Source of the DNA: Mycteria americana
Taxonomy: Eukaryota > Chordata > Aves > Ciconiiformes > Ciconiidae
Direction: 5' to 3'
DNA: 64,000 bases
Assembly (NCBI RefSeq): GCF_035582795.1
Contig: NC_134366.1
Span: 1,438,501 to 1,502,500, forward strand
The number at the start of each line of letters is the position of its first letter. Positions within the stretch are counted from its first letter, which is position 1. The notes below the pieces were generated by a model. The model worked only from the letters and a program-made list of their open reading frames with translations, was not told where the DNA came from and did no database searches. Made by a program: the position numbers and the translations under genes. Of the stretch, positions 1 to 64,000 are shown in pieces.

Positions 1-111
1 TCTCCAGGCTGGATGCGGCCCCTCTCAGGGCTGGATCCGGCCCGTTTCGGGGCTGGGCGTCGGGGACAGCGGTGCCGCGGGGTCCCTGATGGGTCCTGTC
101 CCCTCTCCCAG

Positions 112-727
112 CTCGAGGACCTGCAGCGCCGGCAGGAGCTGAGCTTCACCGTCGAGGAGACCTCGTGCCGGGCCCCAGGGATGGCCACCGCCGCCTGCAA
201 GAGCCTCTGGCTCAGGGTGAGGCTTCGTCCCGTGGGGCCGCCCGCTGGCATCCCCGCTGGGGACCCGGGGAGCGGCCGATGGGGAAACTGAGGCACGGGG
301 TTCGGGGCTCCTCTCGGCCTCGTCTTCCCCGCGTCCCCCTCTGCTTCCCCGCAGGCGGTGAGTTGGTGCCGGGGCTCCGTCTTCCTCGAGCAGCAGCGGC
401 CCACGGTCGAGCTCTCCTGCGAGAAGGTGCCCGCCACGGTAAGAAGGTGCCCGAAATGGCACCGTCCCCACCGCGTCCCCTGGCTTCGCCGCCCGCTCCC
501 CTCCCCGGCTGCCGTGGGACGCGTCCCCAGGGGGTCACCCAGATCCCCCCTCCCCGCCCCATCTCCCTGAGGTTTGACGCCACCGCTTCTCCTCCCAGCT
601 CGGCCTTATCCGGAAATCCAAGCTCACGAGCTTTTTTGCCAGGATCAAGGCGCATTTCAGGGGTTTCTTCCAGTGCGGAAAGATCTGGATCCGCGACAGG
701 CTCAACCTCCAAAACCCCAAAGCCTGA
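112..727 (+). CDS. CATHB1: CATHB1-like cathelicidin precursor, exons 2-4 (5' partial)
   Basis: Secreted myeloid host-defence peptide precursor. Exons read as 112-216 (35 codons), 355-438 (28 codons) and 599-727 (42 codons plus TGA), all phase 0 with AG/GT borders; exon 1 (signal peptide and start of the cathelin domain) lies left of the window. Exon 2 carries the cathelin signature ELSFTVEETSC and a second Cys; exon 3 has Cys at its codons 5 and 22, matching the CATHL2 exon 3 positions, so the two pro-domain disulfides can form. Exon 4 encodes a cationic peptide beginning LGLIRKSKLTSFFARIK and ending IRDRLNLQNPKA, with ten Arg/Lys against one Asp. The ending recalls chicken CATHB1 and the position next to CATHL3/CATHL2-like genes fits the chicken order as I remember it; the orthology is inference. 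Odd: one unpaired Cys at residue 26 of the exon 4 product. Confidence 0.8.
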
Positions 728-790
728 GCGGGGGACGCCGTGTGTCCCCCCCCCCAAGCCCTCTGCCCCCCGCCCGGGCGCTCTGCTTGC

Positions 791-796
791 AATAAA
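791..796 (+). terminator. Polyadenylation signal of the CATHB1-like gene
   Basis: AATAAA about 64 bases after the stop codon of the CATHB1-like gene; the 3' UTR is short. Confidence 0.8.
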
Positions 797-803
797 TGTC
801 CCT

Positions 804-1314
804 GCAACCTGCCTGGTGTCACCCCGCTCCCTGCGGGCCCCTGCGCCGCCCCGTCCCCCTGCACCCCACGGTCCCCGAGGGCTCGCGGTCCCACAACTCC
901 CCCCCCCCCCCACCGCCACGCCCAGCCGAGGGGCTCGGAGGGTTGGGGACACCGCGGGGAGTGGGTGTCCCCGAGGGGGACCGGGCCTGCCACCGCCCGC
1001 GCTCGGGACACGCTCAGGACCCCCCCACCCTGTGTTCCCCCAAAAAAACCCCTGCCGCTCTGTGGGCCGGGGCCAGGCGTTTCCGGAGCGGGGGAGCCGA
1101 GCCCCGGGGTGGGTTCCCGGGGGGGGATAGAAGGGGACACGGGGGTGGCCGTGGGGACAAGGATGCCGAGCTCCTGGGCGCTGGTGCCCTCCCCGCCCCC
1201 GTCCCCCTCGCCTACCCCCAGGCGCTGGCCCAGGCCGTCGACTCCTACCACCAGCGCCCCGAGGTGCGGAACACCTTCAGCGCCGAGCCCGAGCCCGCCC
1301 CGGTGAGTGCCACC
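804..1314 (+). repeat. Inverted duplication, left arm (promoter plus exon 1)
   Basis: This stretch matches the reverse complement of 4435-4980. It covers the upstream region, TATA-like site, 5' UTR, exon 1 and about ten bases of intron 1 of the damaged cathelicidin. The roughly 90 bases before the start codon are almost identical in both arms. Similarity falls away inside intron 1, and exons 2-4 of the two genes are clearly different, so the shared block looks like a recent duplication or gene-conversion tract. Confidence 0.8.
1127..1133 (+). promoter_or_regulatory. Degenerate TATA-like site of the CATHL3/1-like gene
   Basis: ATAGAAG lies 36 bases before the start codon, at exactly the place where CATHL2 has ATAAAAG. 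The surrounding sequence is otherwise nearly the same, so this is a single A-to-G difference in the presumed TATA element. Confidence 0.45.
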
Positions 1315-1994
1315 ACCCAGGGACACCGCGGGGTCCCCCGGCGTCCCCATGGGGACATCGGGGGGGTGCCAGGCCCTACGCGTGGTGGGGTGTTTTGGGG
1401 TGCGGGGTGGGATGCGGGGGGATGCTCCCCCCTGGGTTGGCCCCGGGGAACCCGGTGATGGGTGCCACCTCTCCCTGGTGGGTGCCACCGCACTGTCCCC
1501 GTCTCTGTCCCCACGGGACACCCAGCTCAGCTCCCCGCAGCGCCTCGATTTCATCACGGAGACGCGACGCCCGGCGCGCTCGGGCGCCCGCCGCGACGCC
1601 TGCGAGCTCAAGGACGACGGGGTGAGGGCCTTGGGGGGGTCACCCACCTCTCGTGGGGTCCCCAGCCTGGGGACCGTCCCCCCCCACGTGTCCCCACGCT
1701 CAGCCCCCCGCTCTCCGCAGCTCCCTGCCCCCGCGCGGCGGCCGCCCCGTGCTCAACGTCACCTGCGCGGGCTCCGCCGTGGATGTGAGTTGGGGGGTCC
1801 CGGGGAGGGGGGCACAGGCTGCGGGGTGCAACCCCAGCGCCTGGAGAGGGGGGGGTCCCCATGGTCCCCCCACGCCGTGATGCCTCCTCTCCCCGCAGCC
1901 CGTCCCTGTCAAGCGCTTCCGGCCACTGCTGACGGCGGCCATCAAGGCGGCGGCCACCGGCATCGGTGTCTTCAAGGCCATCGAGAGGAAGTGA
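1163..1994 (+). pseudogene. CATHL3/CATHL1-like cathelicidin, disrupted as assembled
   Basis: Four-exon cathelicidin: exon 1 1163-1302, exon 2 about 1526-1621, exon 3 about 1721-1784, exon 4 1899-1994. Exon 4 is intact and reads PVPVKRFRPLLTAAIK to FKAIERK, close to chicken CATHL3/CATHL1 mature peptides (VKRFWPL start, KAIRRK end, from memory). The pro-region is damaged relative to CATHL2. Exon 1 starts MPSSWALV, then lacks 25 bases of the signal-peptide core, which shifts the frame, and lacks nine more bases further on. Exon 2 has lost its first Cys and one residue. Exon 3 keeps only its 3' part (NVTCAGSAVD), without the first Cys and out of frame with exon 2. Either a pseudogene with a still-recognisable peptide exon or an assembly fault in GC-rich sequence. 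It sits in tandem behind the CATHB1-like gene and converges on CATHL2. Confidence 0.7.
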
Positions 1995-2049
1995 GACCCC
2001 CTGGGTGTCCCCCTTGGGACACCCCCCTTGGGCACCCCCCCGCTCCCCA

Positions 2050-2055
2050 AATAAA
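2050..2055 (+). terminator. Polyadenylation signal of the CATHL3/1-like gene
   Basis: AATAAA about 55 bases after the TGA at 1992-1994. Confidence 0.75.
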
Positions 2056-2079
2056 GCTGCTTCCCGGCCCCGCTGTGCC

Positions 2080-3035
2080 TTTTCCTGCTGCCGTCGCCCT
2101 GCCGGGGACCGGGGACACGCGGCCTGGGGGGTGATGCTGATGGAGGAGGGTCCTGAGGTGGGGGCAGCGGGGTCAACCCCCCCCGGTCGGCACCGCCGGC
2201 TCCCGGGGCCTCATCCTGGCACCGGCCTCGTGCGGGGACTCGAGCCCCCCGGCCTGGGTCCCCCACTGTGCCCCGAGACACCTTGGGGACGAGAGGGTCC
2301 CCCGGGAGCCTGTGCCAGCCGCGGGGACCCCACGGGGGGGATGCGTGTGGGGCACAGACCCACGGGACCGTAGGCCCGTTGCAGGGGTGGAGGGGACGGG
2401 AGGGGACATCCCCAGGGTCCCACGGGGTCACCGGAGCCGGGGCTGCAGCCACGACCCCGGGGTGGCCGCTCTCGGGTCGCGGGGGTCCCCGTGCACCCCG
2501 TCCCCACGTCCCAGTGTCCCCATCCCAAACCGCGGGTGACGGCCCCGGTGGCGTGGCTGAGGCCGATGCCCGGACGCCCCCGGGCAGGGGTGCGCCGTGG
2601 GGTCCCTCAGGAGCCGAACCCCCCCCCCGTCCCTTCTCTTGGGGCACACAGCCCCGGTGCCACCCCTCTGCCAACGCCACCGGTTTTGGGGACAAAACAC
2701 CGTGGGGACGATGACGCCGTGGGGACGATGGGAGGTGGGATGTGAAGGGCTGCTTTTTTTTTTTTTGGGGGGGGGGGGGGGGGGTGTCCTGGGGGCTCCC
2801 CGGAGCAAAGCTGGGCCCTGCCCCAGTGCCGACCCCCCGTCCCCTCGGGGGCCGAGCCCTTGGGGATCCCCAAAGCCGGGACATTGCGGGGGGGGCCGGC
2901 GGCGAATGATGCGGGGAGAGGAGCCCACCCGGCTCCTGCCTGCGCCCCCTCCCCGCGTGCCTCAGTTTCCCCCTCCCCTGCACCCCAGGAGGCAGCCAGG
3001 AGCCCGGCTCACGCACACCGGCCGTCACCGGCCCC
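2080..3035. other. Intergenic region between convergent cathelicidin genes
   Basis: No gene seen. The sequence is GC-rich and low in complexity, with many CCCC/GGGG runs and many long but meaningless open frames. It holds a homopolymer block of about 13 T followed by about 18 G at 2754-2784, a place where assembly or sequencing errors are likely. Confidence 0.6.
2754..2784. repeat. Poly-T/poly-G tract
   Basis: Thirteen T directly followed by eighteen G. The G-run can form a G-quadruplex, and the tract length is probably unreliable. Confidence 0.9.
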
Positions 3036-3041
3036 TTTATT
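3036..3041 (-). terminator. Polyadenylation signal of CATHL2
   Basis: AATAAA on the minus strand, only three bases after the CATHL2 stop codon at 3047-3045, giving a very short 3' UTR. Confidence 0.8.
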
Positions 3042-3044
3042 CCT

Positions 3045-4620
3045 TCAGCCCAGGCGGACGGAGCCCCCGGCGTAGACCCTGAAGCTGATCCTGGGCCGAA
3101 AGCGCCGGATCCTGCTCAGGAAACGCCCGAACCGACCCCGCTGGATGAGAACCGGCTGCCGGAGGGACGACGGGGTCACGGGGCTGTGTCGGGGGGGGCC
3201 GCTCGGGACCCCGCACCCCACACCCAGCATCACGCGGGTGGGACCGAGCGCCCCGCACCCAGGATCCTGCGCACCTTGAACGCCACCCGGGACCCCGCAC
3301 CAGCACCCCGCAGCTGGGACCCCACCCAGGACCCCGCACCCAGCACCCCGCAGCTGGGACCCCCACTCAGGAGCCCCCACCCAGCACCCCGCAGCTGGGA
3401 CCCCACCCAGGACCCCGCACCAGCACCCCACACCTGGGACCCCACCCAGGACCCCGCACCAGCACCCCACACCTGGGACCCCACCCAGGACCCCACACCC
3501 AGCACCCCACACCCAGGAGCCCTCACTCAGGAGCCTGCACCAGGGACCCAACACCCAGGACCCCAGCCAGGACCCCAAACCTGGCACCTGCACCCAGGAC
3601 CCCCACCCCCAGCACCCTGCACCCAGCACCCAGGAACCACACCGGGGACCCCACACCCAGGACCCCTGCAGGACCCCGCACCCGGGACCCTGCACCCAAG
3701 AACCACACTGGGGACCCCATACCTGGGGCCCCACACCCGGGACCCCTGCAGGACCCCGCACCCGGGACCCTGCACCCAGGACCGCACACCCAGCACCCTG
3801 CACCCAGGACCCACACCTGGGACCCCACACGTGGGACCCTTGCAGGACCCTGCACCCAGGACCCCCCACCCAGGTCCCCGCGGGTGCCCCAGGACCCCCC
3901 CATCCCACCCTCCGCCGCCTGCGGGCTGGAGACATCGTGGCAGGACTGAGCCATCGGGGTGTCCCTTTTGAGGGCAGGGGCACCAACGCCCCACACCCCA
4001 CCCGCGGGTGCCCCCATCCACGGTCAGCGGGTGCCGGGGGTGGGCGCCGTCCCCCCCACTCACGTTGGACGAGGCGTCGGCGCAGCGCAGGTCGATCTCG
4101 GGGGACGCCTGCTGGAACTGCACCGGCCCCGAGCACTCCTTGATGACCTGGGGACGCACACACGCGACAGCCAGCGTCACCCCGGGGACCCCGCGTGAGG
4201 ACGCCCAGGACCCCCCCCCCCGCCGCCCCCCACCCATCCTCATCCTCACCCCGTTCTCCTTGAAGTCGCAGTCGTCGGGGTTCACCTGGGTGCCGTGGGT
4301 GCACTCCGTCTCCATCATGGTGAAGTTGAGTTGCCGCAGGGTGCTCACATCGAGGCCCTGCGGGGACGCGGAGCGGGTGGTCACCGGTGGGTGGGGGGGG
4401 GGTCACCGGTGGGTGTGGGGGGGGTCACGAGCGGGGTGGCACTCACCGAGGTGGGCTCGGGGTCGGCGCTGAGCAGCCTGAAGACGTTCTGCACCTCCGA
4501 GCGCTGGTTGTAGGAGTCGACGGCCTGGGCCAGCGCCTGGGTGTAGGCGAGGGGGACGGGGGCGGGGAGGGCGCAGGCCCCCCCCAGCACCACCAGCACC
4601 AGCGCCCAGGAGCTCGGCAT
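3045..4620 (-). CDS. CATHL2: Cathelicidin-2 precursor (complete)
   Basis: Secreted antimicrobial peptide precursor of avian heterophils. Four phase-0 exons with GT/AG borders: 4620-4447 (58 codons), 4357-4250 (108 nt, the classical exon 2 length), 4147-4064 (84 nt) and 3155-3045 (36 codons plus stop), 158 residues in all. Residues 1-17 form a signal peptide (MPSSWALVLVVLGGACA). The cathelin domain shows QALAQAVDSYNQRSEVQNVF, FTMMETEC, DDCDFKENG, KECSG and DLRC, with four cysteines. Exon 4 reads PVLIQRGRFGRFLSRIRRFR and so on, very close to chicken CATHL2 (QRGRFGRFLRKIRRFRPK), with ten Arg and no acidic residue. It ends in Gly, so C-terminal amidation is possible. Intron 3 is enlarged by a minisatellite. 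The gene converges on the CATHL3/1-like gene and shares promoter and exon 1 with it as an inverted duplicate. Confidence 0.93.
3200..3890 (-). repeat. Minisatellite in CATHL2 intron 3
   Basis: Degenerate tandem array of roughly 20-40 base units built on CCAGGACCCCGCACC, CAGCACCCC and CTGGGACCCCAC on the plus strand. It fills most of intron 3, between the last cathelin exon and the mature-peptide exon. The transcribed RNA is G-rich (GGGT/GGGG words). It leaves one frame open through the intron by chance, which gives a long false open frame. Confidence 0.85.
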
Positions 4621-4980
4621 CCTTGTCCCCACGGCCACCCCCGTGTCCCCTTTTATCCCCCCCGGGAACCCACCCCGGGGCTCGGCTCCCCCGCTCCGGA
4701 AACGCCTGGCCCCGGCCCACAGAGCGGCAGTTTTTTTTTGGGGGGGGGACACGACACACGCAGGGTGGGGGGGTCCTGAGCGTGTCCCGAGCGCGGGCGG
4801 TGGCAGGCCCGGTCCCCCTCGGGGACGCCCACTCCCCGCGGTGTCCCCAACCCTCCGAGCCCCTCGGCTGGGTGTGGGGGGGGGCTGGGGGGGGTGTGGG
4901 ACCGCGAGCCCTCGGGCACCGTCCCCGCTTCCTGGGGGGGTGCAGGGACCCGCAGGGACCGGGGTGACACCAGGCGTTGC
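4435..4980 (-). repeat. Inverted duplication, right arm (promoter plus exon 1)
   Basis: Reverse-complement partner of 804-1314. It contains the CATHL2 upstream region, TATA-like site, 5' UTR and exon 1. The outer limit, near the GGTGTCACC word, lies about 140 bases from the polyadenylation signal of the neighbouring cathelin-fold gene. Confidence 0.8.
4650..4656 (-). promoter_or_regulatory. TATA-like site of CATHL2
   Basis: ATAAAAG on the minus strand, 36 bases before the start codon. If it is used, the 5' UTR would be only about ten bases long. An upstream block containing CTCTGTGGGCC and GTTTCCGGAG is also conserved in the partner arm. Confidence 0.45.
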
Positions 4981-5120
4981 CCGTAATGGGGTGGTGCCCC
5001 CCGGCTTTGCGCAACCCCGGGCTTGCCCCATCCCTGTTGCCCAACGCGGGGGGTGCCCCCCCCCCCCGCCCCCCAACCTGTGTCACCCCCACACACGCAC
5101 ACGTACGACCCCGAAATATC

Positions 5121-5126
5121 TTTATT
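5121..5126 (-). terminator. Polyadenylation signal overlapping a stop codon
   Basis: AATAAA on the minus strand. In the preferred reading, the TAA stop of the cathelin-fold gene (5124-5122) lies inside this hexamer. Confidence 0.65.
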
Positions 5127-5994
5127 CCAGCCCCACGGGGGACGGGGGTCCGCGGGCTGTCCCCGGGAGGGACGCGCCGGCGGGGGGCCGAGGCCGCGGG
5201 GGCGGCTGCGAGGATGATGATGACGACGACGGGTGACCCGGGCTGGCGCCGAAGGCTCGTGGGGTGCCGGGGGAGCGGGGCTGGGTGCTGCCGCCGGGCT
5301 GCTGGGGGGAGAAATAAGGGTGGGCTTCACCCCGCAGCCAAAAAATGTCCCCAGAGCGTGCGTGTGGGGCGGGGGGGGGGACATCCCCGCCGCTGGGCCC
5401 CCCGCCCAGAGGACGGGGGCGCCTGGAGCCCTCACCGGCTCCCGGCCGCACTCCACCATCGACAGCGGCACGTCGGGCAGGAAGGCGAAGACGGAGACCT
5501 GGGCCGTGCACCGCTGCACCTGGGGGACGTAGTGACCCTGAGGACCCCGGGGACGCCTCTCTGTCCCCTTCCGTGTTTCGGGGGGGGCGGTCGGTCCCAC
5601 GCTTACCCTGCCCGGCCGGGCTTGGCACCCGGCGCCGCGGCGGTCGGGGAGGTTTTTGGGGCAGGCGGGCTGGCGGGCAGTGAAGTTGATGCTGAAATGG
5701 GTGCCCCAGTCAAACGTCTGCCGGGGCGGGAAGGACGGAGCCGTCAGCGGCTTCCCGACGCCGGAGGGGAAAGGGGTCCCCACCGGGACGGGCGCCCGAG
5801 CCGGGGGCACCCGGCCGCGCCCGCCGCATCGCCCACCCTGCTCCTACCGTCCTGGCGACTCCCAGCAGCTTGAGCAGCCTCAGCTCCTGCCCGTGGGTCT
5901 CCAGCACCGAACGAGCCAGGTCGCGGGGAGCCGGCAGCCCCGGCGGGACCGCGGCACCCGCCGCCAGCAGCACGGCTCCCAGCACCAGCGCCAT
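5122..5994 (-). CDS. Cathelin/cystatin-fold secreted protein with Pro/Ser/Arg-rich tail
   Basis: Four phase-0 exons with GT/AG borders: 5994-5848 (49 codons), 5717-5607 (37), 5519-5436 (28) and 5301-5122 (59 codons plus TAA), 173 residues. The first exon starts with a signal peptide (MALVLGAVLLAAGAA) followed by a helix-like segment (ARSVLETHGQELRLLKLLG). Exon 2 has FSINFTARQPAC and a second Cys; exon 3 has two Cys (QRC and VEC). The four-Cys spacing and the 84-nt third exon match the cathelicidin genes next door, and the Cys pattern also recalls chemerin. The last exon is not a classical antimicrobial peptide: it is Pro/Ser/Arg-rich with a run of seven Ser. Mouse Ngp, as I remember, lies near the same neighbours, so this may be a locus relative of NGP or chemerin; the function is unknown. 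The final exon is the least certain part. Confidence 0.7.
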
Positions 5995-6542
5995 GCGGCC
6001 GAGGGAGAAGCGGGAGGACGAGGGAACGGGCTGTCGGCTAGGCTGGGGGCCCCCGGCTCGGCCGGCTTCGCCTCCAGGATAAACACCGGGCCCCCGCTGC
6101 CGCGGGGAAGGGATCGGGTTGCCGGTGTTTTCCTTGGCACGGTGCCGTGGCGGGCGCTTGCCTGCGTCTGGCTGGGATGCGGCGATGCCGGAGGCTCGGC
6201 AGGGCCGATCCCCCTCCGCGGCCCCTTCCCTTCGTCCGCTCCCAGTTTCGCGGCAGGACGGTACAGCCGATGTCGCTGGGATCCATCCGGCCACGCTCGA
6301 CATCCCGCTCCTCCCGAGCCGGGAGCCGGAGCATCCTCCCGGCTCCTACGGAGAGAAAAACCGGGAGCCCCCTCCCCTCTCCCTCTTTCTTTCCAGTTTT
6401 TGGGTTTTCCTTAAATCCCTCCCGCTCCGCTCAGAGCTCAGACTCAGCTAAACTCCCCGTCCCCGCACCATCACGCCCCAAACCCTCCCCGCCTCACCCA
6501 GAGATGCCACACCGGCTGGCCAGGGGACGAATTTCTCTTGGT
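5995..6542. other. Intergenic region, presumed promoter of the cathelin-fold gene
   Basis: GC-rich up to about 6,330, then becoming AT-richer. It lies between the start of the cathelin-fold gene and the presumed 3' end of KLHL18, both on the minus strand. No further gene and no convincing TATA box are seen. Confidence 0.4.
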
Positions 6543-6548
6543 TTTAAT
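6543..6548 (-). terminator. Candidate distal polyadenylation signal of KLHL18
   Basis: ATTAAA on the minus strand, about 2.8 kb after the KLHL18 stop codon, with a GT-containing stretch downstream. The distance agrees with the long 3' UTR I remember for mammalian KLHL18. Another ATTAAA lies at 8450-8455 and could be a proximal site. Confidence 0.35.
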
Positions 6549-9342
6549 ATAAAAAGGGTGAAGCGACAGTAAAAGTGCCCTTCTGAGGCGGGGACGAGGG
6601 CTGGCCAAAGCCCCGGTGCGAGGGTGGTGGGTGGTGCGGCAGCGTGGTTTGTGGACACAGAAACGTGCCGCTATCACGAGGCTCTTGAACGCGTTTTGCA
6701 ACATTTTTGGGTTTTCCTTGCATTCGAGGACGGGGGATTTAGGGAGGATTGCACCGAGCGGATCACGCTCTCCCAGGAATTTACAGTCCCTGGGTGACCG
6801 GGGCTCGTTTCCCCAAAATTCAGTATTTTTCCGTCCCCGGACAGACAGCAGCGGCGCGGGGCCAAGGAGGGAGGTGCCGCGGCCTTGCCGAAGGGCCAGG
6901 AGCTCCCCTTTCTCTTTGGCTCATCCACAAAGGAAAAGCAAAGAAACCCCCGGGGAACGAAAGCCGGGGAGCTCGAGCAGCGTGGCTGGGGGACGGCCCA
7001 GTCCCCGCCTGGGAGCCTGCGGGGCACCAGCAGCCCCGGCTTTGGCAGGTCTCGGAGCCGCCGCTCTCGCGAGCGTATTCGATCCAACGTTCACGTTCTT
7101 ACGGACACGAAACCCCGGCTGGGAGGGAGAAGGGACGCAGGACGGGACAACAGCAGAGCGGGAGAGCGGCCCCGCTCTCGTCAAAGCCTCCTCTGCGCAG
7201 GGCGACCGTCAGCAGGACGCGTCCGGGAGAAGAGAAGATGCTAGGGGGTGGGAGATGAGGCGGTGGGAGCAGGAGCTACAGACTCCCCCCAGCAGCACTC
7301 GAGCCGGGGGAACTCGGGCAGAGACAGAAGAAGGCCCTGCGCTCCTTCCCTCCTTCTGCAAAGACCCCGCTGCGGCTCCCGCTCAGTTATTTCTGCAAGT
7401 CACGGCCCACAAAGCAACTCCATTTCGATTCCCATGTTGGAATTTTGGTTGGTTTTTTTTTTTTTTTTCCTTTTTAAAGAGTCTGAGCAGCATGGAAACC
7501 CCAAGTGAATCGTCCCTCCAGTGAACCCAGCAGTCGATATACACGGAGGAAATAGATATATACTGACAAATCACATTTATAGCCAGATATGCTCATTATA
7601 TATACCTAAAATATACATAGTACCTGAATATATAGACATCCACATATACACCCAAAGTTAAAATCCCGAGCGATGCTGGGAGTCAGGTATGAACAAGGGG
7701 GGGGGGCTGGGGTGAACGTCCAGCTCCCCCCGGCTCGGTGCCAGGCGGGGAGCAGGGGGGGCCAGGCTCGGAGCCCCCCGAAACCCAGGGATGGGGCAGG
7801 ACAAGGGGCGAGATCCCCTTCCCTTCGCTGCTGCCGGTGGCTTAGTGTCGCGTTCCTCCCGCCCGAGCAGGCAGGGGTGGCAGCAGCCTCGTCCCTGCCC
7901 GTCCCTGCCTGTCCCTGCCTGCCCGCCGGCCGCTCCTGCGGCAGCGAAGAGGTATGGCTTTGCCGAAGGGTGAGGCGGGAGGGAGACCCGGAGGGATGGC
8001 GGTTCACATTCATGCAAGAGGAAGCGCTGAAGAACTGCTGGAAGCGAGTACTTCCCAGGCAGGGAGCCGCCGCGCCGCCTGCACGCCGCTTTCACGGCCG
8101 GCGGCGGCTTCAGCTCGGCCACAAAGAGTTTCCCGGCACAAAACCCACCGTGAAGACCTTTCCCAGCGGAGCAAAACAGAAAATACCAAAGGCGTGGATC
8201 TTGCCCATGCCAGGGCTCTGCCAACACGCCGTTCTCCCCGGCCCTTTGCAGAGATGCTCACCCTGCGTCCCCGCGTGGGAGTTCGCCGCCCGAAGCGTCC
8301 CCGGGGACGGCAGCTCCCCACGCCGGCACAGCGGTGGGCTTCCAGAGCTGACAAAATTCAACACCTATTTTTCTTGCCCCTCCTGAAAGATCTCGGCCAC
8401 ACTCTGCTCCAGATGCCTCTTATACATCCGCTTTGAAAATATATCAATATTTAATTTAAGGGACGTCTTTATAATTAACACCTCGGCCTATTTCCCATTT
8501 TGAAATCCTAAGACTGTTGCTTAGTGTCATTTACGTTCAGCCTTCTCCTCCAAAGCTTGCTAAAATGATTCGATGGTTTAACCGACTGGTTTTTCCTCTT
8601 CCTAGTTTCTCCATCATGCGGCTCTTGTGGAGAAGTTTTCCCCATCGAGCTGAAGAAAGCACAGCTCCGCTTCGAGAAGCCAGCGCTGCCTTGTGTAAGA
8701 AGCACCTTGAAACGCAGAGCCTGGATGCGGTCGGGGAAGGGACAGGGCTGGGTTTTTTCTGTTTCAATAAGCCAGGCGAGAGCCACCCGTGCCCAGCAGC
8801 AAGCTGCCCCGACACCCAAACATCGCTGCTGACCGAAGCCTCGAGGCATCGGGGTAATTTTGCTGCCGACAGAAGGCGCGGACGTATTTTCAAAGTCATT
8901 AAAGTGTCCGTTTTTATGTCGCAATTAAGCCTGCCCCCTCCCCCAGCCTACGACAGCACTTCCCAAAGGTGCAGCCGAAAGCAGACCGCAGGGCTATTTG
9001 GAAAACCAACGGCGAGAGGAAAGATCTGCTTGAGTCACAGCTCCGAGCAAAGGCTAACGGGTGGCGGAGGGAGGCGGGCAGGTCCTCGCTCGCACCGGCA
9101 CGTAGACAACACCGTATTTCACCACGTTTGGTCTTTCGGGAGCCTCAGCCCAAAAAGCCAAGGGTGGGGATTGTCGAGTTTTTTTGTTTTTGTTTTTGTT
9201 TGTTTCTGTGTGTTTGTGAATGACACTTGAGCACCTGGAAACGCACCTCGGCGCATATCGCATCGCCAAACCCGTCTCTGAACCTCTCCTCAGATTGTCG
9301 TTGAAAAGGTAGCCCCCCCCGCCCCCCCAAAACGCTTTCTTC
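6549..9342 (-). other. KLHL18: Presumed KLHL18 3' UTR
   Basis: Non-coding stretch after the KLHL18 stop. It includes a T-run near 7450-7468, an AT-rich patch with TATATA and ATATAC words at about 7550-7645, a G/C-run stretch near 7698-7710, and a GTTTTT-rich patch at 9181-9212. No other gene seen. Confidence 0.45.
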
Positions 9343-9729
9343 TCAGATGGTCAGGAGGGGTATGCAGCCCACGCCGACCCCTCCCTCGTGGCACACCATG
9401 GGGGCCATGAACGTCCAGCGGTTTGTCTCCGGGTCGTACATTTCTACCGAGCTGAGGTTGGACTGTCCGTCGTAACCCCCCACCGCGTAGAGACGGCCAC
9501 AGTTCGCAACGAGGGAGACGCGGCTCCTCCGGGTGTTCATAGGGACGATCAGGTACCACTGATCCGCCATGGAACTGTAGACTTCGGCGATGCTGAGGAA
9601 GCCCGAGCCGTCGTAGCCTCCGCAGACGAACATCTTGCTGCCCAGGGATGCTGCTCCGTGGCGGCAGCGCTTGTTGAGCATGCTGGCGACCGGGTGCCAG
9701 GTGGCCGTGTGATGGTTGTAGTACTCCAC
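9343..9729 (-). CDS. KLHL18: KLHL18 exon 10: last Kelch repeats and stop
   Basis: 387 nt, 128 codons plus stop, starting at a phase-0 junction ([14 protein letters not shown]). It encodes the last two full Kelch blades and the C-terminal strand that closes the propeller, ending [18 protein letters not shown]1 element begins only about 60 bases upstream of its splice acceptor. Confidence 0.95.
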
Positions 9730-12700
9730 CTGCAGTCACAGCGAGCACACGGCGTTAGGGGACCCTCGCTCGGGACCTACCGCGCGGCACAATCACAGAC
9801 TCACAGAGTCGTGTAGGTTGGAAAAGACCTTGAAGATCATCGAGACCAACCATAAACCTAACACTGCCAAGCCCACCACTACACCATGTCCCTCAGCACC
9901 TCATCCACACGGCTTTTAAATACCCCCAGGGATGGCGACTCCACCACTGCCCTGGGCAGCCTGTGCCAGTGCTGGACAACCCTTTCGGTGAAGTAAAATT
10001 TCCTCATATCCAGTCTAACCCTCCTCTGGCGCAACTGGAGGCCATTTCCTCTCGTCCTGTCACTTGTTACCTGGGAGAAGAGACCGACCCCACCTCTCTA
10101 CCCCCTCCTTTCAGGCAGTTGTAGAGAGCGATGAGGTCTCCCCTCAGCCTCCTTTTCTCCAGGCTGAACAACCCCAGGTCCCTCAGCCGCTCCCCATCAG
10201 CCTTGTGCTCCAGACCCTTCCCCAGCTCCGTTGCCCTTCTCTGGACACGCTCCAGCCCCTCAATGTCTCACGAGACACGAGAATCACACGAGACTGTTTC
10301 AACACCCGACTTCAAGCCGGCCGGGGAACTTGGGGTTTGTTTTTTCATTTCATACAATCATAGTTCCTGTCGTTATTAAGCTTTTCTAACACCAACCCTT
10401 GCGTTTCACGCCGCTCCCTCCGACCTCAGCCCGGTAACTCACTGGTGAGCTGGGGCAGGTGAATGGGAGAGACTGCTCTCCCCACCCCATATGCTAGAGA
10501 GACCACAGCAAACACAGCTTTGAAGATGCTCCCTCTGCCTCTCTCCCCGTTCATCAGCTTCCGCGTGGTGTTTTAAACAGGTACCTGAGCCTCAGCACCA
10601 AAAGGATTGAGCACCCTTCACTTAAAGTTCCATTGCCACGGGATCGCGTCTCAATTTCAAGGTATTAATTTTCCTCGTGCGCACAAGATCACGCCGCCGC
10701 CCCAAGGCGGAACCAGCCAAAGCTCTGTCAGACCCAAGAGGTGCACGTCCAGGCTGTCCTTAATGATGCCCTAAGTCTCCCCTAACCCTAAGTGAGCCTC
10801 CCCACTCTCTCCAGGCAGCAGATTTCAGCTGTAACACTTCAAACTTTCCACATTTCTCACGTCGGACGACCACCGCTCCTGACGCGGCTCAAGCCCATGT
10901 CCTGCAGCCCGCGGCAAAGGGTAGGGTTTCTTCCCTTCCTCTGCCCGGTAAACTCTTCCGCTTTCGGAAAAGGCTGACATCTCCTCCCTGTGTATTTGTA
11001 GAAGAGCTATCTGGCACCTCAGGGGGAAAAAAACCCCACCCCAGCCACCCACCATTTTGTATCCCTTGCATTTCTAGAGAGACCATTAGATGGACCCCTT
11101 CTGCAAGGGCTCCTGCGCTGCTCCAAACCCGTCACGCTCAGGAACGTGCTCAGACGAGCAGATTTGTCGTTCTTGGCTCTGGGGTACTTCAGGCTGCAGA
11201 CAACAGCCTGCCTCTGATCTGCTGAGCAAGGCAGAAAGGGTCATTGCTACTCCCAAAAAACCCCTTTATTACAAATTTCCGAGAGCAGTGCGTTAGTGAC
11301 AGACCCAACTCAGATACGGCTCCCTGCGTTCTCGCTCCCGAGAGGATAAATGAGTCTTCTCTGTTCCGCATCAGGTTTTTCTTTAGAGAACAGGCAGAAA
11401 ACCGACACGCAGAGCAGGTGGAAGAGGGCAAGCGGCCTCGTACCACCAATTCCCCCTGCTGCGAAGCCCGTTTCAAAGGCAATCCGTTCCTGAAACTGAA
11501 GCCATCAAACAGGCACAGAAAGCAGAGGTAAGAGCCTGGCATCTGGGATACTTCCGAGCTCAAAGGGACGCAACGATGCGACAATTTAAAAAGTGAAGGA
11601 AGTAGGGAGACAACAAAATGCACTGACTCAATCCTTTTGGTGCTGGGGAACACGAGCAGCACTTCCAGTCCAGTTCCCAGTGGGTACCTGGCTAGCTCAT
11701 TTCTTCCCGAGCAAGAAGAAAGGTCTTGGAAATGACAGAATTTGGTGGTGCAAACAACTTACGGCACTTTGGGCGCACAGGGAAAGGGCACGGAGCCTTC
11801 CCAGCCCCAGCCCGGCCTTTCGGCTACCTGCAGTAGATTAATTTCTGCACGAGGCTTGCAGGAACCCGCACCCCGCAGACTTACGCTGTTGAAGATCTGT
11901 AGGCCGTCGTGCCCTCCCGAGACGTAGATGCGGCCCTCGAAGATGGTGACTCCAGCGGCGCTGCGGTTGGAGCTCATGGGGGTCACCACTGTCCACCTTG
12001 CCGGGAGAAGGGAGAGGTTAGCTCACACACACACACAGCCCGCGGATTATTTCAACTCGATCGGATTTTCTAGGACTGGGTTCCAGTAACTCTCCTTTCA
12101 ATGCCTATTTTATTTAAACCATGGTTTTCTTCGCTTGGATCCAGGTAAACTCTCGCGAGGAGGGATGCTGCTCCTCTGCCAAGATATAAAGGCTTTTCCG
12201 CATCGTTCACCGTGTTTCTTTTACAGCCCGGACGCCCACGTAGCGGTGCCACGGCACGGCACTACCCTAGCAGCAAACAGACGGATAAGCTTTAGGGCAC
12301 GAAGAGCTCTTACTTGTTCGTTTCTGGAGAATAGGACTCCACGGAGTTGAGGGATGAGTTTCCATCGTATCCACCACATACGTAGATCTGGCCATCCAGC
12401 ACCACCGTTCCCATGGCACTGCAACGAACAGCAGGACCCCGTGAGACGCCGTAGGTGCTGCCGCACCGTCTGTAACGCAGTACGGCCGCACAGCCTGCCC
12501 TGCCCGCTGCCTGCCATCACCTCCTTCACCGCCCCGAACCTCCTCCTCTTCCCCTCGCTTCACCTCCAGGTTGCTCAGCCCCTCAATGCCATCTGAGCGC
12601 TAGGTCTCACAGGTCACGAAAGATGCTTGCGGCATGAACGCACCCCGTTTTCCTCCTCAAAGGAATTAAACCAAAACACAGGGAGAAATTTTGATCCAGA

Positions 12701-15700
12701 TCGTGGGTCAAAATCCCAGCGATTCCGTCTGCCCGTGAAGGATCTCCTCGCTGCTGCTATTCGGAGATTAACACTGGCAAGGGACATGGCTGCGCAGCCT
12801 CAGGAGATGTGCTAATTGCTGTCAAACGTGAGGCTCGTTAAACCGAGGTGCCTGACCCTGTCATTACACCTTGTAAATCGCGTATTTGGCTATCAAATGG
12901 GACGCTTCAGACAAGAGACTAGAATCCCACCTTAAAAATGTCGTCGAAGCTTCTCATAAAAGCCTGACAACACAATTCTCAGGGATAAAAGCCGAGCAGT
13001 TTGTACAATAACTGACATTTTCCTCTACAGAAGAGCGTCCGACGCCTGTTCTGCTTGGCTTCAAGGCAGAACAACCCAATCGTGGAAGAGCAACTGCCTC
13101 TCCCCGTGGGAAAAGCTCCCAGGAACCTCATTGCTACGGAAAAAGTGAGCTTTTCCACTACAAATTGGAGCCTTGTGCCCAGGATTTCACGTACTCAGCC
13201 ACTTGCAGCGTGCTCTTCCCAAGCAATCAATGCCTCGGACCACAAAAAACAACCCCAACCAAGCCAGACAAACCATTATGGTAAAGAAGCGCTGCAAAGC
13301 TTGCAGAAAAGCGAACAATTTAACAACTCTTAGTGACTGCACACGAGTGCACAGAAAACCGCAGCAAAAACCCTGGCTGCCAGGAAGATGTTTAAACATG
13401 GAAGCAGCTACCGTGTTGCGGTGGGGAGGACAGGATGACCACTCAACTTAAGAGGTGGGTTTTCAAAATAACGCAGGGTAAGCTCCCAAACCCAACCACA
13501 AAGCAGTCCCTAGGCTGGTCGGGAACAGCGCAGCTCTGTTCATCAAGCACAAACACCTTCCGCTTAGCTGTAAGCTCCTCTCCCTGGACGATAAAAATAC
13601 TCCTCTCCTTCCCAGCTGTGATTCTCTTATGCTTTCTGGCAGGGAAAGAAGATGCCAGCACTTGACAGAGATGGTAAAATGGATTTATTTGACTCCTAGC
13701 AGCACCAGAGTTTCCTCCACGGTGCTCACCAGTGCTTTACCTCCCATCTAGTATCACAGCATGAAGAAACGGGGCTCTCATCACCTCCTTCGGGACTCCA
13801 GTTCAAACCCTTACAGACCTCACCAGCAGAACTTTATCGCTCTCTTTTAGTTTGATTTCACTCCTTGATGCCACCAAAACCGAGAGATCTCTGGAGCTTA
13901 GAGCCCATGCTGCTCAGCTGCTTTTTACTTCCTGAGGTCTTAATGGCTTACCTGTGCTCCGCAGCACGGATTTACAAGGAATAACTTTGTTGAGCTGCTG
14001 ACAGTTTTCCCCTCTGACAGTTTTCCCCTCGTACCAGCAAGCAGCGCCCAGAATCAGCGCAACTTGCCTGCCCCATATGTGGCCAGGCAAATCCCACCTG
14101 CTTCCATACTGCTCCACTCCTCCTTTTGCTCTTTCCCCACACGTGAAATTCTCATGCGGCATCCACCACCGCCCAACACCTCCAGCCTTCCTACAACCTC
14201 ATTTTTTCCCCCCTCCTGCTCCAAATGTCCCCTTCCCACGGAGCGAGCCACACGTTACCTTCGCTTGCTGTTCATACTTTCCACTCTGGACCAGGAATCC
14301 ATCTCCGGGTTGTAAACCTCCACCGTGCTCAGCCTTAGCTGACCGTCGTAGCCACCAATGGCATAGAGCAGTCCGTTCACCACCGCTACCCCGACTCGGC
14401 TCCGGGCCGTCGTCATCGGCTGGCACTTCTCCCAGCGGTTGGCAATGGGATCAAAGACTTCCACCACATTCAGCGAGTCACCTGCATAAAAATTTGCTAC
14501 TCAAATTAAAAGAGGGAGACCTGATAAAACACTGTTCTAGCAAGCTTGCCTGAAGCAGAGGCACGCGAGGGATAAGTGGTCGCTGCTCTGACCCTAAAGA
14601 TGGGGCTGACACGGGGACTTTGCCTGCTCTTCTCTGGGAAAACAGCCGGGATCTCACAGGTCCTGTTCTGGGCTCCCACACGTCCTGTTCTGGGCTCCCT
14701 GCTCCCACAAAGTCAAGTCAGAGGCACTTCCCAGCCACATCTCTACTCACCCGCAAAGAGAGCCTGCTCTGGAAAAACTCACTCCACAAGGCAAAAAGAG
14801 CGTAGAGCGTTTCAAAGCTCGCCCGTGCTCCATACCGTAAGATTTGACAAGTCCTAGGCTGTGGAACTGGGGCCCCTTATAACCTCAAAGGGGCAGCAGA
14901 GACCTGCAACGTCAAATCTGTTGGTGTCGCTGCTTCCTGGGAACGCGGCTTCTCTACAGGATAAATCAGCCGTGTGGCGGTGTGAGTGGGGTAGGAATCC
15001 CACGAGGCAGTGCCCAGCACACACCTGACGTCCCAGGTGAACCGGGTGGGTTGAGGCTCCAGCAGATAGTTTCACGAACACTTTCTGTCCCCTTTTTACG
15101 CTATGGCTAGGCGCCTGCAAGCGCAACGCGCTTGCACATGCGATCCCGCAACCCCACCGACATCACCTTGATATCTCCGAGTTCTGCTTGTTGCTATAGG
15201 CGAGGACACCATCCTCAAAATCCTGATTCTTTAAGATAACGCAACAACAGCTGTCCTAAATAAACCTGACCTAGACAGAGTTTCTAGATGGAAGACATTA
15301 AACGACGGGGACAGCCACCTTGAGCATTTCAGTGGAAGGGCCAAAGTGCTGCACAGAGGAGGAGGAACTGCTCGACGCTTCACGTGAGGGAAGTTCACGA
15401 TCCCATCGTCCTACCCAGCAAACTACGCTGCTCTCTCCACTGCGGGGAGCGGATATGCAAGGTACCTGCTGAGTTAAGTCCTCCAACGGCATAAATCAAT
15501 CCTGCAATCGATGTACAGCACCGAGGACGGGTCTTGAATGCCGGGAGGTGTGGCCGGCGCTCTGGCATGAGGTGATAATCTTTTGCCTCATCGACTAGAT
15601 CCCTGAAATCAAAGCCAAATAGTTAAAGAGCTCGGTTGATACGATGAAATCCGACTGTCTTAAGTCAGATGAAGATTTAAGCAATTGACTTTCCCCTCCT

Positions 15701-18700
15701 ACGGCCAATACTTCTAGAAGGCAATGTGGCCCTGCTGCCAGCTTAAAATTGGGGAGGGTGCTTTGTTTTTTTTGTTATGTGAGGGGCTCATCCACAGAAA
15801 GAGAGAATTTCAGTCTCCAAGACTGCTAAACCACATTCCTGCTACCTCCACCCCACCGAAAGCCACCGTCCCCTGGCTGGTTTTCTAACCCTACGTCCAA
15901 GCCTCACCTGCATTTGTGGCAGCAGCGGACCAGGTCATCCTGTTGCACGCGGTCAGTGAGAAACTGAGGTCGACAAAGGGGTAGGCGGATTTTGGACAGG
16001 AGCTCGGGTAGGAAGGACTCTCTCTGGTCTCGGTCATACCGTATCCAAGCTAACGCAGCTTCAAACACCTACGGAAGAGAGGCATGGGAAGCTGGAGTTT
16101 TGGGTTTGTTGTTTTTTTTTTCTTTTTTGCAAGTTCCTACTGCTGCCAGTGGTCCGATGGAAAAGAAACCACATATTGGCAATGATCTCGCCCTGATCCG
16201 AGAGGACACCGTTTCAGGACAGAACGGCGATGCTCTCCTGTCGCGTGATGCTCGGGTGGCTCGGCTTTGGCAGCGCTTTCTCTGCTTCCGACTGAGTCTG
16301 CAATGCTACTGCTCTATTGCCCCGCGGGGTGGTATGTTTAGTACGAACGTTCGCAGGGAGGTGAGGGAGCTGGGAAGAGAGTTTTGTTAGAGGAGGTGGG
16401 ACAGAATGCAAAACCTCGTTTATGTAGTGTCAAAAATCAGCAAACCGGGAAAGAAGAAAAGAGAACGGTGCTGCTCTGTGAAAACCAGAAGACAGTTTCG
16501 ATGAGAGGGATCCATCCGTTAACTTTGGATAACTACACAATAGGTGTCTAGAGCTGAGCTGGCTTCTCTAGGCTCCCTTCGCAGACACTGGAGAGGCAGA
16601 GCTCTTCAAAGCACAGCTCACCTGCCCTCTTTTGGATGACTCCAGATCACAAAAGGAGCCTGGTGACTAGTTTAATCGGAGACACGCACTCCTTGGTTCA
16701 GGACTCTCACAGTGAAAGCCTGAGCCGGGTTGTGCTACACTCTTGCGCTCACATCCCGATGACTACGTTCAAGTCCCGTCGCTGTCGCCCAAGGCAGAGC
16801 TCCCACGGAGCACAGCGTCCCCGGCAGTCGTGCAGACCAGGGGTCACACTCCAAGGCCACGATCACGCACTGCAGCCTCATCGCTGTTCACCAGGTTCGG
16901 CTCAGGGAGATCACGAACCCACAGCAGTCTCCCAGAAGCTGCAGGAGAACTGGTCACTGTGGTCACGGCCACCCCGTCGCAGGACAGCTGCCCTCCTGTG
17001 GTTGTAGAGAAAAGTCCAGCAGTACCACTGACCAGAACAAAATTGTTAAGTCTTTCTTTTACGGTGGAGATCCGGAGTCTCTCACATCGCCTCTCCCGAG
17101 GCTTTCAGTGCAAAAGTACTTCTTCAACAGCACACCATGGTGAGCTTAAAAAAAAAACCAACCACCTTACTTCCACTCTACAAGGCGCTTTATGACCAGC
17201 AGATAGGCTGCACTGCGCTAAAATCCTGCCGGTTCTGAAGAGGGGCCTGGCGCCTGTCAGGGCAGGAGGCAACGTCACCGAGCACAGATTCTTTGGACTC
17301 CTACCTGCTCCAACAAAGGATCCACTTGGAAAAAAAACAGCAAGAGACAAATTTGTGGTACGATATAGCAACGTGGCTGGAATGTGAAGCAGGTTCCCCC
17401 CGCCTTCCCATTTCGGGGGCATTTCAGACAGCCGGATTAACGAAGCTCTCTCTTACCCTACATGGAGATAGCTGTAGGTCTGCTTTTCGTTTGTCACCTC
17501 CTTAGTAACCCCCTCAGAAAGAGCAGGACAGATTTCCTGGCTCCAGGACAGGTTCTGTTTCTCCTGCAGACTGTCAGCCCAGCACCGATAGATTCTCGAG
17601 GCTGTTGAAATGTCCTAAGGTTGCTCAGCCCTGCTTTCTGTTTTTTTTTCTAGGAACAAGACAGTCTAGAGGAGCCTCGTGATGGCAAATTCAGTGGAAC
17701 ATTCGTTAGAAAATGTTGCTGCGAGTGCTGCAGATTCTTTACACCTCAAAAGCACTCCTCTGGACTTGAACGTGAGCTCTGTGAGGAAGGGCTCCCGGCT
17801 ACCGCCCACACCCTCAGGCTCTCTGCCCCAGGACCGGCAACTTATCGACAGTAAGGAGCACAGCTGAAGGTCCGCAGGACCCACCAGGTTCCACCTCTGT
17901 CACCGATGAATCAAAAGACCTCAAAACAATGTTTTGCAAAATCTACGGTCTGAGAAACTCTACCAGGCATTTCTCGGAGCAAGGTAACATTGGCAGCACA
18001 GACAAGAAGTGGGGCTCAGGGAGTCATCATAGCTCTGTCTAGCGCTTCTTAGTGTCCCCACCGTGCCAGGACATCTCAGCTTCATTCAGACCAGGGTCAT
18101 ATCCCATTCCACTCCCAAGCAACCAAAAACCCTCCAAAGGAAAAACTACGTCTGCCGAGACCTACACCAGGTACGCACCTGCTCTTCAGACTTCACGTTG
18201 AGCTCATCCCTAGAAACGAGCTCCAGGACGTCTTCAAAAGGCAGTGCCAGGAACTCTTCGGACATGGATACCTCCACGAAGTGCTGATGAATGAAGCTGT
18301 TGGCAGCGTCGTAGAGCACCGCACACATCATCGTCTCTGCAAACTGCCGCACTCCCAGACAGTTCTTGGGGTGAAGCCTGGGAAAGGGGGGGAAAAGGAG
18401 AGCAAAGTCACGTCAGTTTGACGGACGGATAGAAAGAATTACAAACAGGTTCAGCGAAGCAACGCGAGCCTCAGAGGATATGCGATGCAGCGAAAGCCAC
18501 AGCTGCGTCCTCTTCAACGATGGCAGGTTCCAGCTCACTGCTGAACGTATCTACGCAGAGATCTGAAGGTGAATCCACAACAGAGCCAGAGGATGGAAAC
18601 CACAACGTAAAAATCTCTCCCGAGACCTGCCAAGGAGCCACTGGACAGACTCAGCTGGCTCTGCGTGAAGGCTGCAGGTTGGCAGTCGAGGGGAAGCGTG

Positions 18701-18763
18701 AGGCTCTGCACGGCAATCCCTCCCTCCCGCATCCCGGGGTGCCCGGGCTGTGCATCTAGCACC

Positions 18764-18795
<32 letters not shown>

Positions 18796-21700
18796 CTCCC
18801 GTATTGGACAAAGCCAGATTCAAGCACATTGCACAAATCTCAACCATCGGTCTCTGTTTTTCATCTTACATCTTTTCTAAGTACTGCAGAACAGCATCTG
18901 TTACAGCTTCATCAAGCCATTTCCTGAGATTAAGGAGGCTTTATCACCAAAGATGCTTTTGCAACCGGAGGTTAGACAGTGAGAAGTACTGCTGCAGATC
19001 CGAGCCTCCCTCCAGCACAGCCAAACAGCCGCTGCGTAAAGCTGCTCAGTGGCACCAAGAAGCCGGAGAAGATGATATTCACTACAGTCACGTGCTCTAC
19101 AGAAACAGGAACGTGTCCTGGACACTCCTGTCCAAACAAGAAGCCCTGCTCAGTACAGGCATGTCGCTGTTCAACGAGAGCCAACAGTTGTGTTGTTTTG
19201 TGGCACTAATCACCAGATGCTAAACTAAACACTACCTATACGGAGAAAATACCTTGGGCTCTGATGGTTTCGGTGTCTAACGGTCTGCAAAAACCAGGCT
19301 CAGCCGTTGACAGCGGTGTCTAGACGCAGGCGAGGATGTGACATCGCTTGGGTCCACTTTGGGGAAAGCTCCCTCAGTTACTGCCCTATGCTGTGCTAAG
19401 AGCAAAGACATAGCGCTGACGGCAGGGGACCTGGACGCGAGGATGGCTCACACAGGGCTCGGTCACAGCACTACGGACCTGTCTGTGCACAGGGGCCAAA
19501 AAATATCCCAAGTCTTCATGCTATTTAAGAATGAGAGCTCAGTGTGCACGCTCCAGCTCTTCAGGATGGTCAGAGTCCACCAATTTTCTTGTTATTAATC
19601 AAAAGTGACAGGACTTAATTTCAGACACCCAGTTGCTCCTGGTAGATTTGGGAGAACTGTGGCAGCTAAATCTGAGAAACCAAATCACCTCGCTTAACCC
19701 AGGTATAGATACAACCACCTAAAGCTAGCAGGGACTCAAAAACTCAATGCAACCCATCTCTTTCCAGCTCAGCGTCATATCCAGTACCTCAAATAAAATG
19801 TTTTTGCAAGAAAAATGAATACTCTGTAGTCTTACATAATTTTAAACAAACTGCAGAAAGTCAGGATGCACATGGGACTGAAAATTGAGATATCTTCAAC
19901 ACGGCGGAAAACCATTTTTTCTCCCCAGCCCATGGTTCTAGGATTGCCTCTATTTAGAAGTAAAGAAAAATAACTGGCTGAGATGTTCCATGTCTTTGGT
20001 AGGTATGTTTAATATCACGCCACGGAGTACACAGAACAGCTGCAGAGAAATCAAGCTGGGGAAGGGAGGGGGAATTAAACACGTAAGACTCCCTGGCATG
20101 ATCTGAAGATGTGTGTGGTACGTTTCCAAAGAACAGCCCAGCTTTTCCGTTTCCAGATCATGCTGCTGGAACAGTCTTGCAGCCAAACACCAGCGAGGGA
20201 ATTGAAAAACCTGGGACCAATTTAAGGCTCTGCCACAGCTTCCTGTCCAGCTCCTTGGCCGAGTCCCTTTGTTCCTCCCCTCTCACACACACGCAACAGC
20301 AGAAAGGATAATTACTGCGAGGATGGGTTCGTCAGCGGTAGAGGCAGTCACGCACCACTGCGATGGTTAAACGGCTAGCTAACTCTTAAAAAGGGAAACG
20401 TTCACTCGGTTTTGCTCTAACTATTAATTCCCACGGCCGGCCAAGGGAATTGTGTGCCAGCTGTGGCATCTCATAAGCCAGATAAGTTCTTTTATAGGCA
20501 ACGAGAATGGTGAGTCTCGGGAGACACAGACCTCCTTATCATGCTGGCAGGAGACATCCCGCTCCCTCCCAAGCCAGACACAGATGATTAAAACCTTGCT
20601 GCTGTCGGGGAGCAGCAAGCACAGCCAAAAGACGACCCCTTACCTCTCTCTGAGGAAAGTGCAGCAAGCATCTTTGATGTTCTGCAGCTGAAGGAAACTT
20701 GCCCCCATCAGCAGAGACTGGACGTTCTGCTGATCTATCGCCAGGTGACCGTTGTAGGCAAAGTTGATCAGAGCCTCGAGTGCACTAAAAAGGGGGAAAA
20801 AGGGCAGAAAAATCTACTGAATTCAAGCAAGCATGGGACCCTACTAACAGAAAAAAATATTTCCTAGCGCCATTCACACAGAGGGTAGGCTTTCAAGCCT
20901 CGCACACACAACGCCGAGGCCTGCAGAGCACTCACGGTCCCCTCTGGATGTCCTCGCCCGTGTGCCTTGGGACGTTACCTGGGATCCATCCCCTGCATGA
21001 CGATCTCATCCTGCTTGCACTCCATCATGTCGTTGGTGAACATGGCGTGGAAGTACGGGATAGAAGCTGCCAGCACGATCCGGTGAGCGCTGAATTTATG
21101 GTCCCCTACCTAAAGGGAGAGAAAAGGAGAAGAAGGGAAGATCAGCACCATCCACCACCAGCCGCACGGTCCAGATGATTCACTGTAGCGCAGCTCCGCC
21201 AGCCCAGCAGCAACCGAGGGCTGGAAGTTGGACAATTTCCATTTGCAAACAGGACAGCAGCCTGTCTCTTAAATTCAAACTTTTGAATCCAGTTTTCCAG
21301 CCTCATAAGCCACCACGAGCGGTCAACCGGGCAAAGATAAAACAGTATTACAGCCCAAGAGCAGGTCGTCTCCAGATTGCTAACAGAGAACAGCCAGGTC
21401 CACAGAACCACGCGTTTACACAAATCAACTCGCTATTTAACTGCGCACACAAGTTTCAAACCCAGATCTGCTTCCCCCGGCTGCTCGGGGCACAAAATGC
21501 TCACCCATGGCCCTGCTTCAGATAACGTGCTGCCCCTAACAGCCGGCAATCGCCGGCCCCACATCACCCGTCTGAGCCGGGGACACCCCGAGCACAGCCA
21601 CGAAGGCTCAACCGGAGTCCTGCACTGCAATTATTCTGCAGAATTAAAAGCTGGGCGACGTGGCCGCCCGTTTCCTCTTCCTGGGCTCTTCCTCTGAACC

Positions 21701-24700
21701 GATGACCGGCTTACAGGTTAAATCCCACACGCTCTTCTTCTCGGCCAGCCATCACGTACCTTCTGCTTATGCTCAGAGCCGGTCACCTTCACTATAACCT
21801 AGAGGCTCGTATGGGCTCATCTTCTTTAAACCTCTGCAGATTCACTGTAGCTTTGCTATACTTACATTTACATCCTCTGAAGAGCCTTCCCAAGCTACAG
21901 AGAGAGGCTTGGAAGGGGCTTCTTGCACCCGATTCCAGTTCTCACTCCTGCAGACACTCTACAATATTTCACCCTCTTCAGAATCGCACAGGTCTTTGCT
22001 CCGATTACTTCTCTCTGTTGGGTCTGAGCTTTTTTTTCCCCTAATTTCCAGGCTAACCTGACTCATACCAGTCTATGCCCATCTGAGCTTGTGCAGAACT
22101 GCCCTTTTCCCCCACTTAAGCAATATTTTCCCTTTTGAGCTTTGTTTTGCTGGGACAAACAAGCTGGCACAGCAAGTCCTCTACTCTCCAGGTCATCCGA
22201 GAAGCCCTTCTCTTCTCTGCACTTCTCTACAAAAAGCTTCATCACCCTTTCATGTCTAGGCAGTTTATTAACAAAAATGTTGTTTGCATTCGGGGTTTTC
22301 ATGGTTCCCAACAGTGCCTTGCCTCTCCCTCTAGGCCCAGAGCTCTCACACCCAGTAAATACGACTTGCTGGGAATTTAGAAAGCAAAATTCCTGCCACA
22401 TTAAAAAAAAAAAAAAAAAAAAAAGAGGAATTGGGCACTACGAAAGATCCATAAGCAAGCGGTGGGATTTTTTTTTTTCTTTTTAAACAAAAGCATACTC
22501 AACTGCCACAAACGCTGTTACAAGGTTTTTTTAAAACCAGCTTGACCACCCAGCTGCTCGCTGTGCGTGCCTGCCTGCACGACGACTGGGACTGTCGAAC
22601 ATTTAGCGTGTGGTCAGCTCACGGCGCTGCGTGCCTCGGGTGCAGGGGCAAGTCTGCTCTGCCCGAGCTTCCCAATTTAAAACAGCGCTGCAAACATCCA
22701 GTCAAACTGCTTCCAAGATTTGCTCCAGCCTGGCAATGGCAGGGCCACTTTTGGAGAGCCTTGCCTCTGTCCTGGCCAGCTTAGGTGTGCCTGAACCCCT
22801 GCCCGTGCTGCCCACTGTGCCTGGATTACCCAGCACAAACCCCGCTGTCCTGGATTTTGCAGAGTTCCCAATGCCCGGAGCAAAAGCAGCAAGTGAAATG
22901 GTACGGACTATTCCAGCTCACGGAAAAAAAACCTCACATATATACTTGTACGGTGATTTGTTAGCTCAAGATCTCTTCTACTAACCCAAAACCACACGTA
23001 AAACATCTCAAAGGCTCCAAGACTTGAGAGCGCTATGCTACAAACACCGGCAAATACTCTGCTGCTCTGTTCCCTTCTCTGCTAACTCAGTCACTAATTT
23101 ATCTCGTGCTTTACCTCCACCTCCTGCCCTCCCGTGCCAGCATCGAGCAGAAGGAGACGAGCTCCTGAGACAGCCGAGCAGAACCATGGTGGAGAAAGAG
23201 GTAGGGATAAAAGGGCTTGCCCGACAGATGAGGGTGAAGGTGATGTTCCAGGAGAGAGAGGGAAGAAGCAGAAAAGAATAAGGTAATCAAAGCAAGCGGA
23301 TGGATATTTTATAGCAGCGAGATGGTAAGGACAAGCATGGAAGTTAAGACAACGGCTCTATCAGTGCTACAGCAGCAATTGCTGGACCACGGTATGGGCA
23401 CAGCCCGTGCTCCCTCAACGTGCAAAACCATCACCAGCTCCCTTGTGTGCGCACAGCAGGACAGGGCACCTCTGGCAAAAGGATTCGAGGCTGCTAGGAC
23501 TCGCAAAGGAGCCCACGGCCAAAGAGGGGTCTGAGCTCAAAGCCACAAGCCCCAGCCCTGTCCGAGCAACGAACGTTTGCAGAGCAGGGTTCCCCACGCT
23601 GACTTTATGCAGCCTCTTGTAAGCGAGTGCAACCTCTGGCCTGGCCTCTCTAACACCAGAGGTTTAAAAATACTTATAAATAACACAGAGTTTAATGAGA
23701 AAAGCCCATCAGAGGAAGGAAGCGTTCAAGAACCTGCACATCTCTGAAAGCTGACAAAAACCTCACTGTGTCCACGGCTGTGGGGTTTTCATTTCCTTAC
23801 TCCGCATGGCTAACTGCCAAGTCGAGCACACGTGCACACGAACAACTCTGCTTCTGTCCGTCTCTCCGCGTAAGCGAGGCAGCAAGGCGCTGCTTGGGAA
23901 AGAAGTACAAGAGGTACGGGATTAAGATAGGTAAAGGAGGAGACTTGGGGGCTGAAGCTCTTTGTTTGGGACTTCTCGCTGGGGAAAGGTTTACATACGA
24001 CCAGCCGCAACCTGGCTGACCGCGATGACTAATTCGCTGCTCAGCCTGTCCACGTTCCAGCCCCGAGGCTCAGAAACGCCGGACCTGCTCAGCAAGCTCC
24101 GCATGCTCCGGCACTTCCCGGCCCCTTCCTACCCCACGGATGAAGCCACTCCGCCAGCCGTGCCTGCAGCAGCTGCTCCTGACCCAGCCCGACGAGGAAT
24201 AAACACGGGTGAAGCTAACAAAATGGGTCTCGTTATTTACATACCTCAATGCTGTAGCTCTCGGGCATCGCACACAACGCTCGCCAGCCTGGGACGTCTC
24301 GCACAGACCTGGCAGACGCTGCAGGAGGACTCTGGTAGCTCGGCGGCAGGACCTGGCCTGTTCTCATTACTTCTCCTCACCGCCACGCGCAGAGTAAGGT
24401 CTAAACGTTACCAGCGTCATTTCGGAGCTGGGGCACTAACACCGCTGCTAAAGCAACAGATATATGCCCACAGATGAAGCCTGCAGCGCAAGAAAGGTTT
24501 GTTCCTTGGTCAAGGGCAAAGGGCTGATTAAAAACTCCAGGCTATTTTCTTTCATGAGAGATGCATCTCTTCTTCAAAATATTTTTTTTTGCTGAAAATG
24601 TTTTCAACGAAAGGGCAGAGGACTGCAGTGCTGGGAGTCACCCACCAGGAGCTGGCCTGGAGCATCCAGCTTCTGCAGGGAAACCCCTTCCCGGGTGTCT

Positions 24701-27700
24701 CAAACATCCCCAAACACAGGAAAGCTCCATTTTTGCTTTCGGTATTTCTCTGGCTTGAAACAAGGCGAGAGAACAAGGCCTCATATCTCTAAAATTTTGA
24801 AAGACGTTACGGTGCCTAGAGGGAAGTCAGTCCAACTGCAATGCTTACTTTGGTTTAATATCTCTCTTAACTACAAGACGTGTTGGGATGAGCGTTCCCA
24901 TCCAGGCAGTGCAGAATGTGGTTGAGTGCGCAAGAAAAACACTTTAGTTGAATCTCATTTCCACCCAAACACAATTTGCCAAAAATCACAGCTATTCAAA
25001 GGTAATTTCACCGTTTTTAAAAATAAAAAGTAGTATTAAAACCGAATAGGCACCTATTAAAATGATACACCTGCTTCAAATGCATACTGCGATCCTCTGG
25101 TTATAACTAAAGTTAACCTTATAACTCAAGCTAATACCCATTTCAACAGCAAGGGTATATTTACTCAAAACAACCAAGCCTACAGGGATACCCAACAATG
25201 AGAAAAAGCCCTCTGTTTCGGAAAATAACTGTCAAGTACAAAAGCAACACCAGCCTGAAGTTTACTTTAAAAATAGATTGAGTTTTAAAATGGCTCTATG
25301 TGCCGGGTAGCCATCTAAGCCGTGGTTGAATTCACCGATTTCAGTCGTCGGGATTTATCCAGTCTGCTGTGCCCCGGGATTTCCCAGCCCTTGAGCAGCT
25401 CACCAGAACCGCTCATGCTTCCCTCTCCCTCTCCGCCAAGCACAAGGTCAATCAGCGCTTCCCACGTCCTTTGCCAGGGCTGCGTTTCTCCGCCTGCCAC
25501 CGTGCTGTCACTCTGCGGGCAGCGGTGAAGGGCTGTGGCACGTAGACAGCCACCGGTAACACCACCGCCGAACCAGACAAATACTGTCTGCAACCCTCTG
25601 CCCTTTTTCTTCCGAGGAGTTCAACGCTGCAGCTCCAGACTTCTGCCTCCTGCTCACAGCACAAACCTTTTTTGATTTTTTTTTTTTTTTTTTTGACCTT
25701 GCCTCTCTGACGGATGCATATATTAAACTGCATCTCCACTGCCTGCATTTCTGCCTAGGAAAAGCAGAAAGGGATCAAAACACAAGAGATACTTTACGCT
25801 CAAAGTCCAAATACAACAGATTTGAGCACTGTCCAAGAGTCTGCGCAGAGCTGAAGCTTTCCACCGCGCTCCAGCTTTAGGGATGCACTGCCGTGATCTC
25901 ACCCCACGACGGGCTGCCACCAAACACCCTTATTATAAAGAATACGCCTGGTTATTGCACAAGCAATCATTCATAGTCATTCAGCAAGATTCCCGATGGG
26001 TTAATGAGAGCTGTATCATCACAGGAATGAAATACCTTGTGTCTGGGCAGCACCACCCTTCCGGCTCTGAGCCGCTCAGCAGCTCCAAGGGACAGGATTG
26101 TTCCCCTGGTGGGATGCTCGCCCTTCGTTAGGGAAACGGTTTCACCTTGGGGAATGCCCCATTTAACAGATTAACTGCACTGGGGACAACCCTGCACAGC
26201 CAGGGCAGGGTTTGAACTAACCAGAGGTCGTTTTGGTTACCTGCAGGGAAAAACCTCGGCTCCCCACGCAGGGCTTGACCTCCTGCCCCGGCTTGGTCCC
26301 CATCTAGGCATGGGATGCAGCCGAAGCCACGTAGTTCACAACTTCTTCCCTTGCGCTGGCGATAGCACTCGCCTGACCTCGCCGTTCAGGGAAATAAAAC
26401 AGAAACAAGCTGTACAAAAAAGGGAATAATCTTCTGCTGTCGTAGCAGGGGAAGGGGGAAGACTGGGACTGGTCCCTGCCAGCAGCGAGATCCACGGAGC
26501 TGCATCAGCAAAGAGCTGATCCACGCTGCGATCGCCACCGGCTGAACGGAAACTATTTCCTAGTGCTGGACAAGACAAAACCTGTGATTCCTTTTTTTTT
26601 TTTTTTTTTTAAAACTTGCTCCTGTAATGATAGAGGGCCCTCAGGGAGATTCATAAATTGGGTTCTCTGGTCTAGAAACTATCATTATGTTCATACCATC
26701 AGCACTTAACGGCAAGTCCTGAAGGAACAACTAAATTTCTTGCTGCAGGTGAATGACAATACCTGTTTTTCCTGTAAAAGATGAAAAATAATTTTGAGGA
26801 TGAGCACACAGTGCATGTCCCGTCAATTCACCCTCGCATCTTCTGACTCAAAAAGCGCTCCCTATCTCCAGAGCCAGATGATCTCCCTTTCTTCTAAGCA
26901 AATAAATATGCTTTCCTACACCTGATGGAGTCACGCTACAGTCACGTAAGTCTAACAAGAAAGCGAAAAAGAGCTCATGCTCTTCTTGATATCATTCCAT
27001 GCTACCATTGACAGGTTTCCCCTTGCTCAAAATCCATCACAGCCCTGCCTGCTAATTCCAGAATTACCAGCAGAACATTAAAAAAAATATAGAAAAAGCT
27101 TTGTCTGGTTGAGAAAAACCCCATTTTTGTCCTCACTAAGTGCGCCTGGCAGGGACAGTCTGCTTGGTCCCTGTTTTGATTTTACGGAGCAGCTCATACT
27201 CGGCCACGCAGCCTTTGGAACTGGCCGCCCTTTCCATCCATATTCAAGAGTTGTGTCAAATGAATGATCTTCCTTTTTATTTTATATTTATATACGGCTG
27301 CTTACACCCCAGGATTGAGCTACCCAAAGGGTAGGATGTCGCCCACCCAAAGAGCTGGCGTCTCCGACAGCAGCCGCTCCCTCGCGACAGCAGGATTTTA
27401 TTGCCTACCTAGCGTCATGGGGCAAGCTGCTGAGAAACCGCCGTAAGCTGGGATGTCACTCAGTATTTGGCTTCCCTCGCTCTGTGTCATCATGGGACGT
27501 GCGTCTAAAGCAGAGTCTCGGTTGGGGATTTCAGCTTTCAGCTGAAGGTGGAAGCTCTCGTTTGCAAGAACAGACCGTTTCATGGCAATACCTGCCACGT
27601 TAGAGAAATCGGGCGCTCCTGGTGAGTTAAACAGAAATCAGTGCATTTATCTTCTGCTTTTTGAGCCTGGAGTTCAGGACTGTCTCCAGGCACAAACGAA

Positions 27701-30700
27701 ATCACCACAAACTTCATCGTATCCACATCACTAAGCCAGAATCAGCTATTTATACAAGCACCAAAAAGAGAAATACCCCAGGAACTCCACATCAGCAAGC
27801 TCGCTGGGAAGAGGCTTGAGGATAAGTCCTTCAGGCAGGGCTGTCATCCCTTTCATAGCCTGAGCAAAACAGCTTAACCTTTCAGAAGATTTCCACCTTT
27901 ACGCAAGGATGTGCTATTCTACAATACACAATTTTAGATGCCTTTCTTTTAAGGCGCAAGATACTGTTTGCCAGAAACAAGAACACAGAACCACTGTTTG
28001 CAAAGCATCCTTTCTGACCACAAATATCACAGAATCGCCTTCCAACGTGTTCTCTGGCCAAGTAATAAAAGGCACGCTCTCCCTTACACTCCCACGTCCA
28101 CAAAATGTTAACAAGTTCCAGGGTACAACGAAGCTTTCTCCATAGAAAAATGGTGTAGGTGTAATAAAGGCATCTATTGTTTTCACGACATCATTGCGAT
28201 GCACAGATGAGAAGTCTCTCGAGTTCTCTGCTGCAAAGATCTTTCCCCCAAAATACATCTTTCCTGACACGACAACGGCATTCAAGTCACAGAGAAGCCA
28301 TAGGAGAAACTAAGCTAGCGCCCAAGCCATCGTAGCAAAGTTTTGCTAGGCAGAAGATAGCGGAAAAGTAAAGTTTAAGAGATCTTGTATCAAAATTCAG
28401 AGATTCAGATAAATACCCTTCCTCCCCACCCCTTCCCACCCAAACCGTAGCTGGACGAGACGTGAAAGAGTATAGACCAAACTTGGCATGTGCAAAACCA
28501 AGAGACTTGATCGCATTAAGTCATACATCCTTCTGGTCTAGACTAATTAGAGCCCTGCTGATATAATGGTAACCAATTACTTTGAAACAGAAAAGACATC
28601 CCTTTTGCATGTACAACCCGAATGCACGTTCCCAGATAATTCACTTCCAATTTAGAGGAGCTGAACTGCTTGGCTGGACCCCGGTCTCTCCATTTCCCAT
28701 GGGGAGAGGGGAAAGGAACGCATCCCAGGGGGATCGCTCCTGAAGGACCAGAAAAAAGCTGAGGGTAACTCAACAGTTGAGGGACCCTCTTGGGCCCTCC
28801 AGCCATGGGCACCCCGGTTCCCTGCCACATTCCCCCAACCTCTTCACAACAGAGACCCCAAATCTCTCCTATACCCCGACAACCCCTACGGCAACACGGA
28901 GAACGCCCAGCCTCTTAACTCATCCCGCAGCATCCTGCTCCTCAATAGGCAAGAAGTACCTGTCCGTGCCCCTGCCAGACACCAGGTTAAATACCCAGGT
29001 CACCAAAGCCCCCCTGAAACTGTAGGACAAGTTTTGCTTTAAAAAGTACATTAAAAACCAGGGCAAGTGGGTTTGGAAGTCAGACGGTAAGCCTTTTTGC
29101 CGCGCTCAGAGAAGCTGAGTAAAAAGCTCAGCGCAGAAATGTGTGGTTTCTGCTAACGCTTTGGGTTTAACATCTTCATAAAACACTAAAAATACTTGTC
29201 ATTTCTATAAGGGGAACAGCATTTACATTAGCTGAGACCTCGGGTGAAAAAAGAAGACCAATCGTCACCCAAAGTAGCTCGTTACTGCTGTACAACAAGA
29301 TTTAAATAAGATCCTTAACCTAAAGGTCTCACGTGCATGCCAGATTATCTGTTTTTTAAATCTATCAGCTACTCAAATAAAAAGATATTCTCTCTCCTAC
29401 CAAGCTAACTTCCCTTAAGGATCTCACAAATGTGCTCAAACGTCTGCAGAGCAGCCAGGCACTGGGTTTTCAAGGACCCTGCTGAAATTACGCCGGCAGC
29501 CTAAGCTGTCTGGAATTCCACTTAATCTGCCACGTCGGGACAAAGGGAGGCTCCTCCACCTCTGCGTCTGCTTGGCAGCAGCAGCTCTCTCGGGTGCATC
29601 TGCTCGAATTTGGAGGGTTTCGAGTTAACAGTCCGCTTTGGAAAAACTGTGATGAGAAGGGGAGAAAAGCCAACAGGACTATCACCTGTCAGTCCGATTG
29701 GGATTGTACGTGAAACAAATAATATAACCTCTCCACAGCTTGGAAGTGTTTTAACTTGCCAGGCTTGCACTATGTTTTTAAGAGACTTTTCTAATTAGTC
29801 TTGGAGTTAGTCATGGAAATATGGCATTCGAGCGATTCAAAACCAAACGAGGAGCAGCAACAACAAGAGGAGCTCACATTAACTTCGCTCTTTGAGGATT
29901 CAGAAAGGCACAAACCTCCTCTCTTTTGACAGCGGTTTATCCAAGATCGCTGGAGGTGCCGGCCTGGCACTCAGTTCTCCTCTGGCTCCGACCGCAGCGA
30001 GCAGGAGCTATAAAGACATTTGTTCCCCTCGAATTTATCAATGAAGAAATACGACAAGTATTGCTTCCCTGTTTTATGGAGTGGTGCGGTCCACAAGCTT
30101 CCAGCAAGCTGCTGATGCGTCCCCAGAGAGCACTTGTACCTTGGCCTGAAGCAGAGACGCAAACTCCAGAAAACAAAACTGCCCAAGCAGCTTTCATCTT
30201 GAGAGGATATTTGTCTGCAAAAAACAATGCTCAGGAAGAACACAAATACCGAGTAGCTTCTTTTCTGCAATTAAAAAGCAGATCAGGATCTCCAGATCAG
30301 GGACTAACGCCCCCAAATACCTCCATTTGTCCGTGATTCTTCGGGCTTTTGCAGTGTTTATTTGTGAGCTCTAAAATGCTTTGAGAAAACACACACCCAG
30401 AAAAAAAGACTACAAATCCACGCTAAAATAAGTGGGAAAGGTTCTGCCGTGCTACTGTGTACAGGAAACCAAAGCAATGAGGGCCCAAATCTTTAATGCA
30501 GAGCTTTTCTTATCCAGTGAGCTTAGTAAGAAGCTAATTGATTTCTACACATAAGGTAAAATCAATGGCAATAGAAATAACTGAAGACTTCCAGCTCATG
30601 TTTAGACAGAAGGCGATGTTATGGGTGAAAAGTTCTTGGGAAGAAAGAGCTCTGGGGAGAAGCGGAGTAGTGCCTGGACAGGAGCACGACAGCACTGCAG

Positions 30701-33700
30701 ACAGCAAGGCAGCCAGAAAACAACCCAAAAGTCTCTTAACATGAAGACAGCCTGAAAGAAACTGCTTTAAATCCCACTCCTGGGGAAAAAACAGTGGACG
30801 CAGAAATCAAACCCCACTGATTTCATCCCCAAAACCCAGCTGCCAGTAACCGCGACATCATCTGACCCATAGTAGATGGCACCCAGAGGAGATCTCGCTA
30901 CAGCAGGTTCCGCTCCACGGCCAGAGATGCTAAGCACATTAAATTTGAACCTATCTCTAGCACATATATAGACACTTTGCCACTCACAGCCCATTTCAAG
31001 CCTGAGAAATTCGGACAATTCAAGCTTCAGTCCATCACTGAAACCCCAGTTTGGCCCCGGATGCAGGGAGAGCTGCATGGAGAACGGCTGCTTCTCTGCT
31101 GGTTTTGCCGGATGCTCTGATTTCACAGCCTACTATCACACCTCAAAGCACGTAATCCCAAACTGAAAACTAAATTTGAAATAAGTCTCCCAGTCTTCAA
31201 ACTGCTTGACACGTCCATATTTGTAGCTAAAAGCCTTAAAACCCACCAAACTGGGGAAAAAAAAGAAAAAAAAAGTAAAGAAGCTTCCTTTCTGCACGCT
31301 CGACGATTGCTCCAGGCTTGGCGTTTCCCCGTCACAGACGCAACACTATCAGCTCTGCCAACACCACCAATATTGGATGAGGAGAGAAACACGAGTCTTA
31401 CTCTTCCACAATATTACTCTGGACAGGTTAAACTGGCAAGCAGGGTGGGTTTTGTTTTGTTTTTTTTTTTTTTTTAACCAGAGAAGACCACGCCAACACG
31501 CAATCTAGCGATCCTGAGAGAAGAGAGCAATAGCAGAAATTTGGCTTTAGTAAGCAAAAATCCTACTTTCACCAAAGGAAAATGAACTAACCACAGAATA
31601 AGGTGTGCCTCCTTGCCCTCCCTCCTCCCTCCAGTTTATTCGCATGTGTTTCTACCAAACCATACTAAAATTATTCTTTAAGTAAACACTTCAGAGAGTT
31701 GCCAAAGGGAGACTGAAAGGACAGATGCCTGCGATGGAACATCTTCAAGAGGAGCTCTGACCTGCAGCTATTTAAGAGACAGGAATAGAAAAGGACTTTT
31801 CAAGTCCATAGCCTCGACCATCCGCACAGGAAAGGAGCTTTGGCTCTCGACAAACACATCATAAGCCGCTGGAAAGATGCGCGGCTCGCTTACTGCCCCG
31901 TGAAACTTTGTTTTCACATGGGCAACCACGAAAAGCAGTGACAGATTTCCCTAAGCTGAGTTTGAATAATCGGAGCTCCAAGGGAGCCAGTCAAATCAGC
32001 ACTTCTTGCTTTTAATCGCATCTAAACCCAGCTGCCGTACGCTGCCGAGGCAGCACCGTCTCCTGCAGAGCAGCGCGAACGGTTTCTGAGAAAGGAGAAC
32101 AAATTCTGCCCCTCCTATTTACTGAATGAATGCTCGCCTAGCTTTACGAGGGGAATAATTAAAACAAACAAACGAGAGTACCAACGCTTCCTAACAATTT
32201 TAGGCCTGTTTGTACAGCAAACATTTCTGTGGGCTGGAAGAATCATTTACAGCCATTGACCCCAACGCTGATTATCGGTAAAGCGGCCACTAAAAACCTG
32301 AACTGTGCTGCAACAACGCTGCTTGCTCCTATTTCAGCCGCAAGCCTGAACGCTGGTCACATCAGGAGGAATCCAACTTCTGGCCCAAAGCGGTGTTTGG
32401 TAGCTTTTATTTCTTTATAGAGGTGACAGCCTGGAAGTACTAGGTGTGAAAAAACAGCAACAAACTCGCTCCAGTGGTGCGACAGGCATCGGGACCCACT
32501 ACGGTCTCCTTCAGGTATTGACTTTAAATGCTTCTCCGTGCTTTTCCTACCTTCAGTTCAGGTAAGAAGTACTCGGACGCCGTCCCTGCTAGACAACTCA
32601 CTTGGCAGGCTCCTTCTGCATCGCCCTGGATTTACGGCTTCACCAACGCATGCGGAAAGCGTTCCCGAGCAAGGTCAGGGAAGAGCCGAGTTTTGCGTCA
32701 GCGGCGTTCAAGGTGGCTAACCGATTCAAAGCCGCCTCCAAAGTCGAGCTAAGAAAAATGACTTCTTAAACATTCAGCAGCTAGAGAAGACACCCTGTAC
32801 CGAACAACGGGGAGGAAAGGCTTGGCTCGGATTCAGCAGGCAGCATTAATTCAATCGCCACGGGACACGTAGGCACCGAGAAATCTGCTGTCAAGAGGCA
32901 GAAGCGGCAAAGAGGTGGGATATTTTGACACGATGACTCAATGCAACAAGAGGAATCACACGAACGAAGTACGTGTACAAGGGAAAGCTGGACTGTTTGT
33001 TTGAACCAACACAGACACAAGCTGTCAGCCCTCTGCCAAACGTATCAGTCATTGCTGGGATCTCCCTTCAGTATAATAAAGAATTCACCAGGCAGCAGAG
33101 AAAGTTAAGACTCATTTTAAGAACGACAGAAACATCTCTCTTAACAGATTTTAAACCTTTGTAGGAATGAAAGGCTCTGCACCCTCCCCAGACAGCAACA
33201 GTCCCTGGAACAAAATATAATAAGAGGAAAAAAGAAAGCGGGGCTAACACGGTGCCCTCATCCATAAAGCTGCCCAGCACCATCAGGGCACTCATTCTGA
33301 CAGCTGGACCAGAGGGCTTCAGCCCTCAAGACTGTAAAAGTGTTCCCACTCTGCCGCCAAAGATATAAACAAGATTAAAAAAAGCACTTTGCTATGGTAA
33401 ATCTAAGGGAAAACTTATTCAGTAGAGTTTTGCAGAACAATGGTGGGGTATTTATCTGAGATAAGGCCGGGGTCGTATCACTCGTCGCTATTGTCTCCCT
33501 CCGGACCACGCAGAGCGGCCCAACCCCAGCAAGAGGACCCACAGGCGGGTCACTACTGGGATTCCAGAGACGTGGGACTCGCAGGACCTGAGACTCTTCT
33601 TCTACAACATGAAGCCACCTCAGTAACACAAAGTTTAATTCTAATAAAATGGCGCTCTCCATCACAAACTAGTTTTGTCACAGAATTCCCCCAGGTTACG

Positions 33701-35074
33701 GCACAGACTGTCGCAAATACCGCATCTTAGAAGGTACAACCTCTTCCACGGAGGATCAGGGCACGGCTGTGCTCTTCACAACGAGCATTTCAGCCCGCGA
33801 GGTAGTCGCTCTTTGCGGGAGGCGATGGCTGATCTACGGGGAGGAGGCAGCCCCGCGTAGCCCAGGGGCGCACCCCAATCGCGCGTCCTGCGGTCTCCAC
33901 GACGGGCACAACCCTCGCCGGCTCCTTCTTCGGCAGCGGGAGGTAGGTGAAAAGTTTCAGCATGAGTAGGCTGGGAAACATCTTCACGTTTTAATTAAGC
34001 TTGAGAGTTAATTCTGGAATGACTCAACCAATCCTAGGAGTTGCACGTCGCACCCACCACACAACAAACTCCTCTGCTCCTGGTCTGACAGACTCCAGCA
34101 TCTCCTGCCCGGCGCTGGCCACGGGCCACTCGCAAAGCCCTCACAGCCTAAAATCCCATCCTGAGGATTTATCAAGGTTATAGATTATTTCTTTGATGTA
34201 AGAAAGTGACGTTCTTAAAAGATAAAGGTTTCCTAGGGAAAAGGACTCTTCTCCCATGGGTTGGAGCAGAGGTTGGTCCATAAACCAACACCAACCCCAT
34301 CTGTAGCGTGAGCTCCCAAACCACTCCTCAGCGCCGGGACCACCACCGACGCGTGGCGGGGGCTCTGGGGTGCCCCGTTTCCTCCCAAAATAAGATTATT
34401 TTACTGACTCACTCTGCTTGGCTGCTGGAAAAACCACAACGGCTTCAAGGGAGACGGAGGCTCCGTCTCCCACCCCCTGCCCGGGGCGAGGCGCAGCGTC
34501 GGGAACGGGGTGTCACCGGCACGTCCCGGCACCCACCCTGGGCTGGAGGTGCTCAGCACCCTCCTCACCCCCCAAGGGGCCCTCACAGACCCCCCACCCA
34601 GGGCTGGGGGGGCCCAACACCCCCTAATACCCCACCAAGGGGCTGGGGGGGGGGGGTGTCTCAGCACCAACCCTTCTCCCCTGACAGAAGCCATGGGAAG
34701 GGGGGACCCTCCGCTCCCCTTCTCCCCGCCAAAGGGGCTGGGGGGGGCTCTCAGCTCCCCCTCCTGCCCCCACCAAAGGGGTTCTCTGCTCCCTCCCTTG
34801 TCCCCACACCAAAGGCACCCAAGGGGACCCCAGCTGCCCCAGAAAAGGGACTGGGAAGGGGGGGGTGTTCCCTCAGACCCCCCAGCAGCCGGGGTCCCCT
34901 CAGCCCCCCCGGGCCGGGCCGCACCTTGAGGGTCACGTCGCAGAGCTTGCCCTGCCGCCGGATCTCGCCCATCACGCCGTAGCCGCGGCTGGGCAAATCG
35001 CCCACCGAGAAGTGTACCAGGTCCTCGGGGTCCAGCTCCGGCTCGGCCCCCGCCGCCGCCGCCGCCTCCAGCAT
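9343..35074 (-). CDS. KLHL18: Kelch-like protein 18
   Basis: BTB-BACK-Kelch substrate adaptor for CUL3 ubiquitin ligase. Ten coding exons: 35074-34925, 21109-20979, 20785-20644, 18377-18179, 16068-15908, 15602-15466, 14481-14259, 12418-12314, 11996-11885 and 9729-9343. Junction codons match the vertebrate protein throughout. After allowing for one extra base in exon 3 the length is 581 residues (human about 574). Residues about 40-140 are the BTB domain ([27 protein letters not shown]), 145-260 the BACK domain, and from about 280 to the end six Kelch repeats with GG-YDG motifs ([83 protein letters not shown]), ending [10 protein letters not shown]. The start [20 protein letters not shown] carries an Ala run. 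The extra base in exon 3 breaks the frame as assembled and is probably an error. Confidence 0.95.
9790..10270 (-). mobile_element. CR1 LINE 3' fragment
   Basis: Minus-strand copy. It begins on the plus strand with CACAGACTCACAGAG followed by the reverse complement of the CR1 tail (GGTTGGACTCGATGATCTT type) and stops near CCCCTCAATGTCTC. It is 5'-truncated, as is usual for CR1. It lies in KLHL18 intron 9. Confidence 0.9.
10271..11884 (-). other. KLHL18 intron 9, rest
   Basis: Single-copy-looking intron sequence between the CR1 fragment and exon 9. No gene or clear motif seen. Confidence 0.6.
11885..12418 (-). CDS. KLHL18: KLHL18 exons 9 and 8: central Kelch blades
   Basis: Exon 9 is 11996-11885 ([20 protein letters not shown]) and exon 8 is 12418-12314 ([20 protein letters not shown]). 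The Lys codon AA|G is split across the intron between them. Each exon covers about one propeller blade. The 317-base intron between them (11997-12313) shows nothing else. Confidence 0.95.
12419..14258 (-). other. KLHL18 intron 7
   Basis: 1.8 kb intron. No repeat family or gene recognised. Confidence 0.6.
14259..14481 (-). CDS. KLHL18: KLHL18 exon 7: Kelch blades
   Basis: 223 nt starting with GT that completes a split Gly codon, then [38 protein letters not shown] and MNSKR. It ends AG, completing AGT (Ser) with exon 8. The donor is GTAACG, slightly off consensus. Confidence 0.95.
14482..15465 (-). other. KLHL18 intron 6
   Basis: About 1 kb. A short tandem duplication occurs near 14660-14702 (CTGTTCTGGGCTCCC twice). 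Nothing else seen. Confidence 0.6.
15466..16068 (-). CDS. KLHL18: KLHL18 exons 6 and 5: end of BACK domain and first Kelch strand
   Basis: Exon 5 is 16068-15908 ([38 protein letters not shown]) and exon 6 is 15602-15466 ([34 protein letters not shown]). The AG|G Arg codon is split between them. They finish the BACK domain and start the propeller. Confidence 0.95.
16069..18178 (-). other. KLHL18 intron 4
   Basis: 2.1 kb intron with short T- and A-runs (for example near 16110-16130 and 17640). No gene or known repeat recognised. Confidence 0.6.
18179..18377 (-). CDS. KLHL18: KLHL18 exon 4: BACK domain start
   Basis: 199 nt. One base completes an Arg codon, then [40 protein letters not shown] and [15 protein letters not shown] follow. 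The LHP-NCLGV start is the typical BTB-BACK hinge of Kelch-like proteins. Confidence 0.95.
18378..20643 (-). other. KLHL18 intron 3
   Basis: 2.3 kb intron with a 27-base T-run at 18767-18793 and several AT-rich patches. No gene recognised. Confidence 0.6.
18767..18793. repeat. 27-base T homopolymer
   Basis: Uninterrupted T-run in KLHL18 intron 3. Its length is likely variable or poorly sequenced. Confidence 0.9.
20644..20785 (-). CDS. KLHL18: KLHL18 exon 3: end of BTB domain, with one extra base
   Basis: Reads ALEALINF, then [20 protein letters not shown] and CCTFLRER. The flanking junction codons require 141 nt, but the exon measures 142 because the plus strand has AAAA at 20760-20763 where AAA is expected (TTT GCC, Phe-Ala). 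The frame therefore breaks in the middle of a strongly conserved BTB helix. Since the rest of the gene is intact, a homopolymer sequencing error is the simplest explanation. Confidence 0.85.
20979..21109 (-). CDS. KLHL18: KLHL18 exon 2: BTB core
   Basis: 131 nt reading [19 protein letters not shown] and [18 protein letters not shown], ending AG that completes Ser with exon 3. It carries the BTB dimer and CUL3-facing core. Confidence 0.95.
21110..34924 (-). other. KLHL18 intron 1
   Basis: 13.8 kb intron, mostly AT-richer single-copy sequence. It contains a 21-base A-run near 22402, T-runs near 25675-25695, 26591-26610 and 31456-31475, and a GC-rich low-complexity stretch next to exon 1. No coding exon, CR1 copy or RNA gene was recognised in it. 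Confidence 0.6.
34540..34880 (-). repeat. Degenerate G/C-rich minisatellite in KLHL18 intron 1
   Basis: Imperfect repeats of CACCAAAGGGGCTGGGGGG and CCCCACCCAGGGCTGGGG type, just inside intron 1 within the CpG-rich region. Confidence 0.55.
34925..35074 (-). CDS. KLHL18: KLHL18 exon 1: start codon and N-terminus
   Basis: 50 codons, [20 protein letters not shown] then [20 protein letters not shown] and [10 protein letters not shown], with a phase-0 donor GTGCGG. The start is the first ATG in the frame; upstream the frame stays open but has no ATG. The Ala run after MLE is longer than in mammals. Confidence 0.93.
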
Positions 35075-35149
35075 CTTCCCGGCCGCTCCCGCCGCGCACC
35101 GCCTCGCTTCGCCTCCCCCGCGCCTTGTCCCCGCCCGGCCGCCGTAGCG

Positions 35150-35290
35150 CGGCCCCCACCTCTCCCACTTCCGCCTCCCTGCACTTCCGGTTTCTCCCGG
35201 AAGCGGAGGCTGCCATGGCAACGGCGTACACAGCCCTCAGGGGCTGCCGCGGCTTCCCCTCGCCCGGGCCCGGCTGAGGAGGGGGCGCAG
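35150..35290. promoter_or_regulatory. Head-to-head KLHL18-KIF9 promoter
   Basis: CpG-rich and TATA-less. It contains ETS-type motifs ACTTCCGC (35167), ACTTCCGG (35183-35190) and CCGGAAGC (35197-35204, opposite orientation), then the X-box described separately. Such ETS-rich CpG promoters commonly fire in both directions. KLHL18 starts on one side and KIF9 is the next gene on the other. Confidence 0.65.
35209..35222. promoter_or_regulatory. RFX X-box
   Basis: GCTGCCATGGCAAC differs at one position from the palindromic X-box GTTGCCATGGCAAC bound by RFX factors, the master regulators of ciliary genes. It lies 135 bases from the KLHL18 start codon, on the side of the motile-cilia kinesin KIF9. 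Confidence 0.7.
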
Positions 35291-35291
35291 G
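35281..35291 (+). other. KIF9: Candidate 5' splice site of the KIF9 non-coding first exon
   Basis: GCGCAG|GTAGGTGAG is a good donor, with the last exon base at 35290. Together with the acceptor at 40068-40069 it would join a short CpG-island leader exon to the exon carrying the KIF9 start codon. Inference from position only. Confidence 0.4.
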
Positions 35292-35404
35292 TAGGTGAGG
35301 GGCGGCGGCTGCCCCCGGGAGTCGCCCCCTCCTCAGGGCCTTGTCACCGCCCCCCTCCCGCAGTGTTGTCCCCAAAGGCCGCATCAGCCCCCCCGGGCTT
35401 TGTC

Positions 35405-35690
35405 CCCCTCCGCCAGGCCTCGTCCCCTCCTCAAGTCCTCACTCCCTTCCTCAAGTCCTCGTCCCCTCCTCAAGGTCTCGTCCCCTCCTCAAGTCCTCGT
35501 CCCCTCCTCAAGGTCTTGTCACCCCCCTCAAGGCCTCGTCCCCTCCTCAAGGTCTTGTGCCCTCAAGTCCTCATCCCCGTCCTCAAGGCCTCGTCCCCCC
35601 CTCAAGGCCTCGTCCCCTCCTCAAGTCCTTGCCCCCCTCCTCAAGTCCTCATTCCCCTCCTCAAGGCCTCGTCCCCTCCTCCCCCAGGCT
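35405..35690. repeat. Minisatellite downstream of the shared promoter
   Basis: About fifteen imperfect copies of an 18-20 base unit, CCTCAAGTCCTCGTCCCCT with CAAGGCCTCGT and CAAGGTCTTGT variants. Confidence 0.88.
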
Positions 35691-36320
35691 TTGTTCCCCC
35701 CACCTCAGGCGATGTCTCCATAGGCCTCCCTCTCCCCCTTGCCTCCCACCCCGCCAGCCTCACCTCCTCAAGACGTTGCTTCCCTCCTCAGTCCGTGTCT
35801 CCCCACCATCTCCACCCCACCAAGGTCTGCTAAAACATGGATGACCCTTTCCCTGTCCCCGCAGCCCCCCTCCACCCCAGCCCCCTCTCAGATCACCCTC
35901 CTTTGCCCTTGTCCCCAGCAAGCGGGGCTGCGGGCATGGCTGTCCACAGCACTCCCTGTGTTCCTTGTTATCCCGGCCATCCTCACGCCTTCATCCCACC
36001 TCTTCTGTCATCTCTCCTAGGCCCTGTTATCGGTGCACCCGTTTCACCAGCCACCTCACATCCCGCACTCTCTGGCTCGTTTGCACTCAACTAGGGAGGC
36101 AGAAGCTAATTTGGGGCTGGCCTCTCCCCCATTCTCCTTGGGGCGGAGGTGGCCCAGCTGAGGATTGTGCCCTGGGGGTGCAGACGGCCTGGGGTGCTGG
36201 GGCAGAACTTTGGGTGTCCAACCGGCTGGATTCAACTCTCAAAGCATCACTGGAGTTTGAATTCTAGGGGCTGCCCTGTGGTCACCTCCCCAAAGCAGCT
36301 TTGCCTCCCCAGTTTGCCTT
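35691..36320. other. Presumed KIF9 leader intron, first part
   Basis: C-rich sequence that gradually loses its GC bias. No gene recognised. Confidence 0.4.
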
Positions 36321-36324
36321 TTCT

Positions 36325-36612
36325 GTTTAGGACAAGGGGGAATGGTTTTAAACTGAAAGAGGGGAGATTCAGACTAGATCTAAGGAAGAAATTTTTTATG
36401 ATGGGGGTGTGAGACACTGGCCCAGGTTGCCCAGAGAGGTGGGAGATGCCCCATCCCTGGACACATTCAAGGTCAGGTTGGACGGGGCTCTGAGCAACCT
36501 GATCCAGTTGAAGATGTCCCTGCTCATGGCAGGGGGTTGGACTGGGTGACCTGGAAAGGTCCCTTCCAACCCAAACCTTTCCATGAGTCTAGTCTATGAT
36601 TCTATGATTTGG
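36325..36612 (+). mobile_element. Older CR1 LINE 3' fragment
   Basis: Plus-strand copy from about GGACAAGGGGGAATGG to the tail TCTATGATTCTATGATT. It is more diverged than the other copies and from a different CR1 subfamily (GGACTGGGTGACCTGGAAAG). Confidence 0.85.
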
Positions 36613-38780
36613 CCCAAGCTTTTGTCCGTGCATGGTAATTAAGCTCAGGTCTCTCAGGCAGAACCAAAAACCACACTTCACTGCTCTGGGTACACGTTTC
36701 TGTGCCAATCAGCCCCCAAATCCCTATCTAAAATTTCCCTTTGGCACTAATCTTTGTGTGGACACATTGGTGTCTGCCTCCATTGCACAGATAACCCTGT
36801 TTCCATTAATTCCGAGCATAAATCGTCTGTTAATCTTGAGACTAACTAATGGGGGAGTCCTGCTGGCTCCAGCTGCTGTATAAGGAGGGACCAAGGAACT
36901 TGGGTTTGGTACCTTGTCATAAAGAGCTTCAAAACCAACGGCCCGAGTTGTGAATTGTGATTTGCTTTGCTTGCTGGGGTTACGTTACAGGTGCTGAATA
37001 CTGAGCGAAGGTAATGGCCAGTCTCGCTCTTGTCCTTTCAACAATTATTGTTTGAACTGAGGGAGGATGATTTAGCGGTGAAGCAGCCAGAAACATTTTT
37101 GGTTAGCTGACCAATAAACACGTAGTTTTCTTTGTAGTTCCTCCATAAAAATTCCGCTGCAGACAAAAAAACCCAATTAATAATCAGATGGGTTGGATAC
37201 TTGGGTATTGCTGAGGAGCTGGAGAGCTTTTGGTCTCTGTGGTGTTGGTTAGGAGAAACCAGAGAGGTGTTTCCCTGTTTCCTTCCCATCTTCTAATGTT
37301 AATGAATACTCCCAGGAGGAATTGATTTTGTCCTAACACCAACAACGGGCATTGTTGCAGTGAGGAAAATTCCACTCGTTCTGAATTTGTTCTGTCTCTC
37401 TCTGATTCATATTAGAGTTTTCGCCTGAATTTTTTCCCTTGCTCCTTTTTCCTGCTGTGCTTCTTGCTGCAGCTTTGCAGAAATTAGATTAACGGTTGGA
37501 CTCGATGATCTTAAGGGTCTTTTCCAACCTAAATGATTCTAAATAAAGCACACACCCCTCCAACACTGGCTTATATTTGTGTTGCAGAGTTTTGTGATCC
37601 CAAACAATCCCGATAACCAGATGAGTAGCGTTTCCACACTGGCTACCAACTTTAAAACTCCCTGTCTGTTTCTATTCCGCTTGTACCTGTGCTGCTCCTG
37701 CCTTTATTTACGCAGCGCCAGCAAATATTTTGGCAGCCTTCTGTGCGTGTCACTTAGAGGCAATCCTTATGGTGACGTCTGTGCAATTCTTTATCACCGT
37801 GCTTTTTCACAGATCATTTATTTGAAGACTGTCTCCGCTACTGAAGGGATGATGGTCACGGTAACCTAGCGCCATTTTGGATTCTACAGCGGGCATTGCG
37901 TCGGCAGCGCTGCGGTAGTCTAGGAAAAGGACAAGGCGCCCACGGTACCTTTACCAGGTAGTCATTCAAACGCCCGCCTCTATTTTAAATAAAGAGAAGC
38001 CTTGGTTCTGCTCACATCTCTACGTTTCTTTGTAGAGCAGTCACAGCAGATAAGGCGATGGAGAGATCACAACTAAAACTCCTTAATATACAAGAAATAC
38101 AAACGATTTTGTCTGAAACTAGAAGTTGTTGCTAGATATTACACAACTATTGAGCACAGACTGTAGGAAACAGTCAAGAGAAAACATAGGATCCGCACAT
38201 TCCAGGGATTTAAAAATACCCAGTGCATGTTTCTCAGGTGGGGCTTTAGCAGCTGGATGTATCCCCTGAGCCCTCCTCCAGTGGATTTTAGTCAGCAGAT
38301 CCTGTAGCCTTGCTGGATATTAACAGCCACTTACTGAATTCGCATTGACCAGAAGAACAACACAAGAATTTCACCAGGAGTTGGCAGGCACATGAGTTTT
38401 TTTCTTCGGGAAACTTTCAGATCAGGTCTTCATTAGGAACTTAAGAATATTTTTGTGTATCAGTATGAAGGAGGGGTTACAAAGGTATGAGAAATGCATA
38501 TTCAATACCGACTGTAAACAAGGTAATTGCTGCTCAGAGCGTTGGAAATGTTGGCATACCAACTGACTGCACACCCTTTTGCAGTGCTGTTGAGCTCCTT
38601 TAGGCTTGGTTTCACCTATAACACATCTTACTTAAAGCCTTAGAAGCTGGAAACACAGTTCTGGATGAACTGACATTACAAAACAGGAGGCTGTGTGTGC
38701 CTTCATGCACAGAAAACACTAGACAAAAGAAAATCCCTCTCATATTCCTGCAATTATTTTGATTTGCAAGGCTAAGAGGG
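36613..38780. other. Presumed KIF9 leader intron, middle part
   Basis: AT-richer sequence; apart from the short CR1 tail at 37493-37545, no gene or repeat recognised. Confidence 0.5.
37493..37545 (+). mobile_element. CR1 LINE tail remnant
   Basis: Only the last 50 or so bases of a CR1 element (GGTTGGACTCGATGATCTTA to AAATGATTCTA), an extremely 5'-truncated copy. Confidence 0.8.
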
Positions 38781-38786
38781 AGAAAC

Positions 38787-39772
38787 GGTCACAAGCGGTG
38801 TCCCCGGGGCTCGGTGTTGGGGCCACTCCTGTTTAATATCTTTATCAATGATCTGGACTAAGGGATCGAGTGCGCCCTCAGTCAGTCTGCAGACCACACC
38901 AAGCTGGGTGGGAGTGTTGATCTGCTGGAGGGGAGGAAGGCTCTGCAGAGGGACCTGGACAGGCTGGATCCATGGGCTGGGGCCAATTGTGTGAGGTTCA
39001 ACAAGGCTCAGTGCCGGGTCCTGCACTTGGGCCACAGCAACCCCATGCAATGCTACAGGCGTGGGGAAGGGTGGCTGGAGAGCTGCCCGGAGGAAAAGGA
39101 CCTGGGGTGTTGGTCAACAGCCGCCTGAACATGAGCCAGCAGTGTGCCCAGGTGGCCAAGAAAGCCAACAGCATCCTGGCTTGTATCAGCAATAGTGTGG
39201 CCAGCAGGAGCAGGGCAGTGACCGTGCCCCTGTGCTCGGCGCTGGTGAGGCCGCACCTCGAATGCTGTGTTCAGTGTTGGGCCCCTCACCACAAGAGAGA
39301 CATTGAGGGGCTGGAGCGTGTCCAGAGAAGGGCAACGGAGCTGGGGAAGGGTCTGGAGCACAAGGCTGATGGGGAGCGGCTGAGGGAGCTGGGGTTGTTC
39401 AGCCTGGAGAAAAGGAGGCTGAGGGGAGACCTCATCGCTCTCTACAACTGCCTGAAAGGAGGTTGTAGAGAGGTGGGGTCGGTCTCTTCTCCCAGGTAAC
39501 AAGTGACAGGACGAGAGGAGATGGCCTCCAGTTGCACCAGGGGAGGTTTAGACTGGAGATTAGGAAATTTTACTTCACTGAAAGGGTTACCAAGCACTGG
39601 CACAGGCTGCCCAGGGCAGTGGTGGAGTCCCCATCCCTGGAGGTATTTAAAAGCCGTGTGGATGAGGTGCTCAGGGACATGGTGTAGTGGTGGGCTTGGC
39701 AGCGCTGGGTTAACGGTTGGACTCGATGATCTTCAAGGTCTTTTCCAACCTACACGATTCTGTGATTCTGTG
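38787..39772 (+). mobile_element. CR1 LINE, about 1 kb with reverse-transcriptase remnant
   Basis: Longest CR1 copy here. It starts within the reverse-transcriptase region (reading roughly GSVLGPLLFNIFINDLD) and ends with the ATTCTGTG tail repeat. A piece of about 175 codons is still open (38972-39499). Plus strand, 5'-truncated. Confidence 0.9.
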
Positions 39773-40074
39773 AAACGCTTGTGTTGTCCGACACTAATGT
39801 GCCTGATACACAAGAGGAAATCATGATCAGTAAGACCCTTCTCTTTTTACATGCTCAGTTTTCTGAGCAGAACAATGCTGGAAAGGATTTTCAGCAACTG
39901 TTTGCCCACAGTTGTTCTTAATAAAGGGTAGAAACTGCAGCTGAACATTTGTCAACGCTTTATTTTTAAACTTGACTACTCTGTAGCTTGCCTTTTCGTA
40001 ATGAACAACATTACCTTTCATTTTAGGGAGTGCAACATTGTTGATTTTTCCTTTTTTTCCCCTCTCTAGTTAGA

Positions 40075-41200
40075 ATGGATGCAGTAGAAAAGAGAGTCCA
40101 TACATTTGTGCGAGTCAAGCCAACAGCCGATTTTGCTCAAGATATGATCAAGTTTGGGCCAGACAACAAGGTAGAGAAAAAGAGAAAGTAGAGAAAAAGA
40201 GCAAGTGTGAAAGGTTTGGAATTTGATTTCAGTTTTGCCCACAGAAATGCAGAATTCTTCCATTCCTTAAGGCCATGCATAACATTTTGGTGCATATTGA
40301 TTCATGCGTTCCTGCTTGCTGTTCCCCTCTGTGCTGGCAGTGGCTCGTGGTTTTGTATCAGCAAGTATGACTATGGGAAACATACTTCTTGTGATACAGT
40401 CACTAGAGAAAATCCTCAAAAGGACTGGGACCCCGACTGATCCTTGAGGAATTCCCAGTGGTAACCACGATTTCAACCTAAGAGGTCTCCCTGTGGTACA
40501 GTCTATTTCTTTCCCCCCTTATGCAAGTTCCTCCCTTCGCCTTCTCTTGCTTAACTAATAATTTCCCTGGGACACAAAATCAGACACATCGCTGAAAGGT
40601 AAGCAGATGAGCTTTGCCACATTTCCTTTTTTAAGAATATCTATTACCAGAAAATACCATCCCGGTCAGTAAACCAATACTGTTATTTGTGCCCCGTTTT
40701 TTACTTGTCTTCGGTGGGTGGTTTTTTTCAGACAATAACTGCTGAAACTCTTCATGGCTACTGAAATTATCTTCATCTCTTTTTCGGTTTCAGAGCATAG
40801 ATATATACATCAAAAAAGATGCCAAGAAAGGAGTTGTGAATAACAGGCAGACGGACTGGTCCTTTAGACTGGATGGCGTCCTTCACAATACCTCCCAGGA
40901 ACTGGCTTATGAGACTGTGGCTAAGAAATTGGTGTCCGAAGCTTTAATTGGCTATAACGGTAAGTTGTTGCTATTTTTATTATTTTGACAGTAAGTGGAG
41001 ATTTGATCCAAGGGAGAGATCCTTTTGATGTTCCATTTGAGAAATGCAGAGGTTCCCTCCTGAGTTTATTCTTTTGCTTTGAGTCTTTTCTAGGCACGAT
41101 AATGTGCTACGGGCAGACGGGGGCTGGTAAAACTTACACGATGACGGGAGCAACTGCCGAGTACAAGCATCGAGGAATCATACCCCGAGCTATACAGCAG
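40075..41200 (+). CDS. KIF9: KIF9 exons 1-3: motor N-terminus and P-loop
   Basis: Exon 1 40075-40170 ([16 protein letters not shown]), exon 2 40794-40959 ([20 protein letters not shown]) and exon 3 41094-41200 ([29 protein letters not shown]). The Gly codon G|GC is split between exons 2 and 3. The P-loop that binds ATP phosphate is complete. Confidence 0.96.
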
Positions 41201-44200
41201 GTACTGGATCTGAATGGGAAAGAGGCTGGAAGAAATAACAAAGACATCTCTTGTGTCAGTTATTACTGATACTCATAAAAGTGTTTTAACATGGTGAATA
41301 TGTTTTACGTTTATCTCCACCAGTCCTTTTTTTTCTTCTTCTTCTTCATTTTAACTAAGTGATGATCATTAAAGAAATAAAGGAGCCTGTAAAACATAGT
41401 TACTTTGTACCTTTGTTTTACTACACCATGACCCTGTGCACTGATAACGGTGTTGTTTCAGAGCATTGGGATGGTGGTGGCTTGAAACACGCTGATTTGT
41501 CGGTCCCGTTGCCGCATAGACACGTCCCTGTCCGGAGGCACACGTTTACCACTGCTCTCAGGGGGCAGGTCTGCTTATCTTTCGGCAGTGATACTGCAGA
41601 ACGCTCTCCGCTCCCACAAAGACAACTGACACTCACGGTGTGGGGCTGACATGATGCATACAACCTGAAACAAAGATGGGATGAGTTCTGTAGTTATGCT
41701 TTCTTGGCATTTGCAGAGGTTGTTCCTGTTTCATTCTGCTGGCTCGCATAAGGCACTTGCTGTTTCTCAAATGTAAGCAGGCCTTCCAAAGTGGTGTTTT
41801 TAAAACTATCATTTTGGGAAATCATATTAAAACTATTGACTTAGCTCTGTCAGCCTTCAGGCAACCACAGTTCAGAATTAGCTACACGCACACAGATGCA
41901 CTTTTACAGAATCACAGAATCGTATAGGTTGGAAAAAACCTTTAAGATCATCGAGTCCAACCGTAAACCTAACACTGCCAAGCCCACCACTACCCCATGT
42001 CCCTGAGCACCTCATCCAAACGTCTTTTAAATACCTCCAGGGATGGGGACTCCACCACTGCCCTGGGCAGCCTGGTCCAGTGCTGGACAACCCTTTCAGT
42101 GAAGTAAAATTTCCTCATATCCAGTCTAAACCTCCCCTGGCGCAACTTGAGGCCATTTCCTCTCGTCCTGTCACTTGTTACCTGGGAGAAGAGACCGACC
42201 CCACCTCTCTACCCCCTCCTTTCAGGCAGTTGTAGAGAGCGATGAGGTCTCCCCTCAGCCTCCTCTTCTCCAGGCTGAACAACCCCAGGTCCCTCAGCCG
42301 CTCCCCATCAGCCTTGTGCTCCAGACCCTTCCCCAGCTCCGTTGCCCTTCTCTGGACACGCTCCAGCCCCTCAATGTCTCTCTTGTGGTGAGGGGCCCAA
42401 CACTGAACACAGCATTCGAGGTGCGGCCTCACCAGCGCCGAGCACAGGGGCACGGTCACTGCCCTGCTCCTGCTGGCCACACTATTGCTGATACAAGCCA
42501 GGATGCCATTGGCTTTCTTGGCCACCTGGGCACACTGCTGGCTCATATTCAGCTGGCTGTCAACCATCACAGAAAGCTGCTCAGAAAGTTGTAAATAGCT
42601 TCTCTGGAAAGCCATAAATAGCTAATAATTCTGTTTGTGAACTAGCACCGCCACTGACAAACTTTTTGTCTTTGTATAGGTCTTCAAAGCGACTGCACAT
42701 TCCGTTGATCCATTCGTCACTGTCCGAATATCCTACCTGGAAATCTACAATGAGACCTTGTCTGACCTCCTGTCCACCATGACAAGCAACGGGACCAGTG
42801 ACATGCAGATGGCTGTAGTGGATTGCCCACAGGGTGTTTATGTGAAGGGCTTATCTATACATTCAGTTAGCCACGAGGAAGAAGCTCTAAATCTCCTTTT
42901 TGAGGCAAGAGAAAACAAATATTACACTTTGTCTGATTGTTACGTTTATTGGCTTAGCTGAGGGAGGAGGCAGTAAAGCAGGAGGTGGGTGGCCAGGACA
43001 TCTGGAGGGAGGAGGTTCAACCCTCTCTGTTCTCCTTATTGTGGGTAGAAGAATTGGTAACTCTTTGTAGCCATGTTCTTGCAAGGAAAGCGTCCCTGGC
43101 ACAGAGATTCTGGAAGATCTCCATGGAGAAACCCTGTTTTTAGTGTATGCCAGAGCAAGCCAAGTGGTAGAGGAAATACGTTGGGGTGAAACCACAGGAC
43201 GTAGTGGCATTAGAGATTCCAGGCATCACCAAACTAGTGAAGGCAGCCACAGAATCCGCCTCCATTTCAAAAGGCTTATCTCACCAGCGCCTTCAGCAGA
43301 CGAGATCCCAGACAGCCAAAAAGACTTGTTTTCGTTACTCTGGTTATCACATAAGGGTGTCGGTGAGCGACTTAGTGCAAAGTGTACGATATTTGGGATC
43401 CTTTTAGACCCACCAGCTGACCTACACTGGAATTTCTTACTGAAAAACACACCTGCCTGTCCCAGCTATGTCAATGCTCCAAGAAAAGAGTCTTACCAGT
43501 GCCATCTTTGGCAGATAGTTTGGGACGGTCATGGCACAGGTACCGTTAGTCAGATTTTACGGCAGGGACGTTCACACAGTGGGTTAGCTTCGTGAAGGGA
43601 CTTTGCTTACTTATGTCTGCGTCTTTTACTTGTGGGTGCTTTAGTTCATGGAAAACACGAATAAATAATTGGTTTTGTATGCAGGAAGTGTATTTTTACC
43701 AGAAGCCATCTGGTGTCCTTAAAATCTTTCACTTGCTTTTTTAATAATGGGACTGTGGTGTCCTAAGCCAGCCTCTGTGATTTGTAGGAGCTCCCATTTT
43801 CTTTTTAAAGAGTAGAAGGATGATGATAATGCAGCTTAACTTGAGATCTGACTTAACAAGAAATGCAAGTGATGCCTGGGGCTCTGTTCAGGTCCTTAGA
43901 TAAGTTCTGCCTGTGGTTCTAGGTTCACAGAGAAAGCTCCAGGCTTTGAGGAGGCTGCCCACTACGCTGTGACGCTCTTTCTTCATCTGTGGAGTGGGGT
44001 TGACAGTATTTACCTAGACATCTTCACCTTCATTCTTGCTCTTGGATTTACACTCCCTAGCGTGGAGCCAGTCACTGGCCTTCCAGCTCTCAAAGGTCGT
44101 TGTCCTTTGAGACCCAGGCAGACCAGACTGCTGTGAAACCTGTTGACAAGTGCATTTCTACGCTGTAGAGCCTTCCGTTTCCTTTTCTGCCTCGCCAGCC

Positions 44201-47200
44201 TGGCAGCACAGCTCTGTGATAGACTGGCGCTCCTAACAAGCAGTTGCAACATCATTTTCAATGTTGCTTTCTTTTCCTGTAAGTAGGCATCACAAATTTG
44301 TGGCTATCATATATGTGTGAGTTTTCTATGACATTTAAAGCTCGGGGAGCTCTTTGGTTTTCTAGTCATCAAGAAACTGAAACAGCCAGAGAGGTATTGC
44401 CTCTGAACAAGGCTTGCCGGACTGTTCCTCAAAAAGCCACAGATGTGTGAGCTGAGCCTTGAAAGTGGAAATGCAGATAATGTGGTCTCCGGTAAAAGGC
44501 ATTATTACAGTAAACAGTGACCTTTACCAACCACAGCGTGAAATGCTTTGAGAGGCCTTTGAGTAAGAAAACGAGGCAAATACGGTGAGCTCCTGCTCTG
44601 GCTGCTCTAACCAACCCATCGCTGTTACAGGCCCTGCAGAGTGAGGATTGAATCGCTGTCCATTTAACTGTGTCTATTTCTAATTTTCCTTTATTCTACC
44701 AATGCAGAACTTTAAAAACAGTCTTCATTTTTTACTTCGTTTGCAGGGTGAGACCAACAGAGTGATAGCAGAGCACACACTGAATAAAAATTCATCCCGA
44801 TCCCATTGCATCTTTACTATTTATATTGAGGTAAGAGCTCCAGCCGTTTTTCTAGGGACTCAAATGGCTGAGGATCTCTACACATCTGTTTTTTACTGTA
44901 TTTCAGTTTGGTCTACTGTTAAGTACAGTGTATATTCTTTTCCCCCTCAGTCTCGTTTCAGAGCTTTCTCAGATGTCAAACGCGTTAACTCTAAAATCAA
45001 CTTAATAGATCTGGCAGGCTCAGAGAGACTGAGCAAGACTGGAGTAAGTAATGGAAGAAATATTTCAGTCCATGGTGAAGAGTCCAGTAATCAACATGGG
45101 GGAGGTGAAATTACGGGGTTTCCCCACAACAGAATTCAGCCTGCGACAAATAGGAGAGACTGTGACAAATTGAAGGCCACATTAACACATCAGAGGGTGC
45201 TCAGTTGTTTGCAGCTGCTGTGTATCGCTTCTAAGTCCACGTATATGTGACTCCCATCCTGCACGTGCCTTCCAACCTGACCCAGAGTCAGTTAGTTTAT
45301 CTGACTCTATCATTTCTCCGCAAAAGAAAGGGCCAGAGCCATCAACTATTAAGACAAAGAACCTCTGATTTTCCTCTTCATTCCGTGACTGACAGTGCAA
45401 ATCCCCCACTTCTGGTCACAGCAGGCAAACTCTTGAAACTTTCTTAGAGCATTAGGGCTCAATAACTGAAAGCTCCTCAGGTCCCCTGGGACATTCTGTA
45501 GTGATCAGAATAGAAATCCCATCAGCCCTCTGACAAATACATAATTTACCCTTTGGGAAGGAAAGCCAGCGGTCCTGGTAGACTGAGAATGAAAAACTGA
45601 GGTCTCTGAAAACTTGTTTTCAAACTGAGGGAAGCTCTAGATCACGAATTTATTGGGTCTGAATCAGATCCTTACCCTCGCAGTCCAGCAGAGTTGTACC
45701 CTCAGTAAGGAATATGCTCGCTTCTGCGGTTCGGCCAGAAACACGTGTTCTGGAAGCTTTGCCTTTTGATCTTCGTTACAGTCTGAAGGACAGGTTCTGA
45801 AAGAAGCCACGTACATCAACAAGTCTCTGTCGTTCCTTGAGCAAATCATCATTGCCCTGGCTGATCCTAAGAGGGACCACATCCCCTTCCGGCAGAGCAA
45901 GCTCACTCACGTTCTCAAGGACTCGCTAGGTAAGAGCTGTGGATTACAACGGCCCCACATAGTTCCTAGAAAACAGTGTTGTTTCAGTGAGCATACCAAG
46001 TCCTAAGGCCATAACATATAAACACATGGAACTAATTCGTTATTCAAAGGATATCTGTTTTTTCTCATCAAATAAAACAGCGGGCGCAGGACACAGTACA
46101 AAGCCCACACTGATCAAGCCAGTAGAAATTCACAAAGCCTTAGTTAGAATACTTTAAAAAACTACCACCAAAAAAAAAACCCCCCAGCATGTTACAAGCC
46201 TTTTCAGATGCTCCTGCTTTAGCATCAGGCTACAGATGATAAACCCAAAGCTGTGGTGCATCGTGAATCCACAGGAAAGGCTTATGCTCTTGGAATGCAG
46301 GCTGGAGACATGGGAGGAGAAAGCAGCTGACAACAGGCTGTAGACGTTTGTGTGGAGTCACCGAAGTCGTCAGAAATGAGAGTGACGTTTGAGGCATTCC
46401 GAGCACAAGTCTTGTGTTGCTTTTAGGAAAGGCAGTGACTATGTCCTGCCAGGTTCCCTGCTGTTAGATTTAGGCCAAGGGTTTTTAAAATCCTCTGCTC
46501 CGGTTTTTCCCGATTTCAGGCTTTCACAGTTTGTGTTTCCATCTTCTTACTGCATCATCGCCACATGAGAAACACATTTTACCTTTATTCTTAAGTCAGT
46601 CTGTGCCACTGTGTTTCTGGGAACTTTAGAGGGACAGTTACAAACTGGCTGTGTTCTTTGTCCTTTCTTTTTCTCTATTTTAGTCAGCACATAATATAAT
46701 ACATTCCAGAAAATGAAACAAAACCCCCCAAATTATATTATTTGCCCTTTTTTTAATTTATTTTTTTTTCCAGGGGGAAACTGCAATACTGTCCTAGTGG
46801 CAAATATCTGTGGGGAAGCTGTGCATGTGGAAGAGACTGTAAGTTGAACTGATTTCTGCAGAATTAAAGTCTTGTTCCTGCTACTGTTGCAATTGGCCAT
46901 AGCGACGTTTAAAGAACAGTCTCTGAAGGGCTATGGCAGGAGTCCCAGAGACTTAAATTAAACATCCTGTCTAATTCCTCACAAACACGGGATAGCTCAT
47001 CTTATCTCAAAGGCTCAGAAAACAGATTGCTCTCCCCAATCTACTTTGTGATGCAAACGGTTGAGTGGTATCTGGCCCGGGGGGGAAAAAGGAGAGCTTG
47101 AAATAGAGCAGGCACAAGCAGCTAAAGTCTAAGCGCACTGGATAGCGTTAATTATTATTGTTGGTTCAGCTCCACAAATGTGTTTGAACGGTACATCACA

Positions 47201-50200
47201 TAATGAGGTCAATGGCGTTGCACCAGTTCACATCAGAGCTGAGCTGCCTTTCTGCTGCTTCAGGAATCAGGAGTAACCTCCTAACAGTAAGGTTTTTTAA
47301 CCCGTGAAATAATCAAATTGGTGAAAGTCTCACTGCGTGAACTGGATCGGCTTAACCACATCTGTAACACAAAGAAGGGAATCACTTTGCTCTTTGCCAA
47401 GAAAGTTTTACGTAGCAAAAAAAAGGTAAAGACAGACGCCTGTTATGCAGTTGTCTTCAAGGCAGAGTTGTTTTTATCATCCTTCTTGTGTTCTGATAGC
47501 GTCTAGAAACTTGTAATATTACTGAGGAGACAGCTGCTATGCTTCGCATCAAGAGGAGGATTTTCAGGCTGCAGGGGCTTACTCTCAGGATACCCAAACT
47601 GCAGGAATTAAGCTTGAAGGCCATTGATGTGTGATTTGGAGTTTTTAGGCTGTAAGTGTTATTTTGATCAGAAATGGGAGTGGGTATTTTTGGGATCACA
47701 GCTCTGGTACACAACGAGCTGTCCACATGCAGAACAGAAAAGACAAAGACACCGTCTGAAGCTGGCTAATCACATAGAAGGCAGTGAGCACGAGAAGATA
47801 CGCTCCTGGAATGAGAAATCCTATACTGCTCCCTGCAGTTAAATAGCTTTTGTATTTCTGCCTTCTGGGATCTGATATGATTAAGTAGTAACAGATTATG
47901 AAAATTATATCCTTGCCAATATCTCTTTCAGTTACTTAAAAACCATGTTTTTCAGTTGTCTTCTCTTCGTTTTGCTACCAGAATGAAATGGATCACAACA
48001 GAGCCAGTCATCAATGAGACATATGACCGAGAGGTATGTAGAGAAGGGGAATGGAAGAAGTCATATTTTCTCAGGTTCATTAATATTTAGGATAATGACC
48101 TTAAAAACCGGAGGGAAATTCAGTAGTTTAATGAATTTAAACCACTCATCAGCCAAGCTGACACTTGCTGAATTTAGGTATATGATAAAACGGATTAGTA
48201 TTAAACTTTTTCATTGGTATTAGTTACCTTGAATATGCTGCAGGCTACAGTCATGCAGATGGTCACATCTTCCCTGACACGTGGTAATTCTTTCAACTGC
48301 ATACATAGGAGTCCTTAATTTTCCCAATAAGATTCACCTCTTAACAGAGATATTATGTTGTGGACTACTCCCCTGGTATGTGGGGAAATCATCTCCAGTC
48401 CTGCAGCTTTACACAGCATTATCCCCATTGCTGCTGGTAACATAACATTTTTGCCACAATTACAAAACTTGTTTAAACAAGGAAATAATTTAAAGAAAAT
48501 GATCATAGTATTTTAGATGTCCTGAGTGCACTTTCACAGCTGAAGCAGAGCTGGCAGCAGTAAACGCTCTATGAATTACTGATAGCCCACAGAACAAGTT
48601 TAGAATGATCTGATCCGGAACACATGTGGTGTGTGAGAACCCTGCTGTATTTCATGGTCTGATCTCGCTGGCAAGCAGAGAAACAGCTGGGGAGTTTCCT
48701 CCAACAGCTTCCAGAAGAAGCTGTGTAACAAACTGTCTTTTCCTCTTCAGTCCCTTTCATTTTTGTTGAGATGTGCGGAGTGGAAAGGAGTAGCCAAAAG
48801 AGCAGTGTTTAAGGAAGCTATTGTGCTTCGATGCTCAACAGGTCACTTAAAAAGCAGCGCAGTATCCAATTCTCACTGAATCTCAAGGAGATTTGTGTCC
48901 CCACACGTTTCTGGAAACACATTCTAAGTAGCGAATGCTTGAAGATATTCCACATTATGGAGAAATTCAATCAAATGCACCACAGGAGACTGCCTCCTCT
49001 ATTAAAGTTAATGTCAGAACTCCTACTGAGTTCAGTAAGGGTCAGAGTGGAAACCTGCATACTTCTTTGCTTTCAAGATAAGATCTCATAGTCCAGAACT
49101 TGATGGCCCCTACAGTACCAGATCAGGAAAGCATCAAATTAAAAAACAGGAGGCCCTTCTTTTGATGGCTTAGGCTGACTCTGCAGGCAGTACACCCAGG
49201 ACACAACAGAAGCTGTCCTGTTGGAAGCTAATCAAAGGCAAAGTGATTTCCAGACTCACTACTTCACTGATGCAAACCTGACAGCAAACCCTGGGGGAGC
49301 TGGTACACAGCTGTGATGTTCCCTAGCAGCCCGTTTCATGCTGCTTTTTGGCAGTTTTTTCTCCAATAGCATTTGGTCATTTGCTCGCCCTTTTGTTTTC
49401 CTGTTAGGGGACAGTGAAGGCTTTGGAGAAGGAGATTACTCTTCTGAAGCAGGAACTGGCCATGCATGACAGCTTGGTAAGGAATAGGCTGCACCGTCTT
49501 AGACGGGACCTAGTTAAGGCTTTGTCATGATCTTTGTTTTGCAGCAGGATCAGTTAACTCAGTGTCCAGTGTGACTGTATTCTTCCTCCTGCTTCCAGCA
49601 CTGTCTTTCTGGGTTTAGGCAAAGCTCTGAAGATCCCACGCAGTGAGACTGTGTTGTACCTTCAGTCCCCATCCACTGTAGATGTGTTTTTCAGGCTCTT
49701 GAAGCCCTTCTCTTATTTGATTGAAATGTGAAGGGGAATGCATTGATTTCAGCATGCTCCCAAGTCCCATGTCCTGTCAACTCAGATGATGAGAAGTCGC
49801 AACGGGAAATTAAACATAAGGCTTCCCTGGGCACTAGAGCAATGTCAGGTGTTCGCCAGACTAGTACTTGCTTAGTTTTTTGTAATTCACTGCTACTCGG
49901 TTGTTCACCTTTTTCCTTAGGTAAATCGTTCTTGGGTGACTTATGACCCTCTGACTGACATCCAGATAGCAGAGATTAAGTCTCAAGTCCATAAATACCT
50001 AAAAGGAGCCATTAATGAAATTGATGTAAGTAGCTTTCTAGTGGAGAAGGACTTATATACTGTTTCCATCCCATTTTACTCCAAGACAGAAGCAATGAAA
50101 ATGTCTTCGGAAGAGTCTGTCTTTAACCCCAAAAGTGCTACAGAACTGTCATTTAATTTTTTTGCACGTTAAGGATTGTCTTCTTGTTTTCATACCATTT

Positions 50201-53200
50201 TTGCTTTTTTGGAAGCTTGAGGAGACTTTTCCTCAGTTTTGAAACTCTTTGAATTGGTTTATTTAGAACTTCTTAAAGAACTAGTGTCAAAGTTTTGCCC
50301 TGCCAATGTCAAACTAAATCTTTGGAAGGTGTGCTGCCAAAATATGTCCAGTCTTTTAGAGACAGGTTCATTAGGGCAGGGTTTCTCAACTTGAAACTAC
50401 CCGTTGACTGCAAAATGATTGCGAAAACAAACAGCAAAAGTTCTGCATACACAAATACTCCTGTGGGGGCAAACAGGAAAACAAACAAAATGTGAGAAAA
50501 TGAAAGTCATAAATGCACGCTCAGAGTTACTGTAAGGTTTTGTTTGGTTGTGAACGGAAGCCACTGTGACAAGAGTGCAGAAGATGCTGGCCGACTGTTT
50601 TCCAAACAGTTAGATAACCCTTTAGTTTAAACGAAACCCTTGAGACACTCCCTCTCATTCCATGTAATTGTTATCTTCTCTCAAAGTCCCTGTTTTCTCC
50701 CTCCAGCAGGCAGGAGTGGAGCGGAATAAGGGCTTACGTGAAGGTGTGTTTTACCTGGCCTGCCAAATGTGATGTGGGTGGGTGCGGAGCAGGGAAGGTA
50801 GAGAAGGACTAAGGAGTTTCACGCAGGGAAGGATGTCTTCAGTGGCACTGAAGAATCTTTTAGAGAGAGGGTTGAGAACAGAGATAGTGCATTTCATAGC
50901 TTGGTCCAGTCTCTTGGACCCTGGGAGAGCTGAGTGCAGATTCCTGCTCAGCTACAGACTGCCCATTACTTATCTGTCCGTGCCTCTGCTCATCATCTCC
51001 AAAACAGAGATAACAGCACGGCTCGACTGCACTGATTTGTTCTCATGGGTAAGAGGGCTAAAGATAGTGCTCTGGCAGTTCCAAGTACTAAGGCAGTCTT
51101 GGGCAGTAGTAAAAAGAGAAGTAGCATCATAATCCACAAGGTCAGTAGATGCCATCTATGTCACATGTAAAATTATTGTAAAAAAGTCATTACCTTGATA
51201 GCTGTGCGCTCCATGGAATTTACCACAGTCTATCAGATTCTTCGCTCTTTAAAAATCTCCTCGGGGTGAGCAATGTATCCAGCCTGACTCTCAAGTGCAG
51301 GATAAAGGTGGCTCTCCTTGAGTGTGCATACCCAGCAAGTGGAAAGCAGAGTCCTCACAATCTGAAATATTTGAATCACTACAGCTGACCACAGCATAGA
51401 AATGCTTACCTGTATCTTCACTGTGTACATCTCTTCCTCAGATAGTGAACATCAGGCAAGTCCAGGAGGTATTTAAGCAGTTCAAACTGATTGTAAGGTA
51501 AGACATCCAAAGTTGATGCATCTCACAGAAAGGTTTAGAGATTCCACCAAGCTTTTGTCTGTGCTATCACACTTCGAATGACATTGGCGAAGAATCATTA
51601 TGAAGTACAGGGCATAACTTGTAACTGAAAACGCAATTCTGGACAAATTCTGCTGGCCTTTGCACAACAGGACTATTGCCTCTAACCTTCCCGTGCTCAT
51701 AAGTCACGTGCAAGGGCTCTTGATGGTAAACGTCATGGGTTAAAAAGTCTGCTTGGCAAATATACCATCACTGAGCATAAACTGTGCAGGATCCCTAGTC
51801 ATGGAGCATATCTCCATGGTGCAAGGCAATCTACAAACAGATCAAAAGAAAAATCTAACCGTAGGATGAGATGATATGAAGCGATCTCACCACGCCAGCA
51901 TCTAAAAGCCATCAGATTTACTTTTTTTTTTAGAGATCATGGCAAAGAAAGGTCAGAAAGCAATGTGGAGGAGCATGATAAGAAGGCTCGGTGGTTATTT
52001 CCAGGGAGGTGGTTTCTGATGTGTGGTGTGGGATGGGAGGAAGCATGAAAGTGGCTATTTGAAAATGTCACCAGCGGATGATGAAAGTTGTTTTTTGGGC
52101 TGAAGGAGGGAAGGTGAATGACAGGCTGGAAAAAAATCCTAAAAATGAGGACAAGCAGCTTCCATGTCATGAAATAGAAGAGAACAAAGAAAAATAAGGA
52201 TACTAGGGCAACCCACCCACTCCCTGCCCCACCAGCCTTTGCAGCACTGGTCTGGCTAGGCGGTAGAGGTTGCTACACACAAGAGTGACATTGGGATATT
52301 GCTGTAGAAAATCTGCCTGCCCTCGAGAAACTTGTGTGAACACGAGTGTCTGTGTACATCATCAGACTGGGCAGTCAGACTTTGCTGGGACCCAAGACCA
52401 AAATGGGTTTCACGGTAAAATTTTGCCTGATTATTATTTTTTTAACTTGGGACTCCTTTTATTGTTCTGAAACAGTGGGCTTTAGTCTTTTTTAACTTCC
52501 AGATTCTGTAACGATTTTCAGTCTCGTATCGTGTATTTAAGCCTACTGATAATGCTTTACTTGTTCCCTTTCAGTGAAAAATCACTGTTTGAAAATCACT
52601 AGGTTAAAGTAAGGTGATGGAACTGAACAGAGGTAATATTATTTGATCTGAACCATTAGAAGGTTGCGCTAAGTATTAAAATAGCCATCAAAAAGCTTCC
52701 ATATCTAAGAGGCCTAAAGGGACATTGTAGAAAAAGAAAGGAAGAGGAGAATGGGAAAAGGTTACAACGGTTATGGGGAAGAATAGAAGGAGCAAGGTGG
52801 GGTGTTTGGGAATGAGATCACAGGTAAAAAATGGCTTTCTTTGGAAATCTGATATTGGCAGGTGTTACGGGTTTTGACATATGAAATACTTCCTCCTTGA
52901 ACACAATGGTAAGGGGCTGTTTTCTCCCCTAGTCAACAGGAGCATGAAGTGGAGGCCAGATTACGAAGCAAGTATGCTCTGATAGACAAAAATGACTTTG
53001 CTGCTGTTGCGGCTGTTCGGAAGGTAATGCCTGGTGCTTGAGCCCTGCCCAGAATCCATCTTAGAATTGGCTCCTTTGCTGCTGAACCTTGACTTGCTTC
53101 AAGGTCTCTACTTTTCCCCATTGAAATCTGAAGCTCGGAAATGTTAATGGGATGAGCGTGTCAAAAAACTCGCACAGAGCAGAGGTGCACCGGTTAACCA

Positions 53201-56200
53201 AGTGGCATTCGTATCAGCAGAGGATTAGGCTCATTATCTGAACAGAATAATTTATTAAATGGGAATGAAGAAAACATTAACTAGAAGGTGACCTGTCTGT
53301 CAATCAGTTGTAGAAGGCAGGGTGAGATCCCCTGCCTCTGCCAAGGTCCCCCTTTTAATCCTTATAATTTCTGGAGCAAAGTAAATGTATCATTTGCAAG
53401 CCGTAAATTCAGATGTGGACTCTAACTTACAGTTTATAATCTATTTTTCATTACTTATTTCCATTTGTGAAATATTTTCTCTCTGAAGTGGTTATTTCCT
53501 TGCCTTGGTTTTACCCAGTACAGCGGATAAAATAATCATTATCTGTTACGCAGAGTCATTTACTTGCCCTGTGGCTTAACCGAAGACGCTTTCAATTTTT
53601 TGGAAGAAAGGCAGAAGGGAAAATGCAAAGTATTTGTATAACAGAGAAGCACATGGTCTCTCACAGGCCTATTCAAGTCTTTATTTAAAGAAGTGGAAAA
53701 CAAACCTGAAACCTGATTTAGGTAGATTTTAGTGCTTAATGGCCCCTCTGTTTTATAGTTGAAGCAATACGAGAGATAGTACAGGAAACATAATTCTCTT
53801 ACGCATCTTCCCTAAATGAAGACTTCTGAAGGTGCCTTTATTTCTGTGACATTAGACCCAAGTTATTCTCCCCCTAAGTGGCTGAAACCTTCGGCATATG
53901 AATTTGAGGATAATTTTGGCCCTATTTTAGTTTACACGTTGTTCTTTTAGATGTGTTTCTCTGAAATACTTGGTAGTGACCGTACAGATTTCTGGATTAG
54001 GTTGTACAACAGGATGGAATAGCTGCTGGGCAAGGGCTGTCTAGCTTTTGTGGTCTAGACAGCTACAGATCTAATGCTTCCTGGTCCATGTTTTATTTCT
54101 TCCTGTTTCCAGGCACGTGCGGTTGATGTGGATGGCCGTTTGGTGCGGGAAGAGGATGGACGGGGTTTTGGGACTAAAATTGCTCCTTTTTCATCCAGAC
54201 GTGGTGGGAAGAAGAAATCCAGGAAAAGCAATAAGCAGCCCAAGTGAGTTGAGTAGCCAGACAGCTCTCCCTTTTCTCTGATAACGTGTCATCGCGGTGA
54301 CCGGATCTGGTCAAGGTGTGATGGGCAGCCCATGGAGGAAGGCAGAGACAAAGCTGGCTGAACGAGTGTGTGGAAGTTTTGTGTTTCCTCAAGGATGACA
54401 TTCCAGCATAGTGCTGGAAGGGTTTGTGGTGTCCTTGTGGCCACCAGCCACACCATCAGGAGGATGTTAGGGGAATGCGTGTGGCCGTCAGGCTCAGCCT
54501 GTGCTAGGGCAGACCTCTATTATGGGGAAGATTTACTGCAAACGGTTTGTCTGTGTGTCTGTTACGGATGACCCAAGACCACGGAGCGCTGTGCAGGGTG
54601 TGAGCTGTGGACACAGAGGGTGGACAGGCTTTGAGCTGAAGGGCTTGCAGCCTGCACGGACAGGGTTAGCCTGTGACGAGAGAGGTGGAGAGTTGAACAC
54701 GCAGGCAGGACAACAGTCCTGTGATGGCGTCAGAAGACACGTTAAACCTGCAGTTTTTCTTTAAAGTGTTAGGTAGAAGGAGATCTGCTAAGTGGAAAGG
54801 AAGGAAGGAACAGTGGAGAGAGGAGCCGATAAGGAGAAGAGATTTTGAGAGGGAAGGGGGAATCAGCAATCAGTACTGGAGCAGAGAAAGATCCTTCAGT
54901 TTATAGAAGTGAGGTCCCTGCATTGGCAGTTTCTACAACTACTTCTGTGGCCAAGAGCATCTGCTTGATTCCTCCCTGCCATTTCCCCAAAGTCCTTCTG
55001 TTAGAGAGGAGGGGAACCACCAAAGCTTTAGTATCCACATGACACGGGGGGACTCCTCTGTGCAGTTCTTTTTTTAGGGAGATGGAAGGAGATTTGGCAA
55101 GCACTTTTCTGTATCTCTTTCAAGTCACACTATCCCCTGCAGACAAGGCTGGTGGTGTTTGTGGAGGTGAGCTGAGGGAGAAGAACAGAGAGCTGGGCTT
55201 GATTTAGATGTGGGGTTAGATCAAATCCTAGGGGATTCAGTTTGTCGGTTCCTCTGAAGGTAAAGAGGGTTATCCTGTCTGCAGGTGTGCCTCAGTCCAG
55301 ACAGGGTGGGACTGTTGTCCTTGTGATCCTTCTCAAGAGAGCTAGTCCAGCTTGGGCTATGTTCTATACTATTTGCTACACAAGGCAGTCCCTCTACTCT
55401 AGGAAGTAAGGATTTGTGAGAACAAGGCTGATCTTATTCCTCGTCAGTAGATATTTCACGGCAATGTCAGACTGCTAGTTTTTGAATCAGCAAAGCTAGC
55501 ACCTGCAGCATGTTTTGGTTCCAGTTTCCTATTATGAAGAAATTGCTCTGGTTCATCTTTTTCCCCCTGTCAGGAAGGAAGGAATCAGGAGTTCTCTTTC
55601 TGGGAGAGATCTGGATGGTTTTTTACCATCAAAAAGTCAGTTAATAATTTCCACCAAGGATCTGGATGTCAAAGAGGGAGCAAGGAACCAGGATACAGCA
55701 AATATTGATGCAGAGCTCTCAAAGCCAGCTCTCGTGGAGGATTCCCAGCGGCCCAGGTAAGCTTTCCCTGTAAGGGAGTATATCCCCTTTGCCAGAGGGT
55801 GGTTTACACCGGAGTGATTGCGTTGTTCCCCTAGTACAACTACCTGCTTCAAAGTAAAGAGGAGAGATTCAGAGATCTTCATTGCTTGGATGCAGAATTG
55901 CGTTGTAGGACAGCAGTGGCTGTACAGACACACTATGTATCAAAGTATGTTGGTGGCGGTCATCTTCTCCATCTGCTTTGAGCTCTGTCCTGACCAGTTG
56001 CTCTATTAAGTGTGAAGTCTCTGAAAATGGCAGCACTCTTCACCCTCTGGTTAGTAGTAAAAGCCCAGAGAGACCTCATGTCCAGCCACAAATCCCCACA
56101 CTCTCGTGGAAATGGGTCAATAGCTGCACAAGATCATGGCAGGAGATGCCGTATCAAGACAGAAGAGTGGAGAGTGGTCAAAAATGCAGCAATGTGCCAA

Positions 56201-59200
56201 TCATCTGCTTGTACCACGACAAGAGTTTAACATGGGAGGGCAGCACTGACTTGCATTTCATTTTGGATGGCGTTGATGGGGTAAAAAATGCTAAGGCTAC
56301 TAAGACCGAGGACTCTTTCCAGAAGGATGCTCTCAACAGCATGAAGCTGTGTTCAACTCACAGGAGCTCAGCCAGGACCCCACACAAACCAGTCTGGACA
56401 CCACTTTTCCCATCACCAGCCATCTTTTCTTGCTGAGAGCTCTCAAGCTAGAAGTGACGCAGCTCCGAAGTATTGTGAGCACCTCTGTTGGCTGTGTTGT
56501 AGATGACCGGTCCTTGCTTGTTCCTGCCACCCAGGGAGAGCATCGCAGTGAAGCCATCCCAGAATTTACTCCTGAAGCACCTTAACACGTTAACGTGTTC
56601 CTCCATGTCCTTTACATGCATTTTAGTATTCTTCTAAAAGTCCTGTGGCTGGCAGGGAAGGCCGCTGCTGCAGCTGCATAAGGCACAACCCAGAGTGCTT
56701 AGTAGCTCGGTAGCTGGCTGTCAAAGCTGCAGCTGTGGCAGTCTGCCCAGTGGCCGTTGTTTACAGCACTTTGCCAGCGGTTTGGCACGGAAAGCAGTCT
56801 CACGCAGCCTTTGAGGAGTTTGAAAAATGCCCTTAAGAGGTCAATCAGGGGAAGGCAGTAGGCAGAGTTTTGCTTTGACCAGTCTGGACTGAGGAATGTG
56901 GAGACTTTTTGCCACCTTCTGCTACCAGATCCAGCCCGCTCACCAAGAACAACCTTAGGCAGCACAGAGCAGCATCCATGGGAGTGTGACCTTCTCCTGA
57001 GGGACTCTCCTCTTGCCCAGTGTGGTTTGTGTTGAAGTAAGAGCTGGTGTTCATGGGGGCACGTTTGCATCAAAGCCATTTCATAGAAAAGTGAGGATTG
57101 ACACATGCCACTTTGAATTCAGTCTTTCTAAATAGGCAAGACTTAAAAGCCATGGGCAGCAGCATTGTAGAGCTGTCCAACGCACGCAGCTATGGGGTTT
57201 GGTTGGCAGAGGTGCTGGTCTGTGCTGGGAATCCAGTGAGGAAAGAGCAAAGGCTTTTCTGTTTAACAATAGGGAAGAACAGTATTAATTATTTTTCTGA
57301 AAATTCAGACCATTAAAGGTCCAGTTTCCAGGGAAGACTCAATTCTCAGGCATCTCCTGAGGAATGTGGTTTCTATGTAAATAGCTCTTTCTTCTGGGAG
57401 TAGTATGGAGGGGGGGAAAGGGATGTGGAGGTTGGCACAGAGATGGTACCAGGGTGCAGCTAGCACAGCGAGATCCTCAAAGAGCCCATTGAAATACCAT
57501 CCACAAACCTCCGCTATGGCCACTCCCATGAACTGTGTCACGCTGCAGGGCAGAACAAACTGACCTCCCCACGTTTGCGTGCATTTTCTTTGAATTCTGT
57601 TGCAGCTCCCCTCCATCCAAGCCAGTGGCATTTGAGCAGTTTAAGGAGGAGTGCGGAAGTGAGATCAGCCGGATCTTTAAAGAGAACAAAAGCATCCTCC
57701 TTGCCAGGAAGAAGAGAAGCAGTACAGTAGCGCAGAGGATCAACTTCATCAAGCGTGAGATGGAGGGCATCAGAACGGCTCTGGAGGCTCAGAAGCAGGA
57801 GCGGTGGCAGCAGGGTAAGTCACCGTGTGGAGACTGGCCAGCGAGAATCTGACAGAAGAAGGGAGCCGCTGGTTTCAAAGCGGTTCTGGTGGTGAGACCA
57901 CTAGACCACCACTGCTGCTTGCCAGGGCAGTGGGGCAGGCTGGGCTTTATGCCCTAGCTCTGCAGCTGGCCTTGTGGTTTGCCACCTGATTCCTCCACCT
58001 GAGTCCTCCACACTTCAGCCTCATTAGTCATGCTACTTAGGCTTTACGCTAGTGAGGTGAGCTGCAGTCAGATTGATTCCTCACCCCAGGCTTTGATGGA
58101 TTAGGCAGCGTACTGCTGACAAATGCAGGTCAGTACAGTGCAGAAATCACAGAATCACAGACTCACAGAATCGCATAGGTTGGAAAAGACCTTGAAGATC
58201 ATCGAGTCCAACCGTAAACCTAACACTGCCAAGCCCACCACTACCCCATGTCCCTGAGCACCTCATCCACACGGCTTTTAAATACCCCCAGGGATGGGGA
58301 CTCCACCACTGCCCTGGGCAGCCTGGTCCAGTGCTGGACAACCCTTTCAGTGAAGTAAAATTTCCTCATATCCAGTCTAACCCTCCCCTGGCACAACTTG
58401 AGGCCATTTCCTCTCGTCCTGTCACTTGTTACCTGGGAGAAGAGACCGACCCCACCTCTCTACCCCCTCCTTTCAGGCAGTTGTAGAGAGCGATGAGGTC
58501 TCCCCTCAGCCTCCTTTTCTCCAGGCTGAACAACCCCAGGTCCCTCAGCCGCTCCCCATCAGCCTTGTGCTCCAGACCCTTCCCCAGCTCTGTTGCCCTT
58601 CTCTGGACACGCTCCAGCCCCTCAATGTCTCTCTTGTGGTGAGGGGCCCAACACTGAACACAGCATTCGAGGTGCGGCCTCACCAGCGCCGAGCACAGGG
58701 GCACGGTCACTGCCCTGCTCCTGCTGGCCACACTATTGCTGATACAAGCCAGGATGCTGTTGGCTTTCTTGGCCACCTGGGCACACTGCTGGCTCATGTT
58801 CAGGTGGCTGTCGACCAACACGCCCAGGTGTTATAAACTGATTTGAGGGAAACCAAGAACAAGAGATGTTTATCATAGGGAAGTAGCCTTGGCTTAACTG
58901 ACCCCAAAGGGCTGACCAGCCCTTTGTCTCAAAAACCCTTACCATGGCTGCCCAGGGAGTTTCTCAGTAGAAGCCATAAAAGCCCAGCAGGCTGTCATGT
59001 GGGTGTCTTTCTGCAGAGCCCGGTCCCTCCTCCTCATCTGCACATGTCCCAGTTCGGGGAGGACTGATGCCTGAGCGGGTTCAGGAGTTCAGCAGTGATT
59101 TCTGTCCCACACCACTCCAACACTGTATTTGGAGAAGGCATGTCTAAGGAAATGTCAGTTGTGTGGTTAACCTCAGTATAACTGGGTAACTACCGTGTGG

Positions 59201-62200
59201 TTCAAAGTATAATGACTGTTCTTCGTCTCTCTCCACCCTCATAAGAAACCTTCGTTTCCTTTTCTTACCCTCCAGGAGAATATGTGGATGAGAAAGGACA
59301 GATCATAATTGATGAGAAGGAGTTTTTACTCATCATGAAGCTGAAAGACCTGAAGGAAGAGTACAGGTCTGGTTATGCTGAACTGCAGGACCTGAAGGCA
59401 GAAATCCAGTACTGCCAGCATCTGGTAGACCAGTGCCGGAACAAACTCATCTCAGGTACCGGCTCCCCAGGGCAGTTTCTGAGCAGCCTCCACTTTACCT
59501 GGGATGCTTGATAGCAGCTCAGTACTGAAACATTTCACAGACATGTTGCATATAAGCCAAGTCCATCATCCTCTGTTGTCATTTTTCTTGTTGCCTTCCA
59601 GAGTTGGTTTTTTTAATTGACGATTGGGTGGGGTTTTTTGGCATTACACTGAATTGCTGCAGATTCCCTCTCACAGATAATGACATACTGCTCCTTGGTC
59701 ATGCCACTAGATGCAATGCTGCGGGTAAAAGCCTTTCACAATGAAGCTGACATTAACGCTCCCACTGATGGCCCCGGTTCTCACCCTTGACTTCATTTAA
59801 TAGAGATGGTGGCTAAGGAACTGCACTGGGCCAGGGCTTTGGCCCTGGACTACAGATGTCTCCTCCATACCCCTGTGAGATTCAGGTCCCAGTGTTGCAG
59901 CTCGGGCGCTTTGTCAGGAAGCAGAGCTTGGTCATTTTAGCATGTTCTTCATGAGCATCGCCCTCATGGTGATGAGTCACACCTCTGCTCAGGGTGATCT
60001 GTGCAAATTCGTGGTGTGCTCCAATGCAGGCCGCTCAGTTTGAGTCTGCGGTAACAGGAGTGCAGCCCTGCTCTATCCCCAGATTTGTCCCATAGGATGG
60101 AAGACAGTAGGTGTACAAATGCCAGAGCCCCAAACGTTTAGATGCTGCGCACATGGCAACGCTTTATTTTCTACAAACTTGCCAGAGCACAACTTGTATC
60201 CATCAGTGCATCCCACGCTGAAAGAAATGCATGGCTTGTTCCAGGAGATAGACAGGGCCAAGTCATAATTGTGCAGAAACTTTGCCACTGGTTTGCACTG
60301 GATCCGGGTTTGGCATTTTTTGGGTGCTCCAGATGTTCGCTGTTTGTTTAAACATACAGGCCTGGACTCACTCAATATCTGTGTCATCCCAGAGCGAGGA
60401 GGTCATCTCAGAGCTAAAACCAGGGTACAAAGTCAGTGGTGTTGCATCACGTCCACGGTGCCTAGCAAGAGCAGGGCTCTGCGTTTCACCTGGTTTATCC
60501 TTCATGACTCCCACGACAGAAAGCAGCTCCATCCCTGGGGTCCCTCCCGGGCAGCACAGCCTTCTTCGGGGGCTGTGGGCTCTCCCGCTCCGTGGGAAAA
60601 CGTGCCAGAGGAATGAAGCAGAGCACAACCACTTTGCAGCGGGCATCTGGGAAATGCCCAGTATTAATAAGGACAGAATTCCTGCTGCCCGGCAGCACCT
60701 GCTGTGTGTTATCACTGGCTATTACGGGATGGAAAGCGGCTGTGCTTCTTTAGCATTTGGAACTGAAATCTGACCCCCAAATGTGCTGACGGCTCAAAAT
60801 GGCCAGCTCCAAGCTGGAGGGCTCCGTGTCTCCGGGACGCAGGAGCAGTGCCATCTCGCGGCCAGCCACCTCTCGGGCTGCACAAGCCCAGGGGACTGGC
60901 CCCAGGGCCAGCCACCACCTCCCAGCCAGCAAGGACAGGCAGCAAGCCTGCCTCGGCACAGCCGATGCCAGCCGATGGTGCCCTGTCCCTTTTAACTAAC
61001 TTTTTGACTAGTTTGAAACTCAAGAGCTTGGCGTTCTGAGGTCCTGTCTGAGAGTTTAAGAGCACTGAGGTCCCCTCTGATCCACGGACAGGGAGCCAAA
61101 AGCAACCCACCCTTGTCTCTTCGGTCATGACAGCCCTGTTTATTGCCCCCCGCTTTGCTTTGCAGAGTTTGAGATCTGGTACAGCGAGTCCTTCCTTATC
61201 CCCAAGGATGTGCGGGAAGCTCTGAAGCCCGGTGGCAACATCAGACCTGGAATGATTCCCATAAATAGAGTCATGTGCCTGGTGAGTTGTCCTGGCAGCT
61301 CTGCTTATTCTCCTTGATAGCCACACGTGGCATGGTAATGAGGGCACAACTAAGCCCGTGGGAGGAGGAGGGCATGGCAGCTCTGCCCCTTTCTCTAAGC
61401 AGGGTGGCTGGCATTGAAACGCTATCTGCTATGAAGCAGAGAGCAACTATCTGGAGATACATCTTGCTTTCACGTTAGCTTTACCATTAAGAGGCTAAAA
61501 TGGGACAGAGTGATTGAAGTACCCAGTCGTCTGCTGACTATCAGTAATCAGGCACACTGCCCAGAGGTGCGAGGGGAGGCTTGTTTCCAGTCTCTATGAT
61601 CTGTAGTGTTTACAGCTAAACTATTGTGTTTCGTGTTGTGGCAACGGGTACTCAGCCAGCCTTCTGTTTAGAAACCACCACTTTGGGGTAGCTGGGGTCT
61701 TTTGTCATTCCTGACAAAGCACATTTCTCTTAAGCTTCTCATTTACCAGACTTCTTCTTTGCATTATTCTCCTCTGAAGTCATTCCAGGTTTTGTCTTTC
61801 ATTCTTAAATGTCAGACTCAAAACCTTCATGCTGTTTGATAGGAACGTGGTGGCCGTGCTTCCACTCTGTCTGATGTGATGAAGTGATGCATGGCGAGGA
61901 GGGAGATCCCACCCTGGCTGCAAGGGGGAATCAGCCCTTTGTAGGTGTAAGACGTCTCCAGTAGTGCTGCTTAACCTCTGCAGATCGCAGAGAACGGCTT
62001 CTGGGGACAGGTCCTAGGTCCATCTCTCCCAGGAGCCCATCCCTACCAGGAACAGGGGGCACCCACAGGGGTATGGGAAAGAGAATAAGCAGGGTGTGAG
62101 CTGTGTGACCCCTTTCCTAAATGCACAGTGACCCCATTTCTAGCCAACACGTAGTGGGGGACAGAACGGCTTTAGCTCTTTAGAAGGAAAACAGAAAAGG

Positions 62201-63727
62201 AACTCTTTTGTCTCCAGGCGTCTGATTCTTTTGACTGTAAATCTCAGTGAAGCATTTTCTTTACTCCCTTCTAGAAAGGCATGTGAAGAGTTTTCAAGCT
62301 GATCAAAGACAGGTTCTTCCCATCCTACTGAAATGAGTTCCCTTGAGGGTATGAATAACAAACATGATGTGAGGAAAAAAAAAAATGTTGTGAGTTTACT
62401 TTTAAACAGAATGTTGTGACCTACCAGACTGTGGAAGATTTCAGATACAGATACAGACCTATATAGGAAAGAGCAAAAAACCCAACCCAACCCAAACCCC
62501 TTTGGATAAAGTGATGCACCTAATGAGGTCAACAGGAAAACCTTGACTGACTGCGTGGGTCCAGGATGTCCCTCTTTGGGGAAAAGAGGAAATCCATCAC
62601 TCGTCACTTTTATTAACTCAAGTTCCTCAGTGTATTCATTCATAGAAACTCCCTTAATGGTTTCCAGCCCTGGATTTCTTGCCATGGCATCAGTTCTAGC
62701 CCCCGAGATGAATGAAGCGTGCCTTTTAGCAATGCTTTGCAGCTGTGTCAAGTTGTTGATGTTACAGGCAGAAATCTTCAGGCAGAGGATAAACAGTGTC
62801 CCTGCTAATGTTGCGCAGCGCTGGTTTCTTCTCTTGTTCCTTTTACTGGGCAGTTCACTGCAGCTTCCCAGTCAGTGTCACTGGCCCTGCTGAGGCCCTT
62901 ACTGGTTCTGGGAGGGAACCAGCTCATCTTTCTCTGGAGGTTTGTTTCCTACTTAGAACCATTTTCCCTTTCCCAGACTAGCTCTTCATTTACTGTTCTA
63001 ACCCATTTCTCCAGGGTGTGCATCTTTTACTCTTGGCTTGATTCGGTTTGGCCACCTGCCTTTTATCACACCAGAATTTCACTGTCACCTTCTCCAGGCT
63101 ACTCATGAACTGCCACAGAAGGTGACCTAAGAATCTGCTAGAAATATCCTCAAATCTGGCATGAAAACGTTATACACAAGCTGATATCTTACAAAATCGT
63201 ACTTCCATTCAACCCATGTTCCTCTTCAGTGCACTCACGCCTTCCAGACGGTTCCCTGGAGAAGCGTGGGCATGGACATCAGCTAGCGGGGCTCAGGGGA
63301 GACCACGCTGAAGCTCAGACCTCCTTCAAGCTGTGACATTATCTTGCGGTGGAAGGGAGACTATCCTGTGGGCAGTTATGGGCAGAGCAGGGCCATGAGA
63401 AGACAGCTGAGGGAACCCCCTTTGGGGCTTTACACTTGCAGATGGATTTTGCCCAAAGTCCTGCCCAAATCTGCTCACCTAAGGTGTGGAAGGGGGGACC
63501 TCTCACTTCAGAGCCTTCGGAGAGATTGTTGAATCAGCGTTCAATGCGGTAAACGGGATCGGTTGACCTCTGTGTCTCCAGACGTGCGTTTTTCACGGGG
63601 AGCGGGGTCTTTCTGCTGGCAGGAGGAAGACGAGCAGGAGAGGTTTGAGCGGATGCAGGAGACAACGCTGCCAGCCTGCCCAGCTTCAGTCTCGTTCTAC
63701 AAGGCGAAAATGAAGACTGATCAAAAG
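40075..63727 (+). CDS. KIF9: Kinesin-like protein KIF9 (3' partial)
   Basis: Kinesin-9 motor of the ciliary central apparatus. Nineteen coding exons: 40075-40170, 40794-40959, 41094-41200, 42680-42904, 44747-44830, 44951-45043, 45782-45929, 46774-46838, 47956-48033, 49408-49476, 49921-50025, 51442-51497, 52933-53023, 54113-54243, 55574-55756, 57606-57814, 59276-59455, 61166-61281 and 63623-63727; all phases join cleanly, about 768 residues, and the last exon is outside. Motor domain residues 1-350: P-loop GQTGAGKT (94-101), switch I NKNSSRSH (211-218), switch II DLAGSE (246-251), then [11 protein letters not shown] and [14 protein letters not shown]. After it come a coiled coil ([18 protein letters not shown]), a Lys-rich linker and conserved blocks [24 protein letters not shown] and WYSESFLIP. 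Exon 4 uses a GC donor. The start [16 protein letters not shown] is the first ATG after an acceptor at 40068-40069. Confidence 0.96.
41201..42679 (+). other. KIF9 intron 3
   Basis: 1.5 kb. The second half is a minus-strand CR1 copy that ends about 110 bases before exon 4. Confidence 0.7.
41905..42570 (-). mobile_element. CR1 LINE 3' fragment
   Basis: Minus-strand copy in KIF9 intron 3, starting on the plus strand at CAGAATCACAGAATCG and ending near TCAGCTGGCTGTCAACC. Same subfamily as the copies at 9790, 38787 and 58146. Confidence 0.9.
42680..42904 (+). CDS. KIF9: KIF9 exon 4, with GC splice donor
   Basis: 75 codons, [30 protein letters not shown] and [12 protein letters not shown], ending NLLFE. 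The next exon starts [10 protein letters not shown], as in other KIF9 proteins, so the intron starts GCAAGA right after GAG. No nearby GT gives the right phase. Confidence 0.93.
42905..44746 (+). other. KIF9 intron 4 (GC-AG type)
   Basis: 1.8 kb intron with no recognised repeat or gene. An open frame of 150 codons at 43143-43595 has no family resemblance that I can see. Confidence 0.6.
44747..45043 (+). CDS. KIF9: KIF9 exons 5-6: switch I and switch II
   Basis: Exon 5 44747-44830 holds [16 protein letters not shown]; exon 6 44951-45043 holds [18 protein letters not shown]. These are the nucleotide-sensing loops of the kinesin motor, with all hallmark residues present. Confidence 0.96.
45782..50025 (+). 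CDS. KIF9: KIF9 exons 7-11: motor C-terminus, neck and first coiled coil
   Basis: 45782-45929 ([20 protein letters not shown]), 46774-46838 ([20 protein letters not shown]), 47956-48033 ([19 protein letters not shown]), 49408-49476 ([20 protein letters not shown]) and 49921-50025 ([20 protein letters not shown]). Introns between them of 844, 1117, 1374 and 444 bases hold no recognised gene or repeat. Confidence 0.95.
50026..51441 (+). other. KIF9 intron 11
   Basis: 1.4 kb. No repeat family or gene recognised. Confidence 0.6.
51442..54243 (+). CDS. KIF9: KIF9 exons 12-14: stalk and basic linker
   Basis: 51442-51497 ([18 protein letters not shown]), 52933-53023 ([20 protein letters not shown]) and 54113-54243 ([20 protein letters not shown], then [15 protein letters not shown]). 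Introns of 1.4 and 1.1 kb between them show no recognised element. Confidence 0.94.
55574..55756 (+). CDS. KIF9: KIF9 exon 15: low-complexity linker, symmetric exon
   Basis: 183 nt with both borders in the same phase (G completing AA|G, AG left for the next exon), so skipping keeps the frame. It encodes a Ser/Asp/Lys-rich linker ([15 protein letters not shown] to [11 protein letters not shown]) with little conservation expected. Probably an optional cassette. Confidence 0.8.
55757..57605 (+). other. KIF9 intron 15
   Basis: 1.8 kb. Two overlapping open frames of 152 and 78 codons occur at 55978-56585, without family resemblance or a convincing splice context. Confidence 0.55.
57606..57814 (+). 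CDS. KIF9: KIF9 exon 16: conserved [11 protein letters not shown] block
   Basis: 209 nt: [37 protein letters not shown] and a coiled coil through [13 protein letters not shown] completes with the next exon. Confidence 0.95.
57815..59275 (+). other. KIF9 intron 16
   Basis: About half is a minus-strand CR1 copy (58146-58831). The rest shows nothing recognisable. Confidence 0.7.
58146..58831 (-). mobile_element. CR1 LINE 3' fragment
   Basis: Minus-strand copy starting on the plus strand with several CACAGAATCACAG tail repeats and ending near CGACCAACACGCCCAGG. Closely similar to the copies at 41905 and 9790. Confidence 0.9.
59276..59455 (+). CDS. KIF9: KIF9 exon 17: C-terminal coiled coil
   Basis: 180 nt: [40 protein letters not shown] and [17 protein letters not shown], highly conserved in kinesin-9A proteins. 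Confidence 0.96.
59456..61165 (+). other. KIF9 intron 17
   Basis: 1.7 kb. No gene or repeat recognised. Confidence 0.6.
61166..61281 (+). CDS. KIF9: KIF9 exon 18
   Basis: 116 nt: [20 protein letters not shown] and [19 protein letters not shown], matching the C-terminal globular block of KIF9. Confidence 0.96.
61282..63622 (+). other. KIF9 intron 18
   Basis: 2.3 kb. Contains a long antisense open frame (62140-62751, reported as a finding) and otherwise nothing recognised. Confidence 0.55.
63623..63727 (+). CDS. KIF9: KIF9 exon 19
   Basis: 35 codons: [20 protein letters not shown] and [15 protein letters not shown], followed by GTAATC. The short final exon expected after this (HNYLK-type in mammals) is not in the remaining 273 bases. 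Confidence 0.94.
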
Positions 63728-64000
63728 GTAATCACAGCTGGGCCCAGTTCCACCCACCCCTGCCGATGCGCGGTGGGAGAGCGATTCTGCGCCTCGCAGC
63801 CAGGTGGGGTGGAGGATTCTTCTGGAACGGATGCTGTTTTGGCCGTAGCCTTTTGAAAGATGCTAGTTTGGTTCCGTAGCACAACTAAGCTCTTTGAAAA
63901 GTTCTTTGTCGCTGGCTGATGTAAAGGTCCCACCCTGTGCTGGTCTTCTGCTAAAAACCAATCTCAGCGCTTCTCACTTACACTTCCTTCCTGGCAAGGG

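Follow-up and report, generated by a model that had tools for sequence, protein, structure and literature searches.

The question raised by this locus is what kind of gene lies between CATHL2 and KLHL18 in the cathelicidin cluster of Mycteria americana. The DNA analyzed (the window) is a stretch of 64,000 nucleotides, C2:1,438,501-1,502,500. The initial annotation of positions 5122..5994 described a cathelin-fold gene that copied the cathelicidin plan and ended in a Pro/Ser/Arg-rich tail, and it offered three identities: an NGP-like relative, a chemerin-like relative, or a proline-rich effector of the cathelicidin type.

The gene order along the contig is TBRG4 (putative), CATHB1 (+), a broken CATHL3 (+), CATHL2 (-), the 5122..5994 gene (-), and KLHL18 (-) (Table 1). 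The gene beyond CATHB1 had no Pfam match and we take it to be TBRG4; the flanking gene is presumably KLHL18, a name given from its C-terminus. Cheng et al. described the order KLHL18, CATHL2, CATHL3, CATHB1, TBRG4 in most species, and the part of their paper available to us lists no gene between KLHL18 and CATHL2 (PMC4571063). As the three known bird clades (CATHL2, CATHL3, and CATHB1) are all accounted for here, the 5122..5994 gene is an extra one. No mention of a gene like it was found in a survey limited to titles, the opening lines of abstracts, and the available portions of PMC4571063, PMC6716921, PMC12006171, PMC3978490, PMC9686568, and PMC10618271.

Table 1. Positions of the features discussed; those without a contig or locus name are counted within the window.
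Feature	Position	Strand	Remarks
5122..5994 gene, exon 1	5848-5994	-	147 nt, 49 codons: ATG, hydrophobic signal-like stretch, LPAP..., putative alpha-helix
5122..5994 gene, exon 2	5607-5717	-	111 nt, 37 codons; first Cys pair, C-X11-C
5122..5994 gene, exon 3	5436-5519	-	84 nt, 28 codons; second Cys pair, C-X19-C
5122..5994 gene, exon 4	5122-5301	-	180 nt including stop; Pro/Ser/Arg-rich tail of 59 aa; zero Cys
AATAAA poly(A) signal	5121..5126	-	overlaps the TAA stop of the 5122..5994 gene
KLHL18, last coding exon	9343..9735	-	Kelch_1 E = 2e-36; 3' end faces the 5122..5994 gene
CATHL2	3045..4620; exons 4447-4620, 4250-4357, 4064-4147, 3045-3155	-	Pfam Cathelicidins E = 1.7e-29
CATHL3-like, broken	1163..1994	+	exon 1 deletions of 25 nt and 9 nt relative to CATHL2
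CATHB1, exons 2-4	112-216, 355-438, 599-727 (gene part 112..727)	+	Pfam Cathelicidins E = 9.9e-10
CATHB1, exon 1	L003:9588-9848	+	upstream of the window; completes the gene
Chemerin (RARRES2)	C2:644,885-646,274	-	intact, four phase-0 coding exons, 162 aa, ends YLPGMYAFSMGLPA

The mature peptide of CATHL2 resembles crow CATH-2 as printed in the accessible part of PMC10618271, and the CATHL2 stop codon is 3 nt from an AATAAA. Intron 3 of CATHL2 (908 nt) consists largely of a degenerate tandem repeat of the GGACCCC/CACCCAG type (3199-3893). CATHL3 retains a single Cys in exon 2 and another in exon 3, its exon 4 still reads PVPVKRFRPLLTAAIKAAATGIGVFKAIERK, and it looks like a pseudogene. An inverted duplication of approximately 0.5 kb, in which 811-1314 (+) and 4435-4975 (-) are 87-96% complementary in seven pieces, takes in the first exon of CATHL3 and of CATHL2 together with the region upstream of it; it would represent a recent duplication or a gene conversion. 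Exon 1 of CATHB1 codes for three PGxxGST repeats (PGPDGST, PGSEGST, and PGLPGST). These are akin to the PGLDGSXS octamers called apparently unique to Galliformes in the available part of PMC4571063, and the cluster here has the non-galliform gene order.

On re-reading the minus strand, we found that the coordinates, phase-0 exons, 84-nt exon 3, Cys pairs, Ser run, and PPPRPRPP given in the initial annotation were all correct. The four phase-0 exons of the gene hold 173 codons plus a TAA stop, every exon length is a multiple of three, and there is no stop or frameshift within them. The introns (130, 87, and 134 nt) are GT-AG in all three cases, with donors GTAGGA, GTAAGC, and GTGAGG and acceptors CCCCGGCAG, TCCCCCAG, and TTATTTCTCCCCCCAG. 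The N-terminal stretch of exon 1 is called signal-like from hydrophobicity on the Kyte-Doolittle scale only. The Cys spacing is 11/9/19, and the tail contains SSSSSSS and PPPRPRPP. Intron 2 (5520-5606) is in frame and stop-free; if it were retained, the stretch from Cys 2 to Cys 3 would be 29 residues longer.

The GC content was low at codon position 2 and high at position 3 in exon 1 (0.51/0.88) and exon 3 (0.46/1.00); in exon 2 position 2 was not low (0.65), and exon 4 showed no GC periodicity of the coding type (0.72/0.83/0.82). Two features back the frame of exon 4: its acceptor (TTATTTCTCCCCCCAG) is good, and no other frame terminates at the poly(A) signal; the alternative frames were rejected since none reaches a stop ahead of that signal. 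The surrounding DNA is very GC-rich and has long open frames on both strands. Open frames are common in DNA of this composition, and therefore the intact frame is weak evidence of selection. A search of the 1.35-Gb genome at E ≤ 10 showed the gene to be single copy: of 11 rows, four were the gene itself (one of them running on from exon 3 into the introns on either side) and seven had E ≥ 0.3. Pattern searches of contigs from viruses and prokaryotes gave 215 and 590 matches, and none of these could be confirmed as a relative, as one would expect for a bird gene. A structure model of the contiguous exon 2-intron 2-exon 3 read-through piece, which is not the spliced protein, had a pLDDT of 39.8 and is uninformative on the fold.

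The relationship of the gene was examined with profiles. A profile of four cathelins, from which the gene was left out, scored its core at 15.2 bits; none of 20,000 plain and none of 20,000 Cys-kept shuffles equaled this value (maxima 11.2 and 11.8). With a joint cathelin and chemerin profile the score was 19.3 bits (maximum of 20,000 shuffles, 9.9), and with a chemerin profile only 8.1 bits, which six of 20,000 shuffles reached. Each of the four Cys of the gene product lines up with one of the four in cathelin, and this holds for all five aligned sequences. Among 177,635 PDB sequences, phmmer returned only two distinct sequences at E ≤ 10, both of them protegrin cathelin (core as query, E = 0.083 and 0.092; whole protein as query, 0.22 and 0.25). 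Smith-Waterman scores were 62 for protegrin cathelin, 47 for human CAMP, 55 and 56 for human chemerin (88-residue fragment and longer chain, respectively), and 41 for this bird's own chemerin. Similarity to the avian cathelicidins is weak: it is significant against the cathelin profile and not against CATHB1 alone (pairwise score 34, reached by 156 of 3,000 shuffles; CATHL2, 39, reached by 22 of 3,000). A profile search ranked cathelins above chemerins and these above cystatins, an order that is no test of the gene, since the alignment itself holds cathelins and a chemerin. Together, the profile and shuffle tests, the exon plan, and the position support homology to the cathelin clan, and with it the earlier claim of a cathelin-family relative beside the cathelicidins, whose fold is putative. 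A cathelin-profile score above both sets of shuffles, in the right place and with the right exon plan, also makes it hardly credible that 5122..5994 is no gene and consists of chance frames, a view to which the very high GC and the open frames on both strands would lend themselves.

How close the gene stands to the cathelicidins is another matter. The whole protein and its cathelin part had no Pfam match at E ≤ 10; the positive controls CATHL2 and CATHB1 matched Cathelicidins (Table 1). A search of the genome with PF00666 found only two exons of CATHL2, and it says nothing on the 5122..5994 gene because it missed CATHB1 as well. The cathelin profile that gave 15.2 bits for the gene gave 12.8 for this bird's chemerin and 12.7 for human chemerin. 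When CATHB1 was left out of the training set, it scored 40.1 bits versus 13.7 for the gene. These values place the gene about as far from the cathelicidins as chemerin is. By eye, neither of the PROSITE cathelicidin motifs 1 and 2, as quoted in the available part of PMC12006171, was found in the translation. The fit of the neighbors is also imperfect: CATHL2 deviates at one place in motif 2 and at two in motif 1, and CATHB1 has the F-x-V-x-E-T-x-C of motif 2 without its Lys and the remainder. Exon DNA similarity to CATHL2 and CATHB1 is weak and was reached by 1 to 285 of 500 plain shuffles, the lowest counts being those of exons 1 and 3 against CATHB1 (1/500 each) and of exon 1 against CATHL2 (6/500). 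A recent duplication as the source of the gene is thus not supported.

The avian cathelicidins (CATHL2, CATHL3, and CATHB1) resemble the gene in the cluster, the four phase-0 coding exons, and a Cys pair in each of exons 2 and 3; in CATHL2 and CATHB1, exon 3 is also exactly 84 nt. They differ from it in Cys spacing, which is 10/10/16 in CATHL2, human CAMP, and protegrin and 9/10/16 in CATHB1, and in having a shorter and more strongly cationic peptide where the gene has a low-complexity tail. The gene, unlike them, combines a basic propiece with the lack of both motifs and of a Pfam match.

Chemerin was located in the same genome (Table 1). The search with human chemerin gave two ordered exon matches at C2:645 kb (E = 0.27 and 1.8), and a better-scoring row elsewhere (E = 0.036) carries three stops. 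RARRES2 and the cathelicidin cluster are on the same contig, 0.8 Mb apart. The chemerin gene of this bird has two Cys in exon 2, three in exon 3, and an exon 3 of 105 nt. With RARRES2 intact at its own locus, the 5122..5994 gene is not the chemerin ortholog. It is not the SPP2 ortholog either: the one match to the Spp-24 family in the genome is on contig C9, and the protein had no Spp-24 match. Since the chemerin gene of this bird shares it, a phase-0 layout whose Cys fall in the second and third exons marks the clan. The proposed copy of the cathelicidin plan consequently holds for the 84-nt exon 3 common to CATHL2 and CATHB1, and the rest of the layout is not particular to cathelicidins. The length of exon 3 and the place of the gene favor the cathelicidin side.

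In an unconstrained tree the gene fell between the chemerins and the cathelicidins (support 98 for the chemerin clade and 75 for the cathelicidin clade), and it did so again in the best of five candidate trees. The AU test marginally rejected grouping with human chemerin (p = 0.042) and with CATHL2 and CATHB1 together (p = 0.043), and it did not reject sisterhood with CATHB1 (p = 0.39) or CATHL2 (p = 0.22). The SH test rejected none of the five candidate trees. A placement outside the cathelicidins is therefore unproven, and these trees, of seven short sequences that do not include NGP, are too small to settle it.

The charge of the core is +5 in the 5122..5994 protein, -9 in CATHL2, -1 in CATHB1, and +7 in the chemerin of this bird. 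The stretch aligned with chemerin V66-P85 has a charge of +3, compared with +5 in human chemerin and +6 in this bird's chemerin. The antibacterial activity of chemerin sits within its disulfide core, at V66-P85 (PMC9405667, in the part available). In avian cathelicidins the propieces co-vary in charge and balance the cationic peptide, according to the available text of PMC4571063; no such balance exists in the 5122..5994 protein, where the core is basic and the tail is +4. The accessible parts of PMC12006171 and PMC3978490 portray NGP as a protein that stays uncut and probably modulates immunity. The basic core, the unbalanced charge, the uncut NGP, and the location of chemerin activity favor action through the core. 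What the data establish is the gene model with its exon plan and Cys pattern, sequence homology at the level of the clan, the single copy in this assembly, and the position; expression, secretion, fold, disulfide pairing, and mode of action are what we infer. The protein is probably secreted, with a core of the cystatin/cathelin type to which exons 2 and 3 would each contribute one closing disulfide, and a disordered Pro/Ser/Arg-rich tail would trail it. By analogy with NGP and with the antibacterial stretch of chemerin, it would most likely work whole, secreted or held in granules, through the basic disulfide core, and most likely would not act by release of a tail peptide.

The tail has 16 Pro in 59 residues, 5 Arg, a charge of +4, and no Lys, Trp, or Tyr. 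When the tail DNA was shuffled 5,000 times with its dinucleotides preserved, 94% of the frames were open, 59% had at least 16 Pro, and 96% had a charge of at least +4. Minus-strand frames of 177 nt in the neighboring DNA were open in 65% (2001-5121) and 43% (5995-7000) of the cases, and 4.5% and 0% of all such frames, respectively, were both open and had at least 16 Pro. Frames this rich in Pro are rare in the neighboring DNA, which means that the DNA of the tail, richer in Pro codons, is locally C-rich, a composition from which the peptide results. The Ser run appeared in none of 5,000 dinucleotide shuffles and in one of 20,000 codon-order shuffles; its codons are TCG (three), TCA (three), and TCC (one), and they look like a grown trinucleotide (short TCN) repeat. 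The PRPRP of the tail appeared in 109 of 20,000 codon-order shuffles, so the order of its residues is somewhat unusual. By eye, no elastase site of the Val type was seen at the junction of core and tail (CGREP-QPGGS). The tail is probably translated if the gene is, and its sequence offers little ground for supposing that selection has shaped an antimicrobial peptide there.

Proline-rich cathelicidins of the Bac5/Bac7 type have a Pro/Arg-rich C-terminal exon behind an acidic cathelin domain. The 5122..5994 gene is like them in having a Pro/Arg-rich C-terminal exon after a cathelin-like part, and unlike them in its few Arg, its Ser run, and the lack of an acidic cathelin domain. We judge it improbable that the product is a cathelicidin precursor from which a proline-rich antimicrobial peptide of this kind, encoded by exon 4, is set free. 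The charge and Pro content of the tail, PPPRPRPP, the somewhat unusual order of PRPRP, and the rarity of such Pro-rich frames nearby speak for it; the base composition of the tail itself yields the Pro content and the charge, the propiece is basic, contrary to the charge balance of avian cathelicidins (PMC4571063, as far as available), the junction shows no elastase site of the Val type, and the tail has only 5 Arg with no Lys, Trp, or Tyr. The proline-rich effector of the initial annotation is for these reasons weakly supported at best. We likewise give a low probability to a bird counterpart of NGP or of the NGP-like genes that has stayed on the KLHL18 side of the cluster, where marsupials have theirs. 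The available part of PMC12006171 reports marsupial NGP-like genes adjoining KLHL18, so the position fits; these genes are also cathelin-type and possibly unprocessed, and a tail without the character of a helix-type antimicrobial peptide would suit an uncut protein. The same text reports motif 2 in 103 of 103 cathelin-domain sequences of that study and describes the C-terminus of NGP as net negative, whereas here motif 2 is missing, the spacing is not 10/10/16, and the tail is positive; NGP is set apart in this way by its descriptions, not by sequences. The chemerin-like identity is partly borne out. The gene shares with chemerin a clan-level similarity in exon 2 (C..RP-GR...C), a basic core, phase-0 exons, and a wider spacing from Cys 3 to the last core Cys, and human chemerin scores nearly as well as protegrin cathelin (56 and 62). 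A second, diverged chemerin-type gene inside the cathelicidin cluster is nevertheless very improbable: exon 3 has 84 nt where that of chemerin has 105, there are four Cys instead of the six of the chemerin core, a Pro/Ser tail takes the place of the conserved C-terminus and its YFPGQFAFS-type end, the score against the bird's own chemerin and that of the chemerin profile are low, and the clade with human chemerin was marginally rejected by AU, with SH not rejecting it.

The main rival is that the gene is a decaying cathelicidin relic, a pseudogene whose frames stay open by chance in GC-rich DNA, the more so because CATHL3, two genes away in the cluster, is broken. Open frames arise easily in this DNA, as the shuffles of the tail and the neighboring 177-nt frames show; exon 4 lacks coding periodicity, neither cathelicidin motif survives, and the spacing of the Cys has changed. 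Four exons in register, canonical splice sites, the four Cys kept, the lack of any stop or frameshift, and a GC pattern of the coding type in exons 1 and 3 speak against decay, and we regard a relic as rather unlikely. The reading that we prefer, with a probability of roughly one half, is that the 5122..5994 gene codes for protein and is a single-copy paralogue within the bird cathelicidin cluster that has diverged to the limit of the recognized family or past it, to about the distance of chemerin. It would encode a secreted protein whose two-disulfide core is the working part and whose tail is disordered. A further reading, which we put forward only tentatively and consider doubtful, is that the gene belongs to a third branch of the cathelin-chemerin clan, one that is ancient among sauropsids and has gone unnoticed since the cathelicidin profile does not pick it up. 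Working through its basic disulfide core, with a disordered tail, it would keep a step between antimicrobial cathelicidins and chemerin, and the linkage of chemerin and the cathelicidins on this contig would then reflect a shared origin by local duplication.

In a survey of 53 bird genomes, cathelicidins were found in only 21 species, and the poor assembly of the region was blamed (PMC4571063, in the part available). A gene that shares the cluster, the exon plan, and the Cys pairs and yet fails the cathelicidin profile could escape such screens. If it is conserved, the 5122..5994 gene would add a non-classical member to the innate immunity of birds and would help to test the kinship of cathelicidins, NGP, and chemerin.
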